Shown here in pieces: positions 1 through 64,000 of a DNA stretch of 64,000 bases. Source of the DNA: Lentisphaerota bacterium (lineage in GTDB: Bacteria > Verrucomicrobiota > Lentisphaeria > Victivallales > Victivallaceae); assembly GCA_015061625.1 (NCBI GenBank), contig SUWG01000006.1:62001-126000 (forward strand). The letters run 5' to 3'. Each line of letters begins with the position of its first letter. Position 1 is the first letter of the stretch. The translations under genes were made by a program, and so were the position numbers. Under the pieces are notes generated by a model that was not told the DNA's origin, searched no databases, and saw nothing but the letters and a program-made list of their open reading frames with translations.

Positions 1-1
1 A

Positions 2-703
2 TTGAGCGGCCGTCTGGCCGGGATCATCCACCTCGGCGACCGGAGCATCCCTCTGGATTCGCCGTTACGAAAACTTATGCGTTGCGAATATCTGCCGCAG
101 GTGATAATTTCGGCAGATACCAAATACAGCAATATCATGCAGATATTGCCGGATATCCGGCCGGGAGTGCAGGCACTGGCCGCAAGATTGAAAAAATCCG
201 GTCTGAAAAGCGTCGGAGTGGTTTCACCTTATGCCGGATTTGCTCCGGGAAATGCCGCCCCGTATTTTGCATACAGCAGTTTCAGCCGGGCGGAAAATGT
301 CCGCAACGCATTGATTGATAACGGCATTGACTGCAATGACAAATATCATTTGTGGGACTGCATGACCTATCAGGCCTGTTTGAAAAATCTGCTGTTGAAA
401 ATCGAATCCGGTTCTCTGCCGGATGTTTACTGGTGCCACAATGACGAGATCGCCAACTGGTTTCACCGGGCCTGCGAAGAAGCCGGATTGCAAGTGCCGG
501 AAAATATTTCCATTGTCGGCTTTGACGGGGTGAATATCCCCGGCAACACCGGATTGGCCACGATCAAAATGCCCTTTTACGAGATCGGAGTACAGGCATT
601 TGATCTGGTCTGGCACGCTTTTGAAAACGGTAACACCACACCGGGCCGCCCCGTTATGGTGAATACCGGATTTATCGACGGAACAACCCTTAAAAACCAA
701 TAA
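2..703 (+). CDS. LacI/GntR-type transcriptional regulator, sugar-binding domain (5' end cut by window)
   Basis: The 233 visible residues are the ligand-sensing half of a LacI/GalR-like repressor with a type 1 periplasmic-binding-protein fold. The C-terminal block ISIVGFDG followed by LATIKMPFYEIGVQAF is the usual 'xxIVGFDD...LTTI..P..E.G..A' signature of that family. No helix-turn-helix is visible, because the N-terminal part lies left of the window; the apparent TTG at base 2 is not a real start. The pseudopilin gene starts 21 bp after the stop, so the regulator probably heads or belongs to the same plus-strand catabolic cluster. It is likely to respond to a sugar released by the enzymes at 1.4-7.5 kb; the ligand cannot be read from sequence. 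A GntR-type DNA-binding domain is equally possible, since such sensors are found fused to both. Confidence 0.8.
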   Translation: MSGRLAGIIHLGDRSIPLDSPLRKLMRCEYLPQVIISADTKYSNIMQILPDIRPGVQALAARLKKSGLKSVGVVSPYAGFAPGNAAPYFAYSSFSRAENVRNALIDNGIDCNDKYHLWDCMTYQACLKNLLLKIESGSLPDVYWCHNDEIANWFHRACEEAGLQVPENISIVGFDGVNIPGNTGLATIKMPFYEIGVQAFDLVWHAFENGNTTPGRPVMVNTGFIDGTTLKNQ

Positions 704-724
704 CCAAACAAGGAGGAATCAACC

Positions 725-1462
725 ATGAAACATCGCCGGCAACCCAACTTCACCCTCATCGAATTACTGGTGGTCATTGCGATCATTGCGATTCTGGCGG
801 CGATTTTATTACCGGCACTCAATTCCGCCAGAGAACGGGGCCGCAGTGCCAGTTGCATCAACAATCTCAAACAGTGTTACTCCACCAACCGTTTCTATGC
901 CGATGACAATGACGGCAACGGCGTGCCGTGGCAGTACAACAGCAAGCCGTGGGCCGAAATTTTCACGATCAATGGCTACATTGATAAAACGGCACAATTC
1001 ATCCATTGTCCTTCGGCCACCTTTTCCTACGGTGATGCGGATGTGAATAATCACCGTCAGTACGACTCCTACGCCATCCACCGGGGCAATGACGGTTTGA
1101 GTATGAGTTTCGACCGCCGCACCATGCTGGCCACTTACGAAAAGACCTACGGCAAACACGGGGTGCATGACTCCTCGATCTCACCGAGTGAAATGACGAT
1201 CTTTCTGGATGGTTCCAAAGAGAAAAGCGGTCAACTGGTCGCTTCCTACACCTCCTTGCGTTTCGGCGGAGATAAAACCGGCGGCTTCCCGCATCTGCGG
1301 CACAGCGACAACGGCAACGTGGCCTTCTTTGACGGCCATGCGGAATCCGCCTCCGAAGGCCGCTGGCACGATCTGCGTTTCCGTTCATGGTTCAAGGCTA
1401 ACGGTTCCTTTACCCAACAAACCTTTACCGATGTCAATATCTATCCGGAAACCTATCAATGA
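725..1462 (+). CDS. type II secretion-like pseudopilin with H-X9-DG motif
   Basis: A 245-residue protein that begins with a short basic leader and then a type IV prepilin cleavage/methylation segment ([20 protein letters not shown], residues about 11-30), so it is inserted in the inner membrane and probably processed before F11 by a prepilin peptidase. The C-terminal part contains [12 protein letters not shown], an exact H-X9-DG motif, as in the large pseudopilin paralogue families of Lentisphaerae, Planctomycetes and Verrucomicrobia. A strong AAGGAGGA ribosome-binding site lies 6 bp before the ATG. The stop overlaps the ATG of the BNR gene, so both are translated from one mRNA. The biochemical role of the H-X9-DG family is unknown. 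Its position in a sugar-degradation cluster suggests surface display or secretion linked to a specific polysaccharide. Confidence 0.9.
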
Positions 1463-4167
1463 AAAAACTTCTTCTTGCTTTAAGTGCCTTTGTTTTGAGC
1501 GTTTCCGGCGGTCCTGCCGCTCTGACTGCGGTGCAGTGGGGTACGCTTGATGTGCAGTCACGCCGGGATCTGGTGTGGCAGCAGATGGCTCCGGGCGACG
1601 GCGGCACTTCTTGGTATTTGCGGATCCACCCGGCCGATGCGATGTGCATGGTGCAATCATGCGATATGTCGGCTTCTTACATCACCTTTGACGGCAGTCA
1701 GAGTTATCAGTCGACCAATGATCCGGATTGGGGATTTCCCCGGATGCACTATTTGAGTGCGGTCGATTTCTGTGAAACGCATCCGGATACCGGTTTTGCC
1801 GGCAGCGAGAGTAACGGTATATTCAAAACCACCGACCGCGGCCGCAGTTGGCAACGGGTATCCACGGCACAGATCGAAAGGATTTTCGGCGGCAAATTTC
1901 CCCGGGTGCCAATCAGTGCCTTATCGGTCGATCCGACCGATCCCAATGAGGTCTGGGCCGGTATCGGCTTTCCCCGGCGGCTGGAGATCCGTGGCAAACG
2001 CAGACTGCCGCAGGGCTTGATCGTTTCCCGTGACGGCGGAAAGAATTGGAAACATCTGCCCGAGGCGTTCCCGGCCGGAGAAATGGCCCTGCGGATCGTG
2101 ATGCTGCGGCAACTGCCCGACCACATTTTCATCGTTACAGACGGCGGCATCCACGTTTCGACGGATAACGGCCTCACCTTTGCTCCGATGATGTCCGGTC
2201 TGCCGGAAAATATGACCTACTGTGATCTGGATGCGGTTTTCGATGAAGCGACAGGTTCCGTGATACTTACCTGTGTCATGGAGTCAAGTTACCGGCAAAG
2301 CGGTGACCGGCTTGTCGGTCTGGGCGGCGTGTGGCGGTGTGAATATCCTGAAGCACAATGGCAGGAGATCACCGGCAATTTGCGTTTTCCGGCGGAATTA
2401 TTCCGGAATATCCCCGATTTTCAATCCGGTCTGGCTTCGCCGCCTTACGGTCTGATCGCAACCAAAATGGCTTTTGAGCGATTCATGGCCCGGCCGGAGA
2501 TCAAAGCGATGTATCACTCCACGGTACTGGATTTTCACCGTGATCCGGCGGAGTTCCACCGGTTGTGGCGGAGTATCCGCAACAGCAGACAAATTTCTGA
2601 ATTGGCAGACATGGTTCAGCATAAAGCCGGGTACATCCTGCCGGACTTCCACACCGTGCGGGTCGATCCGCGTGATCCGCAAGTGATCTACGTTTCCATA
2701 TTCAATACCTGGGTTCCTTACGGGGTCTGGAAAAGTACCGACGGCGGCAAAACGTGGTTCTGTATCACCCGCGGGGCCCAGGTGTGGGCAAACGATTCGT
2801 GGGCCGCTTACCGCCCGTCCGACGGACCGGCACTCAATATCCGTCAGGCATGGACCACCCGTCATCCGATGAATTACGGCACGCCGAAACTGACTTTCGG
2901 CTACTGGGACGTTCGGAAATTTGATCTGTCCCGTTCCGCTCCGGATATTCTCTACTTCCACACCCACCGGGTGACTTACCGCTCCACTGACGGCGGCAGA
3001 ACCTGGGTGGATGCATCCAATGCCATAATCGATGCTTCGCAGGATCGCTTCCGGGGACTGGGCAACAGCAATATGTGCGTTTTTGATCTGGCAGTCAATT
3101 CCTTTGATCCGCAGAAGATCCTCTTTTGGATGGCCGACTGCGGTCTGAAAATCAGCGATGACGGCGGCAAAACGCTCCTCGGTTTGCCGCATATTATGGC
3201 CGGAAGCAATCAATGGGTACAAGCGGCGGCCTTTGATCCGGATGAACCTGACCGTTTCTATGCGGTATTCAACTGCCGGGATTGGCTGATCGGCGGATTG
3301 CGTGGCCAATACTTCATTGAGAGCCGGGATTTCGGCAAAACTTTTCTCAATATCCGGGTCAATCCCGACGGCAGTGCCGTCATGCCGCCCAAGGTAGAGT
3401 TATTCAATACCAATATATCCCATCTGCTGGTCGATCCGGATTCCCCCCGGAACAACCGGAGATTTCTGGCCACTCATACGCAAGTGGAGCGTTATGCGGT
3501 CGCTTCCGGTTCACTGCTGGCCGGAAGTCAACCGGGTCTGGGTATCATCGAATCCACCGATCACGGCCGCTCCTGGCACGCTTGCAATAACGGCCTTGAC
3601 GGTACTCACAATATCGTCGATCTGGTGCCGGTACCGGGAAATTTCAATACCATCTATGCGGCGGCGGCCCGTCACCGTCTGGCCGATAAACCCGGCGGCC
3701 TTTTTGTCAGTGAAAACGGCGGCCGTTCATGGCGTAAGATCGCCACTCCGCTGGATAGCGTGACCCAGGTCGTGCCGCTGGCCGACGGCAGAATATTCGT
3801 TGCCGGCGGTCTGAAAGAGTATTCACCGGTCGCCCGCAACCACGGCGGCGTATTCGTTTCAGCCGACGGCGGCAAAACGTGGAAACAACTGCTTGCCGCT
3901 CCGCTGGTTTCAGTGATGGCGGTCAATCCGGATGATCCCCGGATCATCTACTGTGCCGTGGAACGCGGTTCCGGTGAACAAATCCTTTCTTACGGATTGT
4001 GGCGATCGGCCGATGGCGGAGAAAATTGGGAAAGGATCAATACCGGTCTGGCCGGAGCGTACAACTTTACCATGCTCAAGTGGCATCCGGCCGACCGCAG
4101 TGTGATTTTCTGCGGCACTTACGGCAGCGGATATTATATTTTGCGTGATCCGGATGTGAAAAAATAG
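1459..4167 (+). CDS. secreted BNR/Asp-box beta-propeller protein (sialidase/GH74-like)
   Basis: A 902-residue protein starting with a clear Sec signal peptide ([20 protein letters not shown]). About twelve Asp-box motifs (S/T-x-D-x-G-x-x-W), such as [48 protein letters not shown] and SADGGENW, are spread over the whole length. This is the hallmark of one or two BNR-type beta-propellers, as in sialidases, GH74 xyloglucanases and sortilin/VPS10 proteins. The length and repeat number fit two tandem seven-bladed propellers (GH74-like) better than a single six-bladed sialidase. No arginine triad typical of a sialidase could be placed with confidence. The gene overlaps the pseudopilin stop by 4 bp (ATGA). 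The role is probably binding or hydrolysis of an extracellular polysaccharide; the substrate is not known. Confidence 0.8.
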
Positions 4168-4208
4168 AGCATTCCGGATGAATGCGGAGCGATCCGGCCG
4201 GCCGGGTG

Positions 4209-4237
4209 TTGACAAAACAAAATTTTTGTGATATATT
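4209..4237 (+). promoter_or_regulatory. sigma-70-type promoter upstream of the FAD oxidoreductase
   Basis: TTGACA (4209-4214), a 17-bp spacer and TATATT (4232-4237), preceded by TGA as an extended -10. It lies about 90 bp before the ATG at 4328. It gives the oxidoreductase and SGNH genes their own promoter, separate from the upstream LacI-pseudopilin-BNR genes. The same arrangement recurs elsewhere in the window. Confidence 0.75.
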
Positions 4238-4327
4238 TTGGAGACTTTGATAAGTATATTGCGTGATTTCAAGCGTGGATCCCCCGAAACGGGATGACAA
4301 TAAATTATATGTGAAAGATTTATTGCT

Positions 4328-6043
4328 ATGAGAGAAAAAGTATTGCAGGCAGATTTTCTGGTAGTCGGCGGCGGATTATCCGGCGTGGCGGCGGCAGTGG
4401 CAGCGGCCAGAAACGGAGTAAAAACGATCCTGATGCATGACCGCCCGGTGCTGGGCGGCAATGCTTCCAGCGAAATAAGGATGTGGATCTGCGGAGCCAG
4501 AGGCAGCAACCGCCGGGAAACCGGTATCGTAGAGGAGATATTGCTGGAAAACCTCTACCGCAACCCGGAACGCAACTATTCCGTCTGGGATACCGTGATG
4601 TACTCCATCGTCAAACGGGAAAAAAATATTACTTTACTGCTCAATACCGCCTGTACGGAAGTAACCATGGATGGCAGTAAAATCACTTCAGCCAGAGGTT
4701 ATCAATCCCCGTCACAAACCTGGTACACGGTCAAAGCCGAATATTTCGCCGACTGCTCCGGTGACAGTATCCTCGGAGTTTTATCCAAAGCCGAATTGCG
4801 TTACGGCCGGGAAGCCCGAAGCGAATTCAGTGAATCCATCGCCCCGGAAAATGCCGACCGCAAAACGATGGGCATGAGTTGTCTGATCCAGGCCAGAGAA
4901 ACTGACCGCCCCCACGATTTCATCCCACCGGAGTGGGCGTATCACTATGAAAAAGATGAGGATGTCAACTTCCGTGACTGCGAATTGGCCGGGTTGCAGA
5001 ATTTCTGGTGGATTGAGGTCGGCGGCAGTGCCGATGCCCTGCACGATGTGGATGAGAGCCGGGATGAATTGCTCAAAATCGCATTCGGTATCTGGGATTA
5101 TCTGAAAAATTCCCCGGCCAAAAGAGAACTTTACCGCAACTGGATCTTGGAATGGGTCGGGTTTCTGCCCGGCAAACGGGAAAGTTACCGCTTCGTGGGC
5201 GATTACATCGTCAATCAGAATGATGTGGCCGCCGGAGGAAATTTCCCCGATATCATCGCCTACGGCGGCTGGCCGATGGATGATCACCACCCCGACGGCT
5301 TCTACTATCCAGGTGAACCGACGATCTTCCATCCCGCTCCGTCGCCATTCGGCATACCTTACCGGTCGCTGTATTCCAGAAACATCGCCAATCTTTTCTG
5401 TGCCGGTCGCAATATCAGTGTGACCCATTCGGCGTTGAGTTCGACCCGGGTGATGGCCACTTGCGGCACGCTCGGTCAGGCCATCGGCACGGCGTGTGCA
5501 TTGGCGGTGAAAAACCACTGTTCCCCCAGAGAAGTCGGTGAAAAATTCATTTCGCAACTGCAAAACGATCTGATGCGTGATGATGCGTGGCTGCCGGGCA
5601 AACGTTACACGCCGCCGGCTTTGACCCTTGAGGCTTCGGTCACTTGCGAGGGCTTACGCGGCGGTCTGAACCGGGTCACGGATCAGGCCGATGAATCATG
5701 GCACGCCAAAGCCGGTGATTCGGCCGTCTACACCTGGGATAAAGAAGTTCATATCGGCGAATGCCGTCTGGTCTTTGACAGTGATCTTGACCGCAAAGAA
5801 AAAAATATCGTGGTTCTGCAAACGGCCGATGTGCCTTTATGCACCACTCCGACAACGTTGGTCAAACGCTTCAAACTCGAAGCCAAACAGCAAGGTTTAT
5901 GGCAGGAGATCGGCACATTTGACAACCCCGGTCAAAGACTGGTGAAAATCCCGATGGATGTCTGTTGTACGGAAATGCGGTTGACCATTCTGGAAACTTT
6001 CGGCAATGGATCGGTCAAAATTTTCAGTTGGACCGTGGCTTGA
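4328..6043 (+). CDS. FAD-dependent oxidoreductase (FAD_oxidored family)
   Basis: A 571-residue flavoprotein without a signal peptide, hence probably cytoplasmic. The N-terminus holds the dinucleotide-binding Rossmann motif VVGGGLSGVAAAVAAARNG (residues about 12-30), followed by GGNASSEIRMW. Near residue 350-390, LFCAGRNISVTHSALSSTR and an ATCGTLGQAIGTA segment match the second FAD-contact region of the PF12831 family. About 120 C-terminal residues look like a beta-rich accessory domain. Members of this family often sit in polysaccharide- or amino-sugar-use clusters of PVC and Bacteroidetes bacteria, where the true substrate is mostly unknown. The ATG is the first codon, and the downstream SGNH gene begins 14 bp after the stop, so the two are probably co-transcribed from the 4209 promoter. 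Confidence 0.85.
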   Translation: MREKVLQADFLVVGGGLSGVAAAVAAARNGVKTILMHDRPVLGGNASSEIRMWICGARGSNRRETGIVEEILLENLYRNPERNYSVWDTVMYSIVKREKNITLLLNTACTEVTMDGSKITSARGYQSPSQTWYTVKAEYFADCSGDSILGVLSKAELRYGREARSEFSESIAPENADRKTMGMSCLIQARETDRPHDFIPPEWAYHYEKDEDVNFRDCELAGLQNFWWIEVGGSADALHDVDESRDELLKIAFGIWDYLKNSPAKRELYRNWILEWVGFLPGKRESYRFVGDYIVNQNDVAAGGNFPDIIAYGGWPMDDHHPDGFYYPGEPTIFHPAPSPFGIPYRSLYSRNIANLFCAGRNISVTHSALSSTRVMATCGTLGQAIGTACALAVKNHCSPREVGEKFISQLQNDLMRDDAWLPGKRYTPPALTLEASVTCEGLRGGLNRVTDQADESWHAKAGDSAVYTWDKEVHIGECRLVFDSDLDRKEKNIVVLQTADVPLCTTPTTLVKRFKLEAKQQGLWQEIGTFDNPGQRLVKIPMDVCCTEMRLTILETFGNGSVKIFSWTVA

Positions 6044-6057
6044 TAAAAGGAAAAAAA

Positions 6058-7539
6058 ATGAAAAAGTTATTGAGTTGTCTGGCAGTTTTTGCCATATCCG
6101 CTCTGATGGCGGAAACCCTGATCGAAAGCAAATTCGATAAAAATACAGCCAACTGGTATGCGTTACACAACTTCGGTGCGGTCAGTTGCGATACGGCGGC
6201 TGCCGCCTTGAAAGTGACCGTAAATCCTGCCGGAGAGTGCCGCATGGCCAACTGGAAACGCATCACTCCGGAAATGTGTGCCGGCAAGGTGATCAAACTT
6301 ACCGCTCAAGTGCGGGGCCGCGGCCAGATGGCGGCAGTTTTCGTATTGACAGTCAATTCCGCTTCCGGTGGCCGCTCCTATCCCCGTTTCGCCGGTACTC
6401 CGGTCACGCTCAAAAGTGATGAATTTACCACGGTGGAGTTTTCACTCGACCTTGCCGGACGCACCTTATTGAGCATCGAACCGAGATTTGAACTCAAAGG
6501 CGAAAATGCCGAAGCATACATCTCCTCGATCAAGTGCGAAACGGTCACGGTGCAAAGCACCAGACTGGAAACGACCTTTCCCTATATCGCTTTTGCTGCC
6601 GGTTCGACCGGGGCAAGTTTCCGGGTCTACGGCGAAGTTGACACCGCTTTGCAGTTGCTGATCAATAATCAGAGCCGGGAAATCACCACCGATGCCGATG
6701 GTCTGGCGGTCATACCGGTCGCCGGTGAAGCACTGATCCGTTACACGGTGGCCGGAAACGGCAAATCGATCCAACTCTTTTCCGAAGCGGTCGACGCCGC
6801 TGAATTTGCCGCCTTGAGCGAAGCCGCAGAAAACAGCAAACTTCCCGCCGGCAGCAAGGTACTGGTACTCGGAGACTCTTTGAGCGACTTTGAACGCAAC
6901 CGGAACTATGTCGATCAGTTGAATTTCTACCTCAACCGCAACGGAAACGGCGAAAAGATCACCTTTTACAACTACGGCATCGGCGGCGATGACATCCGCC
7001 GGATCACCCGCAGATTCATCCATCACTTCGACCCGAAAACTCCGGATGAATATTTCCAGGTGCGTTACACCGGGATCGATGCGGTCAAATACGATTACGT
7101 TATGATCTTCCTCGGTCAGAATGACACCAAAGCCAGCAGTCAGAGCAACTGGCAGACCACCTTTGTCCCTCATCAGGATTGGGAAAAATACTACACTCAA
7201 CTGCTGGCGGAGATCAAGCGGCGTTTTCCGGAAGCGAAAATCATTCTGATCTCCCCCATCCACACTGACAGTGCCAGACAGGATGCCATTGCTCAAGTGG
7301 TTTTACAACGGCGGGATAATGTCTGGAAATTCGGCATTGAGGAACACATGGAGCGTTATGCGGCCATGCTCCGTCAACTTGCCCGTAGTTCGGGGGCATA
7401 CTACATCGACCTTTACACGCCGAGCAAGGATCACACTTCACGCTCAAGCCTTTTCCAGTCGGCCGACGGGGTACACCTTTCCCCGGCCGGTGAAAGATTT
7501 GTCACGCTTCAGATTTTGCTGGCTCTGAAAAATCTCTGA
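6058..7539 (+). CDS. secreted SGNH/GDSL-family hydrolase with N-terminal beta-sandwich
   Basis: A 493-residue exported esterase-like protein. The start at 6058 is chosen because it gives a clean signal peptide (MKKLLSCLAVFAISALMA) and has an AAAGGA ribosome-binding site; an in-frame upstream start would lie inside the FAD gene. After about 250 residues that resemble carbohydrate-binding beta-sandwich sequence, the SGNH blocks appear in order: VLVLGDSLSDF (block I, nucleophile Ser), YGIGGDD (block II), FLGQNDT (block III, GxND) and DGVHLSPAGE (block V, Asp and His). All four catalytic or oxyanion positions are present, so the enzyme should be active, most likely as a deacetylase or esterase on a decorated polysaccharide. 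The 3' end overlaps the convergent AraC gene by 38 bp. Confidence 0.85.
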   Translation: MKKLLSCLAVFAISALMAETLIESKFDKNTANWYALHNFGAVSCDTAAAALKVTVNPAGECRMANWKRITPEMCAGKVIKLTAQVRGRGQMAAVFVLTVNSASGGRSYPRFAGTPVTLKSDEFTTVEFSLDLAGRTLLSIEPRFELKGENAEAYISSIKCETVTVQSTRLETTFPYIAFAAGSTGASFRVYGEVDTALQLLINNQSREITTDADGLAVIPVAGEALIRYTVAGNGKSIQLFSEAVDAAEFAALSEAAENSKLPAGSKVLVLGDSLSDFERNRNYVDQLNFYLNRNGNGEKITFYNYGIGGDDIRRITRRFIHHFDPKTPDEYFQVRYTGIDAVKYDYVMIFLGQNDTKASSQSNWQTTFVPHQDWEKYYTQLLAEIKRRFPEAKIILISPIHTDSARQDAIAQVVLQRRDNVWKFGIEEHMERYAAMLRQLARSSGAYYIDLYTPSKDHTSRSSLFQSADGVHLSPAGERFVTLQILLALKNL

Positions 7540-8383
7540 CCTGATGTCTGACCGCCCGGCGGAAGCCGGAAGGGGGCATATCAAAATGTTTTTTGAATAC
7601 TTTGATAAAGTACGAAGCATCGAAAAAACCGGTTCTCACGGCGATCTCATCGACCGTATAAGAGGTTTTTTCCAATTCGTAAGCGGCCCTTTCCAAACGG
7701 CATTTGCAGATATATCCGGCCACGGCACAGCCGATTTCCCGGCGGAAAAGTTTGCCGAAGTAATCCGGAGCATATCCGGAAAGTTCCGCCAGAGTGGCCA
7801 GCGACAGTTTCTTATCCAGATTGTCGTTGATATAACTCAATACCCGCCCCAGTTGCTTCTGGGCATGGGAAGCCCGGATGCCGGGGGCCAAGGTGGCATG
7901 ACGCACGATAAATATGAGCAGATCAATGAAAATGCTCCGGCTGCGTTGCAAATGAAACGGTCTGGATGAATTCAACTCATCATAAAGTTCATCAAAGCCG
8001 GAAGTGATCTTCTGCTGTAAATCCGGGCCGAAAGTATATTTATCCGGTACTCCCATGCCGTCACGGATATTGAAAAAGTCAAACAATTCCATTTCGTCGG
8101 CATGAAATATGGCCGCATCAAAGAGGCAATTGGTATAACTTAAACCGGTATCACCGTAATATTCATGAGTGGCCCCGACCGGTGTCACATAGAGATCCCC
8201 GGTAAACATCGGGTGGATCGTGCCATTGACCGCACACCACCCGGCTCCGTGACGGATATAGACCAATTCGACAGCATTATGCAAATGGATCTTTTGATAA
8301 CAGGGGGTTCTCTGTTTTTGTACCACCAGCGGCAGTGACGTATTGAATAGTTCTTCAAATTTGAATTCAAAAATATCCGGCAT
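7502..8383 (-). CDS. AraC-family transcriptional regulator
   Basis: A 293-residue regulator with an N-terminal AraC-type cupin ligand domain (KIHLHNAVELVYIRHGAGWC, residues about 32-51) and two C-terminal helix-turn-helix motifs: LSLATLAELSGYAPDYFGKL and YTVDEIAVRTGFFDASYFIK. The order and spacing are those of typical AraC/XylS activators of sugar utilisation. It is convergent with the SGNH gene (38-bp overlap of 3' ends) and is the natural candidate to regulate the plus-strand enzyme cluster at 0.7-7.5 kb together with the LacI-type sensor. The ribosome-binding site is weak (an AAG close to the ATG), suggesting modest translation. The ligand cannot be deduced. Confidence 0.9.
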   Translation of the reverse strand: MPDIFEFKFEELFNTSLPLVVQKQRTPCYQKIHLHNAVELVYIRHGAGWCAVNGTIHPMFTGDLYVTPVGATHEYYGDTGLSYTNCLFDAAIFHADEMELFDFFNIRDGMGVPDKYTFGPDLQQKITSGFDELYDELNSSRPFHLQRSRSIFIDLLIFIVRHATLAPGIRASHAQKQLGRVLSYINDNLDKKLSLATLAELSGYAPDYFGKLFRREIGCAVAGYICKCRLERAAYELEKTSYTVDEIAVRTGFFDASYFIKVFKKHFDMPPSGFRRAVRHQVRDFSEPAKSEA

Positions 8384-8585
8384 ATTATCTTAATCCCAAA
8401 GTGTTTCCATTACTGTAACATCGGAATTGCAATTTGCAAAACTGAAATTTGAAATTTCCTTAAAAAAGTCCGGAAAATACCATTTTTTTCCCAAAAAGTA
8501 CAATGCAAAACCATTTTTTTCAACTATATTATACTGCGAACAGAATTTCCAGAGCAAATAAGACAAAATACCGTTTTCAAAAATT
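8384..8585. other. AT-rich intergenic region upstream of the AraC gene
   Basis: 202 bp without a credible gene. On the minus strand a TTGTAC...TATTTT pair with an 18-bp spacer could be the araC-type gene promoter. A near-palindrome TTGCAATTTGCAA lies at about 8427-8439 and could be an autoregulatory site. The region also separates the AraC gene from the stop of the DUF362 fusion gene. No terminator hairpin was found for the latter. Confidence 0.4.
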
Positions 8586-10817
8586 TTACGGCTCCTGCGG
8601 TTGCAACTGCTGCAGGTCGCGGGTAAACTGCCGGGTGTAGGGGTGGTCTGCGCCGAGAATACGCCCGGCAATACCGGCGGCTTTCTGCAAAAACTCCACC
8701 GCCTCACGCCGCTGCCCCAATTTTACCAGCGTAACTCCGATGGCATAATTGGCAACCGCCGTTTCCCGGCTTTCGCCCTCATGGATGGCTTGATATATTT
8801 CCAGCGATTTGCGGAAATACTCCAACGCCCCGGAATAGTTGCCCAATGCATTGCACGCACTGCCCGCCCGGTGACATTCCGCCGCCGTTTCAGCATGATT
8901 TTCACCGAAAACCTGCCGCGCGGTCTGCAATGAAATTCTGAAATATTCCAGTGCCGATGCAAAATCTTCCATGGCAAAACAGAGGTCACCGAGCAATTTG
9001 CCGCTTTGCACCGCTTCCGCCGATACCGGACGATGCTCCATATCCAGCGCATAAGCCATTTGCAACAACGGCAATGCACTTTCCAAATCATCAAATCCGC
9101 TCAAAATTTGTGCCGCTTCCACCGCCACGGCCCGGCGGTGCCGCCAGGGCGATATCCCGGAAATTTCCGGCAATTTGGCTTTCAGTGCCGCCAATGCCGC
9201 AATTTCCGGCTCATCCTCACCGGCAGGAACCATTCCGGCGATCACTGAATGTAAAAATTCCCGCACCGCCTCGCTTTCTTCCGCTTTCTCAACCGCCACT
9301 GCCGCCCTTTCATTGGCTCTTTCAGTTTCCTGAACCGCCTGACTCCGGGCCGCTTCCGCCCTTGCCGCTCCGGCTTCTGCTTCGGCTTTTTCCGCTTCAC
9401 TTTGCGACCGGGCAACAATAGCGGCATCCCGCTGGGCCAATGCCTGTTCTGCGCGCATTTCCGCCTGACGGATCGCTTCCTGCGCTTGAGATGCGTCATT
9501 TGCATTTTCCGGGCAGTTCCCGGTTTCCGTCACCGTAACAGCGGCATCTTTTCTTTCGCTCATGTGCTGATCAAACTGCCGGATGCCATTTACCGCTTCC
9601 GCCAAAAAATATCCCCCCGTTACCGCCAAGGCGAAAAGCAAAAGCAATATGAGCCTTTTGCCGCTTTTGCGGTTGATATTCAATTTACGCAACACCTTTT
9701 CCGCCCCGGAAAGAACTTTCATCCAGCCGCTTTGCGCCACCGTGATCGCCCCCTGCGGGCAAAACTCCTGACAACAGTAACAGCGGATGCAACCGGCATA
9801 ATCAAATTGCGGCAGTTTCCGGCGCATTTTCAACGTCTGCGGCGGACACTTTTGAGCGCACAACCCGCAGGAAATACATTTTTTCTTATCCACTACCGGA
9901 TGGGAAAGCAGCATCTTGCGCAACAATTCACGCAACTTCACCGGAAAATAAACGCCCCATTCCAGCATCTTATCCGGCTTATCCGGCAATCTGATCTTAT
10001 GTACTTGCGGCACTTCGCCGCAGTCACGGTATGCCATAAGCAGATTTCTCGCCCTGCCCCGGCGCAAAACCGGGGTGTCATCCACCCCCAACTTTTCCGC
10101 CACAGAAGCATCCAGAGCCAGCGCATCTTTTGATGCACACAAAAATCCCAACTCCACCGGATCACCGCTGCCCGGCCCGTTGCCCTCCATGCCGGTAATG
10201 GCATCCAACAGCGTTATCTGCGGCGCGGCAAGCAGATAAATATCCAACAGCATATCGGCGAAATCATCGAAATTGCGCCCCACCGCCAGATGCCACGACA
10301 ACCTTTCACTGCCCCGGATCAGACCGAAAAGATTTTTCACTCCGCAAGTCAATGTCATCATCGCATGGGTTTTGGCCTTGGCAAAGTCGATGAGCAGATC
10401 ATATTCCCGGAATTCAGTGGCGATCTCCAGCTGGCGGTTGCGGCACCTTTCCGGCATATCAGATACTTTTTCATAGTTGGTGCAGTTTTTGACGGTCACG
10501 CCCAACTTTTCCACTTCCGCCATGATCCCCATACTTCTGACCACCGCGTCGGCGGTGCGCACCGCCGGATTCTCGATCACGGCTATCCGGGAGGCTTCAT
10601 GTTCTTTAAGGAAACGGCACAACGCCAGCAACAGTTGCGGATGAACCGACGCCGGATCATTTTCCCGGTGATATTCCAGCAAATTAGGCTTGATCATTAC
10701 CGATTTACCGGCAATGCCGCCCAAACCGGTCAGCAAGGGCATCAATACCGCCGCCAACGCCCGGTCAAGATTTTCCTGCCGGTAATCCATACAACTGCTG
10801 TAATGAATATCAACCAT
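8586..10817 (-). CDS. DUF362 / 2x[4Fe-4S] ferredoxin / transmembrane / coiled-coil / TPR fusion protein
   Basis: A 743-residue fusion. The ATG at 10817 is chosen because GAGGAAC sits 5 bp upstream; a longer reading would run through a terminator hairpin. Domains: DUF362 core (residues about 1-290; KPNLLEYHREND, DFAKAKTHAMMTLTCGVKN), then two 4Fe-4S motifs with Cys at 314, 317, 320, 324 and 343, 346, 349, 353. These are followed by a transmembrane helix (about 388-408), an Ala/Glu-rich coiled coil (about 440-530) and three or four TPR units (about 560-735; DFASALEYFRISLQ, NYSGALEYFRKSLEIY). DUF362-ferredoxin proteins are cytoplasmic iron-sulfur proteins of unknown reaction. Here a single helix joins this redox part to a long segment that is probably on the other side of the membrane, or vice versa. 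That architecture is unusual. The gene follows ybaB but is separated from it by a terminator. Confidence 0.85.
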   Translation of the reverse strand: MVDIHYSSCMDYRQENLDRALAAVLMPLLTGLGGIAGKSVMIKPNLLEYHRENDPASVHPQLLLALCRFLKEHEASRIAVIENPAVRTADAVVRSMGIMAEVEKLGVTVKNCTNYEKVSDMPERCRNRQLEIATEFREYDLLIDFAKAKTHAMMTLTCGVKNLFGLIRGSERLSWHLAVGRNFDDFADMLLDIYLLAAPQITLLDAITGMEGNGPGSGDPVELGFLCASKDALALDASVAEKLGVDDTPVLRRGRARNLLMAYRDCGEVPQVHKIRLPDKPDKMLEWGVYFPVKLRELLRKMLLSHPVVDKKKCISCGLCAQKCPPQTLKMRRKLPQFDYAGCIRCYCCQEFCPQGAITVAQSGWMKVLSGAEKVLRKLNINRKSGKRLILLLLFALAVTGGYFLAEAVNGIRQFDQHMSERKDAAVTVTETGNCPENANDASQAQEAIRQAEMRAEQALAQRDAAIVARSQSEAEKAEAEAGAARAEAARSQAVQETERANERAAVAVEKAEESEAVREFLHSVIAGMVPAGEDEPEIAALAALKAKLPEISGISPWRHRRAVAVEAAQILSGFDDLESALPLLQMAYALDMEHRPVSAEAVQSGKLLGDLCFAMEDFASALEYFRISLQTARQVFGENHAETAAECHRAGSACNALGNYSGALEYFRKSLEIYQAIHEGESRETAVANYAIGVTLVKLGQRREAVEFLQKAAGIAGRILGADHPYTRQFTRDLQQLQPQEP

Positions 10818-10831
10818 AAAAAGTTCCTCAC

Positions 10832-10865
10832 AAAAAAGCGGAGACTGCACACCTGCGGTCTCCGC
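10832..10865 (-). terminator. intrinsic terminator of the yajC-secDF-ybaB operon
   Basis: Read on the minus strand, GCGGAGAC (10865-10858) pairs perfectly with GTCTCCGC (10845-10838) around a 12-nt loop and is followed at once by six T residues (10837-10832). The DUF362 gene's ribosome-binding site starts only a few bases later, so that gene is expressed by read-through or from a promoter inside ybaB. Confidence 0.85.
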
Positions 10866-10881
10866 CATATGGTTTCACACC

Positions 10882-11199
10882 TCAAAATGCCGGCATATCG
10901 ATCCCCAGCGAACCGCCGATGGATTTCATCTGCTCCTGCATCGCCGTCCGGGCTGATGCGAAAGCACTGTTCAATGCTTCGGAAAGGGATCTTTCCAGAT
11001 ACTCCCGGTCGCCGAGCATTTCCGGAGCGATAGTGATGTTGCGCACGGTGAAGTCACCCCCCACCGTTACGCTCACTCCGCCATTGGCCGTCGCACAGGA
11101 GAACTCCATTTTGGGCAGTTCCTCCTTGAGTTTGGCGGCACTTTCTTTCAACTCTTTTGCATGAGCCATTATTTTCATCAAATCACCGAATCCGGCCAT
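10882..11199 (-). CDS. ybaB: YbaB/EbfC nucleoid-associated protein
   Basis: A 105-residue acidic protein that matches the YbaB/EbfC family in length and pattern: N-terminal helix (MKIMAHAKELKESAAKLKEE), central beta-hairpin with GGVSVTVGGDFTVRNITIAP, and a C-terminal helix (YLERSLSEALNSAFASARTA). Family members are dimeric, tweezer-shaped DNA-binding proteins, often found next to dnaX-recR; here the gene follows secDF instead. Two ATG codons are possible (11202 and 11199). The second is preferred, since it lies 5 bp from GGAGGT while the first is only 2 bp away. The secDF stop codon overlaps this start, indicating translational coupling. Confidence 0.9.
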   Translation of the reverse strand: MAGFGDLMKIMAHAKELKESAAKLKEELPKMEFSCATANGGVSVTVGGDFTVRNITIAPEMLGDREYLERSLSEALNSAFASARTAMQEQMKSIGGSLGIDMPAF

Positions 11200-13730
11200 C
11201 ATTTACCTCCTTTTTCAACCGCACCCTTGCTGCGGGACAGACGCCACGCCACAAACGGCCCGGAAAGGCAAACTGATGAGTAAGTACCCAGAATGATACC
11301 CCACATCATCACAAAGACGAAGTCGCTGATCTCCGGTCCGCCGAAAAGCCACATGATGAAAACAACCATAAAGGTCGTCAAACTGGTGATCAATGTACGG
11401 CTGATCGTCTGGTTGACAGACAGATTGACCAGATCACCGAATTTCTCGCCCTTGTGCAGTTTCAAATTTTCACGGATCCGGTCAAAGATGACCACCGTAT
11501 CGTTGATCGAATAACCGATGACCGTCAAAAACGCCGCCACCGTCGTCAAACCGATCGTGCGGCCGGAAAGCAGATAGATCGCCAACACCACCAGCACGTC
11601 ATGCAGCAATGCCAGCACCGCCGCCACCGCATAGGTCAATTCGTAACGGAAAACGATATACGCTCCGATACCGATCAACGCAAATGCGATCGCCCACAAA
11701 GCGGCTTTGGTAAATTCCTTACCGATCAAACCGCTCAACTGCTGAATATTGGCTCCTTCCATAACAATTCCGCATTCCGGGAAGTTTTTCTGCAGCAATT
11801 CACCGACTTTGGCTTTGGTCGTTTCCGCATCATCCTGCGAACCGCGCAGACGCACTTCAAGGAATTCACCATTGCCGTCTTCAGCGGCGATATTGGTCTT
11901 GTAGGTAACTGACGGCTCATCATAACCGGCACGCCGGAGCATATCGGCCATTTCCGAGGTGTTGCCTTTTTCAGCGTAGTTGAAAGTGATCGCCGAACCG
12001 CCGGTGAAGTCGATCCCCAACACACCTTTGCCGCGGATCGCCAGAGTACCGACCAGCACCAGAATAAGCATTCCGGAAACCATCAGCGCATAACGCCATA
12101 TTTTGATAAAGTCGAGTTTGGACTCTTTGACCATCTGCATCATCGTCAGTTTCTTGAGATCCAGGAAACGGAAAAGGTAGTCATAGACCAGACGGGTGAC
12201 GAATACCGCCGAGAAAAGACTGCTCAAAATACCGATACAGAGCGTCACCGCAAAACCTTTGATCGCACCGGTACCCACATACATCAGAATAAAACTGACG
12301 ATCAGCGTCGTGATATTTGAGTCGATCACCGCACTCAACGCCCGGTCGTAACCGGCATTGACCGCATTGAGCAGAGATTTGCCGCTTTTCAACTCCTCAC
12401 GGATACGTTCAAAGATCAGCACGTTGGCATCCACCGCCATACCGATCGTCAACACGATACCGGCGATACCCGGCAGAGTCAGAGTGCAGTCAAATGCCGC
12501 CATGGCACCGAGGATCAAGGTGACATTCAACGCCAGAGCGATAACGGAGATCGCACCGCTGAAACGATAGTAGATCACCATAAATAAAGCGACGACGATC
12601 AGAGAAATGATTCCCACATAAATACCGTTTTGCACACTGGCACGGCCCAGAGTCGGGTCGGTATCGAAGGTCGCCTGCACATCGATCCGGAAGGGGAAAC
12701 TGCCGGAAACCAGTGCATCGGCAATGGCTTGAGCCTCTTCCTCGGTAAAGTCGCCGGAAATCTGCGCATTGCCGCCGGCGATCGGTTCATTGATGCTCGG
12801 AGCGCAGTAAAGTTTGCCATCCAGCACGATCGCCAGCTGTTGATTGACGTTGTTTTCCGTGACCCGTTTGAAGTCCAGCGCACCGTCGTGGTTGAATTGC
12901 AGCATGATCTGCACTCTGCCGGTCATCTGGTCACGCTGCGCTCTGGCCATGGTGATATTGCGGCCATCCATTTCGATCGTCCGGGAAACGAGGAAAGTAC
13001 GCACGACCGGTTTGCCGTCAACTTCCTCGACATATTCCATAAGTTCTGCCCCGTAAGGAACAGTGGCAGGATTGCTCTTGTAAGCGGCCAACTGCTCCGG
13101 AGTTGCCGGAATAACCAGCCGGAAGTGCAGTTTCGCACTCATTTGGATCAGGTCACGCAACTGCGCTTTTTCATCTCTGGAAACGATCGGCGCACGCAGA
13201 ACGATGCCGCGCTCACCGGAAGGAGCGATCTCCGCTTCAAAAATGCTCTTGGATTCCAGACGTTTACGGAGCGTTTCCACCGCCACATCACGGTAACGGT
13301 CAAAGTCCTCTTCCATGCTCCGGCGCATCTCCTCATCAGGATTTTCATCCGGAACCAGGTCAAGATAGAACTCCACACCGCCATTGAGGTCAAGCCCCAG
13401 ACGGATGGAACTTGCCGCTTTTTTGCGGATCAGACTGATAACGTCACGATCGGTATGGGCATCGGGAGCTTCGACCAGATCCCGCAAACTGATGCCCAGT
13501 TCTGCGGCGGCCTGCAATAAGGCTTCGGATTGAAAGAGGTTCGGATCGGCCTCTTCCTTGGCTTTCGCCAATTCGATCACGCGGGCGGCATCCGGATTAT
13601 CCGGATCGATAAGCATTTCCTGAAAGACTTCGTAATAATCTTTCTCGGCCAGCGGATACATCGCCGCACAGAAAACGGCAACGACCACCAGCACCAGCAA
13701 AGAACGCAAAAGCAACGGTTTCTTATTCAT
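11199..13730 (-). CDS. secDF: protein-export membrane proteins SecD and SecF fused (SecDF)
   Basis: An 843-residue inner-membrane protein that uses the proton-motive force to complete Sec-dependent translocation. The N-terminal half is SecD-like: a first helix, a large periplasmic P1 domain (residues about 40-350) including VLDGKLYCAPSINEPIAGGN, and six-helix RND blocks with GIVLTIGMAVDANVLIFERI. The C-terminal half (from about 545) is SecF-like with GIDFTGG and VIGYSINDTVVIFDRIRENL. The conserved Asp/Arg residues of helix 4 (D-x-N-V-L/V-I-F-x-R-I) are present in both halves. Fusion into one chain also occurs in Bacillus and other bacteria. The gene follows yajC with overlapping TAATG and runs into ybaB with overlapping ATGA. 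A long SecD-region insertion before P1 is moderately rich in acidic residues. Confidence 0.97.
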   Translation of the reverse strand: MNKKPLLLRSLLVLVVVAVFCAAMYPLAEKDYYEVFQEMLIDPDNPDAARVIELAKAKEEADPNLFQSEALLQAAAELGISLRDLVEAPDAHTDRDVISLIRKKAASSIRLGLDLNGGVEFYLDLVPDENPDEEMRRSMEEDFDRYRDVAVETLRKRLESKSIFEAEIAPSGERGIVLRAPIVSRDEKAQLRDLIQMSAKLHFRLVIPATPEQLAAYKSNPATVPYGAELMEYVEEVDGKPVVRTFLVSRTIEMDGRNITMARAQRDQMTGRVQIMLQFNHDGALDFKRVTENNVNQQLAIVLDGKLYCAPSINEPIAGGNAQISGDFTEEEAQAIADALVSGSFPFRIDVQATFDTDPTLGRASVQNGIYVGIISLIVVALFMVIYYRFSGAISVIALALNVTLILGAMAAFDCTLTLPGIAGIVLTIGMAVDANVLIFERIREELKSGKSLLNAVNAGYDRALSAVIDSNITTLIVSFILMYVGTGAIKGFAVTLCIGILSSLFSAVFVTRLVYDYLFRFLDLKKLTMMQMVKESKLDFIKIWRYALMVSGMLILVLVGTLAIRGKGVLGIDFTGGSAITFNYAEKGNTSEMADMLRRAGYDEPSVTYKTNIAAEDGNGEFLEVRLRGSQDDAETTKAKVGELLQKNFPECGIVMEGANIQQLSGLIGKEFTKAALWAIAFALIGIGAYIVFRYELTYAVAAVLALLHDVLVVLAIYLLSGRTIGLTTVAAFLTVIGYSINDTVVIFDRIRENLKLHKGEKFGDLVNLSVNQTISRTLITSLTTFMVVFIMWLFGGPEISDFVFVMMWGIILGTYSSVCLSGPFVAWRLSRSKGAVEKGGK

Positions 13731-14227
13731 TATTTTTTATCCTCTTTTTTAGGCTCATCCTCGATCAGATTGACGCCCTCACGGATGACCAGCACTCTGA
13801 CATTCTCGGCGATCTCCACGAGGAACTCTTTTTCCCGCACTTCGTAAACTTTGCCGATCACGCCGCTGTTGAGCATGACTTTGGAACCTTTGACGATCTT
13901 GTTGAGCATTTCCATGCGCTGTCTCTGCTGCTTCTTATTCGCTCTGAACATCAGAAAAATCATAAATGCAATCAGAATCAGCGAGAAAAAACTACCGATG
14001 TTACCCATATTAAAGTACTCACTTTCTTCTTGCGGCTCGCCACTGTCGCTTTCCGGCTCTGCCGCACTGGTTTGTTGTTGTCTGCTGTCACTTGCGGCGG
14101 CTTCCGAAGCAACTTCGATCTGCTCCGGAGTTGCCGCACTCAAGGTGCTTTCCGCCTGAACTCTGCCACTGATACAGCTGACAGCGATCAGCAGAACCGG
14201 AAAAACACCTTTGAATTTCATTTTCAC
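13730..14227 (-). CDS. yajC: YajC preprotein translocase subunit, long form with signal peptide
   Basis: A 165-residue accessory subunit of the SecDF-YajC complex. Unlike the roughly 110-residue E. coli protein, it begins with a signal-like segment (MKMKFKGVFPVLLIAVSCIS) and about 45 polar residues rich in Ser, Glu and Ala. The canonical membrane helix (FFSLILIAFMIFLMFRA, about 83-99) and the conserved cytoplasmic part with MLNSGVIGKVYEV and REGVNLI follow. The stop overlaps the secDF start, so the two are translationally coupled. The extension would place the polar segment in the periplasm if the first helix is not cleaved. Confidence 0.93.
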   Translation of the reverse strand: MKMKFKGVFPVLLIAVSCISGRVQAESTLSAATPEQIEVASEAAASDSRQQQTSAAEPESDSGEPQEESEYFNMGNIGSFFSLILIAFMIFLMFRANKKQQRQRMEMLNKIVKGSKVMLNSGVIGKVYEVREKEFLVEIAENVRVLVIREGVNLIEDEPKKEDKK

Positions 14228-14242
14228 ACCCTTTACCGGATT

Positions 14243-15772
14243 TCAGTTTTTTGCCGGCACGCCAAGCAGGGAAAGATGCTTGTCAAAGTGCGCTTCGATG
14301 CGGGCATCGTAGTCCGCTTCAAATTTGTGCATCGCTTCAAAGAAACGCCGGCGCAAAGCACCGGTCAGGATCGGGCCGTAGTTGATATGAAGCAACTGAC
14401 GGGCCTCCGGCATGGTCATCAATGCGGGCAATTCCGCATCGCTCAAGGCTGCCAGAGCCGGGATCTTGTTGAAGTCAGCCGTAATATGATACAGTTTGAG
14501 CATTTCCGTCACATTATCCAGCGCGCACTGGTGCATATCACGGTACAACTGCGGATCTTTATATGCGATGACCGTGACCGCTTCCAGCCAGCTGGTACCG
14601 GCGGTTTTCAAATGCAGATAGTGACAGGTCTCCCGGCCGATGGTGGGATAGACCGCAAACTTGTCACTGCCGCTGTGGATGGAAATTTTGTAGTTGCCGT
14701 GATTACGGGCGATAAGAGCATGGATCTTGAACTGGCGGTCAAATTCATCCAGATCGCCGATGTAGTCGATCGCTTTCTGGAATTCCCCGATGAACCGGGG
14801 GGCAAGGGAACTGAATTCCACGCCCCGGCGGTGCAATTCACGGGTGATGAAAAGGTGGTGGGTCGGCAATGTCGGACTGCTGGTCTCGTCAATGCTGATC
14901 TCCAGATCGAATTCATCACCGCGGGCCGCTTTGAGGTGTTCATAGACTTGCAAAGCGAAATCCAGAGCCGCAGTATACATGACCGCACAGCGTTTGGCGG
15001 TCAATTCGTCGATCATCACACTGACATTTTCGCCGAGAATGAATTCTTTACCGGCATAATCAGCACCGATGATCCGTTTGAGTTCTGCAGGCAATTTGTC
15101 AAATGCTTCATCCACGGCGGCGGCATCCCAGTTGCCGGCGGCGGCATTCATCACATCGGAAAGGTCAAGCGTGATCATCGGCATACCGGCTGCCAGAGCG
15201 GTATCGATATCCGCCAGCGTTTTGAGGTGGTCGCCGTCGGCACCGTATCCATCACGGTAATCAGCGGCAAAAACCAGGAAACAGGCATCATCGACCACCT
15301 TGCGGAAGGTACGTTTGGTCATGGTCAATTCGCGGATGGATTGCTGGGCAAGCACCGGAGAGACCTGAACTTTGTTCGCCGCGCGCAGATGACCGGTGGT
15401 CGCCAGACCGAGACGGTCACCGCAACCGACGGTAGTGCGCACATTGCGCAAACTTTTGGGCGCAGTCCACGGGAAATACTTACGCAACGCCGCCGCATTA
15501 ACTTCGGTCAATCCGCCTTTGATCGCCACGGCACCGCCATTGAGCGCGACCGTTTCGCCCTCGAATCCGGCCGGCAGATCCCGTTTGCCGGCGGCAACGA
15601 CAAGCAGGAACTTCTGCTCATCATCCCGGCACATCAGCACGGCGGCATTGCCGATGCAATGCACGGAATCGGCATACACCGTCACTGCTCCGGAACTTTT
15701 CAGCACCCGGTCTTTCAGTACCGCTTCACCCTTGCCGAGATAAGCGGTCAGACTTTCTGCAATTTGTTTCAT
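14243..15772 (-). CDS. uxaE: tagaturonate/fructuronate epimerase UxaE
   Basis: A 509-residue cytoplasmic enzyme recognised as the UxaE family, which interconverts D-tagaturonate and D-fructuronate and so joins galacturonate breakdown to the glucuronate branch (mannonate, KDG). Supporting segments: RTTVGCGDRLGLATTGHL near the N-terminus, SIDETSSPTLPTHHLF, KISIHSGSDKFAVYP and LLHINYGPILTG. The metal-site-like His and Asp residues occur within these segments. The ATG at 15772 has AAAGG 7 bp upstream and is preferred over an in-frame start 10 codons earlier. A strong minus promoter lies at 15833-15861. No other uronate genes are adjacent, so the pathway partners must be elsewhere. Confidence 0.88.
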   Translation of the reverse strand: MKQIAESLTAYLGKGEAVLKDRVLKSSGAVTVYADSVHCIGNAAVLMCRDDEQKFLLVVAAGKRDLPAGFEGETVALNGGAVAIKGGLTEVNAAALRKYFPWTAPKSLRNVRTTVGCGDRLGLATTGHLRAANKVQVSPVLAQQSIRELTMTKRTFRKVVDDACFLVFAADYRDGYGADGDHLKTLADIDTALAAGMPMITLDLSDVMNAAAGNWDAAAVDEAFDKLPAELKRIIGADYAGKEFILGENVSVMIDELTAKRCAVMYTAALDFALQVYEHLKAARGDEFDLEISIDETSSPTLPTHHLFITRELHRRGVEFSSLAPRFIGEFQKAIDYIGDLDEFDRQFKIHALIARNHGNYKISIHSGSDKFAVYPTIGRETCHYLHLKTAGTSWLEAVTVIAYKDPQLYRDMHQCALDNVTEMLKLYHITADFNKIPALAALSDAELPALMTMPEARQLLHINYGPILTGALRRRFFEAMHKFEADYDARIEAHFDKHLSLLGVPAKN

Positions 15773-15832
15773 ACAAAACCTTTCTATTAAAAAAATGTGC
15801 AAAAAACATCCTGTTAATATACAATTACAATT

Positions 15833-15861
15833 AATATATCACTACTCCGGCTTTTTTTCAA
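15833..15861 (-). promoter_or_regulatory. sigma-70-type promoter of uxaE
   Basis: On the minus strand: TTGAAA (15861-15856), a 17-bp spacer, and TATATT (15838-15833), again preceded by TGA. About 55 bp of untranslated leader would precede the uxaE ATG. Confidence 0.7.
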
Positions 15862-15914
15862 CCTTTTTAAGTATCATTAAAAAAAATTCAGCATATTTTA
15901 TTCCTTTAGCCGCC

Positions 15915-15943
15915 TTGATTTTTATCCGGCCTCATGATATATT
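15915..15943 (+). promoter_or_regulatory. sigma-70-type promoter of the PH-domain gene
   Basis: TTGATT (15915-15920), 17-bp spacer, TATATT (15938-15943) with an extended TGA before the -10. It is divergent from the uxaE promoter, about 35 bp before the AGGAGGT ribosome-binding site of the gene at 15983. Confidence 0.65.
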
Positions 15944-15982
15944 TGGTTTTACCGGAAACTTATCAATGTCAGGAGGTGCTTT

Positions 15983-16363
15983 ATGGGAATTATCGGAGCT
16001 TTATTCGGCAATGCCGGGAAAACTTCCGGCGAAAACATCCAGGAACAATACAACAATCTTTTTGTGGAAAATGAAAAGGTCATTCAGGCATTCAAACTGA
16101 TCCGGGATGTCTATATTTTTACCGACAAACGCCTGCTGCTGATCGACAAACAGGGGTTGACCGGACACAAGACCGAGTACCTTTCCATCCCCTACAAATC
16201 CATCAGCCGTTTCAGCGTGGAAAGTGCCGGACACTTCGATCTGGAAGCTGAATTGAAAATCTGGGTGTCTTCCGCTCTCGAACCGACCTTGCAAAAGACT
16301 TTCAACCGTTCAGTGAATGTCTACGAAATACAGAAAATCCTGGCGACCTTTGTGCTGGGGTGA
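15983..16363 (+). CDS. small bacterial PH-domain protein
   Basis: A 126-residue soluble protein with a pattern typical of the bacterial pleckstrin-homology family (bPH): VYIFTDKRLLLIDKQGLTG, then EYLSIPYKSISRFSVES, then LEAELKIWVSS and a C-terminal helix. Family members are small single-domain proteins of unknown function, sometimes stress- or membrane-linked. An optimal AGGAGGT lies 6 bp before the ATG, and the gene has its own promoter at 15915. It is a single-gene unit, convergent with the M50 gene. Confidence 0.85.
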   Translation: MGIIGALFGNAGKTSGENIQEQYNNLFVENEKVIQAFKLIRDVYIFTDKRLLLIDKQGLTGHKTEYLSIPYKSISRFSVESAGHFDLEAELKIWVSSALEPTLQKTFNRSVNVYEIQKILATFVLG

Positions 16364-16370
16364 ACCATAA

Positions 16371-16395
16371 CCGCCGGGATCAGAATTCCCGGCGG
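16371..16395. terminator. bidirectional hairpin between convergent genes
   Basis: CCGCCGGGA (16371-16379) and TCCCGGCGG (16387-16395) form a perfect 9-bp stem with a 7-nt loop. It overlaps the stop codon of the M50 gene. There is no clear T-run on either side, so termination efficiency is uncertain. Confidence 0.6.
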
Positions 16396-18452
16396 AATAT
16401 TCCCGTAACGGCGCGGCTGATAAGATCGATCAACCTGATTTCACGGTCGATCTCACACCGCACCCGCCGTCCGCAAGGCAGCGACACTCCTTCTGCGAAA
16501 CGCAATTCGATCCGGTAATACAATCTGACCGAATGGAATCCGGGGGCATTTTCATTCTGATACATGGGTATTCTGCCGCCGTATACCTGGAGCAACGGAG
16601 AATCAAACAGCGGCACGGCGACCTGACTTACCGCCGTTACCACCGCCGGAAAACTTTCCATACTGTCATCCACCCGGATCACCGCCCGGTCACCGGCTTG
16701 CAATTTCCCGGCATCATGATCATCGGCGTAAGCGTAGATCACCACTTCGGGGGAGATCACTGTACCGACTTCCGTGCCCCGCGGAATATAGCGGCCGCGG
16801 CGGAAAGCGGCGGCATTTTCCACCCGGAATATCCCATCGGCCGGAGATGTCACCGTCAAAGCCGCCCGGCGGCGGAGCAATTCTTCCAGCGCACGCTCAT
16901 CCGAAATGATCTTCTGTCCGGTAATTTTCGCCTGACTGAATCTTTCTGCATCCAACTCCTCAAGGGCAAATTGACAACGGTCAAATTCCAGCACCGACTG
17001 CATTTTACCGACTGCGAAATCCAGTTGGGGCGAAGTCAGAATGAAAAGGTTTTCCCCGGTTGTCACCGCCACCGGCTCATGCGGCAGATCTGCAGTCAGA
17101 TAACCGCCCTCACCGGCGACCACCGCCACGCACTCCAGCGGCACGGTCAAGCCGTCGATCTCCACGCTCCAATTCAAAGGCGTAAAGAGCAATGCCCCCA
17201 GAAACGCCACCAGAGCGATACCCAGCACCATTCCCGCTTTTCCGGCCGAGCGGCGGGATAATTCCCGGATCGTAACGATCTCCCGGATACAGGGATTGAC
17301 GAAAATAACATATACTTCCAATATCAGCAGAATCACCGCCACCACCTTGATAAAACTGTGGTAGATGACCATGATGATCGCCGTATACAGAAATATGCGG
17401 TAAATAAATGAAGTTATGCCGAATAACAACAGAAACCAGCCGTGTTTCTCTGCCGGTTTTTTCCCCAGATGCAGAATATAATACCGCCAGAACTGCCTGA
17501 CATATTCCCCGGATCGGGTCATCAGATTGTCGATGCCGGTCAAGTCACACAGAATATAGTATCCATCGTAACGGATACAGGGGTTGCCGTTGACCAGCAA
17601 AGTGGAAATGGTGCTGACGGTAAAAATATAAAACATCGTAGACTGCCACACTCCGGGCGGCAGATAAAAGTAGAATAATGCGGCAATGCCGCCGATGAGC
17701 AATTCCGCAATGACTCCGGCGGCATCGATCAGCAGCCGCCGGTGCCGCGGCAGCAGCCAACTGTCGGTCGTATCGGTATACAATCTGGGATAGAAGACCA
17801 TAAAACCGATCCCGATCCCCCGCACCCGGCACTTGAAACGGATCGCCGCCAGCGAATGTGCCGCCTCATGGACGATTTTCAAAAACAGTATCGCCGCAAA
17901 ATATTTCGCCACTCCCGCCCAGGAGAGCGTATCCATAAAGACGCTCTGCACCTGCGGAAAATCCCGGATCGCCAGCAGAAATCCCAATGCCGCGGGGATC
18001 GCCAGCAATATCACCATAAATTTTGATGCCAGAAATGAAACAAAAGGAGCAATGGTCTCAAAGAACTTTTCCGGATGCCACGGCGGCAGACGGAAATACA
18101 TATAAAGTGAAGCCAGCCGCATAAAACGGCTCTTTTCCCGCATGGATGCCAACTTGTGCTGTTTGGCGGCGATCCGGGCATAGGATGGTTCAAAAAGATT
18201 GTTCTGCTCCAGAAACAGCACCAGAGAGATCAATTCATCTTCCGTAACGGCGATACCGGCGGCAAAAAGTTTTTCCTGAAATTTTCTGACCGGCATGACA
18301 CCGGTCATGTAAGCGATGATCCCGGCGGCCCTTTCGGAAATCCGGTAATACGCATCGGCCTGACGGTCAAAAAGCATCACCGGGTTGCGCCGCACGATCA
18401 CCACATCCTTGCGGAGAACTCCCGTTTCGATCTGCCTGCTTCCGGTCATCAC
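16380..18452 (-). CDS. M50 site-2-protease-like membrane protein fused to a HlyD-type adaptor domain
   Basis: A 690-residue polytopic protein. Residues 1-110 resemble a small PqqD-like/winged-helix region (RISERAAGIIAYMTG). A multi-helix segment follows, with HEAAH (195-199), the zinc-binding HExxH of M50 site-2 proteases, and NPCIRYDGYY (290-299), the second M50 motif supplying the third ligand (Asp296). From about residue 430 a final membrane helix leads to a periplasmic lipoyl/barrel-sandwich domain ending with RCEIDREIRLIDLI. Both catalytic motifs are intact. This is the last gene of the secretion cassette, overlapping the preceding adaptor stop by 4 bp. Intramembrane cleavage of the cassette's substrate or of a membrane-anchored adaptor is a plausible, unproven role. 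The start could also be the second ATG (18449). Confidence 0.85.
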   Translation of the reverse strand: MMTGSRQIETGVLRKDVVIVRRNPVMLFDRQADAYYRISERAAGIIAYMTGVMPVRKFQEKLFAAGIAVTEDELISLVLFLEQNNLFEPSYARIAAKQHKLASMREKSRFMRLASLYMYFRLPPWHPEKFFETIAPFVSFLASKFMVILLAIPAALGFLLAIRDFPQVQSVFMDTLSWAGVAKYFAAILFLKIVHEAAHSLAAIRFKCRVRGIGIGFMVFYPRLYTDTTDSWLLPRHRRLLIDAAGVIAELLIGGIAALFYFYLPPGVWQSTMFYIFTVSTISTLLVNGNPCIRYDGYYILCDLTGIDNLMTRSGEYVRQFWRYYILHLGKKPAEKHGWFLLLFGITSFIYRIFLYTAIIMVIYHSFIKVVAVILLILEVYVIFVNPCIREIVTIRELSRRSAGKAGMVLGIALVAFLGALLFTPLNWSVEIDGLTVPLECVAVVAGEGGYLTADLPHEPVAVTTGENLFILTSPQLDFAVGKMQSVLEFDRCQFALEELDAERFSQAKITGQKIISDERALEELLRRRAALTVTSPADGIFRVENAAAFRRGRYIPRGTEVGTVISPEVVIYAYADDHDAGKLQAGDRAVIRVDDSMESFPAVVTAVSQVAVPLFDSPLLQVYGGRIPMYQNENAPGFHSVRLYYRIELRFAEGVSLPCGRRVRCEIDREIRLIDLISRAVTGIFRREF

Positions 18453-19798
18453 AGCCCCCGGAAATAGAGCAATGCACTTTTGAAAAGCCGGTAACCGAGC
18501 GTTACTTCACCGCTGTAAAGTTTGGCGATGCCCCGCATACCGTATTTCAAACCGTTCCCGGCATCCGGCAGTTGCGCCCGCACCATGTAGCAGTAACTTT
18601 TCTGTCCGGTAAGTTCCGGATAGGCGGCGATTTCCACGACTTCAGCGGGAATTTCCTCCTGCGGCGCGGTATGAAGGAAAAGTTCCACGGTCAAATCATT
18701 ATTCTGCAAAATGGAAGAATCCGTTTCATTGACCGGGATTTCAGCAATGATGCAACTGCCGCTGTAAATTTCAAAAATGATATCCCCGGTGCGCACCGAT
18801 CTGCCGGTAATACTGTCGGCTCTGCCGCCTTGCAACACCAACACCCCGGAAACCGGAGCGCGGATCTCGGAATTATCCAGAAACCATTGCGCTTCGGCAA
18901 TGGCGATCTCCAGACTCCGGCGGCGGGCATAAAGCAACTGCACTTTGCCCATCTTTTCCGCATCGGTAAAGGCGTTGCGCTCTTCCAGGGCGATTTCGGC
19001 TTCCAACTCCGCCAGTTCGCTCTGCGCCTGCTGACAGCGGTACTGGAATATCGCCGTATCATAGCGGGCAATGATTTCGCCCTCAACGACCTGCGAACCA
19101 TCTTCTTTCAGACACTCGATGATCGAACCGTCAAACCGGGCATAAACCGGCATGACCACTTCCGGTTGCAAAGTGAACTCCGCCGTGGTACTTTCCGGCA
19201 CCCGGATAAACATCAAACCAAAAACCAGCAGCAAAACCAGCAGCCAGAATATCCGTTTGCCGCGTCTGCGGCGCACCGGGAACCCCTTTTTTCCGGCGGC
19301 AAGATGGAAATATAACGCTCCGGCAATGGAATTGCCCGCTATTTTGACCATGTTTTCCACAAATGCGGGTATCTCCCGCTCATACTCCAGAAGTAAAATA
19401 AATTCCGGAGCCTTTTCCGGCACGCTTGCCGGACGGGGCAATTTGCAGATGAAATATTTAAGCCCTTCTCCGGCCAATTCATCCGGCAGACCGTTTTCCC
19501 GGTCAAGCACCATAAACGATTCATCATCCCATGACAATTTTTGCAGCAATTCCTGCTGCTGCAACGCCACTTTGGCACGGGGATTTTTTTCCGGAATGCC
19601 CGACTGGGCGGCCAATTCCGCCTTTCTGCCGCTGACTTCAAACAATGCGGCACTGCGGAAATCCAACAGCGGACGGCTGTCATTCACCGCTCTGGCGGCA
19701 GCTTCATCGAAATTGGCGGCATTCATCAGATCATTGCCGAATTTCAACACAAAAGCAAATGTCCGCAGTTTGGCCGCCGCCTCATCATTCGCCATCAT
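18449..19798 (-). CDS. GAF-like / HlyD-type membrane-fusion adaptor
   Basis: A 449-residue protein whose N-terminal 170 residues have a GAF-like pattern (FRSAALFEV, ELAAQSGIPE, GLKYFICKLP, FILLLEYE). This is followed by a basic stretch, one membrane helix (about 183-198) and a periplasmic HlyD-like region: lipoyl half-motif (RFDGSIIECLKEDGSQVVEG), a coiled-coil hairpin (about 248-310), SEIRAPVSGVLVLQGG, and a beta-barrel. The GAF part is inferred from pattern only. A sensory domain on the cytoplasmic side coupled to a periplasmic adaptor is unusual for type I systems. The start overlaps the preceding adaptor gene by 14 bp, and the stop overlaps the M50 start by 4 bp. Confidence 0.75.
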   Translation of the reverse strand: MMANDEAAAKLRTFAFVLKFGNDLMNAANFDEAAARAVNDSRPLLDFRSAALFEVSGRKAELAAQSGIPEKNPRAKVALQQQELLQKLSWDDESFMVLDRENGLPDELAGEGLKYFICKLPRPASVPEKAPEFILLLEYEREIPAFVENMVKIAGNSIAGALYFHLAAGKKGFPVRRRRGKRIFWLLVLLLVFGLMFIRVPESTTAEFTLQPEVVMPVYARFDGSIIECLKEDGSQVVEGEIIARYDTAIFQYRCQQAQSELAELEAEIALEERNAFTDAEKMGKVQLLYARRRSLEIAIAEAQWFLDNSEIRAPVSGVLVLQGGRADSITGRSVRTGDIIFEIYSGSCIIAEIPVNETDSSILQNNDLTVELFLHTAPQEEIPAEVVEIAAYPELTGQKSYCYMVRAQLPDAGNGLKYGMRGIAKLYSGEVTLGYRLFKSALLYFRGL

Positions 19799-20495
19799 AT
19801 AATTCTCCGGTCGCTCCGGCAGTCAATGCGCCGTTGCGGTTGTCGATCCTCACTTTGATACGCACCGTGCCGGTGCGGTGATCGGCTTGCGGGGAGACTT
19901 CATATATCTCCCCGGAAATGATCTGCCCGGAATCCAGTTTTATCCGGAGAGTTCTGCCGACCGTGGTCAAATTGCGGTCGTGCATGGGTACATTCATCAC
20001 CGCCAGAAGTGTATTGTCATCGATTATCCGGCAAACCGGCTGACCGGGGCGGACAGTTTCATGCTCTCTGGTTAAAATCTCCACCACCTTGCCGTCAAAC
20101 GGGGCCGTTATCCGGCAATAAGAAAGATTCAGTTGCGCCTCCCGCAGGATAACTGCCGACATATTGCGTTCAAATTCCGCTTTTTTCAACAGATATTCGC
20201 TGGTCAGATTGCGTTCTTTCAACCGCTGCTGATCTTCAAAAGAGGCCTGATCAAATTTGTGTTTTTCACTTGCCCGCTGAAACTCCAGCAGAAAACGCTC
20301 ATCCACCAGAGTTGCGATCACATCGCCGCTTTTGAATGGCTGACCGATCCGGAAAGCAAAATTATGCAATACCGAATCGACCCTCGCCGAAATCACCGCT
20401 TCCCGGAAGGGAAACAGCACCGTCCGGATCCGCTCTCCGGCGGCCAGCGGCAGTGACAGCAAAAATGCAAAACACAATATTTGAATCAACTTCAT
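19785..20495 (-). CDS. exported HlyD/RND-type periplasmic adaptor
   Basis: A 236-residue protein with a signal peptide (MKLIQILCFAFLLSLPLAAG). The mature part follows the membrane-fusion-protein order: lipoyl half (FPFREAVISARVDSVLHNFA), a short coiled-coil hairpin (about 75-120), the second lipoyl half (YCRITAPFDGKVVEILTREH), and a barrel (VNVP-like MNVPMHDRNL, TGTVRIKVRIDNRNG). No membrane anchor or lipobox was seen, so it is probably soluble in the periplasm. It starts inside the stop of the large substrate gene (4-bp overlap) and precedes two membrane-bound adaptors, suggesting a second adaptor layer in the same export machine. Confidence 0.82.
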   Translation of the reverse strand: MKLIQILCFAFLLSLPLAAGERIRTVLFPFREAVISARVDSVLHNFAFRIGQPFKSGDVIATLVDERFLLEFQRASEKHKFDQASFEDQQRLKERNLTSEYLLKKAEFERNMSAVILREAQLNLSYCRITAPFDGKVVEILTREHETVRPGQPVCRIIDDNTLLAVMNVPMHDRNLTTVGRTLRIKLDSGQIISGEIYEVSPQADHRTGTVRIKVRIDNRNGALTAGATGELYDGE

Positions 20496-23400
20496 GCCAG
20501 AAGCATCTCCTCAATGGCTTTCTCAAAATCACTTTTGAAATTGTCTGCCTTGCTCTGCAATTCATCCAGTTGCGGCAATTCGCTCCACGGCAGGGATTCC
20601 GCCGCTTCATCACCGTCGATGTAGAGTGACTCCGGAGATTCCACCGGAGCATCGCCGCGCACTTCGATCACGGCATCACTGCCGGGGGAGAATATCTCAT
20701 TGCCGCTGATAACGCCCTGCGGATTGACGGTGCCGGTAACTTCAAATACGGCACTTTCACGCATGGGGGAATCCAGCGTCATCGGTTTGTATTCCAGAAT
20801 ATCCACCTGACTGACCGCTCCGGCGCCCGACGGGCCGTTGCCGCGGATGAGCAGTTGCTGATCCATGATGCCGCGCCCGTAATTGAGCATGGTATGCGAA
20901 ACCAGTTCGGCATAGTTCATCGTATAGATGTTGCCGTAAGGATTATCTCCGCCGATGCCGTCACCGCCGATGCCGTTGGCGGTCAGATCGCCCTGTATCG
21001 AGGGGATGATTCCGGAATATTTCGGATTGCTCACGCCATCGGAATAGTCCGCTCCGGCCGGGTTGAAAGGCAGGATCGTCACCGTGGCAGTGGGATTCAA
21101 CGCATTATAATTGCTGTCAGAGATGGTCACCGATATCTCATAATCGCCGACGGCGGCAAAAATTTTGCCGTTCCAGTTGATCGGCAGATCGACCTTGTTG
21201 CCGTGGATATCCACATAATACGCACTGACCTTGCCGCTCTGATCGGTGGAATCATACAAATACGGCGAATCGCTGACGAAATGCACGGTAACATCTTTGG
21301 GATCGATATCACCGCTGCCGGAAATATGGTATGAATCCGGCAGTTTGTAGTTTTCCGCATCACTGCCGGTCAACCCCAGACCGCCGGTAACATCGACCTG
21401 AATATCATTTCCGGCATCCGGAGAAACGAAATCAGCATCGGCATTGCTCCAATCGACCGTTACATCATCACCGGCAACGGCTCCGCTGAATGTGCCGCCG
21501 GATAAGGTGGCATCAGTCGTGCCGTCATAGGTCTTGTCATTGACGGTGATCTGTGAAATACCCAATTCTTTCTGATCGACCGTAAACTGCGCTCCGGTAA
21601 AGGAGATGATCTTGTAGTTGGGATTGCTGCCCTCAATCAAACTGCCCTGAATGATATCGTAATCACCGGCCTTGAGATTATTCGATGAACTGTATTGCGG
21701 ATTATCGATCTCCAGCGTGCCGTTAAGCACTTCGCCATTGGCCATGCCGTCTTCGCCGACGGTATATTCCAGTGTCGGGAGCGTGTCGCCGTAGGTCATG
21801 GATTGCCCGCTGTTGACCGTAATGGAAATATTCCGTTTATAGACAGTCAATTCGCCTTTTTCGGTGGTGATGATATAGTTGCCCGCATCCGTACCGCTCA
21901 ACAAAGTGTAGTTGGTAACTTCATTGTAACTGGTTCCGGCATTGAGCCTGCTGCCGATAACGGTCACACTTGCCAGACCTTCACCGGTTGCAAAACCGTA
22001 ACCGGTATCGGCATCAAAAGCGGAATAAGTGTAGCCGCTGTCGGTCAATTCCGTGCCGTCATATTTTTTGCTGTCGCTGTCGGCAGTGATGACCACGGTG
22101 CGTTTATCCACCTGCAATGTACCCAAGATCTCCTGAATGTTATAGTTGGCAGAAACATCGGTGCCATCATGGGTTATATAATAATCAAAAGTATTCTGTG
22201 ACGAACCGGAATTCAACTGACTGCCGGTAGTCGTCACGGTCAGTTGATCGCCGGTTGCCAAAGTGCCACTGTAAGTGTAGGTGGTATTGGTCAATTCCGT
22301 GCCGTCATAGAATTTCTGCGCACTGCCCGTGGTGATCGTCACACTGATCGAGGCCTGTTTGACTTCCAGAATACCCAGAACCGTGGTGATCACATAGTTC
22401 TGCGCCAAAGTGCCGGAATTGAGGGTGTAAGTGAATGTATTGTCACTCGTTCCGACAAAAAGCTGTTCTCCGGTAACGTCAAAATCCGCCCCCTCACCGG
22501 TGACGAATCCATCACCGGAAACCGTCACATTATCATTGGTCAGCACAGTACCGTCATAAAATTTCTCATCACTTGCCGAGGTGAATGTGATCTGCCGCGG
22601 CGTGATTTTGACCGTGCCTACTTCCGCATCGGCGACCGATGCATCGGCTCCGGCAGGTACATTGGCTCCGGAAAAATCAAATTTACCGGTAATGTCACTG
22701 GAATCATAACTTATTGACACCGTGATATCTTTGGCACAGAAAAGATAATCTCCGGCATCCTTGCCGATACCGTCACTTGCGACATCAGCGGTATTCAGAC
22801 CGTCGGCATCGATCGTCAGTTTTCCGGCACTGCTCACCACAGAACCTCCGGCGGTCATGTAAGTTACCGCCAGATCCTTGCTTGCGCCATCGTATTTATG
22901 AGTATTGACCGCAGCATCATCGCCCACGACTTTGATCAGCGTCTTACCGGCGACCGCACCGATGAAGAACTCGTTGATCCCCAGATAACTCTGCGCCGTC
23001 GTCCGGCTGTTGCCCAATTCATCGGTAAAGAGCGTGGAAGTCGCTCCGGCAGGTTGCCCGGCACTGTTGCCATTCAAATCCGCCCAACTGCCGTCATCTT
23101 TCATATACACCAGATTGCCATTGGCATCGTAACCGGTAAGCGTACCGGCATATCCGGCGATATCGCCGTTATTCACCTGAATAACATTGTTTGCATCCAA
23201 CGCCGGGGAATCGGTGCCGAAAACTTTTTGCATCGCTTCAGAATACGCCTGGGCATCCAGTTTTCCGCTGCTATCCAATACATTCATTTTGAAAGAATTA
23301 TTTTCAACGGCGACATCCCACTCGATGTCACCGGGCGCACTGCCTTCCAGAGTAACGCCGTAGATCGAATGGATCATCCGGTTGGTGACCGTGACCGCCG

Positions 23401-24943
23401 ATGCATCGGAAACCGAATAAATATCCGATGCTCCGGCCATTGCTCCGGAACTGTCAACATTGTAATTGCCGAAAATAATGCTGTTGACGATATTCATTTC
23501 GGAATTTTTCTCATCGGCTTTGGCAAAAATACCGCCGCCGGTATAGCCGCTGCTGTTGGCATCATAATTGCCGGTGATGGTCGAATCGATCACATTGATA
23601 ACGAAACCGTCAGAAATAACATAAACCGCACCGCCGTCACCGGAAGTGCCGGCAACCGCATTGTTGCCGTAAAAAGTGGAATTGCGGATATTCAGCTCCA
23701 CATCACAATAGTCGGCAATGATCGCCACACCGCCGCCGTTGCTGGCATGAGAATCAGCAATGGTCACGTTATCCAGCGACAAGGTTATCGAATCGTCACT
23801 GTTAATGCCGAAAGCATTGATATAGATCGCGCCGCCATCTTCCCCGGAAGGGGTATTGACTGACCGGAAACCGTTTTGCAAAGTCATATTGCTTATGGAA
23901 ATATCCACCTTGCCGTCAAGCACATCGTAATACTCGAATATGCCGCTGACACCGCCGCCGTCAATGATTGTTTCACTAACGCCGTTACCGATGATCTGCA
24001 CACTGTCATTGATTTCCAGTGCCGAATCGATCTCTATCGTTTTGCCATTGAGCGAATCGGCAAAAACGATCACATCCGCCCCGGCATTGTTATAGGCAAG
24101 TTCGATGGCTTCCTGCAAAGTGGTGGTCGCCGCCGTATCGTCGGCTTCCAGAGCATCGACGGTAATGGTATCAAGGTCATGAGCGAACTCATCAACTTCG
24201 ATTTCAGCGGTTTCGATGGTACCGGCATGATATTCCAACTCCCAGTTTCCGGAAATACCGGTGACATCGGTACTGGCCGCCACATCGGCACCGCTGGCTT
24301 GAGAAATCATATCGACCAGTGCTTTTCCTTCAGCACCGGCGGCGACATCACAGCCGTAAAGCATGATATCGCCGTTTTCGCTCAAGTGTTCACCGATCGC
24401 CTGCCATGCCGCCGCATCGAACTTACCGGAACTGATCAATTCACCGTTAAGCACGAAATGCCCTTCACCGCCGTGGGAAACCAGATGGATGGCGGAATAC
24501 TCGACATCACTGCCATCTAAAAATGCATTAAGTTCAGCCAGACCGGTATTATTATCAAGGATCAGCACTTCCTGATCAGGCTCCAGCGCATTGATGAATG
24601 CCTCTTTATCCGGCATGGATGAATTGATGACCACCAATTCTCTGCCGGAAGCCTCATCCATCATGCCGGGGGGTATCTCACCATCGATCAGGGCATCGAT
24701 GTCGGCATTGACATCGGCAATATTTTCCGGGGAGTCATCCGCCGGCGCATGATCCATTGCCGCCGGATTTTCCGGCGGAGCATTTTTCAGCGCATTGCGC
24801 TCCTCTTGTGCCTGACGCTCACTTTCGCTCACATCGGCATTGGGATCATTCTGCGCCGCCTCGACGGCTTCGACGATCTCCGCCGCCGCCGCCGCTTCAA
24901 ACAGCACGCGATCCTCAAGTTTGAAAAATTCAAAGTCTTTCAT
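20492..24943 (-). CDS. giant type I secretion substrate: LEDRVLF leader, DUF4347, beta-helix and MBG/YDG repeats
   Basis: A 1483-residue protein with no Sec signal peptide. Residues 9-18, LEDRVLFEAA, resemble the LEPR-XLL/'LExRxLFDAA' N-terminal motif of large exported proteins. An acidic linker follows, then a DUF4347 domain (about 102-258) with IHLVSHGGEGHF (His157) and MLYGCDVAAG (Cys198). A parallel beta-helix-like region covers about 260-690 (repeated NSTFYGN, NVIDST, NSIIFGN type turns). About seven MBG/YDG repeats follow (about 690-1290; KFYDGTELTN, KKYDGTELTD, KTYDGTTDATL). The C-terminus is acidic and ends in an amphipathic helix with EEMLLA. Role inferred: surface adhesin or matrix protein exported by the surrounding ABC-HlyD-TolC genes. 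It is the only substrate-like gene in the operon. Confidence 0.85.
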   Translation of the reverse strand: MKDFEFFKLEDRVLFEAAAAAEIVEAVEAAQNDPNADVSESERQAQEERNALKNAPPENPAAMDHAPADDSPENIADVNADIDALIDGEIPPGMMDEASGRELVVINSSMPDKEAFINALEPDQEVLILDNNTGLAELNAFLDGSDVEYSAIHLVSHGGEGHFVLNGELISSGKFDAAAWQAIGEHLSENGDIMLYGCDVAAGAEGKALVDMISQASGADVAASTDVTGISGNWELEYHAGTIETAEIEVDEFAHDLDTITVDALEADDTAATTTLQEAIELAYNNAGADVIVFADSLNGKTIEIDSALEINDSVQIIGNGVSETIIDGGGVSGIFEYYDVLDGKVDISISNMTLQNGFRSVNTPSGEDGGAIYINAFGINSDDSITLSLDNVTIADSHASNGGGVAIIADYCDVELNIRNSTFYGNNAVAGTSGDGGAVYVISDGFVINVIDSTITGNYDANSSGYTGGGIFAKADEKNSEMNIVNSIIFGNYNVDSSGAMAGASDIYSVSDASAVTVTNRMIHSIYGVTLEGSAPGDIEWDVAVENNSFKMNVLDSSGKLDAQAYSEAMQKVFGTDSPALDANNVIQVNNGDIAGYAGTLTGYDANGNLVYMKDDGSWADLNGNSAGQPAGATSTLFTDELGNSRTTAQSYLGINEFFIGAVAGKTLIKVVGDDAAVNTHKYDGASKDLAVTYMTAGGSVVSSAGKLTIDADGLNTADVASDGIGKDAGDYLFCAKDITVSISYDSSDITGKFDFSGANVPAGADASVADAEVGTVKITPRQITFTSASDEKFYDGTVLTNDNVTVSGDGFVTGEGADFDVTGEQLFVGTSDNTFTYTLNSGTLAQNYVITTVLGILEVKQASISVTITTGSAQKFYDGTELTNTTYTYSGTLATGDQLTVTTTGSQLNSGSSQNTFDYYITHDGTDVSANYNIQEILGTLQVDKRTVVITADSDSKKYDGTELTDSGYTYSAFDADTGYGFATGEGLASVTVIGSRLNAGTSYNEVTNYTLLSGTDAGNYIITTEKGELTVYKRNISITVNSGQSMTYGDTLPTLEYTVGEDGMANGEVLNGTLEIDNPQYSSSNNLKAGDYDIIQGSLIEGSNPNYKIISFTGAQFTVDQKELGISQITVNDKTYDGTTDATLSGGTFSGAVAGDDVTVDWSNADADFVSPDAGNDIQVDVTGGLGLTGSDAENYKLPDSYHISGSGDIDPKDVTVHFVSDSPYLYDSTDQSGKVSAYYVDIHGNKVDLPINWNGKIFAAVGDYEISVTISDSNYNALNPTATVTILPFNPAGADYSDGVSNPKYSGIIPSIQGDLTANGIGGDGIGGDNPYGNIYTMNYAELVSHTMLNYGRGIMDQQLLIRGNGPSGAGAVSQVDILEYKPMTLDSPMRESAVFEVTGTVNPQGVISGNEIFSPGSDAVIEVRGDAPVESPESLYIDGDEAAESLPWSELPQLDELQSKADNFKSDFEKAIEEMLLA

Positions 24944-24964
24944 TTTCAGATCATTCCTTACTGT

Positions 24965-26605
24965 TTACTTTACAGTCGGATCGGCCGGAATCTCCGGAGC
25001 ATCAGGGGCGGCGGCAGATGTTTCACTGCGGTCAGCGGCCTCATCATCGTCATCTTCTTCAGATGCCTCATCTTCTTCTGCGGCGGCCCGCTCTCTTTCT
25101 GCGGCCTCATATTCGGCTCTGGCGCGCGCCAACTCTTCAGCGGCCCGTTCCCGCTCGGCTTCCAGCTGGGCTCTCAAACCGGCGACGGTAGTTTCGTGAA
25201 GATTTTCGATACCCAGCGCATTAAGCACCCGGTAATAGGAGACATAATAATTACCGATGGAAAGATATTTTTCGATCTGTTTTTCGGCAGTTTCCAGCCG
25301 CATATGGGCCAATTCCAACTGGGATAATTCGCCGGAAATACGGCTGCTTTCTTCCGCGGCGGCCAGATGGCGGCTGAAAATATCGCTGGCACGGATATCG
25401 ATATCCAGTCTTTCACGGGTGGCCATCAGATTGGCATGAGCGATACGCACCTGCGCCATGATGGCGATCGCCTGGGCGTAAGCGCGGTATTCTTCGGCAT
25501 CGACCTGGGCGCTGTAAGCCATATAGCGGGAGATCTGACGGGGCAGAGTGAGCAGATTGTAGGCCGCCCGGATGCCCAGTTCGATCCAGCTGTTGTGATA
25601 AAGGAAACTGTTGTTGCTGTTGGTGAAGTCGATGAACATCCGCACATTGGGGAACATGGAAACGATCGTCTTGCGGCACTCAAGGATATTGATATGTTTC
25701 TGCATATCGATCTGGAAAAGTTCCGGGCGTTTCATCAATGCGATCTGCTCCATAAGTTCCATTTCCGGGAAGGTGAATTCCGGAATGGTATCCAGAAGCG
25801 AATCATCGACTTTGATTTTGGCATTGGGATAAAGTCCCAGCAGCGCACGCAACTCGACACAACTGTTTTCATAGGTGCGGATGTAGTTGGTCAGACGGCG
25901 TTCCATTTCGATAAAACGTTTGGCTTCATCAAAGGCACGGAAAGGCGTGATCTCACCGGCGGCCCCCATGCGTTCAATCAATTCGTAACGGTTTTTGCAC
26001 TCATCCAGCAATCTGGTGGTGATATTGATCGCCCGCTGGGCGGCGGCGACCTGAAAGTACAATCTCACGGTTTCCAGCACCAGATTCTGCTCGGCGCGGC
26101 GGGTGTGCTGCTGGCGCAGCAGCATCCGGTCATTGGCCTGACAGGTATTGAAAAATGCCAGACCGAAATCGACCACGCTCAAAGCCAGATCGATATTCAG
26201 ATAGTTCACAGTGCGATCCTGACTCTGACTGTAAGAGTAGGTTCCCGGCCCGTAACCATCCAGCTGACGGCTGCTGGATGCCGGAGTGTTATCCCGGCGG
26301 GTCAGGTTGTCGGAAACGGTCAATTCCGGCAGCATTCCCAGAATTTCATAGGTACGCATCTCACGGGAAACCCGTTCTTCCAGACCGGCGACTTTCAACT
26401 GCAGATTATTCGCCATCGCCAGAGCGAAACACTCATTGAGCGTAAGAACTTTGTCTTCCGGGATATCGGAGTATTGGGAGCGTTCAAAATGCGCCACCGC
26501 ACTGGCCAGACGGTCAGCCTGATACTCATCAAATGATTTGCATCCGGTAAGCGACACAACTCCTGCGGCCACCACCGCCAACAACCAACTGAAACTCTTT
26601 TTCAT
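24965..26605 (-). CDS. TolC-family outer-membrane lipoprotein with long acidic C-terminal extension
   Basis: A 546-residue outer-membrane factor. The N-terminus is a lipoprotein signal (VVSLTGC, Cys22), so it is anchored to the outer membrane as in OprM/CusC-type proteins rather than E. coli TolC. The two OEP repeats are visible: LTLNECFALAMANNLQLKVA at the start of the first, and long helical segments such as LETVRLYFQVAAAQRAINIT and AQVRIAHANLMATRERLDI. After the channel domain (to about 455) come some 90 residues of charged coiled coil and an acidic tail (EEDDDDEAADRSETSA), which is unusual. The gene lies 21 bp upstream of the substrate gene and 35 bp downstream of the HlyD gene. Confidence 0.88.
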   Translation of the reverse strand: MKKSFSWLLAVVAAGVVSLTGCKSFDEYQADRLASAVAHFERSQYSDIPEDKVLTLNECFALAMANNLQLKVAGLEERVSREMRTYEILGMLPELTVSDNLTRRDNTPASSSRQLDGYGPGTYSYSQSQDRTVNYLNIDLALSVVDFGLAFFNTCQANDRMLLRQQHTRRAEQNLVLETVRLYFQVAAAQRAINITTRLLDECKNRYELIERMGAAGEITPFRAFDEAKRFIEMERRLTNYIRTYENSCVELRALLGLYPNAKIKVDDSLLDTIPEFTFPEMELMEQIALMKRPELFQIDMQKHINILECRKTIVSMFPNVRMFIDFTNSNNSFLYHNSWIELGIRAAYNLLTLPRQISRYMAYSAQVDAEEYRAYAQAIAIMAQVRIAHANLMATRERLDIDIRASDIFSRHLAAAEESSRISGELSQLELAHMRLETAEKQIEKYLSIGNYYVSYYRVLNALGIENLHETTVAGLRAQLEAERERAAEELARARAEYEAAERERAAAEEDEASEEDDDDEAADRSETSAAAPDAPEIPADPTVK

Positions 26606-26640
26606 GATTCGGGAACTCCTTTTGTTATATGATAAATTGT

Positions 26641-28083
26641 TTACGGTTCTCTTATTGCTTCATCCAGCGATTTGACCAACGGATGGATGATATATTCCAA
26701 AACGCTTCTGGTGCCGACTTTGATTTCAGCCTGCACTTCCATACCCGGAGTAAGCCGGAAATTATCCGGTACATTGCGCAAAGTGCCGCTCAAGGTGATC
26801 CAGACCCGGTAATATGAACCGCCGGTGGCAGATGGATCGCCGCCGCCCTGACCGGGCTGCTTCTGGAATGAGTCCGGACTGATTTCCCGGATCACCCCAT
26901 CCAGTGTGCCGTGCTTCTGGAAGGGGAAGGCATTGAGTTTGACCCGCACCGTGTCACCGACTTTAACTTTACCGATATCCTGCGCCGGGATCTCGGCTTC
27001 CACTTCGATCTCACTGATCGGAACCAGCGTGATCAGAGCCTCGGCCTCACGCACCGCCGAACCGACCGGAAATGAGGCGATCTCCAGCACGATGGCATCG
27101 CAGGGGGCTTCCAACTGGATGTAACGGTCAAGCTGCAAGATCTTATCCAGACTGGTGCGGATGGTGATCAATGCCTGTTCGGCGGAGACCAGATTTTCGG
27201 TGATATCCTTGCGCCACTCATTGATAAATTCATTTTTCTGTTCCTCTATCGCTTCGATCTCGCGGTCATTGGCGGCGATGGAACCTTCAAGACGGGAAAT
27301 TTCCCCCTCCTGTTGCTGGAAACTCATGATATACTGGCTCAAATCGATCTGCGTACCGGCATTTTTTTCCACCAATGCCCGCTGCATATCGACCAGTTTG
27401 CGCATCTCTTCCAGCCGCAAACGCTGTTGAGCCAACTGTTCACGCGACGAAGCCTGTTCCGTTCTTATCCGCTGGATGGAGGCTTCAAAATGGCGCAGTT
27501 TGGAAGCATAATATTCCCGGCGGCTGTTGAATAAAGCCAACTGACGGCCGCCATTGTCATTCTCATCAGTATAAGCAGTAAACCGGGTTTCCCGCTGACA
27601 GTAATTGCAACTTTCCGGAGCAGTTTCACCGGCGAACAGGGCTTCGCAGCCATCGCATTGCCAATGCGGCACAGGAGTATATTCAGCACCTTCATATTCC
27701 GCTTTGAACCGATCCAGCTGGGCCTTGACCCGCAGATATTCGCTGGTCAGACGCTTCTTTTCCGCCTGATTGATCGCCGGGTCAAAGGTGATCAATACCT
27801 GTCCTTTGCGCACCACGTCACCGACTTTGACCTCAATGGAGCGGATCACGGTACGATCCAGCGGCTTCATCACGATATTCTGATCGACCGGAACCAGTTT
27901 ACCGGTCCCCGATACGATCACATCGACTTCACAGAAATAAGAGGCGATCAGCGAACCGAAAAAGAATACGATCCCGATCCACACGCCCAGTTTGGCCATG
28001 AAAGGAACCGGACGCATGGCGATTTCAACGGCATCAGGCTGAAAATCCACCGCCAGATTGTTGAGTTTATTTTGCTTGCTCAT
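26641..28083 (-). CDS. HlyD-family type I secretion adaptor with inserted four-cysteine zinc-ribbon-like motif
   Basis: A 480-residue inner-membrane adaptor with a short cytoplasmic N-terminus, a membrane helix (about 32-50), a first lipoyl half (VIRSIEVKVGDVVRKGQVLI), a coiled-coil hairpin (about 185-310), the second lipoyl half (IQLEAPCDAIVLEIASFPVG) and a barrel with VGDTVRVKLNAFPFQKHG, the typical type I adaptor C-terminal signature. Between the first lipoyl half and the hairpin, Cys143-x2-Cys146 and Cys159-x2-Cys162 form a rubredoxin/zinc-ribbon-like knuckle (CDGC...CNYC) that normal HlyD proteins lack. The start overlaps the ABC gene stop by 4 bp. It should bridge the ABC exporter and the TolC-like protein. 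Confidence 0.9.
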   Translation of the reverse strand: MSKQNKLNNLAVDFQPDAVEIAMRPVPFMAKLGVWIGIVFFFGSLIASYFCEVDVIVSGTGKLVPVDQNIVMKPLDRTVIRSIEVKVGDVVRKGQVLITFDPAINQAEKKRLTSEYLRVKAQLDRFKAEYEGAEYTPVPHWQCDGCEALFAGETAPESCNYCQRETRFTAYTDENDNGGRQLALFNSRREYYASKLRHFEASIQRIRTEQASSREQLAQQRLRLEEMRKLVDMQRALVEKNAGTQIDLSQYIMSFQQQEGEISRLEGSIAANDREIEAIEEQKNEFINEWRKDITENLVSAEQALITIRTSLDKILQLDRYIQLEAPCDAIVLEIASFPVGSAVREAEALITLVPISEIEVEAEIPAQDIGKVKVGDTVRVKLNAFPFQKHGTLDGVIREISPDSFQKQPGQGGGDPSATGGSYYRVWITLSGTLRNVPDNFRLTPGMEVQAEIKVGTRSVLEYIIHPLVKSLDEAIREP

Positions 28084-30629
28084 CGGTTGATGTTCCTTTC
28101 CATCTGCTGACTCCAGAAGTCTTTGTAGACCCCCGGACGGCTCAACAATTCCCGGTGCGGGGCAAAGTCATCCAATTCACCCTTGTTAAGCACGATCGTC
28201 TTATCTGCACCGCTGACGATCGACAGCCGGTGGGAGATTATCAGCACCGTTCTGCCGGCGGCGATACGCGGCAGATTTTCCTGAATGACATTTTCGCTTT
28301 CCGGATCGAGCGCACTGGTCGCTTCGTCGAAAATCAGGATCCGGGGATTGGTCAGCAATGCACGGGCGATCGCCAGACGCTGTTTCTGACCGCCGGAAAG
28401 GTTGGAAGCATTTTCCTCCAGCATGGTATCGTAACCTTTGGGCAGATTCTGCACGAATTCATCCGCTCCGGCCAGCCGGGTGACGGTGATGATCTCATCC
28501 AGCGTGGCATGGCGTTTGGTCAAACTCAAATTCTCCCGCACCGTACCGCTGAAAAAGTAATTTTCCTGCAATACCACACCGATACTGTTGCGCAGATGCA
28601 CCTTGTCGATCTCCCGGATATCGATACCGTCGATCTTCACCAGACCGCTCATTACCGGATACAACCCCTGGAGCAGTTTGGTCAATGTCGTCTTTCCCGA
28701 ACCGCTGCGGCCCACGATACCGATCACCTGCCCCGGCTCAATGGTGAATGAAAGATCACGGATGATCATCGGCCCGTCGGCAGTGTAACGGAAATTCACA
28801 TGGTCAAAGGCGATTTGACCGCGGAATGGGGTACGCACCCCGCCGCCGGCGTGTTCCGGACGGCAATTCATCACGTTGCCCAGCATCTGGATCGAAATGG
28901 ATATCTGCTGATATTCATGCACCAGACTGACCAGTTTGACCAATGGCCCGGTGACTCTGCCGGAAATCATCTGAAAGGCGATCAGGGCACCGACGGACAT
29001 CGTGCCGTCAAATACGGACATCGTACCCAGACCGATCACACAGACATTCATCATCATTTCCAGATATTGACTCAATGTTTTGGCGGTGATGGAAATTTTA
29101 CCGACCCGGAAATAGGCGTTGACCGTGAATGCCGTAGTATCGGCCCATGCCTCTTTCTGCACCGGTTCAAGCGAAAGACTTTTGACCGTTCTCATACCCT
29201 GAATGGATTCAACGAGCATACTCTGCCTTTTACCTTCCGCAGAGTAAAGATCCTGCAATCTGCGCTGGAAAGGCTTGATCAGAACGCCGATGACCACCGC
29301 CATCGCCGCGGCAAAACCCAGCACCACACAGGTAAGTTTCACGCTGTACATCAGAAGAAACGGCACGAAAATAAACAAACTGGTCATTTCCAGAATGGTA
29401 AAAAACAAACTTCCGGAAAGAAACCCGCGGATCTTTTCCGTCTGCTGCATATGCTTGAGCAACACCCCTGACGGCACCCGGTCAAAGAAGTCGATGGGCA
29501 GTTTCATAAGTTTGTCAAAGACCTTGGTCGCCGTGGCAATATCGATCTTGTTGGTGGCAAACAGCAGCAGATAACCGCGCAAATACTCCATAATGGCGTT
29601 GAATACCAATATCACACAGATACCGACGATCAGCACATTGAGCGTATTGTAACTCTGACTGACCAGCACCTTATCCACAATGATCTGGAAAAAGAGCGGC
29701 ATGATCAGCGCAACCACGTTGATCATCAGCACGGCGAAAGCGATATGGCCGAAAATGCCTTTGAGTTTGAGAAATTCCGGCACGAACCAGAGCAGACCGA
29801 ATGGCCGCTCCTCATCAAACATTTTGTATACCCTTTTGACCAGATAGCCGTAACCGGAACACATTTCCGAATAGGTTTTCTTATCCCACATCAGAAATCT
29901 TTCACCGCTTTTCGGCGGCGGGGAATTGGGGTCGATCACCGCCAGTTGTCCGCCCTCCGGAGTATCCCGGTAGCCGCAGATGATGACGTGTTTGCCGTCT
30001 TTGCGCACGGCGATCGCCGGAAATGCCTTACCCATGCCGCTGAACATCTTCCACGGCATTTTCGCCCGGCCGATCTTGAGCGAATTATCATTGCCGATGC
30101 GGATGATCTGCCGGGGAGTCAATTCATCAGTGGAAATGGCGTAATCATGCATGATCCGGCGGCAATTCAGATTCAGCCGGTGGTGATTGGCAACGGAAAC
30201 CAGACAGAATACCGATGAATGGCGGCGGCTGTCGAAATCCCGCAAGTTGGAAAAAGTTATTAGCGTACCCTCGGCGATCTGCAGGAATTGTTCCTTGGTG
30301 AGCATCACGGTTGCCGGACCGTTTTTGCCGCGAGGGTTGAATAATCCGATCTTGTCACCGGCCAGTTGGGCGGTATTGACCATGACGACGTACTCATTAT
30401 TTTTGAGCAGAGCCAGAGCCGGGCCGCCGAGTTGTTTGATCTCGCGGATCTGCACTTTGTTGGGCTGATACTCCATGGCATCGCCGATTTTGAGCAGAGC
30501 CGTGATCGAATCCCGGTCGTACAATGATTTTATTTCCGGATTGACGATCCCATCCCAATCGGGATTGAGATGCATTTGCCTGATCAACTCTTTCAGACAA
30601 TCAAGTCCGCTTCGCTGTATATTATTCAT
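28080..30629 (-). CDS. type I secretion ABC exporter with two tandem degenerate C39-like domains
   Basis: An 849-residue exporter half-transporter. Residues about 5-128 and 135-266 both look like C39 peptidase folds. By alignment with HlyB-type sequences, the catalytic Cys is Ser7 in the first and Ser138 in the second; His is Glu79 versus His214, and Asp is Asn98 versus Asp233. Both should therefore be non-proteolytic C39-like domains (CLD) that hold unfolded substrate. Six membrane helices (about 290-560) are followed by the ATPase: GIVGRSGSGKTT (Walker A), LSGGQKQRLAIARAL (signature), ILIFDEATSALD (Walker B) and an H-loop in VLIISHRLS. It is the first gene of the cassette, and its stop overlaps the HlyD start. 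Confidence 0.92.
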   Translation of the reverse strand: MNNIQRSGLDCLKELIRQMHLNPDWDGIVNPEIKSLYDRDSITALLKIGDAMEYQPNKVQIREIKQLGGPALALLKNNEYVVMVNTAQLAGDKIGLFNPRGKNGPATVMLTKEQFLQIAEGTLITFSNLRDFDSRRHSSVFCLVSVANHHRLNLNCRRIMHDYAISTDELTPRQIIRIGNDNSLKIGRAKMPWKMFSGMGKAFPAIAVRKDGKHVIICGYRDTPEGGQLAVIDPNSPPPKSGERFLMWDKKTYSEMCSGYGYLVKRVYKMFDEERPFGLLWFVPEFLKLKGIFGHIAFAVLMINVVALIMPLFFQIIVDKVLVSQSYNTLNVLIVGICVILVFNAIMEYLRGYLLLFATNKIDIATATKVFDKLMKLPIDFFDRVPSGVLLKHMQQTEKIRGFLSGSLFFTILEMTSLFIFVPFLLMYSVKLTCVVLGFAAAMAVVIGVLIKPFQRRLQDLYSAEGKRQSMLVESIQGMRTVKSLSLEPVQKEAWADTTAFTVNAYFRVGKISITAKTLSQYLEMMMNVCVIGLGTMSVFDGTMSVGALIAFQMISGRVTGPLVKLVSLVHEYQQISISIQMLGNVMNCRPEHAGGGVRTPFRGQIAFDHVNFRYTADGPMIIRDLSFTIEPGQVIGIVGRSGSGKTTLTKLLQGLYPVMSGLVKIDGIDIREIDKVHLRNSIGVVLQENYFFSGTVRENLSLTKRHATLDEIITVTRLAGADEFVQNLPKGYDTMLEENASNLSGGQKQRLAIARALLTNPRILIFDEATSALDPESENVIQENLPRIAAGRTVLIISHRLSIVSGADKTIVLNKGELDDFAPHRELLSRPGVYKDFWSQQMERNINR

Positions 30630-30669
30630 CAGAAAAGTATTCTTTTCATTAGTATATATTATATAGACA

Positions 30670-30708
30670 TATCTTTTTATAAGATACCACGTTTTACGTT
30701 TTTTTCAA
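30670..30708 (-). promoter_or_regulatory. candidate promoter and inverted repeat of the secretion cassette
   Basis: On the minus strand: TTGAAA (30708-30703), 16-bp spacer, TATCTT (30686-30681). The -10 is the left arm of a perfect inverted repeat TATCTT-N5-AAGATA (30670-30686), which could be an operator. About 50 bp separates it from the ABC exporter ATG at 30629. A second A/T-rich -10-like TATAAT lies closer to the gene but without a good -35. Confidence 0.45.
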
Positions 30709-30870
30709 GTTATAAAGCGTTATATTGCTTTTATTACAGAAAAAAAACAATTATTTCGGGAATTTTTTCAGAAAAACGTGTCAGAAATGCGTTTGCCCCG
30801 ACACTATTATCAGCGGAAACATCAAAACGATGTAAAAAAAAGAAAACAAAAAAAGAAAAGGAAAAAGAAA

Positions 30871-31218
30871 ATGAAAAAACTGCTCGCAACTCTCGCTCTC
30901 ACCCTGATCGGATCAGCCGCTTTCGCCGGAGCCTATGGAGGTCCCAAATCTGCTGATGAAAGAGTCAACGCCAACGGTGCCGACCGTTACGAAATCGTCT
31001 TCAACGGCGGCGAACAGGCCCGCGTGGTGGTTGACGGTGACGGTGATACCGACCTCGACCTCTACATCTACGACGAAAACGGCAATCTGATCACCAAAGA
31101 TGATGACAATACTGATTACTGCATCTGCACCTGGACTCCGAGATGGACCGGCAAATTCATCATCCGTATCGTCAACCGCGGCAGTGTCTACAACCAGTAT
31201 GAACTGCACACCAACTGA
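30871..31218 (+). CDS. small secreted protein resembling a pre-peptidase C-terminal (PPC) beta-sandwich
   Basis: A 115-residue exported protein with signal peptide MKKLLATLALTLIGSAAFA. The mature part (about 96 residues) has the order of a single PPC-like domain: RYEIVFNGGEQARVVVDGD, DTDLDLYIYDENGNLI, then WTPRWTGKFIIRIVNRGS and a final YELHTN strand. The DGDGDTDLDLYIYD segment matches the acidic calcium-binding turn of such domains. The ATG at 30871 follows an AAGGA ribosome-binding site in a strongly A-rich leader; no upstream start gives a signal peptide. An intrinsic terminator follows directly, so this is a single-gene unit, divergent from the secretion cassette. Its strong leader and terminator suggest high expression. 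Function unknown. Confidence 0.85.
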   Translation: MKKLLATLALTLIGSAAFAGAYGGPKSADERVNANGADRYEIVFNGGEQARVVVDGDGDTDLDLYIYDENGNLITKDDDNTDYCICTWTPRWTGKFIIRIVNRGSVYNQYELHTN

Positions 31219-31234
31219 AACTCCCCCAACACCT

Positions 31235-31270
31235 GCGCTCCACAGCCAACCGCTGCGGAGCGCGTTTTTT
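31235..31270 (+). terminator. intrinsic terminator of the small secreted protein gene
   Basis: GCGCTCC (31235-31241) pairs with GGAGCGC (31257-31263), 15-nt loop, followed by G and six T residues. It is 17 bp after the stop codon. Confidence 0.88.
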
Positions 31271-31320
31271 GTTTTTAAACGGCAAAAAACAGATTACCGG
31301 TGAGGGATATTTCCCGGTCT

Positions 31321-31389
31321 GCGTTGCTCCGTACTTATCCGTACAACTCCATACATTTGTACCGGGCGGATATCGGGCGTAAGCGAGCC
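31321..31389 (+). repeat. TCCGTAC-rich dispersed intergenic repeat, copy A
   Basis: Begins GCGTTGCTCCGTAC and ends GCGTAAGCGAGCC, with several internal TCCGTAC/CCATAC units between. The same first and last segments occur at 62197-62267 (plus) and 62701-62761 (minus), over 30 kb away. The rest of 31271-31498 holds no recognisable gene. Confidence 0.75.
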
Positions 31390-31498
31390 TGCACCGTAGG
31401 GTTGCCGGCAATTTGACAACGGGTGATTATTGGCTTTTGTGCGGGCCTTTCCCGTGACCAATACGACCTTGTGCGGCTGACAGACAGTGTCCGTTTTA

Positions 31499-34400
31499 TC
31501 AGCGGGGCGCCGCCGGAGGACGACTCCACACTCTTGGCGGCGGTGCTACTTCTTTGGGTTTGATCCGGTAACTTTTTCCCCCCAGCAAACCCTCAATCTT
31601 TTTGAGCATATTCGCCGTAACACAAATATCCCCCAGCCCCGATCTGATGAAAACTGTTTCCCGCCCGTTGACCAGACAGATTATCAATCCGGTTCCTTTT
31701 TCGGGAGTAACGGCCCGGCGGCAGATCGCCGCCAATTCCGCCATTGCTCCGGGCTTGAGGTCTTTTTCGTAGATATGCAGATACAACTCATCGCTGTAAA
31801 GTTCCGGAGCCTGATTGAGCAAAGAGATTTTTTCCGCCGCCAGCCGGGGGCGTTCACCCTCAAGATTGCATCTGGCGGTAACTTCCAGAATAACTTCAGT
31901 GCCGCTTTCCAGAGTGATGCCACGCTCTTTAAGGGCGTTGAGTGTACGCTCATAGACCATGATCTCGCAGTTGGAGTCCAAATCTTCCAACAGCATGATA
32001 CCGAATGGTTTCTGGGTATTTTTACTGATTTTCACCGTGAAACTTGAGACCATGCCCGCCAGCCGCAGTGAACAGTTGTCGGCGTGCCGCTCCTGCATAC
32101 TTTTATTGGTGTTTTCCAATTCGGATAAGGGGGTGCCGAAAGTTTTGAGCCAATGTGCCTTGGGCTGTAACGGGTGGCCGGAAACATAGAAACCCAGCAG
32201 TTCTTTTTCGCCTTTCAGCAATTCCAGCCACTCAAATTCCGGGATATCGGGGATCGGCACACCGCAATCCACGCCGCTGTCATCATCGCCGCCGAGCAGA
32301 TCGAAAAGCGACCCCTGCCCGCTGGCTTTGTCTTTCGCCTGTTGAATGGCATAGGCCATCATCGGTTCAGCGACCGCCAGTATCTGCGACCGGCGCAACC
32401 CCAGTGAGTCAAATGCACCGGAACGGGTGAGAAATTCCAGCATTCTGGAGTTGATATCCGCTCCGCAACGCTCGCAGAAATCCAGAAAACTGGTAAACGG
32501 CCCGTCTTTTTTACGGCTTTCAATGATCTTGCTCGCCGCCGCTTCACCGCAACCTTTGATCGCTCCCAGACCGAAACGGATGCGGCCTTTATCCACGGAA
32601 AAGAGGATATTGCTGCTGTTGACATCCGGCGGGAGGATTTCGATGCCCATACTGCGGCATTCATTGATGAAAAATGCCAGTTTATCGGCGTTTTCGATTT
32701 CACCGGTCAGCACCGCGGCCATGAATTCCACCGGATAATTGGCTTTGAGATAAGCGGTTTGATATGAAACCACGCCGTAGGCCGCCGAGTGGGATTTATT
32801 GAAACCGTAACCGGCAAAAATTTTGATTTTTTCCCAAATCTGATCGGCGAGATCGGCGTCGATATCGCTGGCTTCTTTGCAACCGGCGATGAATTTTTCC
32901 CGCTGTTCCGCCATGACATCGACCTTTTTCTTACCGATGGCACGGCGCAGAATATCCGCACCGCCCAGACTGAATCCGGCCAACGCCTGCACGACTTGCA
33001 TGATCTGCTCCTGATAGACCATGATACCGTAAGTTTCTTTGAGGATCGGCTCCATTTTCGGGTGGTCGTAGATGGTGACTTCCTCATTTTTCTTGCGGGC
33101 GATGTACTGCGGGATGAACTGCATCGGACCGGGACGGTACAACGCCACCAGAGCGATGATGTGTTCAATGGTTTCCACGCCCAGATTGCGGCAGAGATCC
33201 TGCATACCGCCGGATTCCAGCTGGAATACGCCGACGGTATCGCCTTTCTGAAGCATGGCATAAGTTTTGGGATCATCCAGCGGCATTTTGGAAAGGTTGA
33301 TATCCACGCCGTGCTGTTCCTTGATCATATCCAGCGCATTGCGGATGATGGTCAAGGTGCGCAGACCGAGGAAGTCCATTTTGAGCAGACCGAGATTTTC
33401 GCATGGTTCTTTGGGATACTGCACGACCATATCCCCGGTGGCACTGCGTGACAGCGGCACCAGATTATCCAACTGCTGGTCACCGATGATCACCCCGGCA
33501 GCGTGGACACCGGCCTGACGGTTCAAACCTTCCAGAATTTTGGCGAACCCGAAAACCTCTGCCACTTTGGGATCAGTTTCGATCAGTTTGGCGATCTCTT
33601 TGGATTGCTCAATCGCTTTGGGAATGGTCATTTTGAGATCTTCGGGGATCATTTTGGTAAGTTTATTGCCCTCTTCAAAGGTGAAATTCAAGGCTCTTGC
33701 CACATCTTTGACCACCGCTTTGGCTTTCAACTGCCCGTAAGTACAGATCTGGGCGACGTTGTCAAAACCGTACTTCTGACGGACATATTCGATCACTTCG
33801 CCCCGCCGTTTTTCGCAGAAGTCGATATCGAAGTCCGGCGGGCTGACCCGTTCCGGATTGAGAAAACGCTCAAAGAGCAATTCATAACGCAGCGGATCGA
33901 TGTCGGTAATCAGCATCAGATACGCCACCACACTGCCTGCCCCCGAACCGCGCCCCGGCCCGACCGGGATACCATGCTCCTTGCCCCAGCGGATGAAGTC
34001 GGAAACCACCATGAAGTAACTGCAGAATCCGGTCTTTTCGATCACGTCAAGTTCATAATTGAGGCGATCCATGATGGCTTTCTGCTTTTCATTCAATTCC
34101 ATACCTTCGGTATAGGTGAAGTCATAACGCATTTCCAAATTGCCGCAGCAGACATCAAAAAGCACCTTGCGGTCGGCCTCTTTGCCGTCGGGCATATAGA
34201 ATACCGGATAGTGGTTGGTCTTGTAATCAAACTGCACCGGATCGGCGGCACAGCGGTCGCAGATCAGTCTGGTATTGCTCAAGGCTTCCGGCACATGGGA
34301 GAAAAGCTGTTCCATTTCCTCCGGTGATTTGAAGTAGAATTCCCGGGTCGGGAAACGGAAGCGTTTTTCGTCCGTCATTCTGGCACCGGTCTGGATGCAG

Positions 34401-35071
34401 AGCATGATCTCATGCGCTTCAGCATCCTCTTTGCGCATATAGTGGACGTCGTTGGTCGCCACCAGCGGGATATTGCGGCTGCGGGCCAATTCGATAAGTT
34501 TGGGATTCAACTCCTTTTCTTCGGGCATATTGTGATCCATCAACTCGATGAAAAAGTTTTCCGGCCCGAAAATTTCCAGATAATCATCCAGCGACTTATT
34601 CACCCCGGCCATATCTCCGATCGCCAGTTTACGGGGGATCTCCCCGGCAATACAGGCAGAAAGAGCAATGATACCCTCGTGGTACTGCGCCAGAAGCTGT
34701 TTGTCACAGCGCGCCTTGTAATACAATCCGCTGCGCCACGATTCACTCATGATTTTGCAGAGATTGTGATAACCTTTCTGATTCTCCGCCAGCAGTACGA
34801 GGTGATAGCCTTTGATGAAATCCACTGCCGGATTGCGATCCTGACGGGTGGTGGGCGAAACGTAGGCTTCCACCCCGATAATGGGAGTAAGGTTTTCGGC
34901 GGTAAGTTTCTTGTGGAATTCTTCCGTGCCGCCCATGTAGCCGTGATCGGTGATGGCGATACCGGGCATATTCATCTCTTTGGCCATCTTGATCAGCCCG
35001 GAAGCAGTACACGCCCCGTCAAGCATACTGTAATGGGTATGCAAATGCAAGTGGACGAAATCGTTTGCCAT
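31499..35071 (-). CDS. dnaE: DNA polymerase III alpha subunit
   Basis: The 1190-residue replicative polymerase. An N-terminal PHP domain is visible (HLHLHTHYSMLDGACTASGL; ITDHGYMGG), followed by the palm with GPGRGSGAGSVVAYL and PDFDIDFCEKRRGEV (two catalytic Asp in D-x-D), then VYQEQIMQ and GYGFNKSHSAAYGVVSYQTA of the fingers. Later come helix-hairpin-helix residues (LGAIKGCGEAAASKI) and an OB-fold with LAGMVSSFTVK. Length and order are those of DnaE1, not PolC, since no exonuclease insertion is present. GAGGAGG lies 8 bp before the ATG, 13 bp after the PFL-family stop, so it is the distal gene of a minus operon with ACT and PFL proteins. Confidence 0.97.
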   Translation of the reverse strand: MANDFVHLHLHTHYSMLDGACTASGLIKMAKEMNMPGIAITDHGYMGGTEEFHKKLTAENLTPIIGVEAYVSPTTRQDRNPAVDFIKGYHLVLLAENQKGYHNLCKIMSESWRSGLYYKARCDKQLLAQYHEGIIALSACIAGEIPRKLAIGDMAGVNKSLDDYLEIFGPENFFIELMDHNMPEEKELNPKLIELARSRNIPLVATNDVHYMRKEDAEAHEIMLCIQTGARMTDEKRFRFPTREFYFKSPEEMEQLFSHVPEALSNTRLICDRCAADPVQFDYKTNHYPVFYMPDGKEADRKVLFDVCCGNLEMRYDFTYTEGMELNEKQKAIMDRLNYELDVIEKTGFCSYFMVVSDFIRWGKEHGIPVGPGRGSGAGSVVAYLMLITDIDPLRYELLFERFLNPERVSPPDFDIDFCEKRRGEVIEYVRQKYGFDNVAQICTYGQLKAKAVVKDVARALNFTFEEGNKLTKMIPEDLKMTIPKAIEQSKEIAKLIETDPKVAEVFGFAKILEGLNRQAGVHAAGVIIGDQQLDNLVPLSRSATGDMVVQYPKEPCENLGLLKMDFLGLRTLTIIRNALDMIKEQHGVDINLSKMPLDDPKTYAMLQKGDTVGVFQLESGGMQDLCRNLGVETIEHIIALVALYRPGPMQFIPQYIARKKNEEVTIYDHPKMEPILKETYGIMVYQEQIMQVVQALAGFSLGGADILRRAIGKKKVDVMAEQREKFIAGCKEASDIDADLADQIWEKIKIFAGYGFNKSHSAAYGVVSYQTAYLKANYPVEFMAAVLTGEIENADKLAFFINECRSMGIEILPPDVNSSNILFSVDKGRIRFGLGAIKGCGEAAASKIIESRKKDGPFTSFLDFCERCGADINSRMLEFLTRSGAFDSLGLRRSQILAVAEPMMAYAIQQAKDKASGQGSLFDLLGGDDDSGVDCGVPIPDIPEFEWLELLKGEKELLGFYVSGHPLQPKAHWLKTFGTPLSELENTNKSMQERHADNCSLRLAGMVSSFTVKISKNTQKPFGIMLLEDLDSNCEIMVYERTLNALKERGITLESGTEVILEVTARCNLEGERPRLAAEKISLLNQAPELYSDELYLHIYEKDLKPGAMAELAAICRRAVTPEKGTGLIICLVNGRETVFIRSGLGDICVTANMLKKIEGLLGGKSYRIKPKEVAPPPRVWSRPPAAPR

Positions 35072-35084
35072 TATCGCCGCCTCC

Positions 35085-36440
35085 TCAATTTTTCAAACTT
35101 TGCAAAGGAGCCGGTATCCGGCCGCCGCGGTTGATCATCACTGCCGGAGAATAGCGGGAAACCGGGATCACCGGGGCTTCACCGAGCAGACCGCCGAAAC
35201 TGATCATATCGCCCTCTCTGCCTGCCGGGATCAACCGGACTGCGGTGGTTTTGGTATTGACCACCCCGATAGCGATCTCGTCGGCAATAATACCGGAAAT
35301 GACCGCTTCAGAGGTATCTTCCGGAATGGCGATCATATCCAGACCGACCGAACAGACGGCGGTCATCGCTTCCAGTTTTTCCAGCGAAAGCGCACCGCAT
35401 CGGGCCGCTTCGATCATACCGGCATCTTCGGAAACCGGGATGAATGCCCCGGAAAGACCGCCGACATGGCTGGAGGCCATAACGCCGCCTTTTTTCACTG
35501 CATCATTGAGCATTGCCAGCGCGGCAGTCGTTCCCGGACAACCGCATTTTTCCAAGCCGATGGATTCCAGAATGTACGCCACGGAATCCCCGATCGCCGG
35601 AGTCGGAGCCAGTGAAAGATCGACGATACCGAATGGCACATTGAGCCTTTCGCTGGCCAGTTTGGCGACCAGCTGGCCGACTCTGGTGATTTTGAATGCC
35701 GTGCGTTTGATCGTTTCAGCGATTTCTGTAAGATTGCAGGAACTTCCGGCGCGGCGGATGGCGGAAGCGACCACCCCGGGACCGGAAACGCCGACATTGA
35801 TCACCGTTTCCGGTTCACCCATGCCGTGAAATGCTCCGGCCATAAAGGGGTTGTCTTCCGGCACATTGGCAAAGACCACCAGTTTGGCACAGCCGATGGC
35901 GGATTCCTCTCTGGTAAGATCGGCGGTTTCCCGGATGACTTTGCCCATCAGAGCCACAGCATCCATATTGATTCCCGCCTTGGTGGAAGCGACATTGACC
36001 GAGGAACAGAGCCGTTTGGTCGTGGCCAATGCTTCGGGGATGGCGGAGATCAGCGTTTTACTGCCGTTGGAAAATCCTTTCTGCACCAATGCGCTGTAAC
36101 CGCCGATGAAGTTGATGCCCAATTCGGCGGCGGCCCGGTCGAGAGTACGGGCGATATTCAATGCGCCGTCACGGGAAATACCGCCGCACATCAGAGCAAC
36201 CGGAGTGACCGACACCCGTTTGTTGATAATGGGGATACCGTATTCTTTTTCGATATCCGCCCCGGTCTGCACCAGATTTCCGGCGTGGAACATGATTTTG
36301 TCATAGATCTTGCTGCACAAACGCTTTTCATCATCACTCTGACAGTCAAAGAGTGAAATACCCATGGTGATCGTGCGGATATCCAGGCACTCCTGCCGGA
36401 TCATATTGATCGTTTCAAAAATATCATTGCGGTTAGGCAT
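35085..36440 (-). CDS. PFL-family protein (UPF0210/DUF711)
   Basis: A 451-residue cytoplasmic protein recognised by the invariant opening [13 protein letters not shown] and by the pattern of the PFL/DUF711 family ([74 protein letters not shown]). The family reaction is unknown. Its usual partner, an ACT-domain protein, lies 23 bp upstream, as in many other bacteria, so an amino-acid-responsive function is likely. Length is normal. dnaE follows at 13 bp. Confidence 0.92.
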
Positions 36441-36463
36441 AAGTCAAGAATTCCTCTCTATGA

Positions 36464-36733
36464 TCAAATGCGGTGCATGGCATTGAAAATATCTTCGTGC
36501 ATGGTGTGGATCTCCAGCGAATTTTCTCTGCCCAATTCGCTCATTCTATCCACGAAAGCGGTAAAATCAGTGGTGATCCTGCCGATTTCGACCAGCATGA
36601 TCATCGAAAAATATTCCTGAAGCACGGTTTGGGAAATATCCACGATATTCACGCCGTATTCGGCGCAGACGTTGCTGACTTTAGCGATGATGCCTACGGC
36701 ATCGCATCCGGTGACACTGATGACAGCCTTCAT
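36464..36733 (-). CDS. ACT-domain protein (UPF0237 type)
   Basis: An 89-residue single ACT domain: MKAVISVTGCDAVGIIAKVS, EYGVNIVDISQTV, YFSMIMLVEI and a C-terminal helix. This matches the small UPF0237 regulators typically encoded just before a PFL/DUF711 gene, as here. It probably binds an amino acid and modulates the neighbour. The ribosome-binding site is AAAGGA, 6 bp before the ATG. Confidence 0.92.
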   Translation of the reverse strand: MKAVISVTGCDAVGIIAKVSNVCAEYGVNIVDISQTVLQEYFSMIMLVEIGRITTDFTAFVDRMSELGRENSLEIHTMHEDIFNAMHRI

Positions 36734-36803
36734 AAAAATTCCTTTCTTCCCAGTAAAACAAGTTCATCTTAAAATATAGCCCGTAACGGGAACTTTTACA
36801 AGG

Positions 36804-38201
36804 TCATTTTTCTGCAGATGAAGTTAATTGTGAAGCAAAAAGACTCAAAGAATTATCCCTTGCGCCCATGATGACGGCGATATCATCATTCCTGCCGTTA
36901 TCCAGAAGAAATTTTTTCAACGTCTCCCGGTCGGGCATCACCGTAAAACGGCCCGGTGCCGCCGAAAGCGACTGCCATCGGGCGCACACATCGGAAGCAT
37001 GAGGCGAAAATGACGATGTTCCCCCCGCATAGAATGGTTCAAGCAGAATGAAACGATCATCTTTACGCAAAAATGTCTCCAGTTTTTCAAAAAGGGCATC
37101 CGCCATGAAACCGAATGGTTTGTAACCATGCGGCTGAAAGACCGCAAACAATCTGCCCGGCGCACATTCACGCATACCGGCAAGGCAGGAGATGATCTTT
37201 TCCGGATTGTGGGCGTAATCGTCAAATACCATCATGCCCCCGGCAGTTTTACCGGCATAATCATTTCTCCGCCATACACCGTCAAAGTGCGCCAAAGCGT
37301 CGATGATAAGCGATCCATCAATTTGCAACATATCCCCCAATGCCCGGATCGCCAGCGCATTGAGCGCGACATGGCGGCCGGAAGCCGGAAGTTTCAACCT
37401 CACCCCGTCGGCGAACTTTGCCTGCGGTTCCCTGCCGGGGATATACTCCGATAATGCATATTTATCCGGCACGATACCTGGAACTTCATCAAACACCGTC
37501 ACTTGCAGATGACCGGGAAAATCATTATCCAGTGCTTCGGCGACCTGCCGGGAAATGACGGCACCCCGCCGGATATTTTTCAGGAACTCCCGGAAAACTC
37601 TCGCCAGTTCCGCCTGATCGTAGTGGTCGGTGCCGATATTGAGGATCACCGCATAATCTGCGCCGTAAGCCAGCAGACTTTTGTCGCTTTCATCGGCTTC
37701 AAAGACCAGAAAATCCCCCTTGCCATCCCGGAAATTGCCCGCATTGGCGGCGTGACGGTAACGTTTGGATAAGGCTCCGGAGATCATCATGGGATCCAGA
37801 TCAGCCCGTTCCAGAGTTTCAGTGATATATGCCGTTACCGAACTTTTTCCGCAACTGCCGGTAACTGCGATACTCTTTTTGCCGCTTTTTTCCAACAGCA
37901 GCCGCAGAAATTCCGAGCGGTGCATACGCTTGATATCCCCGGCCGCAAGGAAATCCGGATTATCCTCCTCGATCGCCGTACTGTAAATCAGCGCATCAGG
38001 CATATTTCCGGCAGCGAACCGGGAACCATCCTGCGCAAAAATTTTCACCTTTTGCGCCTTAAGGGCATTGATAAGCGGAGCATTTTCCACCTTTTCCGCC
38101 CCGCGGTCACTGCCGCTGACCTCGTAACCGATCGTTGCCGCACAGGATGCCAGCGCACTCATACCGATACCGCCGACCCCGACAAAATGAAAACTTTTCA
38201 T
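36804..38201 (-). CDS. murC: MurC-like UDP-N-acetylmuramate:L-alanine ligase
   Basis: A 465-residue Mur ligase. HFVGVGGIGMSALASCAATI is the MurC/Mpl N-terminal nucleotide-sugar site. AVTGSCGKSSVTAYI is the ATP P-loop (usually GTHGKTTT in MurC); VFEADESDKS and NIGTDHYDQ are the middle-domain motifs; and DDYAHNPEKI is the MurC-type C-domain motif. The order proves a MurC/Mpl ligase, but the P-loop and NIGTDH differ from the common form, so it is divergent. It adds L-Ala to UDP-MurNAc in peptidoglycan synthesis, unless it is a recycling (Mpl-like) enzyme. Start uncertain: ATG 38201 (GGAGAAG 8 bp upstream) is used, but ATG 38228 with AAGGA is possible. No other mur genes are adjacent. Confidence 0.82.
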   Translation of the reverse strand: MKSFHFVGVGGIGMSALASCAATIGYEVSGSDRGAEKVENAPLINALKAQKVKIFAQDGSRFAAGNMPDALIYSTAIEEDNPDFLAAGDIKRMHRSEFLRLLLEKSGKKSIAVTGSCGKSSVTAYITETLERADLDPMMISGALSKRYRHAANAGNFRDGKGDFLVFEADESDKSLLAYGADYAVILNIGTDHYDQAELARVFREFLKNIRRGAVISRQVAEALDNDFPGHLQVTVFDEVPGIVPDKYALSEYIPGREPQAKFADGVRLKLPASGRHVALNALAIRALGDMLQIDGSLIIDALAHFDGVWRRNDYAGKTAGGMMVFDDYAHNPEKIISCLAGMRECAPGRLFAVFQPHGYKPFGFMADALFEKLETFLRKDDRFILLEPFYAGGTSSFSPHASDVCARWQSLSAAPGRFTVMPDRETLKKFLLDNGRNDDIAVIMGARDNSLSLFASQLTSSAEK

Positions 38202-38281
38202 CAATATTTCTTCTCCATCAACTTGCATTAAAGTCCTTTTCATACTATACTAAACAAACGACGATTTTTCAAGAAGAAAAT

Positions 38282-39028
38282 ATGAATATAAATCAAGCAC
38301 AACTGGAAATTGCCGGAGAAAGCAATATCGGACTTACCCGGCGGCATAACGAAGATAACTTTCTCATCTATGCGCCGCCGGGCGGAGAAGGCGTTATGGC
38401 AGTGGTTGCTGACGGCATCGGCGGTCACAGCCGGGGCGAGATCGCCAGTTACATCTGCTGCCGGGAACTTTTCACCGCGGCCAAAAAGTGTACGCACTGG
38501 GATAAAAATTTTCTGCTCGATGCCCTGATTCAAGCCAACAAGCAGATTTTTGACTTCAACTTCAAAGGCAAACGGGCCAAACCGATGGGATGTACGGTGG
38601 TTGCGGCACTCTTTTTCCGGGATAAAGTCATCTGTGCCAGTGCCGGTGACAGCCGGATGTATGAATTCACCCGTTTAGCTGATGGCAAACCTCTGCGGCA
38701 GATCACCACCGATCACCGCCCGGAAGGGTACGATGAATTGTTCCGGGCAGGCAAGATCCGGTCGATAAGTCTGGTCTCCCGCTCACTGGGAACTGCCAAA
38801 CATCTGGAACCTGACCTGCTGGAATTCCCCCGCCCGGCAGATGCCAGATATCTGCTCTGCTCCGACGGACTTTACAACCGCCAGCCGGATCAGCTTTTTG
38901 CCGGATTGCTGGGCAGCAGTTTCAGTGCCAGAAAGATCACCGGAGAACTCATCCGGAGCGCATTGCTGGCCGGTGAAAGAGATAATATCACCGTCATCTG
39001 CGCCACTCCGGTTGACAGACACAGATAA
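38282..39028 (+). CDS. PP2C-family serine/threonine phosphatase
   Basis: A 248-residue phosphatase with all main PP2C motifs: NIGLTRRHNEDNFLIY (metal-binding Asp), VVADGIGGHSRGEIAS (DGxGG), MGCTVVAALFF, ICASAGDSRMY, YLLCSDGLYN and ERDNITVICA (distal Asp). The metal-ligand Asp residues are conserved, so it should be an active Mn/Mg-dependent protein phosphatase, like Stp/PrpC. No partner Ser/Thr kinase is in the window. It is divergent from murC across an 80-bp spacer. The ATG at 38282 is preceded only by a weak AAGAAG. Confidence 0.93.
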   Translation: MNINQAQLEIAGESNIGLTRRHNEDNFLIYAPPGGEGVMAVVADGIGGHSRGEIASYICCRELFTAAKKCTHWDKNFLLDALIQANKQIFDFNFKGKRAKPMGCTVVAALFFRDKVICASAGDSRMYEFTRLADGKPLRQITTDHRPEGYDELFRAGKIRSISLVSRSLGTAKHLEPDLLEFPRPADARYLLCSDGLYNRQPDQLFAGLLGSSFSARKITGELIRSALLAGERDNITVICATPVDRHR

Positions 39029-39042
39029 ACTGCGACTTCCGG

Positions 39043-39071
39043 TTGACAAATCACTGCGGCAGTGATATATT
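39043..39071 (+). promoter_or_regulatory. sigma-70-type promoter of the oppF-like gene
   Basis: TTGACA (39043-39048), 17-bp spacer, TATATT (39066-39071), with TGA before the -10. About 40 bp before the ATG at 39112. It begins 14 bp after the phosphatase stop. Confidence 0.78.
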
Positions 39072-39111
39072 TTATCCGGCAACCGGTCGGATCAAATTTG
39101 GAATAAAAACA

Positions 39112-40065
39112 ATGGCTTTACTTGAAGTAAAAAATCTTTCTGTGCGTTATGAAGTCCGCACCCCGTGGTTTCAGAAACAGCGTTACCTCTACGCCGTGAA
39201 CGATGTGTCATTCACTCTGGAAAAGGGCGAAACCATCGGGCTGGTCGGCGAATCCGGTTGCGGCAAAAGCACCCTCGGAAAGGCCCTTGTCCGGCTGGAA
39301 AATCCCTGCTCCGGGGAAATTCTGCTCAACGGCGAAGATCTCGCCCGTGCCAAAGGCAGAAAACTGCGGGAGATGCGCAAACACTTCCAGATGATCTTTC
39401 AGGATCCTTACGGTTCACTCAATCCCCGGCTGTCGATCTTCACCACTTTGGATGAAGTGATCGCCATGCACTGCAAAATGCCGGTGAATGAACGGCGGGA
39501 AAAGGCCGCAGAACTGCTGAAAATGGTAGGCCTCACTCCGGAGGCACTCAACCGCTTCCCCCATCAATTTTCCGGCGGTCAGCGTCAGCGCATCGGTATC
39601 GCCCGCGCTCTGGCCGCCGATCCGGATTTCATCGTCGCCGATGAACCGGTTTCCGCCCTCGATGTCAGTGTGCAGGCCTCGATCGTCAACTTACTGCAGG
39701 ATATCCAGCAGCGCAGTAAGACCGCTTTGCTTTTCATCGCTCACGACCTGGCGGTGGTCGAACACATTTCCGCCAGAATACTGGTGATGTATCTGGGCAA
39801 TATCGTGGAATCCGCCCCGGCAAGAAAATTGGTTTCCTCACCCCGCCACCCCTACACGGAAGCGTTGCTTTCCGCGGTGCCTACTCTCGATGGCAAACTG
39901 GAAAAACGCATCAAACTTACCGGGGATGTACCTTCACCGCTGAATCCGCCGCCGGGTTGTCCGTTCCACGAGCGTTGTCCTTATGCCACGGCGCGATGCA
40001 AGGTGGAAAAACCGCCGGTAACGGTATGTGAAGACCATTCCTTTGCCTGTTGGAATCCCAGATGA
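39112..40065 (+). CDS. oligopeptide/dipeptide ABC transporter ATP-binding protein (OppF/DppF type), without partner genes
   Basis: A 317-residue ATPase: GLVGESGCGKSTLGKA (Walker A), QMIFQDPYGSLNPRL (Q-loop), FSGGQRQRIGIARAL (signature), DFIVADEPVSALDVS (Walker B), LLFIAHDLAVVEHIS (H-loop). The C-terminal Opp extension has PRHPYTEALLSAVP and a CPFHERCPYATARC cysteine motif. OppF-type subunits normally act with OppD, two permeases and a binding protein; none is adjacent, so partners must be encoded elsewhere. The start at 39112 agrees with the promoter at 39043. Its stop abuts the radC stop (TGATCA palindrome). Confidence 0.93.
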   Translation: MALLEVKNLSVRYEVRTPWFQKQRYLYAVNDVSFTLEKGETIGLVGESGCGKSTLGKALVRLENPCSGEILLNGEDLARAKGRKLREMRKHFQMIFQDPYGSLNPRLSIFTTLDEVIAMHCKMPVNERREKAAELLKMVGLTPEALNRFPHQFSGGQRQRIGIARALAADPDFIVADEPVSALDVSVQASIVNLLQDIQQRSKTALLFIAHDLAVVEHISARILVMYLGNIVESAPARKLVSSPRHPYTEALLSAVPTLDGKLEKRIKLTGDVPSPLNPPPGCPFHERCPYATARCKVEKPPVTVCEDHSFACWNPR

Positions 40066-40758
40066 TCACTCCTCCTGCGTGCCGGAAGTTTTCATTACCG
40101 ATACACACCCGTTACAAGTAACGATAAAGTGATCGATCAGACTTATACGCATACCGTTGAGTATATTCTTTACCGCTATGGTTGCGGCAATATCACTCTT
40201 TGACGGTTGCAATGTGCCGCCCGGATGGTTGTGTACCATGATCACCTGACGCACTCCCCGACAGAGAGATATCTGAAACTTCAAATCATCCGGAGAGAGA
40301 AAGACCGATTGATTTTTACCGGAAAAAGAGATCGTTTCCAACAAACGGCAATTATGGTCAATCAAAAGCAGATCACAAACTTCCCCGGAAGCATTGAAGC
40401 AGTTGAACATCAGAAATTTCTGAAGTTTTTCCGGATTTTTAAGATCAATACCCTCACGCATCGGTTTGGACATCAATTCCAGAGCGATACTCATGATCAG
40501 TTTGATCAAAACGGCGGAACTTTTCCCGATCCCATCGACCTGCATCAACTTTTCCGGTTGAGCGGCAAAGACCGCTTCCAACGATCCGAACCGGTGCAGC
40601 AGATTTTTCGCCAGCGGTTTGACATCTTTGCGGGCAATGGCATAACAAAGCAGTAATTCCAGCAATTCATGATCAGCCATCCCCGCGCTCCCGGTACGCA
40701 AAAATCTTTCCCGCAGGCGTGAACGGTGACCGTCATTGTCAACAACACAACGAGACAT
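40066..40758 (-). CDS. radC: RadC-family JAB/MPN-domain protein
   Basis: A 230-residue protein with N-terminal helix-hairpin-helix pattern (LMQVDGIGKSSAVLIKLI) and a C-terminal JAMM domain: MVHNHPGGTLQPSKSDI, the H-x-H-x7-S-x2-D metal motif. Length is typical for RadC/YicR. The original link to DNA repair has been withdrawn for E. coli, so the role is unknown. It is 14 bp downstream of the histidine kinase, the last gene of the ispE-gmhB operon. Its stop directly abuts that of the convergent oppF-like gene. Confidence 0.93.
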   Translation of the reverse strand: MSRCVVDNDGHRSRLRERFLRTGSAGMADHELLELLLCYAIARKDVKPLAKNLLHRFGSLEAVFAAQPEKLMQVDGIGKSSAVLIKLIMSIALELMSKPMREGIDLKNPEKLQKFLMFNCFNASGEVCDLLLIDHNCRLLETISFSGKNQSVFLSPDDLKFQISLCRGVRQVIMVHNHPGGTLQPSKSDIAATIAVKNILNGMRISLIDHFIVTCNGCVSVMKTSGTQEE

Positions 40759-40772
40759 CTTTCAAATCAAAA

Positions 40773-42650
40773 TCACATTGCTCTGGGAAAAAAGAAACAA
40801 AAAAGAGTACCATCTCCCGGAGCAGTCTGCAACTGGATCCACCCCCGGTGATGAGTAACCGTACCGTAGACCATCGCCAACCCCATACCGGTACCGGAAC
40901 CGACCGGCTTGGTGGTGAAAAACGGTTCAAAAACCTTGGCTTTGGTCGCTTCATCCATACCTGAACCATTATCTCTTACGGCAAAATAAAGGTAATTTTC
41001 AACTGCGGCATCACTGTTATCCACCGGAGCAAGGAACTTCAACGGCGCATTGGCCGCCGCTCCGGCACTCAACCGGATGATCCGGTCACCGGAATTTTCC
41101 GCCGTGGCATCCAGAGCATTGATCAGCAGATTGAGAACCACCTGCTGCATCTGGATCTGATCGCCGCGCATCACCCAGCTGCCGGATTCAAAATGACTGC
41201 TGATATCCACCCCTCTGGTGCGGAAAGGGTCGAGCAATCCGGCGCACTCATCAAGTAATTCCGGCACATTGATATCCACCACATTATATTTGCCTTTGCG
41301 GGCAAAACCCAGCAGTTGCGAGGTAAGTTTACCGGCCTTTTCGGCAATGCTGGAAATCTTTTGCAGATGATTGGCCACCTTTTCCGGATCGTGGGTATAG
41401 AGCATTTCCGCCACATCGGCGTGGCCCATGATCGCATGGATGCAATTATTGAAGTCGTGGGCGATGCCACCGGCGAGCATACCGAGCGATTCCATGCGTT
41501 GAGAGTGCATAAGTTGAGCGGAAAGTTCCTCTTTCTCTCTGGCCAATGTGACTTCAGCGGTGATATCCCGGCAGACCAGCACCAGCAGCAGACGTTTTTT
41601 CAGGCGGATGGGAGAAAGCGAAGCGGAAATGATCTTCTCCTTACCGGAAACATTGATCCTGCCGGTAAAGTTGATCGGTTCTTTTGCCGCCGCGGCGAAA
41701 TCCGGGTCATCATCACTTTTGAGCATTTTGAAAAGGTTGCGCCCGATCAGCGATGAAGCATTTTTTTCGCCGAAAATTTTTCCGGCGGCGATATTCACTT
41801 CCTGAATGGCCCCGGTTTCATTGCACATGACCACCCCCTCGACCGTGTGGCGCAGGATCAGGTGGTAACGGTTTTCCCAGTTGCTCAAGTCATCTTCCAA
41901 CTCCTTGACCCGGCTGTAACTGCCGAAAAAGGCAAAGAGAAAGTCGAATCTGCCGCTGTTGCTGTCGGGCAATTCCTTTTCCAGCATGGTCAGATAGAGC
42001 GCAAGTGCCGCACCGACAAAGGGAGTTACCGCCAGCATGGTCAGGGTACTTTCCCAGAGAAATTCCTGAAGATTACGGTTGATTATCAGCAGTGCCGCTT
42101 CGGGGATGCATCCCATGATCTGCGCCGCCATCAAGGCGGCGATTATCCGCAATGTCCTGCCGCCGCGACGGGGAAAGTTGCTGTAAAATATCGGTACGGT
42201 AAAATAGGCGATAAGGTTGCTTACGGCACTTAAATTGACCGATGCCGTCCCCTCGGATAAGAGCAAAAGCACCACATCACGCAACGCTCCTGGCGGCAGT
42301 TGGGCGCACTGTATGCGGATGAGCATGACAAAGTAGATATAGAGCAGAAATGACCCCATGATACCCAGCAAAAGCCGTTGGGCTTTCAATGCGCCGAGGG
42401 TGATATAAACCATTAAAAATGAAGCGAGCAGCGGCAGGAACACCGCCAGTTGCGAAACATTGAATACCCCGCCCCACGGCAAAGGGGCGTAGACCTCCGC
42501 CGCACTCATCAGCGTACCGAAAAACATCATTGCTCCGAAAGCCATGGTCAGCGGAGCGACCCCGATCCTTTCGCGCTGGTGGCAGAGTGCCGCCAGAATT
42601 ACAAAGATGAACAATAACTCAAGAAGTGCGGTAGCGATCTGTAAATTCAT
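40773..42650 (-). CDS. membrane PAS-domain sensor histidine kinase
   Basis: A 625-residue kinase. About six or seven membrane helices lie in residues 1-225, then a PAS domain (about 262-365; [17 protein letters not shown]). The phosphoacceptor helix contains [20 protein letters not shown] with His398. The ATPase has [10 protein letters not shown] (N-box), [20 protein letters not shown] (G1/F) and [15 protein letters not shown] (G2). The H-box HDFNN is the type of NtrB-like/HPK4 kinases. No response regulator is nearby, so its partner is unlinked. The start overlaps gmhB by 4 bp. The membrane module resembles a sensor for a lipophilic or envelope signal; that is inference. Confidence 0.92.
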
Positions 42651-43195
42651 AGTTCTGTCAGTTTTTTCACTGCCTCAAACAAATTCTCTGCGGTCAGAAA
42701 CTTTTCCGCAACGGCATTTTCTTTATCCTTTTCACCGTAGCCGGTCAATACCAGACATGATTCTTTGCACCCGGCGTTGCGCCCGGTAAAAAGATCACTC
42801 ATCCGGTCGCCGATCATAAATGATCTGCTCAAGTCGATATCGAAATCCGCCGCTGCCTTTTCCAGCATGAATGCACTGGGTTTGCGGCATGGACACTCCC
42901 CGGTGACCGCCGGATGATGAACACAGTAAAAAAAGGCATCCAGCGTCGATTCCGGTGAATGGCGCAACAATTCCCGCTGCATTCTGGCATGGACGGCGTG
43001 AGTATCGTTTTCGGTAAAAAGTCCTTTGGCGATCCCGCCCTGATTGGAAATTACCACCGCCATAAAACCGGCCCGGTGGATCATTGCCAATGCTTCCGGC
43101 ACCCGGTCGAGCAATACCATTTTATCCGGATCGCCGAGATAGTTGACTTCCACATTGATCACGCCGTCACGGTCAAGAAAAAATGCTTTTTTCAA
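42647..43195 (-). CDS. gmhB: D-glycero-D-manno-heptose-1,7-bisphosphate 7-phosphatase
   Basis: A 182-residue HAD-type phosphatase: FFLDRDGVI (nucleophile D8 and D10), VISNQGGIAKG, and IGDRMSDLFTGRNAGCK. The Zn-site loop CVHHPAVTGECPCRKPS is diagnostic for GmhB. It acts in the ADP-heptose pathway for the lipopolysaccharide core, agreeing with lpxA nearby. Overlaps ispE (4 bp) and the kinase (4 bp). Confidence 0.93.
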   Translation of the reverse strand: MKKAFFLDRDGVINVEVNYLGDPDKMVLLDRVPEALAMIHRAGFMAVVISNQGGIAKGLFTENDTHAVHARMQRELLRHSPESTLDAFFYCVHHPAVTGECPCRKPSAFMLEKAAADFDIDLSRSFMIGDRMSDLFTGRNAGCKESCLVLTGYGEKDKENAVAEKFLTAENLFEAVKKLTEL

Positions 43196-44058
43196 AACTC
43201 TTTTCCTTCTGTGAAAATTCTCAAGTTTGCCATACCGGCAAATCTTTCCCGCAATTTCACCGCCGCCACTGCGGCTTTGCCCGGAGCAAACAGGGCAAAA
43301 AGCGATGGGCCGCTGCCGGAGATCTGCACCGCCAATGCTTCATTGGCATCCAGAAAATCTTTCAGCACCGTCAGCAGCGGAAACTTTTTCATCACCGCCG
43401 GAGCCAGATCGTTGCGGCAGAATCCGCGCCAGTCGGCACTGCCGGATAAAAATGCCGCTTTCTGTGCCGGATCATCCAAACCGATCAATTCCGGAGCCAG
43501 ATGGGTATACGCCCATTTGGCGGAGACCGGAAAACCGGGATTGACGATCAATATTTCCGGCAATTCCGGCAAATGTTCCAGAACTTCAAACTTCTCCCCC
43601 GCTCCGGTGACCCACGCCGCCGGGTGGCGGCGCAGGAAAAACGGCACATCCGCCCCGATGGAAAAGGCCAGAGAAAGCAGAGTTTTTTCATCCAAAGCCT
43701 GATAATGCTCATTGAGCAACGCCAGCAACGCTCCGGCATCGGCACTGCCGCCGCCCAATCCGGCGGCCAGCGGCACATTCTTTTGCAGAATTATCCGCCA
43801 CTGCGGCTTGATACCGGCTTGTTGAGCGAATTTTTCCGCCGTGCGCCAGAGCAGATTTTTCTCATTGGCCAACTCCGGAAAGCCCGGACACTCCAACGTT
43901 ATCCCCTCAACCCCGCCGGAAACTTCCAGCATATCTCCCGGATAAGGCAGAAAGATAAAACAACTGGATAAGTCATGCAGACCATCGGCCCTCCGGGCGG
44001 TGACTTTCAGACGCAAGTTGATCTTGCATCCGCAGTTGATCTTACTGCTCCACTTCAT
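43192..44058 (-). CDS. ispE: 4-diphosphocytidyl-2-C-methyl-D-erythritol kinase
   Basis: A 288-residue GHMP kinase of the non-mevalonate isoprenoid pathway. GCKINLRLKVTARRADGLHD at the N-terminus matches the PAKINLFL...RRADGYH motif, VPLAAGLGGGSADAGALL is the ATP-binding loop, IGADVPFFL is conserved, and QISGSGPSLFALF is motif III. The ATG at 44058 is chosen: it puts the motif close to the N-terminus, as is usual, while an earlier TTG would add eight residues. It overlaps the oxidoreductase gene by 17 bp. Confidence 0.93.
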   Translation of the reverse strand: MKWSSKINCGCKINLRLKVTARRADGLHDLSSCFIFLPYPGDMLEVSGGVEGITLECPGFPELANEKNLLWRTAEKFAQQAGIKPQWRIILQKNVPLAAGLGGGSADAGALLALLNEHYQALDEKTLLSLAFSIGADVPFFLRRHPAAWVTGAGEKFEVLEHLPELPEILIVNPGFPVSAKWAYTHLAPELIGLDDPAQKAAFLSGSADWRGFCRNDLAPAVMKKFPLLTVLKDFLDANEALAVQISGSGPSLFALFAPGKAAVAAVKLRERFAGMANLRIFTEGKEF

Positions 44059-45061
44059 CCGGTGACCAGGTGGGAAATTCAAAACCGTATTCTTTATTGT
44101 AGCGGCGGGCCTCCGCTTCGATGGCGACGGCCAATTCCAACGCCTTCAATCCCTGACGGCCGGAAACTCTCGGCTCATGCAGAATACCGGTCTCCCTGGT
44201 TTTGCGGACTGCCGCCATGAAATCTTCCAACTCCTCGGCCAGAGCATTTTTTTCATCCAGCTCCACATCTTTGCGCGCCAGACCGAGTTTGTTGCGCTTC
44301 AACACCATACCGAAGTGTTTGCCGTAGTCCATGGAAATATAACTGTCGGATTGAAACACCCGGAAACGGCGCATCGGATTCTGACTGACCCGGCTGGCGG
44401 TCAGACTGGCACAACAGCCGTTGACAAATTTGATGCGCGCATTGACGATATCTTCGCTGCCGGAAAGCACCGGGATACCCACCACATCAAATTTTTCCAC
44501 TTCCGCATTGACCATGCGCAACACCAGATCGATATCATGGATCATCAGATCCAGCACCACGCTTACTTCAGTGCCGCGGCGGGGCATTCCGGGGCGCGGC
44601 GGCGGATAAGCGGCCAGACGGTGCGCCTCGATAAAGCGGGTGTTATGAGCATATTTTTCCAGAAAATCCATCGCCGGATTGAATCTTTCCACATGACCGA
44701 CGCCGAAAACCACCTGATTTTTCTCCGCCGCTTCACACATGGCAACGGCTTCGTCGATTTTGGCGGCGATCGGTTTTTCCACCAGAATATGTTTGCCCAT
44801 ATTGAGCAGCGGAATGGTGGTCATTGCATGATAGTTGGCCGGCACCGCCACACTCAAAGCGTCACATTCAGCGGCGAGATCCTCCCACCGGTCGAAAACC
44901 CGCAGACCGAATTCTTCACCGACCTTTTGAGCGGCCTCTTTCTGCACGTCAAAAATACCGATCATTTCAGCATTGGGGCTCTGGGCATACAATCTGGCAT
45001 GGTGACGGCCGAGCGCACCGGTACCGATCACTCCGACTTTGATTTTGGCTGAATTTTCCAT
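44042..45061 (-). CDS. Gfo/Idh/MocA-family NAD(P)-dependent oxidoreductase
   Basis: A 339-residue oxidoreductase: VGVIGTGALGRHHARLY (Rossmann), KHILVEKPIA (EKP motif), FGVGHVERFNPAM and LMIHDIDLVLRMV (H-D-x-D active-site helix). Substrate not evident. It heads the minus operon with ispE and gmhB and is divergent from pyrH-lpxA. Gfo/Idh enzymes next to lpxA in other bacteria include the UDP-GlcNAc 3-dehydrogenase GnnA, but the companion transaminase (gnnB) is not in the window, so that assignment stays open. AAGGTG lies 5 bp before the ATG. Confidence 0.88.
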   Translation of the reverse strand: MENSAKIKVGVIGTGALGRHHARLYAQSPNAEMIGIFDVQKEAAQKVGEEFGLRVFDRWEDLAAECDALSVAVPANYHAMTTIPLLNMGKHILVEKPIAAKIDEAVAMCEAAEKNQVVFGVGHVERFNPAMDFLEKYAHNTRFIEAHRLAAYPPPRPGMPRRGTEVSVVLDLMIHDIDLVLRMVNAEVEKFDVVGIPVLSGSEDIVNARIKFVNGCCASLTASRVSQNPMRRFRVFQSDSYISMDYGKHFGMVLKRNKLGLARKDVELDEKNALAEELEDFMAAVRKTRETGILHEPRVSGRQGLKALELAVAIEAEARRYNKEYGFEFPTWSPDEVEQ

Positions 45062-45139
45062 AAAAACACCTTTTTTGCGTTAACATATTGGATGCATTTT
45101 CTTTAATATACACCTTTTTTTAAAAATAAAACAGTCTAT

Positions 45140-45168
45140 TTGCAACTTTTTTGTGGCGATTTTATAAA
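45140..45168 (+). promoter_or_regulatory. candidate promoter of the pyrH-lpxA operon
   Basis: TTGCAA (45140-45145), 17-bp spacer, TATAAA (45163-45168), about 60 bp before the pyrH ATG. A further TATATT at 45178-45183 without good -35 lies nearby. Confidence 0.5.
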
Positions 45169-45226
45169 ATTGAGGCTATATTTATATAGTAACAATCATT
45201 TTCAGCATATTCAAACGGAGAAAATC

Positions 45227-45937
45227 ATGGAAAACACTCTCTATTCACGCATATTGCTCAAGTTGAGCGGCGAAACTCTCAATAACGCTTCGGAAACCGG
45301 TTACGATCCGGAAAGTTGCCGTTTCGTGGCTCAAAGAGTCAAAACTCTGCTCGATGCCGGGGTGGAAGTGGCGATCGTCGTCGGAGCCGGCAACCTCTGG
45401 CGCGGTGCCGGTGCCGCCGGTGAAATGAATCGGGTCGATGCCGACAAAATGGGGATGCTCGCAACCACCATGAATGCCATCACCATCAAAAATTACTGCA
45501 ATGCCATCGGTATTCCGGTGCTGCTCCAGTGTGCCATTCCCACCGGCGGCTTCCTGCCGGTGTATGACCGGGAAAACGCCATCCGCGCGCTGGAATCCGG
45601 CAAACTGGTCGTCTTTGCCGGCGGCACCGGGAATCCCTTTTTCACCACCGATACCGCCAGCGTACTGCGGGCTTTGGAAACGGAATGCGATGCCGTTTTC
45701 AAGGCGACCAAAGTCGATGGCATCTACTCGGCGGATCCGAAAAAATATCCCGATGCCGAGCGTTATGAGGAACTTTCCTACGATGAAGCTCTCGACCGCC
45801 GCCTCAAAGTGATGGATGCTTCCGCATTCTCCCTCTGCCGCGACCACAGTCTGCCCATCGTGGTCTTTGACTTTTTCACCGCCGATCTCGACCGGGTGCT
45901 GGCCGGAGATACCGCCAGCGGCACGATCGTGCGCTGA
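45227..45937 (+). CDS. pyrH: UMP kinase
   Basis: A 236-residue amino-acid-kinase-fold enzyme that phosphorylates UMP to UDP. Motifs: RILLKLSGETL, VVGAGNLWRGAGAAG, MGMLATTMNAI, FTTDTASVLRALE and KVDGIYSADPKK. Start at 45227 (GGAG 7 bp upstream, ATG); an in-frame TTG 29 codons earlier lies in the promoter. First gene of a plus-strand operon; lpxA follows 33 bp after. Confidence 0.96.
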   Translation: MENTLYSRILLKLSGETLNNASETGYDPESCRFVAQRVKTLLDAGVEVAIVVGAGNLWRGAGAAGEMNRVDADKMGMLATTMNAITIKNYCNAIGIPVLLQCAIPTGGFLPVYDRENAIRALESGKLVVFAGGTGNPFFTTDTASVLRALETECDAVFKATKVDGIYSADPKKYPDAERYEELSYDEALDRRLKVMDASAFSLCRDHSLPIVVFDFFTADLDRVLAGDTASGTIVR

Positions 45938-45970
45938 ATGACCCCGGCCGGAGAACAGGGAAACAACATC

Positions 45971-46789
45971 ATGTCATCGATCCATCCGACAGCCATAATC
46001 TCACCGGATGCCAGAATCGGGCAGAATGTCACGATCGGAGCCTATTCTGTCATCGAAAGCGACTGCACCATCGGGGATAACTGCGTAATCGATTCTCACG
46101 TCAAAATCGCCAGTCACACGGAAATCGGGGAATCATCCCGCATCTATTTCGGCGCAGTTGTAGGCGACGATCCGCAGGATCACCGCTTCAAACCCGGCAC
46201 GCTTTCACATACGGTGATCGGCAAAAGTGTCACCCTGCGGGAATATGTGACCATTCACCGTTCCCCTTTTCCCGGCGGCATAACTTCCGTAGGGGATCAC
46301 ACTTTGCTCATGGCATTCGTCCATGTCGGTCACGATGCCCGCATCGGCAGTAATGTCACAGTCGCCAACAATTCCGTTTTCGCCGGACACGTCACCGTCG
46401 ATGACGGAGCGGTAATTTCCGCCTATGTGCTGGTGCATCAATTCTGCCGCATCGGAAAACTGGTGATGATCGGCGGGCGCACCCTCGTGCGTCAGGATGT
46501 GCCGGATTTCTGTATGCTTGCTGAAGACAACACCGTTTGCGGCATCAACGTCATCGGTCTGCGCCGGGCGGGATTCGACGAAGAACGCCGTCTGCGGATC
46601 AAAAAACTGATCAAACTGTACTTTTTCCGCCGTTTGAGTTCGTCACAGGCTCTGGAAAAAATCGCCGTGGAATTCCCCGGCGATCCCGATGCGGCGGGAT
46701 TTTCGCAATTTATCGCCAACAGTAAACGGGGCATCATGCCCGGCACTCCGGCTCTGGTGTCGCTGGCTTCCCCGCTCAAGGAGAATTGA
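45971..46789 (+). CDS. lpxA: acyl-ACP:UDP-N-acetylglucosamine O-acyltransferase
   Basis: A 272-residue left-handed beta-helix enzyme, first step of lipid A synthesis. Hexapeptide repeats run from IHPTAIISPDARIGQNVTIG to about 190; GDDPQDHRF is the LpxA loop, MAFVHVGHDARIGSNV carries the catalytic His (E. coli His125 position), and NVIGLRRAGF begins the helical C-terminal domain. The ATG at 45971 follows AGGG; an earlier ATG at 45938 would add 11 residues before the conserved start. The stop overlaps the next gene by 1-3 bp. Confidence 0.96.
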   Translation: MSSIHPTAIISPDARIGQNVTIGAYSVIESDCTIGDNCVIDSHVKIASHTEIGESSRIYFGAVVGDDPQDHRFKPGTLSHTVIGKSVTLREYVTIHRSPFPGGITSVGDHTLLMAFVHVGHDARIGSNVTVANNSVFAGHVTVDDGAVISAYVLVHQFCRIGKLVMIGGRTLVRQDVPDFCMLAEDNTVCGINVIGLRRAGFDEERRLRIKKLIKLYFFRRLSSSQALEKIAVEFPGDPDAAGFSQFIANSKRGIMPGTPALVSLASPLKEN

Positions 46790-48006
46790 TGATGAAAAAA
46801 CTTTTTCCCCTGCCTCTGCTCGCCTTGCTGCTTACCGTTACCGGGTGCATCCCGGCGGAATTGCAGTTCCATCCTCTGCCGGAAAATCCCGCCGATCCGG
46901 TGGTCATTGCGGCCCTGCTGCCGCTGACCGGAAGCAACAAAATCTATGCTGAACAGATGAAAGAAGGTCTTCAGGCCGCCGAAACCGTGGTCAATCAACG
47001 GCAGAGAGGTATCAGCGGCAGGCGGCTGCAAATGGCATTCTTTGATACCAAAGGCACTGCCGAAGGCACAGCACAGGCTTTGCAGGATGCCCGCAGTCAG
47101 GGGGCGATCGCCGTGGTTGCCGGTTACGACACCGGGGAAGTTGCCATGATAACCGCTCAAGCCGACCGGCTGCAAATGCCGATGATCATTCCGCTGGCGA
47201 CCAGCGATTATCACAGCGGAAGCAGTCCTTTTGTTTACCGCAACTGCTTTTCCGACACCCAGCAAATGGAAGTGCTGGCTTCATTTCTCGCATTCTGGCG
47301 GCAGAAAAATACCGGGGCGATCGTCACCGATCCGGCCGGTGATGATGAATACACCCGCGGCATTTCCCGCAACTTCACCCAGTCGGTCACCGATCTGGGC
47401 GGTTCGATCACCTGCAATATGGTTCTGCAAAACGGTCAGTTGCTGACCGAGGGTCAACTGCGGTCACTGCTGATGACGGAACCGCAATTCATCCTCATCA
47501 GTGCCAGAGGTCAGCGGGCGGCGCAACTGGTCAGACAACTCCGGGAAGCCGGATTTTACGGCATTCTCTGCGGGCCGGACAGTTGGGATGATGATGAATT
47601 CACCAACGCGCTCAACGGCACCGATCCGGGCGAATGTGTATTCACCGCCTTTTTCAATCCGCAGAATAATTCGCAGGAATACACCACATTCCGGCAGGAA
47701 TTCCGCCGCCGCTTCTACCATTACCCCGGAGCGTGCGAAACCCAGAGTTACGATGCACTGATCTTTCTGGCGATCGCCCTGAATAACACGGACAACCTCT
47801 GGGATTTTGACCGCAACTGGCGGCAGATCATCAATTTTCAGGGAGCCGCCGCCACTTACACCATGTTGCGCAATGGCGGACTTGACCGCACCGTATACCT
47901 TAAAAGTTTCGGCGTTGACCGCAGCAGCGGCACTCCCCGCCCGATACCCCGGTTGACCAAAGAACTGCAATACTCCAAATTGCGGGATTATCAGGTCATT
48001 GAATAA
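46789..48006 (+). CDS. branched-chain-type periplasmic binding lipoprotein, orphan
   Basis: A 405-residue protein with a lipoprotein signal (LLTVTGC) and a type I periplasmic-binding fold: VIAALLPLTGSNKIYAEQMK, AAETVVNQRQ, IAVVAGYDTGEVAMITAQAD, MIIPLATSDY and RNCFSDTQQMEVL. This is the Peripla_BP_6/Leu-Ile-Val family. No permease or ATPase is adjacent, and the gene is translationally coupled to lpxA. A role in envelope biogenesis, such as the binding-protein-like LpoA activators of penicillin-binding proteins, is therefore as likely as transport. Either ATG 46789 or 46792 could be used (AAGGAG 5 or 8 bp upstream). Confidence 0.82.
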   Translation: MMKKLFPLPLLALLLTVTGCIPAELQFHPLPENPADPVVIAALLPLTGSNKIYAEQMKEGLQAAETVVNQRQRGISGRRLQMAFFDTKGTAEGTAQALQDARSQGAIAVVAGYDTGEVAMITAQADRLQMPMIIPLATSDYHSGSSPFVYRNCFSDTQQMEVLASFLAFWRQKNTGAIVTDPAGDDEYTRGISRNFTQSVTDLGGSITCNMVLQNGQLLTEGQLRSLLMTEPQFILISARGQRAAQLVRQLREAGFYGILCGPDSWDDDEFTNALNGTDPGECVFTAFFNPQNNSQEYTTFRQEFRRRFYHYPGACETQSYDALIFLAIALNNTDNLWDFDRNWRQIINFQGAAATYTMLRNGGLDRTVYLKSFGVDRSSGTPRPIPRLTKELQYSKLRDYQVIE

Positions 48007-48027
48007 TTCTGACGGAAAAAATTTCTT

Positions 48028-48657
48028 ATGCTCGATCAACTTATTTTCTGCTTCGACATCGCCGGTACCGTGATCTTCGCCATCACCGGAGCGGTCAGCG
48101 GCATCAAACTGCGTCTGGATATGCTCGGCGTGGTGGTATTCAGTTGCACCGTCGGTGTCGGCGGCGGAATGCTCCGCGATACCATCATCGGGGCGACTCC
48201 GGCGGCGGCTTTGCAGAATGAAGTTTACCTCATTGCCTGTATACTTACCGGTCTGGTGCTGTTCTTCATTTCCGGCAGGATCGCCCGCCACGGGGAGATC
48301 ATCATGTACTGCGACGCATTCGGGCTGGGAGTATTTACCGCCATCGGAGCGGCCAAAGGTTCGCAATACGATCTGGGCCCGGTGGGGATCATGCTTTGCG
48401 CCACCTTGTCTGCCGTCGGCGGCGGAATTCTGCGGGATGTGATGTCACGCAAGATCCCGGCGGTGCTGGTCAGTGACTTCTATGCCACGGCCTCGCTCAT
48501 CGGCGGCGGAGTTTTCTGTTTGCTGGAATTTTCCGGCATCGGCGTATTCTGGCAATTCACCATCGTGGCACTGCTGGTGATCGTGATCCGGGTGCTGGCA
48601 ATGCACTACCACATCCGGCTGCCGCAAGCCAAAGAGAATTTATCCAAATCCTCTTGA
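48028..48657 (+). CDS. TRIC-type trimeric cation channel (UPF0126)
   Basis: A 209-residue protein of seven membrane helices made from two repeated halves: GVGGGMLRDTIIG with following P, and AVGGGILRDVMSRKIP. These GGGxxRD motifs identify the UPF0126/TRIC family, channels for K+/Na+ in prokaryotes. Located 21 bp after the binding lipoprotein gene. Normal length. Confidence 0.93.
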   Translation: MLDQLIFCFDIAGTVIFAITGAVSGIKLRLDMLGVVVFSCTVGVGGGMLRDTIIGATPAAALQNEVYLIACILTGLVLFFISGRIARHGEIIMYCDAFGLGVFTAIGAAKGSQYDLGPVGIMLCATLSAVGGGILRDVMSRKIPAVLVSDFYATASLIGGGVFCLLEFSGIGVFWQFTIVALLVIVIRVLAMHYHIRLPQAKENLSKSS

Positions 48658-48716
48658 GTAAAACCGTTTTATATGCTGCATTATACAGATAAATCACTTT
48701 AGAAAGGTCTTTTATT

Positions 48717-49463
48717 TTGCGTTACAATCCTAAAAAACACCGTTTGCCTGAATGCAAAGCCTGCGGAGTATTGCCGGTGGATAAACCGGCGACCTGGACC
48801 AGTTTTGATGTGGTGAATTTTGTCCGTTCCCGCTTCAATGTGCCGAAAGTCGGCCATTGCGGCACACTCGACCCGGCGGCCACCGGCTTACTGCTGCTGG
48901 TGCTGGGCCGTTTCACCACTTTAAGCGGCAAACTCAGCGGCGTGGATAAGGAGTACACCGGCACTTTGACTCTGGGCGTGGAAACCGATTCCGGCGATCT
49001 GGATGGCAAAGTCATCCGCCGCACGGAAGTTCTGCCGGAAGCCGGTGCCGTCAAAGAAACTGCCGCCTCATTTCTGGGCAGAAGTATGCAGTTGCCGCCC
49101 ATGTATTCCGCCGTGAAAGTCGGCGGCAAAAAACTCTATGAATTGGCAAGACAGGGCGTGGAGATCGAAAGAGAAGCCAGAGAGATCGAAATTTCCAAAC
49201 TGGAAATCACCCGTCTGGAGTTGCCGGATGTCGATTTCACCGTATCCTGTTCCAAAGGCACTTACATCCGCACTCTGGCGACCGACATCGGAGCGAAACT
49301 GGGTTGCGGAGCGGTCTTGAGCGCATTGCGGCGCACCCGGTGCGGGAAATTCAGCATCGACGATGCGGTCACTCTTGATGAATTGAAAAACATGGATCAG
49401 GAAGCATTTACCGGCATGATGGCCGCCCGACTGGTCAAACTTTCCGAAGGTATTACATTATGA
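48717..49463 (+). CDS. truB: tRNA pseudouridine-55 synthase
   Basis: A 248-residue TruB: VLPVDKPATWTSFDVVNFVR, KVGHCGTLDPAATGLLLLVL with catalytic Asp in GTLDP, LPPMYSAVKVGGKKLYELAR, and CSKGTYIRTLATDIG. The start is TTG (48717), preceded by AAAGG 12 bp upstream; no ATG exists before the conserved core, so a TTG start is required. The C-terminal PUA domain is absent, as in shorter bacterial forms. Its stop overlaps the next gene (ATGA). Confidence 0.93.
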   Translation: MRYNPKKHRLPECKACGVLPVDKPATWTSFDVVNFVRSRFNVPKVGHCGTLDPAATGLLLLVLGRFTTLSGKLSGVDKEYTGTLTLGVETDSGDLDGKVIRRTEVLPEAGAVKETAASFLGRSMQLPPMYSAVKVGGKKLYELARQGVEIEREAREIEISKLEITRLELPDVDFTVSCSKGTYIRTLATDIGAKLGCGAVLSALRRTRCGKFSIDDAVTLDELKNMDQEAFTGMMAARLVKLSEGITL

Positions 49464-50938
49464 ACAAAGAAAAATCCGACAACATCACCAGCGTTGATAT
49501 CGAAAACGCCATTGCCGCCGCCGGAGCGGAATTTTCCGTCGATGCCATTGTCAAGTCGCTCAAGCCCGCCGATACCGATGCGTTGCGCCGCCGGGTGGAA
49601 AGGGCGGTAAATTCCGATGACCGTCTCTTTCACGACCATAAGTGGCAGTGTTGCACCAGAGAAAGTTTTTTCAACGGCCGGAAATTTCTCATCACTCCGG
49701 ATGAATGGGAGATCAATGCCGGAATACTTTTCCCCGGCCACCGCTTCGTGCCTTATGTTTCCGGTGAAGTTTTCCCCTCGACCGTGGAACTGTGCCAAAA
49801 TGATAAAGCTGCGGGGATGAAAAAGATGATCGTACCGCTGGGCAGATGTTTCCACTACCACATTCTGCTGGGTTCCGAACAGATTTTCGACTTTTTTCTG
49901 GCCGATGATCCGGCCAACAGCATCCTCAAAGAACGTGCCAGCCGCACGGATTCAGTGACGCTGACTGTCTACGATCTGGCGGAATTCTATGCGGCAAACG
50001 ACTTCCTTTTCGGTGATGCTCTGCTCTGCACGGTGACAGATTTTCATGCCGGAAAGGTCAAATTTGAATACCTTTCCGGTTCGACACGCACTTCCAGTGC
50101 CCAGAAAGAGTATCTCAAAACCATGGATGCCGCAGCAAAACAGGTCTGGGATGAGTTTCAGGATTACCCCGACATCCCCGAACAGTTGGCATGGATGATC
50201 TATTATGCCGAAACCGGTGCGATCCCCGGCGGTTCGATCGACGAATTTATCGCCGGATCGGAAACAGTGCAGTTGCGTCCGGAGGGCGACCATGCGGTTT
50301 TGACCGTGGCCGATGCCCATCACCATCATGACGGCGACTGTAACTGCCACGATGAAGATGATTTTGACGATTCCCCGCTGCTGCCGGAAGGTTTGAGCAT
50401 ATCTTCCGGTGAGTTGGATGATCCATTCAAACTGCTTGCCGCCGCCGGAGTGCCGCTCAACATCCAGGAACTTGACGGCTTCATGCTCGATGCCATCTAT
50501 GGCCGGGAGACCGACTTTGCCGGAGTGCAGAGCCGGATTTTCGGCACGGCGCCGATGGGGCTTGCCGATGAGGCACAGCAGGCGGTACTGCTCAATTTCC
50601 TTGAAGAACGTTTTGAAAATCTGATGGAAAATTACAACCGTACAGATGATGAGAGCAAGGCCGAATTGCGTTCACAGATCGTCGAAGCGGTTTCCCGGCG
50701 GCTGGATTATCTAAATTGGCTTGCCGATTCCGGTAAAGAGCCGGATGAAGAAGCCAAAGAAAAGATGCGCCGTCTGGCAGAAGTTGCCGCCAAACTTACC
50801 GAAGCACTCAAGTTGCTCAATCATCCCGGATTTACACCTGACCATCAGGAAAAAGAGAATCTGGAGATACTGATCGATGACCAGTTGGCCATTCAGGAAG
50901 ATATCTTAAGCGACTATTCAACAGATGCCAACCAATAA
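49460..50938 (+). CDS. protein of unknown function with a His/Asp-rich metal-loop-like segment
   Basis: I do not recognise this 492-residue protein. It has no signal peptide or membrane helix. Residues about 1-60 are helical, 60-230 alpha/beta mixed (WQCCTRESFFNGRKFLI, ILFPGHRFVPY, SEQIFDFFLADDPANSILKE). Around residues 289-302 lies HHHHDGDCNCHDED, a probable metal-binding loop, followed by an acidic helical C-terminal half. The pattern of the first half could suit an RNA-binding or nuclease-like fold, but no motif supports it. It is coupled to truB by a 4-bp overlap, so a role in RNA metabolism is conceivable. A palindromic element follows right after the stop. Confidence 0.8.
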   Translation: MNKEKSDNITSVDIENAIAAAGAEFSVDAIVKSLKPADTDALRRRVERAVNSDDRLFHDHKWQCCTRESFFNGRKFLITPDEWEINAGILFPGHRFVPYVSGEVFPSTVELCQNDKAAGMKKMIVPLGRCFHYHILLGSEQIFDFFLADDPANSILKERASRTDSVTLTVYDLAEFYAANDFLFGDALLCTVTDFHAGKVKFEYLSGSTRTSSAQKEYLKTMDAAAKQVWDEFQDYPDIPEQLAWMIYYAETGAIPGGSIDEFIAGSETVQLRPEGDHAVLTVADAHHHHDGDCNCHDEDDFDDSPLLPEGLSISSGELDDPFKLLAAAGVPLNIQELDGFMLDAIYGRETDFAGVQSRIFGTAPMGLADEAQQAVLLNFLEERFENLMENYNRTDDESKAELRSQIVEAVSRRLDYLNWLADSGKEPDEEAKEKMRRLAEVAAKLTEALKLLNHPGFTPDHQEKENLEILIDDQLAIQEDILSDYSTDANQ

Positions 50939-50970
50939 CGGTGGTGCATTGCCTCACACTGCATCCACCG
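50939..50970. repeat. palindromic element, short form
   Basis: CGGTGGTGCA (50939-50948) pairs with TGCATCCACCG (50960-50970) with one bulge, forming a hairpin directly after the stop of the preceding gene. Two more hairpins follow in the 217-bp intergenic region: CGGCGT/ACGCCG (50994-51009) and CTGCCG/CGGCAG (51017-51042). The ends match those of the element between groES and groEL (60195-60317). Confidence 0.65.
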
Positions 50971-51068
50971 TATCAGTGCGGGAATCGTGCGGGCGGCGTA
51001 AAAACGCCGATACCACCTGCCGGGAGCAAAGTTGTGCGGCAGTTGGGCAAATGAAGCGTGATATATTA

Positions 51069-51097
51069 TTGACAAATCGCCGCTGTGGTGATATATT
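51069..51097 (+). promoter_or_regulatory. sigma-70-type promoter of iorA
   Basis: TTGACA (51069-51074), 17-bp spacer, TATATT (51092-51097), with TGA before the -10. A second TGATATATT lies just upstream (51059-51067), without a matching -35. Confidence 0.78.
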
Positions 51098-51155
51098 TCA
51101 TACATCACAGTAAAAAGTGTATATTACCTTAAAAATATAGAAAATGGAGATCAAT

Positions 51156-52733
51156 ATGAAACTTCTCGCCAGCGGAAACGAAGCCGTCGCCATGGCGGCT
51201 TACGATTGCGGCGTCACCCTCGGCTGCGGCTATCCGGGAACGCCATCGTCGGAGATACTTGATGAATTCAGCAAACTCGGCGGCTCTGCCGAGTGGGCCC
51301 CCAACGAAAAATGCGCCCTCGAAGTGGCCATCGGCGCCGCCTATACCGGAGCCAGAGCATTGGCCACGATGAAACACGTCGGCCTCAATGTCGCCGCCGA
51401 CCCGTTTTTCACCATCGCTTACAGCGGTACACCCGGCGGTCTGGTAGTCATCAGTGCCGACGATCCGGGTATGGCCTCCAGTCAGAATGAACAGGATAAC
51501 CGCCGTTATGCCATCGCTGCCGGAGTGCCGATGTTTGAACCATCCGACTCCCAGGAGTGTTACGACTTTATCTGTGAAGCATTTGCGCTGGCCGACAAAT
51601 TCCGCAGTCCGGTTTTGTTCCGCATGACCACCAGAGTCTGCCACTCGCAGTGCGTGGTGGAACGCCGCTATGCCGATGCCCCGATGGCGAAAAAAGCGAC
51701 CTCATTCACCCGTGGTCCCAAATCCAACGTGATGGTTCCGGCCTTTGCCAAACTGGCTCACAAACGGATGCGTGCCGATCTGCACGCCATGCAGGAACTC
51801 AACGAAAATAGTTCATATATCGTGGAAAAATCCGGCTCCGCCGAACTGGGCATCATCACCAGCGGCATCAGTTATCAGCACACGCTGGATGCCGCCCCGG
51901 AAGCCTCCATACTCAAACTCGGCATGACCTACCCCCTGCCGCTGGATGCCATCGGCAAATTTGCCGCCAAGGTCAAACGCTGTCTGGTCATCGAAGAGGG
52001 CGACCCGATCCTCTTTGAACAGATCATGGCCGCCGGTATCAAAGTCGAAAACAAACCCGAAGCATTCCGTTTCGGCGAATTGAATGTCTCAAGAGTCCGC
52101 AAACTTATCGCCGGTGATCTCACCCCCGAACCGGTCGGAGCCCCCGGCAAACCGCCCCAGCTCTGCCCCGGTTGTCCGCACCGCAAAACCTTTGAAGTAT
52201 TGCGCGATCTGGGTTGTATCGTTTCCGGTGATATCGGCTGTTACACGCTGGGCGTGATGCCGCCGTTTTCCGCGATCGACTCCTGCGTCTGCATGGGCGC
52301 AAGCGTCACGGTCGGTCTGGGTATGCGCCACACTCTGCCGGAAGCCGAAGCCCGTAAAGTGGTCAGCGTCATCGGCGACAGCACCTTTTTGCATACCGGT
52401 ATCAACGGCATCGTCGAAATGGTCTACAACCGCCCCGCCACCGGTCATGTGGTGCTGATCCTCGACAACCGTATAACCGCCATGACCGGCTGTCAGGAAA
52501 ATCCCGCCACCGGCCGCAAACTCGATCACTCTCCGGCGTATGCCGTTTCACTGGAAAATATCGTCAAAGGTATCGGCGTGGATAATTGCGACGTGATCGA
52601 TACCACGCTGGAAACGGAAAAATTCGCCGAATTGCTGAAAACCCGTCTGGAATCCAACGACTGCAGTGTTATCATCGCCCGCCGCCCCTGTATTCTGGCT
52701 GTGGCAAAAATGGCTAAAATGGGAAAGAATTGA
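51156..52733 (+). CDS. iorA: indolepyruvate:ferredoxin oxidoreductase alpha subunit, lacking the ferredoxin domain
   Basis: A 525-residue thiamine-pyrophosphate enzyme that oxidises aryl pyruvates to aryl-acetyl-CoA. N-terminal PFOR domain (SGNEAVAMAAYDCGVTLGCG, GYPGTPSSEILDEF, DDPGMASSQNEQDNR), then LCPGCPHRKTFEV, and TPP-binding GDIGCYTLG and VIGDSTFLHTGINGIVEMVYN. Typical IorA ends with two 4Fe-4S motifs; this protein stops after CILAVAKMAKMGKN, and iorB begins within a few bases, so there is no room for them. The start at 51156 has GGAG 6 bp upstream and is preferred over ATG 51144. The electron-transfer cluster must be supplied by another protein. Confidence 0.9.
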   Translation: MKLLASGNEAVAMAAYDCGVTLGCGYPGTPSSEILDEFSKLGGSAEWAPNEKCALEVAIGAAYTGARALATMKHVGLNVAADPFFTIAYSGTPGGLVVISADDPGMASSQNEQDNRRYAIAAGVPMFEPSDSQECYDFICEAFALADKFRSPVLFRMTTRVCHSQCVVERRYADAPMAKKATSFTRGPKSNVMVPAFAKLAHKRMRADLHAMQELNENSSYIVEKSGSAELGIITSGISYQHTLDAAPEASILKLGMTYPLPLDAIGKFAAKVKRCLVIEEGDPILFEQIMAAGIKVENKPEAFRFGELNVSRVRKLIAGDLTPEPVGAPGKPPQLCPGCPHRKTFEVLRDLGCIVSGDIGCYTLGVMPPFSAIDSCVCMGASVTVGLGMRHTLPEAEARKVVSVIGDSTFLHTGINGIVEMVYNRPATGHVVLILDNRITAMTGCQENPATGRKLDHSPAYAVSLENIVKGIGVDNCDVIDTTLETEKFAELLKTRLESNDCSVIIARRPCILAVAKMAKMGKN

Positions 52734-52735
52734 TC

Positions 52736-53209
52736 ATGAGCAACATCACCAATATCATCGCCGCCGGTCTGGGCGGTCAGGGAGTTCTGAAAATCACCGA
52801 TATCCTTGCCGATGTGATCTTTCACGCCGGTCTGGATGTCAAAAAAAGTGAAGTCCACGGCATGAGCCAGCGCGGCGGATCGGTTTCCAGCGAAGTGCGT
52901 TTCGGGGAAAAGGTATTCAGCCCGATGGTTCCCGCCGGTGAAGGCGATATCCTCGTGGTGCTGGATATTTCCCAGCTTGATGTCGCCCGCCCGGCACTCA
53001 AAGAAAACGGCATACTTATCACCCCGGAAGATATTCCGGTGGAAAAATTGAGCAATCCCAAAGCTCTCAATGTGATGCTGTTGGGCAATCTTTCCGCCAA
53101 ACTGCCCCAATTTCCTGAAGCGTTGTTCCTCGATGCACTGAAACGGGCTTTCCCGGAAAAACTGCATGAAGCCAATGAAGCGATGTTCAAAATCGGCCGC
53201 AACTGCTGA
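52736..53209 (+). CDS. iorB: indolepyruvate:ferredoxin oxidoreductase beta subunit
   Basis: A 157-residue gamma-type PFOR domain: NIIAAGLGGQGVLKITDILA, SEVHGMSQRGGSVSSEVRFG, and SKLPQFPEALFLDAL-type C-terminus. The SQRGG motif is diagnostic. A little shorter than most IorB (about 190). The ATG at 52736 lies 2 bp after the iorA stop. Confidence 0.92.
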   Translation: MSNITNIIAAGLGGQGVLKITDILADVIFHAGLDVKKSEVHGMSQRGGSVSSEVRFGEKVFSPMVPAGEGDILVVLDISQLDVARPALKENGILITPEDIPVEKLSNPKALNVMLLGNLSAKLPQFPEALFLDALKRAFPEKLHEANEAMFKIGRNC

Positions 53210-53229
53210 CCAATGAAAGGATTTTTACC

Positions 53230-53664
53230 ATGAAACAGATCAAACAGCTTTCACTTTTTGTTGAAAACCGTCCCGGTGCGCTTTCCGAAGTTTGCCGGGT
53301 GCTGAAAGATGCTCAAGTCAACCTCTGCGCCATGAGCGTTGCCGATACGGCCGAATTCGGCATCCTGCGGCTCTTGCTCGATGATATCGACCGGGGCAAT
53401 GCCGCCTTGAAAACGGCAGGATTCATCACCAAAGAAACCAACGTGCTGGCGATCAGCGTGCCGGATTGCGCCGGTGGAGTGGCCGGAGTTTTTGAAAAAA
53501 CCGATCAACTCGGCCTTTCCGTGGAATATATGTATGCCGTCCCCGCCCGGATCAAAGACAAAGCCGTCATCATTTTCCGCTTTGACGATCAGGATGCCGC
53601 CGGTGCCAAACTGGCCGGTGCCGGAGTCGAATTGCTCGGCGCAGACGAAATCATGCAGGGATAA
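53230..53664 (+). CDS. tandem ACT-domain protein
   Basis: A 144-residue protein of two ACT units: KQLSLFVENRPGALSEVCRV and VLAISVPDCAGGVAGVFEKT. Such proteins often follow iorAB, usually with a phenylacetyl-CoA ligase (absent here), and are thought to sense aromatic or other amino acids. It is 20 bp after iorB. Confidence 0.92.
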   Translation: MKQIKQLSLFVENRPGALSEVCRVLKDAQVNLCAMSVADTAEFGILRLLLDDIDRGNAALKTAGFITKETNVLAISVPDCAGGVAGVFEKTDQLGLSVEYMYAVPARIKDKAVIIFRFDDQDAAGAKLAGAGVELLGADEIMQG

Positions 53665-53669
53665 AAACC

Positions 53670-55337
53670 GTGGACGAAACGCTTTCCTGGGAAAAACACC
53701 GGCATATCATCATCCCGCTGCTGCTCTTTCTGGCTGTACTGACCTTTTCGGCGGCATTTCTGCCGCCGGAACCGGTCTGGATCACCGACAACGGCAACAA
53801 ACTGATGATCATGCATAACTTTCTGGATAACGGCACGATATATTTCGATCATGTCTCCCCGGAAAATTTTCCCAGAGGCGGTTTCCACTTTCAAACGCTG
53901 GAAAACGGCAGAACCGTATCATTTCATTCACCTTATCTGCCGGTTTTGACGGCGTTGTTGTACCGGTGCGCCGGATCATTCGGCACGGTGATCATTCCCG
54001 CTCTGTCGCTGGCAGGCATTGCCGCATTGTTACTGCTTTTTCCCGGCAAAAAACGCTGGCCGTTATTCATGCTGGGCGCGACCCCGCTGATATTTTACAG
54101 TTTGCTGCTCTGGGAAATGCTCCCGGCGGCTCTGGCGGTAACGCTGTCGGCATGGTGCATTTTCCGCAAACGCTTCACCCTTGCCGGAATCATTTTCGGT
54201 TGCGGAGTGTGGATGCGTGAAGAACTCTATTTGCTCGGAGCCGCACTCTGTATCGCATTGCTGTTCAAGCGTCAATGGCGCATCATCCTGAAATTTGCCC
54301 TCGGTGCCGTCGGCCCGGTGGCGGCATTGTGGGCGGCCAATTATCTGCTTTTCGGACATATCGCCGGAGTTCACGGGGCAACTTACTTTGTCAACAACCG
54401 CTCCGGAGAATACTCTTTGCTCATCTGGGGGCAAGAGGTGCTGTTCAACTTCTATCAACACCTTTTCCGCTTTGAAACTCTGCGGGGTTACTGGTCATGG
54501 ATCGTGACGGCGATCGCCGTTATCCCGGTGCTGGTTGCCGGATTTGCCCCGGAATACGGGAAATGGAAACGCTTCAAAATCATTGCAGGCTCGCTCTATG
54601 CGCTGGGTACTGCCATTCTGGCATTTGCCCTCTGGCGTTACCACAGTTATCTGAATATGTGCGCATATACTTTCGGCTTATTCATTTCCACGCCGGTACT
54701 GCTGGGCTTTTTCCTCAACTTCCGGGCGTTGCTCCGTGACCGTCACGGATTCGTTTCGCTTGGCACTCTGGCGGTGATACTCTATATCCTGATCATTCCG
54801 TTTCTGCTCAACCCCAACGATATCGGTCTGACCTGGGGCGCACGGCACTTCATAATCATCATGCCGCTGATGCTGATTCTGGGCAATTATGCGCTGATGC
54901 GCGGCGGATTTTTCCGGAACTTCCACGGTCAGAATATGATCGCCGTCTGCTGTGCCGCCGGGACAGTGATGCAGATATATTCCCTGTATGCGCTGGTAAG
55001 AGTTTCCGCCGATGCGGAACAACTGCAGAATGAGATACTTTCCCTGCCCCATGACACGGTGGTTTCCGACCTCTTTTTTCTGCCGGAAATGACTCCGCTG
55101 GTGCCGACTGCCAAAACACAACTGGAAATTTCCAACGATGAACAGTTGTTCGCCGCGCTGGAATATCTGGAAGCCAGCGGCACGGAGAGCTTCATCCTGA
55201 TCCTGTCGCCGGATTACCGCCGGATAAGTAATGAAAATCTGGCTCTGCTTTTCAGCATCTATCCGCCCAGAGTGCGCCCGGTACCGGTCATCGTCGGCAA
55301 TTCCCTGCGGTTATTTGTCACCGTCTGCGCCAAGTGA
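53670..55337 (+). CDS. polytopic membrane protein, possibly PMT/GT-C-type glycosyltransferase
   Basis: A 555-residue protein with about ten to eleven membrane helices and a soluble C-terminal part of about 90 residues. A first periplasmic loop after helix 1 carries ITDNGNKLMIMHNFLDNGTI and PRGGFHFQTLENGRTVSFHS. Asp near the start of the first loop is typical of GT-C glycosyltransferases, but this is a weak indication. The start is GTG at 53670, 5 bp after the ACT stop, so it is translated in the same operon as iorAB. Function otherwise unknown. Confidence 0.75.
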   Translation: MDETLSWEKHRHIIIPLLLFLAVLTFSAAFLPPEPVWITDNGNKLMIMHNFLDNGTIYFDHVSPENFPRGGFHFQTLENGRTVSFHSPYLPVLTALLYRCAGSFGTVIIPALSLAGIAALLLLFPGKKRWPLFMLGATPLIFYSLLLWEMLPAALAVTLSAWCIFRKRFTLAGIIFGCGVWMREELYLLGAALCIALLFKRQWRIILKFALGAVGPVAALWAANYLLFGHIAGVHGATYFVNNRSGEYSLLIWGQEVLFNFYQHLFRFETLRGYWSWIVTAIAVIPVLVAGFAPEYGKWKRFKIIAGSLYALGTAILAFALWRYHSYLNMCAYTFGLFISTPVLLGFFLNFRALLRDRHGFVSLGTLAVILYILIIPFLLNPNDIGLTWGARHFIIIMPLMLILGNYALMRGGFFRNFHGQNMIAVCCAAGTVMQIYSLYALVRVSADAEQLQNEILSLPHDTVVSDLFFLPEMTPLVPTAKTQLEISNDEQLFAALEYLEASGTESFILILSPDYRRISNENLALLFSIYPPRVRPVPVIVGNSLRLFVTVCAK

Positions 55338-55346
55338 CCTGACGGA

Positions 55347-56696
55347 TCATTTGTATTTGGGCAGCATGGCTCCGTGCGCCGCGATCAACTCATCACACAT
55401 ACTGACGATATCATCGATGCTCAATTCCGCCGCAGTGTGCGGATCAAGCATCGCCGCCTGATAGATGTGGTCACGTTTTTTCGTCAATGCCGCCTCGATA
55501 GTGAGCAACTGCACATTGATATTGGTCATATTCATTGCGGCACACTGGGGCGGCAGTGCGCCGACATAGGTTCCCTGCACCCCGTTTTTATCCACCAGAC
55601 ACGGCACTTCCACCACGGCGTCATCGGGCAGATTGGTGATCAAACCGTGATTCATCACGTTACCGCCGATCTGATACGGTTTGCCGGTGAGGATTGCATC
55701 CATGATCCCGGAACCGTATTCCCGGGAGAGAGTATGGGAAAGATTCGGATCGTTGCGCAATTCGGCATACTGTTTTTTCCAATCTTCGATCTGTTTGATA
55801 CACCGGCGCGGATATTCATCCAGCGGGATGCACCACTCATCGACCAGACCGGGATAATTCTTTTTGATCCAGTACGGGGCATATTCGGCGTTGTGTTCGC
55901 TTGATTCCGTGACATAGTAGCCGAATCGTTTCATCATTTCCAGGCGCACCATATCGCCGAACTTCTTTTCTTTGGGGGCTTTGCGCCACATTTTCACCTT
56001 TTTATCCGCCAGTTTTTTCAATTCCGGATAAAGGTCTCTGCCGTTTTCAGTGATCTCCAGCAGCCACGCCATGTGGTTGATACCGGCAACTTTCCACTGA
56101 ATTTTTTCCAATCTTTCATCCGAATGATCCAGCCCCAGCGTACCGAAAAGACATTTGGCACACACCTGCACACTGTGGCAGAGACCGACCGTTTTCACCC
56201 CGGTCGCCTTGAGCATCGCTCCGGTGAGCATCGCCATCGGATTGCTGTAATTCAACAACCATGCTCCGGGAGCGACTTTCTCAATATCCCGCCCGAAATC
56301 CAGCATCACCGGGATCGTCCGCAACGCCCGGAAAATGCCGCCGATACCCAGCGTGTCAGCGATCGTCTGGCGCAAACCGTACTTTTTGGGGATCTCAAAG
56401 TCGATCACTGTCGCCGGTTCATAACCGCCGACCTGAATGGCATTGACCACAAAATCCGCTCCGCTCAATGCCGCTTTTCGATTCTCCACGCCGTGATAAG
56501 TGGAAATTTTCGCCCGGCCGTTATTGATATTCTTATTTATGACATTGAGGATATATTCCGACTCCTCCAGCCGGGTGCGGTCGATATCATAAAGAGCGAT
56601 ATCAGCATCTTTCAACGATTCGCGGCACATACAATCCCCCAGCACATTGCGGGCGAATACGGTGCTTCCGGCTCCCATAAAAGTAATTTTAGGCAT
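55347..56696 (-). CDS. melA: GH4 alpha-galactosidase (MelA type)
   Basis: A 449-residue NAD+- and metal-dependent glycosidase. ITFMGAGSTVFARNVLGD is the dinucleotide site, IQVGGYEPATVIDFEIPKKYG and TIADTLGIGGIFRALRTIP are MelA-like, VGLCHSVQ and GINHMAWLL provide metal ligands, and YVTESSEHNAEYAPYWIKK follows. The resemblance to E. coli MelA is strong along its length, though a related alpha-galacturonidase cannot be excluded. AAGGAG lies 8 bp before the ATG at 56696; the in-frame upstream start is rejected. Divergent from an AraC regulator. Confidence 0.92.
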   Translation of the reverse strand: MPKITFMGAGSTVFARNVLGDCMCRESLKDADIALYDIDRTRLEESEYILNVINKNINNGRAKISTYHGVENRKAALSGADFVVNAIQVGGYEPATVIDFEIPKKYGLRQTIADTLGIGGIFRALRTIPVMLDFGRDIEKVAPGAWLLNYSNPMAMLTGAMLKATGVKTVGLCHSVQVCAKCLFGTLGLDHSDERLEKIQWKVAGINHMAWLLEITENGRDLYPELKKLADKKVKMWRKAPKEKKFGDMVRLEMMKRFGYYVTESSEHNAEYAPYWIKKNYPGLVDEWCIPLDEYPRRCIKQIEDWKKQYAELRNDPNLSHTLSREYGSGIMDAILTGKPYQIGGNVMNHGLITNLPDDAVVEVPCLVDKNGVQGTYVGALPPQCAAMNMTNINVQLLTIEAALTKKRDHIYQAAMLDPHTAAELSIDDIVSMCDELIAAHGAMLPKYK

Positions 56697-56855
56697 ATTG
56701 AAATCTCCTTTGCAGTTATACTCTGCATATAAGATACACCGGTTCGGCCGGTAATAAAAGAGTAAATTCATACTATTTACAGTAAAATCGTCTGATTTGA
56801 CAAATTTTATCCATCATGCTATATTATCACATAACAGCAATGATTGCGGGAAGTT
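56697..56855. promoter_or_regulatory. divergent control region between melA and the AraC gene
   Basis: Plus promoter TTGACA (56797-56802), 17-bp spacer, TATATT (56820-56825), for the AraC gene. A perfect inverted repeat ACCGG-N5-CCGGT (56738-56752) lies on the melA side. TTTACAGTAAA (about 56776-56786) is another palindrome. Likely operators for the AraC protein, not proven. Confidence 0.55.
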
Positions 56856-57710
56856 ATGGAAAAACTTGAATTTGACCATCACACTAATTATGTGCCACCG
56901 GCCATGGATATACCTTTCGGCACGATGATCCGTTTCGGCGGTCACCAGAAAACCTGCCGTAAAAGTTATTTTTTCAACGGCTTGAAACGCGGTCTCTATG
57001 AAACGGTGTTGTGGCAATACACCATTTCCGGATGCGGCATGGTCGAATTCGACGGCAAAAAATTTCCGGTCAATCCCGGCGAAGCATTTTTGCTCCTCTG
57101 TCCGGAAAAACACCTCTACTACCTGCCGGATAAACCGGGCAACTGGGAATTCCTCTACCTCTGTCTGGAAGGTTGCGAAACTTTGCGCATCGCCGGAGAA
57201 TTGCGCAAACTTCTGCCGCCGGTTTCCGCCGCTTACGCCTCCCGTGAAAGTGTCGCTCTGGCACGGCAGCTTATCCGTCAAAGCAGCGATCACGAGTTGA
57301 AAACCCCTTTTGCCGCCAGCAAACTTACTTATGATTTCATGATGTCACTGCTCGCCGCCGGTCAGCACAACGCCATGTCCGGTGATATCATTCTGCAAAT
57401 GCACCAATTCTGCACCGAACATCTCAAAGACGATATCAGCATCGGCGACATGGCGCAATTTGCCGGATACAGCCGCAGTCACTTCTGCCGGATATTCCGG
57501 GAACTTTCCGGACAATCCCCGCATGAATATCTGCTGGCTCTGCGCATCCGTACCGCCGTGCGGCTGCTGCAAAACGGTTCCCTTAATATAAAGGAAGTAG
57601 CCGCCGGATGCGGTTTCGCCGAAACCGGATACTTCTGCAAAGTTTTCCGCCGCTTTACCGGAAATACCCCCGGAGTTTTCCGCAGAAAAGACCCCGATAC
57701 GGAAATGTGA
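56856..57710 (+). CDS. AraC-family regulator of the GH4 gene
   Basis: A 284-residue AraC/XylS regulator. N-terminal cupin (LWQYTISGCGMVEFDGKKFP, PGEAFLLLCPEKHLYYLP), then two helix-turn-helix motifs: ISIGDMAQFAGYSRSHFCRI and LNIKEVAAGCGFAETGYFCK. The start at 56856 has GGGAAG just upstream. Divergent from melA with a shared 159-bp region, so it probably controls melA in response to a galactoside. dnaK lies downstream, its UAS overlapping this gene's last codon. Confidence 0.92.
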   Translation: MEKLEFDHHTNYVPPAMDIPFGTMIRFGGHQKTCRKSYFFNGLKRGLYETVLWQYTISGCGMVEFDGKKFPVNPGEAFLLLCPEKHLYYLPDKPGNWEFLYLCLEGCETLRIAGELRKLLPPVSAAYASRESVALARQLIRQSSDHELKTPFAASKLTYDFMMSLLAAGQHNAMSGDIILQMHQFCTEHLKDDISIGDMAQFAGYSRSHFCRIFRELSGQSPHEYLLALRIRTAVRLLQNGSLNIKEVAAGCGFAETGYFCKVFRRFTGNTPGVFRRKDPDTEM

Positions 57711-57762
57711 CACACTGTGCGCGGCACACCTGATGGCACAAAGTGTGTCACTGTGGCACACT
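57706..57762. promoter_or_regulatory. TGNCACA inverted-repeat cluster, likely enhancer-binding-protein UAS
   Basis: TGACACA (57708), GGCACAC (57723), TGGCACA (57734), TGTGTCA (57744, inverted), TGGCACA (57754). The central pair forms TGGCACA-AAG-TGTGTCA. The cluster is about 70-120 bp upstream of the start expected from the sigma-54 promoter, the usual distance for an enhancer site. Confidence 0.7.
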
Positions 57763-57801
57763 TTTATGGATTTTTACCGCCATTCCCCCCTGAAAAAGCA
57801 T

Positions 57802-57817
57802 TGGCACGGTTTTTGCT
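57802..57817 (+). promoter_or_regulatory. sigma-54 (RpoN) promoter of dnaK
   Basis: TTGGCACGGTTTTTGCT (57801-57817): GG at 57803-57804, ten bases, GC at 57815-57816. This agrees with the YTGGCACG-N4-TTGCW consensus at each defined position. The dnaK ATG lies 48 bp after the GC. Confidence 0.87.
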
Positions 57818-57865
57818 CATAAAAAAAGTGCAACAACAAAAGTCTCACGAAAGGAGAAACAAACT

Positions 57866-59755
57866 ATGAGCAAAATTATCGGTATCGACCTCGGCACCAC
57901 CAACAGCTGTATGGCTGTGATGGATAACGGCGAGTACAAAATCATCCCCAACGCAGAAGGCAACCGCACCACCCCCAGTATCGTCGCATTCACCAAATCC
58001 GGCGAGCGTCTGGTCGGTCAGACTGCCAAACGGCAGGCGGTCACCAACCCCAAAAACACCATCTTTTCCATCAAACGCCTGATGGGCCGCAAATATTCAG
58101 AAGTCGGCCGCGAACGCGAACTCGTTCCCTATGAGATCGCCGAAGCCCCCAATGGCGATGCCCATGTCAAAGTCGGTGACAAACTCTATTCACCCCCGGA
58201 AATTTCCGCGATGATCCTGCAGAAACTCAAAGCCGATGCGGAATCATATCTCGGTGAAAAAATCACCCAGGCGGTCATCACCGTGCCGGCTTACTTCAAC
58301 GACAGTCAGCGGCAGGCCACCAAAGATGCCGGTAAGATCGCCGGTCTGGAAGTTCTGCGTATCATCAACGAACCGACCGCCGCCGCTCTGGCTTACGGTC
58401 TGGATAAAAAAACCGATGAAACCATCGCCGTTTACGACCTCGGCGGCGGTACATTCGATATCTCCACGCTGGAAATCGGCGACGGCGTCTTTGAAGTGAA
58501 AGCCACCAACGGTGACACCCACCTCGGCGGTGATGACTTCGACCAGGCTCTGATCACCTATCTGGCTGACGAATTCCAGAAAGAAAACGGTGTCGATCTG
58601 CGCAAAGATCCGCAGGCCCTCCAGCGGCTCAAAGAGGCCGCCGAAAAAGCCAAATGCGAACTTTCCAGCAGTATGTCCAGCGAAATCAACCTGCCATTCA
58701 TCACCATGAATCAGGATGGCCCGGTACACATGAATATCGATCTCACCCGCGCCCAGTTGGAGCGGCTCTGCGATCCTCTGCTCGACCGTACCCGCAAACC
58801 CTGCGAAAACTGTATGCGTGATGCTGAAGTTTCCACTTCCGATATCCGGGAAGTCATCCTCGTCGGCGGCATGACCCGTATGCCCAAAGTGCAGGAAACC
58901 GCCAAAGCGATCTTCAATAAAGAACCGCACAAAGGCGTCAACCCCGACGAAGTCGTCGCCGCCGGTGCCGCCATTCAGGGCGGTGTGTTGGGCGGTGAAG
59001 TCAATGACGTGCTGCTCCTCGATGTCACCCCGCTTTCGCTGGGTATCGAAACCATGGGCGGTGTCATGACCCGTCTGATCGAACGCAACACCACCATTCC
59101 GGCTAAAAAGAGTGAAATTTTCAGTACCGCTTCTGACAATCAGCCCGCCGTGGATGTCCGCGTGCTTCAGGGTGAACGCGAATTCGCCCGCGACAACAAA
59201 TCTCTCGGACTTTTCAAACTTGACGGTATCGCCCCGGCTCCCCGCGGCGTGCCCCAGATCGAAGTGACCTTCGACATCGATGCCAACGGCATCCTCCATG
59301 TCACCGCCAAAGATCTCGGCACCGGCAAGGAACAGAAAATCACCATCACCGCTTCCAGCGGACTTTCTGAAGAAGAAATCGAAAAGATGGTCAACGAAGC
59401 CAAGGCTCATGAAGCCGATGATAAGGCCGCCAAAGAGAAAGTCGAAGTCCACAACCACGCCGATTCCATGATCTATCAGTTGGAAAAACAACTCAAAGAA
59501 CATGGCGACAAAGTGCCGGCTGAAACCAAATCCGCTCTGGAAGACAAAATTGCCAAACTCAAAAAAGATTTGGAAGCCGACAATACCGAAGCCCTCAAAG
59601 CCGGTATGAAAGAACTCGAAGAACTCGCAATGAAAATGGGCGAAGCCGTCTACGCACAGCAGGGAGCCAATCCCGGTGCCGGCACCCCGCCGCCGCCGCA
59701 GGCCGAGAAAAAATCCGGCGATGACGATATCATCGATGCCGAAGTCGTCGAGTAA
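57866..59755 (+). CDS. dnaK: Hsp70 chaperone DnaK
   Basis: A 629-residue chaperone. Signatures: [50 protein letters not shown], and tail [11 protein letters not shown]. The substrate-binding domain begins about residue 385 ([17 protein letters not shown]). Length is normal. Ribosome-binding site AAAGGAG. Codon choice is strongly biased to GCC, GTC, CTC and AAA, as expected of a highly expressed gene. Promoter is sigma-54 type; dnaJ and grpE are not adjacent, and groES follows 92 bp downstream. Confidence 0.98.
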
Positions 59756-59777
59756 GCAATCAAGTATTTCAGCATAA

Positions 59778-59808
59778 GTGCCGCCCCCTCCGGGGAGACG
59801 GGCGGTAC
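59778..59808 (+). terminator. hairpin between dnaK and groES
   Basis: GTGCCGCCC (59778-59786) pairs with GGGCGGTAC (59800-59808), one G-T wobble, inner stem CTC/GAG. No T-run, so it may stabilise the mRNA end or attenuate rather than terminate. Confidence 0.55.
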
Positions 59809-59847
59809 AACTGATTTAGAAAAACAACCATAACAAGGAGTAAAAAA

Positions 59848-60144
59848 ATGGCTGATGCAAAAATCAAACCGTTGGGCGACCGCGTGCTGCTGGAGCTCAA
59901 AGAAAGCACCGAGGAAATGAGAGGCGGTATCTATATTCCCGATTCCGCTAAAGAAAAACCCCAGGAATACACCGTTATCGCTCTGGGTACCGGCAAAAAT
60001 GATGACAACGGCAACAAGATCCCGTTTGATGTCAAAGTCGGTGATATCGTGCTGACCAGCCGTTACGGCGGCACCGAAGTCAAAGTCGATGGCAAAGAAT
60101 ACAAAGTCGTCAATCAGGAAGATATCCTCGCCATCGTCGGCTGA
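59848..60144 (+). CDS. groES: co-chaperonin GroES
   Basis: A 98-residue protein: [30 protein letters not shown] (mobile loop), [20 protein letters not shown], and [11 protein letters not shown]. Ribosome-binding site AAGGAG, no CIRCE element upstream. It likely shares the dnaK transcript. Confidence 0.98.
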
Positions 60145-60194
60145 ATATCTGCCTGTGGTGATTTATCAACCGTAAAACACGGTTGATTGGCATC

Positions 60195-60317
60195 CGGTGG
60201 ATGCAGTGCGAGACAAGGTCGCAGCTGAATCAAGGCAGAGTTTGGGGAGTGTATAAGCATACTCGACCCAAACACTGCCCGAAGATTTGGCAAGAGATTG
60301 GCCGCAATGCGCCACCG
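60195..60317. repeat. palindromic element in the groES-groEL spacer, long form
   Basis: Ends CGGTGGATGCAGTGCG (60195-60210) and CGCAATGCGCCACCG (60303-60317) are imperfect inverted repeats. Inside, GGCAG, GTTTGGG and GAGT pair with ACTC, CCCAAAC and CTGCC as one long hairpin (60234-60279). The same ends, without the insert, occur at 50939-50970. Confidence 0.65.
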
Positions 60318-60356
60318 CAGTTCAGATTTTTCACCAAAAATAAAACAATTATTTAA

Positions 60357-61994
<1,638 letters not shown>

Positions 61995-61995
61995 T

Positions 61996-62023
61996 ACTTT
62001 TCTTTTTACGGAAAAAGAAAAGT
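61996..62023 (+). terminator. A/T-rich perfect hairpin after groEL
   Basis: ACTTTTCTTTTT (61996-62007), loop ACGG, AAAAAGAAAAGT (62012-62023), beginning two bases after the groEL stop. It could be an mRNA 3' end or a mobile repeat end. Confidence 0.6.
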
Positions 62024-62113
62024 AACCAAAAGAAAAACGAGGTGTCGCGCCGCTCCGTTGTCGCGGCTTGATCGGGCGGGCTGTCGCCCTTTACAGGGGC
62101 TGCGCCCCCGTAC

Positions 62114-62146
62114 CCCCGGTAGATTTTTACAGTCTGCCGGGGTTTT
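62114..62146 (+). terminator. G/C-rich hairpin with T-run, copy 1
   Basis: CCCCGGTAGA (62114-62123) pairs with TCTGCCGGGG (62133-62142), followed by TTTT. A likely terminator for groEL read-through. Confidence 0.65.
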
Positions 62147-62196
62147 GTTTGTTTCGGCTCAACGGTAACTAACGGTAATTAACGGATAACCGGCTG

Positions 62197-62267
62197 GCTT
62201 TGCTCCGTACTCATCCGTACCCATCCGTACCTATCCGTACCGGGCGCATATCGAGCGCAAGCGAGCC
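62197..62267 (+). repeat. TCCGTAC-rich dispersed repeat, copy B
   Basis: Begins GCTTTGCTCCGTAC and ends GCAAGCGAGCC; contains four CCGTAC units with about 10-bp period. Matches copies at 31321 and 62701. Confidence 0.78.
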
Positions 62268-62281
62268 GCAAGCCCACCCCA

Positions 62282-62310
62282 CCGGTAGATTTTTGCAGTC
62301 TGCCGGGGTT
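62282..62310 (+). repeat. G/C-rich hairpin, copy 2
   Basis: CCGGTAGA (62282-62289) and TCTGCCGG (62299-62306), followed by GGTT. Nearly identical to the hairpin at 62114, differing at one loop base and the outer stem. Confidence 0.65.
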
Positions 62311-62618
62311 GTTTTGTATCTGCCAGCCACAGATGGTCGTATTTCTCACGGGAAACCGCGCAGACCGCAGTCGAATGCACTTTTGCACGTTAAGAGCAAA
62401 AGCCGACGCAACAATAGTTGCGAGGATGAGCAAGCGGGCGAGCATTAGCCGGCATGCGCAGTGGAAAGGCCGCCCAGGCGAAGCCGTTTGACGACCGGCA
62501 AAGCCGGTCTGGCGGCCGCCCCACGAAGTCGACGGCGTTACCTTCGTAGGAAAATCACGCCCGGAGTATCTCTTTGTCACGGGAAAGGCCCTTGCAAAAG
62601 GTGGGGAGTTTGAGGGGA

Positions 62619-62695
62619 GGAAAAGGCGAAGCGTTTGCCTCCCCTCAAGCGAACAAGAGCATATAAACGCTTCTCCGGGTAATTAACGGCAACAA
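62619..62695 (+). repeat. direct repeat unit 1 (about 76 bp)
   Basis: GGAAAAGGCGAAGCGTTTGC ... AATTAACGGCAACAA. Near-identical to 62768-62843 over most of its length. Confidence 0.75.
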
Positions 62696-62700
62696 TATGT

Positions 62701-62761
62701 GGCTCGCTTACGCTCGATATCTGTCCGGTACGGATAGGTACGGATAAGTACGGAGCAACGC
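62701..62761 (-). repeat. TCCGTAC-rich dispersed repeat, copy C
   Basis: On the minus strand: GCGTTGCTCCGTACTTATCC to GCGTAAGCGAGCC. It lies between the two direct-repeat units and has one fewer internal unit than copies A and B. Confidence 0.78.
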
Positions 62762-62767
62762 AAAACG

Positions 62768-62843
62768 GGAAAAGGCGAAGCGTTTGCCTCCTCTCAAGCG
62801 AACAAGAGTATATAATCGCTCCATCGGCCAATTAACGGCAACA
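62768..62843 (+). repeat. direct repeat unit 2
   Basis: Second copy of the unit at 62619, with the block AAAAGGCGAAGCGTTTGCCT shared exactly and several substitutions in the last third. Confidence 0.75.
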
Positions 62844-62939
62844 CCACCCGGAGCCAATAAACAAACACTAACCTAATAAACAATAAAAAACGGAGCAGGA
62901 ACTCATCCATTTTCCCTGCCCCGGTTTCAAAAACATCAG

Positions 62940-63998
62940 TTACCGTCTTATCACCCGGCAACCATCGGGGAAAGAGGCAATCCCCCCGGTGCTGTAAGTG
63001 CAATTTTGCGGAATTTCCACCACCGTAAGTTTGTCACAACCATAAAAAGCAAAAGATCCGATTGAAGTCACACTATCCGGGATCGTGACACCGGTCAGAT
63101 TGGTACAATCATAAAAAGCATAGACTCCAATGGTTGTGACACCGTCAGGCAACGTTATGCTGGTCAAACTGCCACAATTATAAAAAGCATAGTCTCCAAT
63201 GGTAGTTACACTGGCGGGGATGGAGACACTGTTCAGATTATCACACCCCCAAAAAACCGCTTTTCCAATGGAAGTCACACCATCCGGGATCGTCACCCCG
63301 GTCAGATTGTCACAATCATAAAAAGCATAGTCTCCAATGGTAGTCACACTATCCGGGATCGTTACCCCGGTCAGATTGTCACAATAATAAAAAGCATAGT
63401 CTCCAATGGTAGTTACACTATCCGGGATCGTCACACTGGTCAAACTGCTACAGCCAGAAAAAGCCCTATTTCCGATCAAAGTCACCCCATCCGGAATGAC
63501 CACCGAAGTAATTTCCTCACGGATTTCCGGTCGCACCCCCTCTACAGTTTTTCCATTCCCGCTGATTATCAGAGGTATTTCTCTTGCGATTTCAATAATA
63601 TCATTTTTATCCAATTTGTTTTTGAGGAGAAAGAATCCGAAAATCATCACCAAAGCCGCCACGATGGAGCATCCGATATAAACTTTTCTGCTCAATACCA
63701 AAGGCTTTTTCCGGGTGTAAATAATATGAAAAATAACAAATGCATCGATCAAAAATGACAAAATCAGAAACACCCATCCGCACTGAACCGGCAAACCGAG
63801 TTTTTCAATACACGCCAAACCGAATGGATTATCGCCCGGCAACGCCCAAGTGATCACCGGCACATATCCCATAAGCAGTAAAAACATACTCACCGGCAGC
63901 ATGAAATACCATTTGATACTGATATAATATGCGTTGGAAACTGCTTTTACAACCATTAGTACACCGGCAACGATAAGCAGATTCATAACCATTTCCAA
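62940..63998 (-). CDS. BspA-like leucine-rich-repeat membrane protein
   Basis: 352 readable residues. The N-terminal about 130 residues have four hydrophobic helices (for example LLIVAGVLMVVKAVS, WYFMLPVSMFLLLMG, VFLILSFLIDAFVIFHI, IGCSIVAALVMIFGFFLL). Then come seven 23-residue LRR_5 units, such as TIPDSVTTIGDYAFYYCDNL and SIPASVTTIGDYAFYNCGSL, and a tail ending CRVIRR. BspA-type repeats bind host or surface ligands in gut bacteria, but the membrane region here is multi-helical, not a signal peptide. The start lies within two bases of the window edge (TTG 63998, or ATG 63992/63986), so the N-terminus may extend outside. Confidence 0.82.
   Translation of the reverse strand: MEMVMNLLIVAGVLMVVKAVSNAYYISIKWYFMLPVSMFLLLMGYVPVITWALPGDNPFGLACIEKLGLPVQCGWVFLILSFLIDAFVIFHIIYTRKKPLVLSRKVYIGCSIVAALVMIFGFFLLKNKLDKNDIIEIAREIPLIISGNGKTVEGVRPEIREEITSVVIPDGVTLIGNRAFSGCSSLTSVTIPDSVTTIGDYAFYYCDNLTGVTIPDSVTTIGDYAFYDCDNLTGVTIPDGVTSIGKAVFWGCDNLNSVSIPASVTTIGDYAFYNCGSLTSITLPDGVTTIGVYAFYDCTNLTGVTIPDSVTSIGSFAFYGCDKLTVVEIPQNCTYSTGGIASFPDGCRVIRR
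63020..63503 (-). repeat. 69-bp tandem DNA repeat coding for LRR units
   Basis: Seven units of 69 bp, one per leucine-rich repeat. Adjacent units 2 and 3 are almost identical at the DNA level, showing recent duplication. It is coding and not a CRISPR. Confidence 0.8.
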
Positions 63999-64000
63999 CG

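Follow-up and report, generated by a model that had tools for sequence, protein, structure and literature searches.

A TolC, three-adaptor and M50 protease module associated with LExR-tagged DUF4347 proteins, from Lentisphaerae to Escherichia coli plasmids

In 2015 Kamneva, Poudel and Ward described a conserved locus in which genes for HlyD, GAF-HlyD and M50-HlyD proteins lie together next to a second, short SecA, and the role of this locus was then called completely unknown (PMC4452313, available text). In that SecA_DEAD locus the three genes are adjacent, an OEP channel is sometimes present, there is no ABC gene and a secretion function was predicted. These features are shared with the core module analysed here. 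The locus of the window differs in having no second SecA in its own genome or in most relatives checked and in the addition of an ABC-HlyD gene pair. There are 0 occurrences of DUF4347 in PMC4452313, and no leader tag, RRE domain or SecA-less form was seen in its available text. No experimental study of the module was found among the matches listed in literature searches, from whose scope subscription papers and preprints were excluded. The first-pass annotation of this DNA, which knew of no experimentally described system of this composition, agrees with this result, but the three-adaptor locus had already been described in the 2015 paper.

Several other systems resemble parts of the locus. 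Type I secretion (HlyB-HlyD-TolC) has a TolC channel and adaptors of the HlyD fold in common with it, and an HlyB-type ABC exporter with a C39-like domain is also encoded here; the differences are that the core module is without an adjoining ABC gene in most loci seen, that its conserved signal is N-terminal, and that three dissimilar adaptors are combined with an intramembrane protease. Leader recognition and site-2 protease (S2P) maturation of RiPPs (daptide, NF041824; YydH/LiaK, NF058609; PqqD/RRE) likewise place an RRE-like domain ahead of an M50 protease. The daptide and YydH-type enzymes are leader or maturation proteases of peptide products, whereas the M50 protein described below is fused to an adaptor and its partner protein mostly exceeds 1000 residues. 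The LEPR-XLL domain (NF012209) is an N-terminal LEPR motif of giant proteins, the tag associated with the present module being wider (LExR); NF012209 gave weak matches in three of five substrates scanned (12.5 to 16.5 bits, all below the cut-off of 17 bits) and no match to the substrate of the window at E up to 0.1. DUF4347 with conserved His and Cys residues occurs in Tce1 (PA0256) of H3 type VI secretion, which according to the available text is a separate effector loaded into Hcp (PMC13323088, PMC8262886), whereas here the domain lies at the front of a giant, presumably exported protein.

Composition of the seven-gene locus

The window is a stretch of 64,000 nucleotides from a Lentisphaerota bacterium whose 2.7-Mb genome assembly is 90.9 % complete. 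A run of seven genes on its minus strand (16380-30629) was read off the sequence, in agreement with the first-pass annotation, in the order ABC exporter, HlyD, TolC, 1483-residue substrate, soluble adaptor, GAF-adaptor and M50-adaptor. The junctions in this order measure -4, +35, +21, -4, -14 and -4 bases, minus denoting overlap. The earlier statement that all of the genes are joined by overlaps therefore held for four of the six junctions, including the 4 bases shared by the ABC and HlyD genes, and failed for the two short gaps. Promoter and terminator scans gave no site to rely on. The family names assigned earlier were upheld by Pfam and NCBIfam, except that the GAF part was apparent by fold only.

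The components of type I secretion (ABC exporter, HlyD adaptor and TolC channel) were all present. The ABC exporter (28080-30629, 849 aa) is of the HlyB type with a C39-like domain, scoring 594.6 bits against TIGR01846 (below the cut-off of 725.55), and a second C39-like domain is probable ahead of the first. Its partner, the HlyD-type adaptor (26641-28083), was over the cut-off of TIGR01843 with 293.5 bits. The remaining genes make up the core module. The outer-membrane channel (24965-26605) belongs to the TolC family (PF02321, 1.1e-17), and the soluble periplasmic adaptor (19785-20495) has a hydrophobic, signal-peptide-like N-terminus and exceeded the cut-off of TIGR01730 (128.9 bits). The GAF-adaptor (18449-19798) was predicted to consist of a GAF fold at its front (residues 5-175, 19274-19786), one transmembrane segment (residues 183-201) and a MacA-like adaptor part (model m642fb0e1723a, pLDDT 88.7).

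The M50-adaptor (16380-18452) was predicted, from profile matches and modelled folds, to comprise a putative RRE/PqqD-like domain (residues 9-89, 18186-18428), a site-2 protease core (residues 120-383, 17304-18095) and a MacA-like adaptor domain (residues 404-675, 16428-17243). RRE/PqqD domains are leader-binding winged helices of three strands. Membership of family M50 was indicated by PF02163, over its cut-off, and by the S2P fold of the predicted structure. The residues of the HExxH and downstream Asp motifs (H195, E196, H199, N288 and D296) were invariant in 32 proteins, which argues for cleavage. The daptide leader-protease model NF041824 (E up to 0.001) was matched by every one of the 32 M50-adaptors scanned, and the YydH/LiaK epipeptide protease model NF058609 by 25 of them; the score of the window protein against NF041824 was 138.2 bits, below the equivalog cut-off of 300 bits.

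Distribution of the module, DUF4347 and the ABC exporter

Of the 148 class genomes searched for the M50-adaptor, 50 were positive, and 59 neighbourhoods were fetched; 56 loci remained after omission of three without a full M50-adaptor (L087-L089). The GAF-adaptor was encoded within 3.7 kb of the M50-adaptor in 48 of these, the soluble adaptor was present in 49, both in 47 and TolC in 21, and 18 contained an ORF resembling the first 260 residues of the window substrate. Absences of substrate, TolC and ABC genes in these counts and in those for the named genomes below are upper bounds, as a fetched stretch often breaks off within the giant gene or where its contig stops.

Among named genomes, at least 586 relatives were detected with a profile, of which the best 80 were kept. 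This is not an even sample and at least six of its loci duplicate the class set (L124=L032, L125=L038, L127=L048, L130=L057, L135=L037 and L136=L072). Among these best 80 of at least 586, the GAF-adaptor was found in 77 loci, the soluble adaptor in 65, both in 64 and TolC in 51; a DUF4347 ORF lay within the fetched stretch in at least 19, a lower bound because the giant gene often runs past the end of the stretch. The same 80 loci came from Lentisphaerae, Rhizobium, Azospirillum, Burkholderia, Marinomonas, Pectobacterium, Phytobacter, Nitrospira and others. Annotated five-gene operons were found on a Burkholderia anthina plasmid (a DUF4347 giant with the tag LEPRVVYDA, TolC and the three adaptors) and on an E. 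coli IncF plasmid, where a 13.4-kb gene carries the tag LESRQLFDG. Among 5426 complete E. coli genomes, 24 contained the TolC-to-M50 part of the latter operon, 21 of its 25 places being on plasmids. On a plasmid of Azospirillum sp. B510 the M50-adaptor had none of the other module genes as neighbours, and a TolC-linked ORF of M. gryphiswaldense (492 aa as annotated) had no tag at its annotated start. The M50-adaptor had no match in phages.

The first-pass annotation had proposed that the three extra genes are a module dedicated to LEDR/DUF4347 proteins, and the co-occurrence check that it suggested supports rather than refutes this. DUF4347 was over its cut-off in 35 of the 50 M50-positive genomes of the class and in five of the 98 M50-negative ones (p = 6.6e-17); G040, in which the M50 match is weak and partial, was kept among the 50 (p = 2.1e-17 without it), whereas G060 and G066, whose DUF4347 matches fell below cut-off, were counted as negative for DUF4347. 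The association was also seen when the class set was counted by genus (23/32 compared with 4/44, p = 1.6e-8), within the family of the window (19/24 and 2/31, p = 2.4e-8) and within its genus (4/5 and 0/15, p = 0.001). For 369 genomes of Gammaproteobacteria, the class of a Pectobacterium genome, the figures were 36/56 and 11/313 (p = 5.9e-26, kinship ignored), with three candidates scored per genome, so that absences may be overstated. In 18 Gammaproteobacteria genomes a DUF4347 domain and the M50-adaptor gene lay no more than 10 kb apart.

The ABC exporter was distributed differently from the module. No window-type ABC other than that of the locus was found in the host genome, where six candidates were scored and one matched at E up to 1e-100. 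Such a gene was present in three of the 56 class loci with a full M50-adaptor; a fourth match, an ORF of 949 aa in L064 that lies on the opposite strand and scored 38 bits in a single-sequence search, was dropped as resembling another ATPase. Among fetched loci, many of which stop short of the place upstream of TolC where the ABC gene would lie, the only places where it adjoined the module were the window, L031, L032 (= L124) and L044, these three being from the genus of the window, and L123, from a near relative, where the fetched stretch breaks off within it. Over the class genomes no association with the module was detected (29/50 module-positive and 53/98 module-negative genomes, p = 0.73). 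There was a weak link by genus (19/32 and 14/44, p = 0.02), and within the family of the window the ABC gene was rarer with the module than without it (18/24 and 30/31, p = 0.035); six candidates per genome were scored in this survey and ABC absences may be overstated. HlyD adjoined the ABC gene in all 12 separate ABC loci picked from the 82 positive genomes, with neither the module nor TolC beside the pair in those loci. A large ORF directly adjoined the ABC-HlyD pair in L209 and L211 and could be its cargo.

Type I secretion was set aside as the whole answer because the ABC exporter does not follow the module over genomes, although the weak link by genus speaks against this step. The earlier reading as a whole is partly supported: a dedicated module is supported, a type I machine with extra genes is not, and the order of that description is to be reversed. 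The results support as the conserved unit the substrate, TolC, the soluble adaptor, the GAF-adaptor and the M50-adaptor, to which the ABC exporter is a local add-on outside the core.

Leader tag and DUF4347 domain of the substrates

The substrate of the window (20492-24943, 1483 residues) carries an N-terminal tag, LEDRVLFEA (residues 9-17, 24893-24919), followed by a DUF4347 domain (residues 103-246, 24206-24637; PF14252, 1.7e-35) and YDG repeats (PF18657, 6.6e-20). No Sec signal peptide was evident by hydropathy in this protein or in 12 other chosen substrates, the N-terminal hydropathy maximum being 1.08 for the window substrate and 0.38-1.34 for the others, compared with 1.97 for the soluble adaptor.

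In each of the 30 distinct DUF4347 ORFs whose N-terminus is intact, the domain was preceded by a tag of the form LExRxx[FLY][DES][AG]; four further ORFs, truncated where a stretch ends, were left out. The positions between R and [FLY] were mostly hydrophobic, the protein of the E. coli plasmid being an exception. The expression was written after these proteins had been viewed, and weight is therefore placed on the controls. In a mechanically compiled set of 1267 other ORFs of at least 200 aa the tag was found near the N-terminus of eight, and shuffled N-termini contained it in 4 of 7000 cases. All eight of these ORFs, which range from 203 to 2801 aa, adjoin the module, and for this reason the substrates seem to be defined by the tag rather than by DUF4347. 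At the DNA level the LEDR pattern was detected in 33 of the 148 genomes, compared with 8 for the reversed control. After removal of eight genomes in which F replaces the first or sixth residue (e.g. FEDRIFF, in one genus), LEDR[IVM]LF remained in 25 of the 148, of which 23 were M50-positive.

The Cys of DUF4347 was kept in 34 of 39 copies and the His of its HG pair in 30 of 39. In an aligned set of 27 copies, from which near-duplicates and divergent copies were left out, the corresponding counts were 27 and 24, and both residues are present in the window copy. The DUF4347 profile, searched against solved structures, matched PDB chain 9qpe_G, which is named as a DUF4347 protein. The top matches of that search were designed TIM barrels, which matched a repeated short stretch and were taken as artefacts, and searches with a single DUF4347 sequence or the whole substrate gave nothing useful. 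In the available text of the paper that holds the 9qpe entry, Tce1 (PA0256) and Tce2 are putative cysteine proteases with a His-Cys dyad (PMC13323088); that PA0256 contains DUF4347 is stated in an earlier paper (PMC8262886, available text). Given the kept Cys and His and this description of Tce1, DUF4347 of the substrate is probably a His-Cys cysteine protease acting as a processing domain, which may cleave its own chain.

Candidate motors and explanations of the module

One SecA_DEAD protein was found in the host genome of the window; the absence of a second is not absolute, as the assembly is 90.9 % complete. A short SecA was encoded directly behind the M50-adaptor in six of the 56 class loci, and SecA was absent from all of the best 80 named stretches (of at least 586). 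Among 18 module-bearing genomes hand-picked from the 80 named loci, four had a strong second SecA match (frames of 669-720 aa), five had one SecA only and nine had a weak extra match, which covered 65-72 positions of the profile and lay in a frame of 691-838 aa, four of the nine being over cut-off. We infer that these nine are other helicases, and they were counted as genomes without a short SecA. A short SecA as the obligatory motor was set aside for the group of the window, with its one SecA and the short form missing from 14 of the 18 genomes checked. In one of the short-SecA loci (L085) a DUF4347 protein with the tag LEPRILL is encoded next to the module on the opposite strand, which ties the Kamneva-type locus to the same type of substrate. 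There were also 13 module-positive genomes with neither a window-type ABC (six candidates per genome scored) nor a short SecA, and for genomes of this kind the best guess for the motor is the housekeeping SecA.

As a whole explanation, the conserved unit is probably a dedicated system for the leader-directed export and processing of very large surface proteins. Its basis is computational, comprising gene neighbourhood, co-occurrence, tag conservation, predicted folds, intact protease residues and the lack of a hydrophobic N-terminus on the substrate. A substrate without an evident Sec signal would present the N-terminal tag, which the RRE-like domain of the M50-adaptor may read in the manner of a RiPP leader, and the site-2 protease of the same protein would remove or trim the tag in the membrane. 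DUF4347, situated just behind the tag, probably cuts the chain too. In the proposed topology, the soluble adaptor and the adaptor domains of the other two proteins, M50-adaptor and GAF-adaptor, would form a periplasmic conduit to TolC, and the GAF domain may gate this conduit or report from the cytoplasm. A SecA-family ATPase is the most likely motor, namely a dedicated short SecA in some loci and the housekeeping SecA elsewhere. In the genus of the window and a near relative, where the ABC-HlyD pair has joined the operon, this pair may be the motor or a parallel route.

A fuller version of this proposal, which we put forward tentatively as a possible but not a favoured account, is that the module is a separate secretion pathway extending from Lentisphaerae to E. 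coli plasmids. The RRE-S2P-adaptor protein would capture the LExR leader by pairing of its invariant Asp29 with the invariant Arg of the tag, the leader would be cut in the membrane, and the chain would pass through the three adaptors to TolC. The motor would be interchangeable, being a short SecA, the housekeeping SecA or, in the genus of the window, the ABC exporter; DUF4347 would then trim the exported chain.

The closest competitor follows Kamneva et al., with the M50-adaptor as a membrane pore and the SecA-like ATPase as motor, and no proteolysis. A pore with an ATPase was proposed in the available text of PMC4452313, and the short SecA genes directly behind the M50-adaptor in six class loci are in keeping with it; we nevertheless regard it as doubtful, in that all 32 proteins compared have the same protease residues and a short SecA is lacking in the genome of the window, in 14 of the 18 genomes checked (weak matches discounted) and in the 80 named stretches. 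It is quite unlikely that the ABC-HlyD-TolC set is the real exporter, of type I with a C-terminal signal, and that the role of the three extra proteins is confined to processing, retention or sensing of the substrate at the envelope. The single run of seven genes with its 4-base ABC/HlyD overlap and the weak link by genus would fit such an arrangement, as would a C-terminal stretch of the type FKSDFEKLLEELL, which by eye is common to the window substrate and its Lentisphaerae relatives. The same stretch, however, occurs in L038 and L058, from genomes without such an ABC (E up to 1e-100), and the ABC gene adjoins the module in a handful of fetched loci, is not associated with it over genomes and is rarer with it in the family of the window. 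That the adaptors resemble RND/MacA-type efflux adaptors might suggest a small-molecule or metal efflux system lying merely beside an adhesin gene, but this is highly improbable in view of the substrate association and common tag found from Lentisphaerae to E. coli plasmids, and no pump gene was present within the module run in the annotated records examined.

If leader-directed export by the conserved unit is correct, giant adhesin-like proteins in many Gram-negative bacteria would leave the cell without a dedicated ABC exporter or the usual Sec signal peptide, and the leader recognition known from peptide natural products would have been reused for protein secretion. A substrate family and a leader would be added to the locus described by Kamneva et al. 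in 2015. The tag would serve as a predictor of substrates and, with the RRE-like domain, as a defined peptide-domain pair, and DUF4347 would acquire a likely role.

N-terminal domains of the exporter and flanking ORFs

The HlyB-type ABC exporter of the window (28080–30629, minus strand) seems, from its sequence, to carry a second C39-like domain N-terminal to the first, as suggested by a profile comparison over 13 relatives (probability 69.5, E 4.2e-5). By eye, a Ser apparently occupies the usual position of the catalytic Cys. Residues 1–134 and 133–290 are seemingly the two domains in tandem.

A plus-strand ORF lies at either side of the operon. The small ORF at 30871–31218, divergent from the operon, has what looks by eye like a signal-peptide start. 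The other, of 126 residues at 15983–16363, faces the end of the operon convergently, and on visual inspection alone its product looks similar to a bacterial PH-like domain.

ABC–HlyD pairs and substrate C-termini

In many genomes of the class Lentisphaeria, the module was absent beside window-type ABC–HlyD pairs (loci L203–L214); large ORFs adjoined the pair at L209 and L211. A FKSDFEKLLEELL-type stretch closed the Lentisphaerae substrates at L031, L032, L034, L036, L038, L039, L044, L058, L076 and L123 (by eye), and this type of C-terminus was also found where the genome lacked a window-type ABC exporter. No such ending was evident by eye among the proteobacterial substrate C-termini compared.

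Carriage by E. coli and further tagged ORFs

The module genes from TolC through the M50-adaptor were found in a few E. coli isolates (24 genomes, scored for this part), mostly on plasmids. In the plasmid record NZ_CP104683.1 (loci L220 and L223), these genes follow a giant gene encoding a tagged DUF4347 protein.

At L139:45–5839, next to the module, lie two ORFs in tandem, one 967 and the other 964 aa long; each carries the N-terminal tag LEKRLMLDA, and DUF4347 was found in neither. At L217 (G026:C51), an additional giant ORF tagged LEDRILFDG has its own TolC, with no other module gene nearby in the 12 kb fetched, and a single module may therefore serve several substrates.
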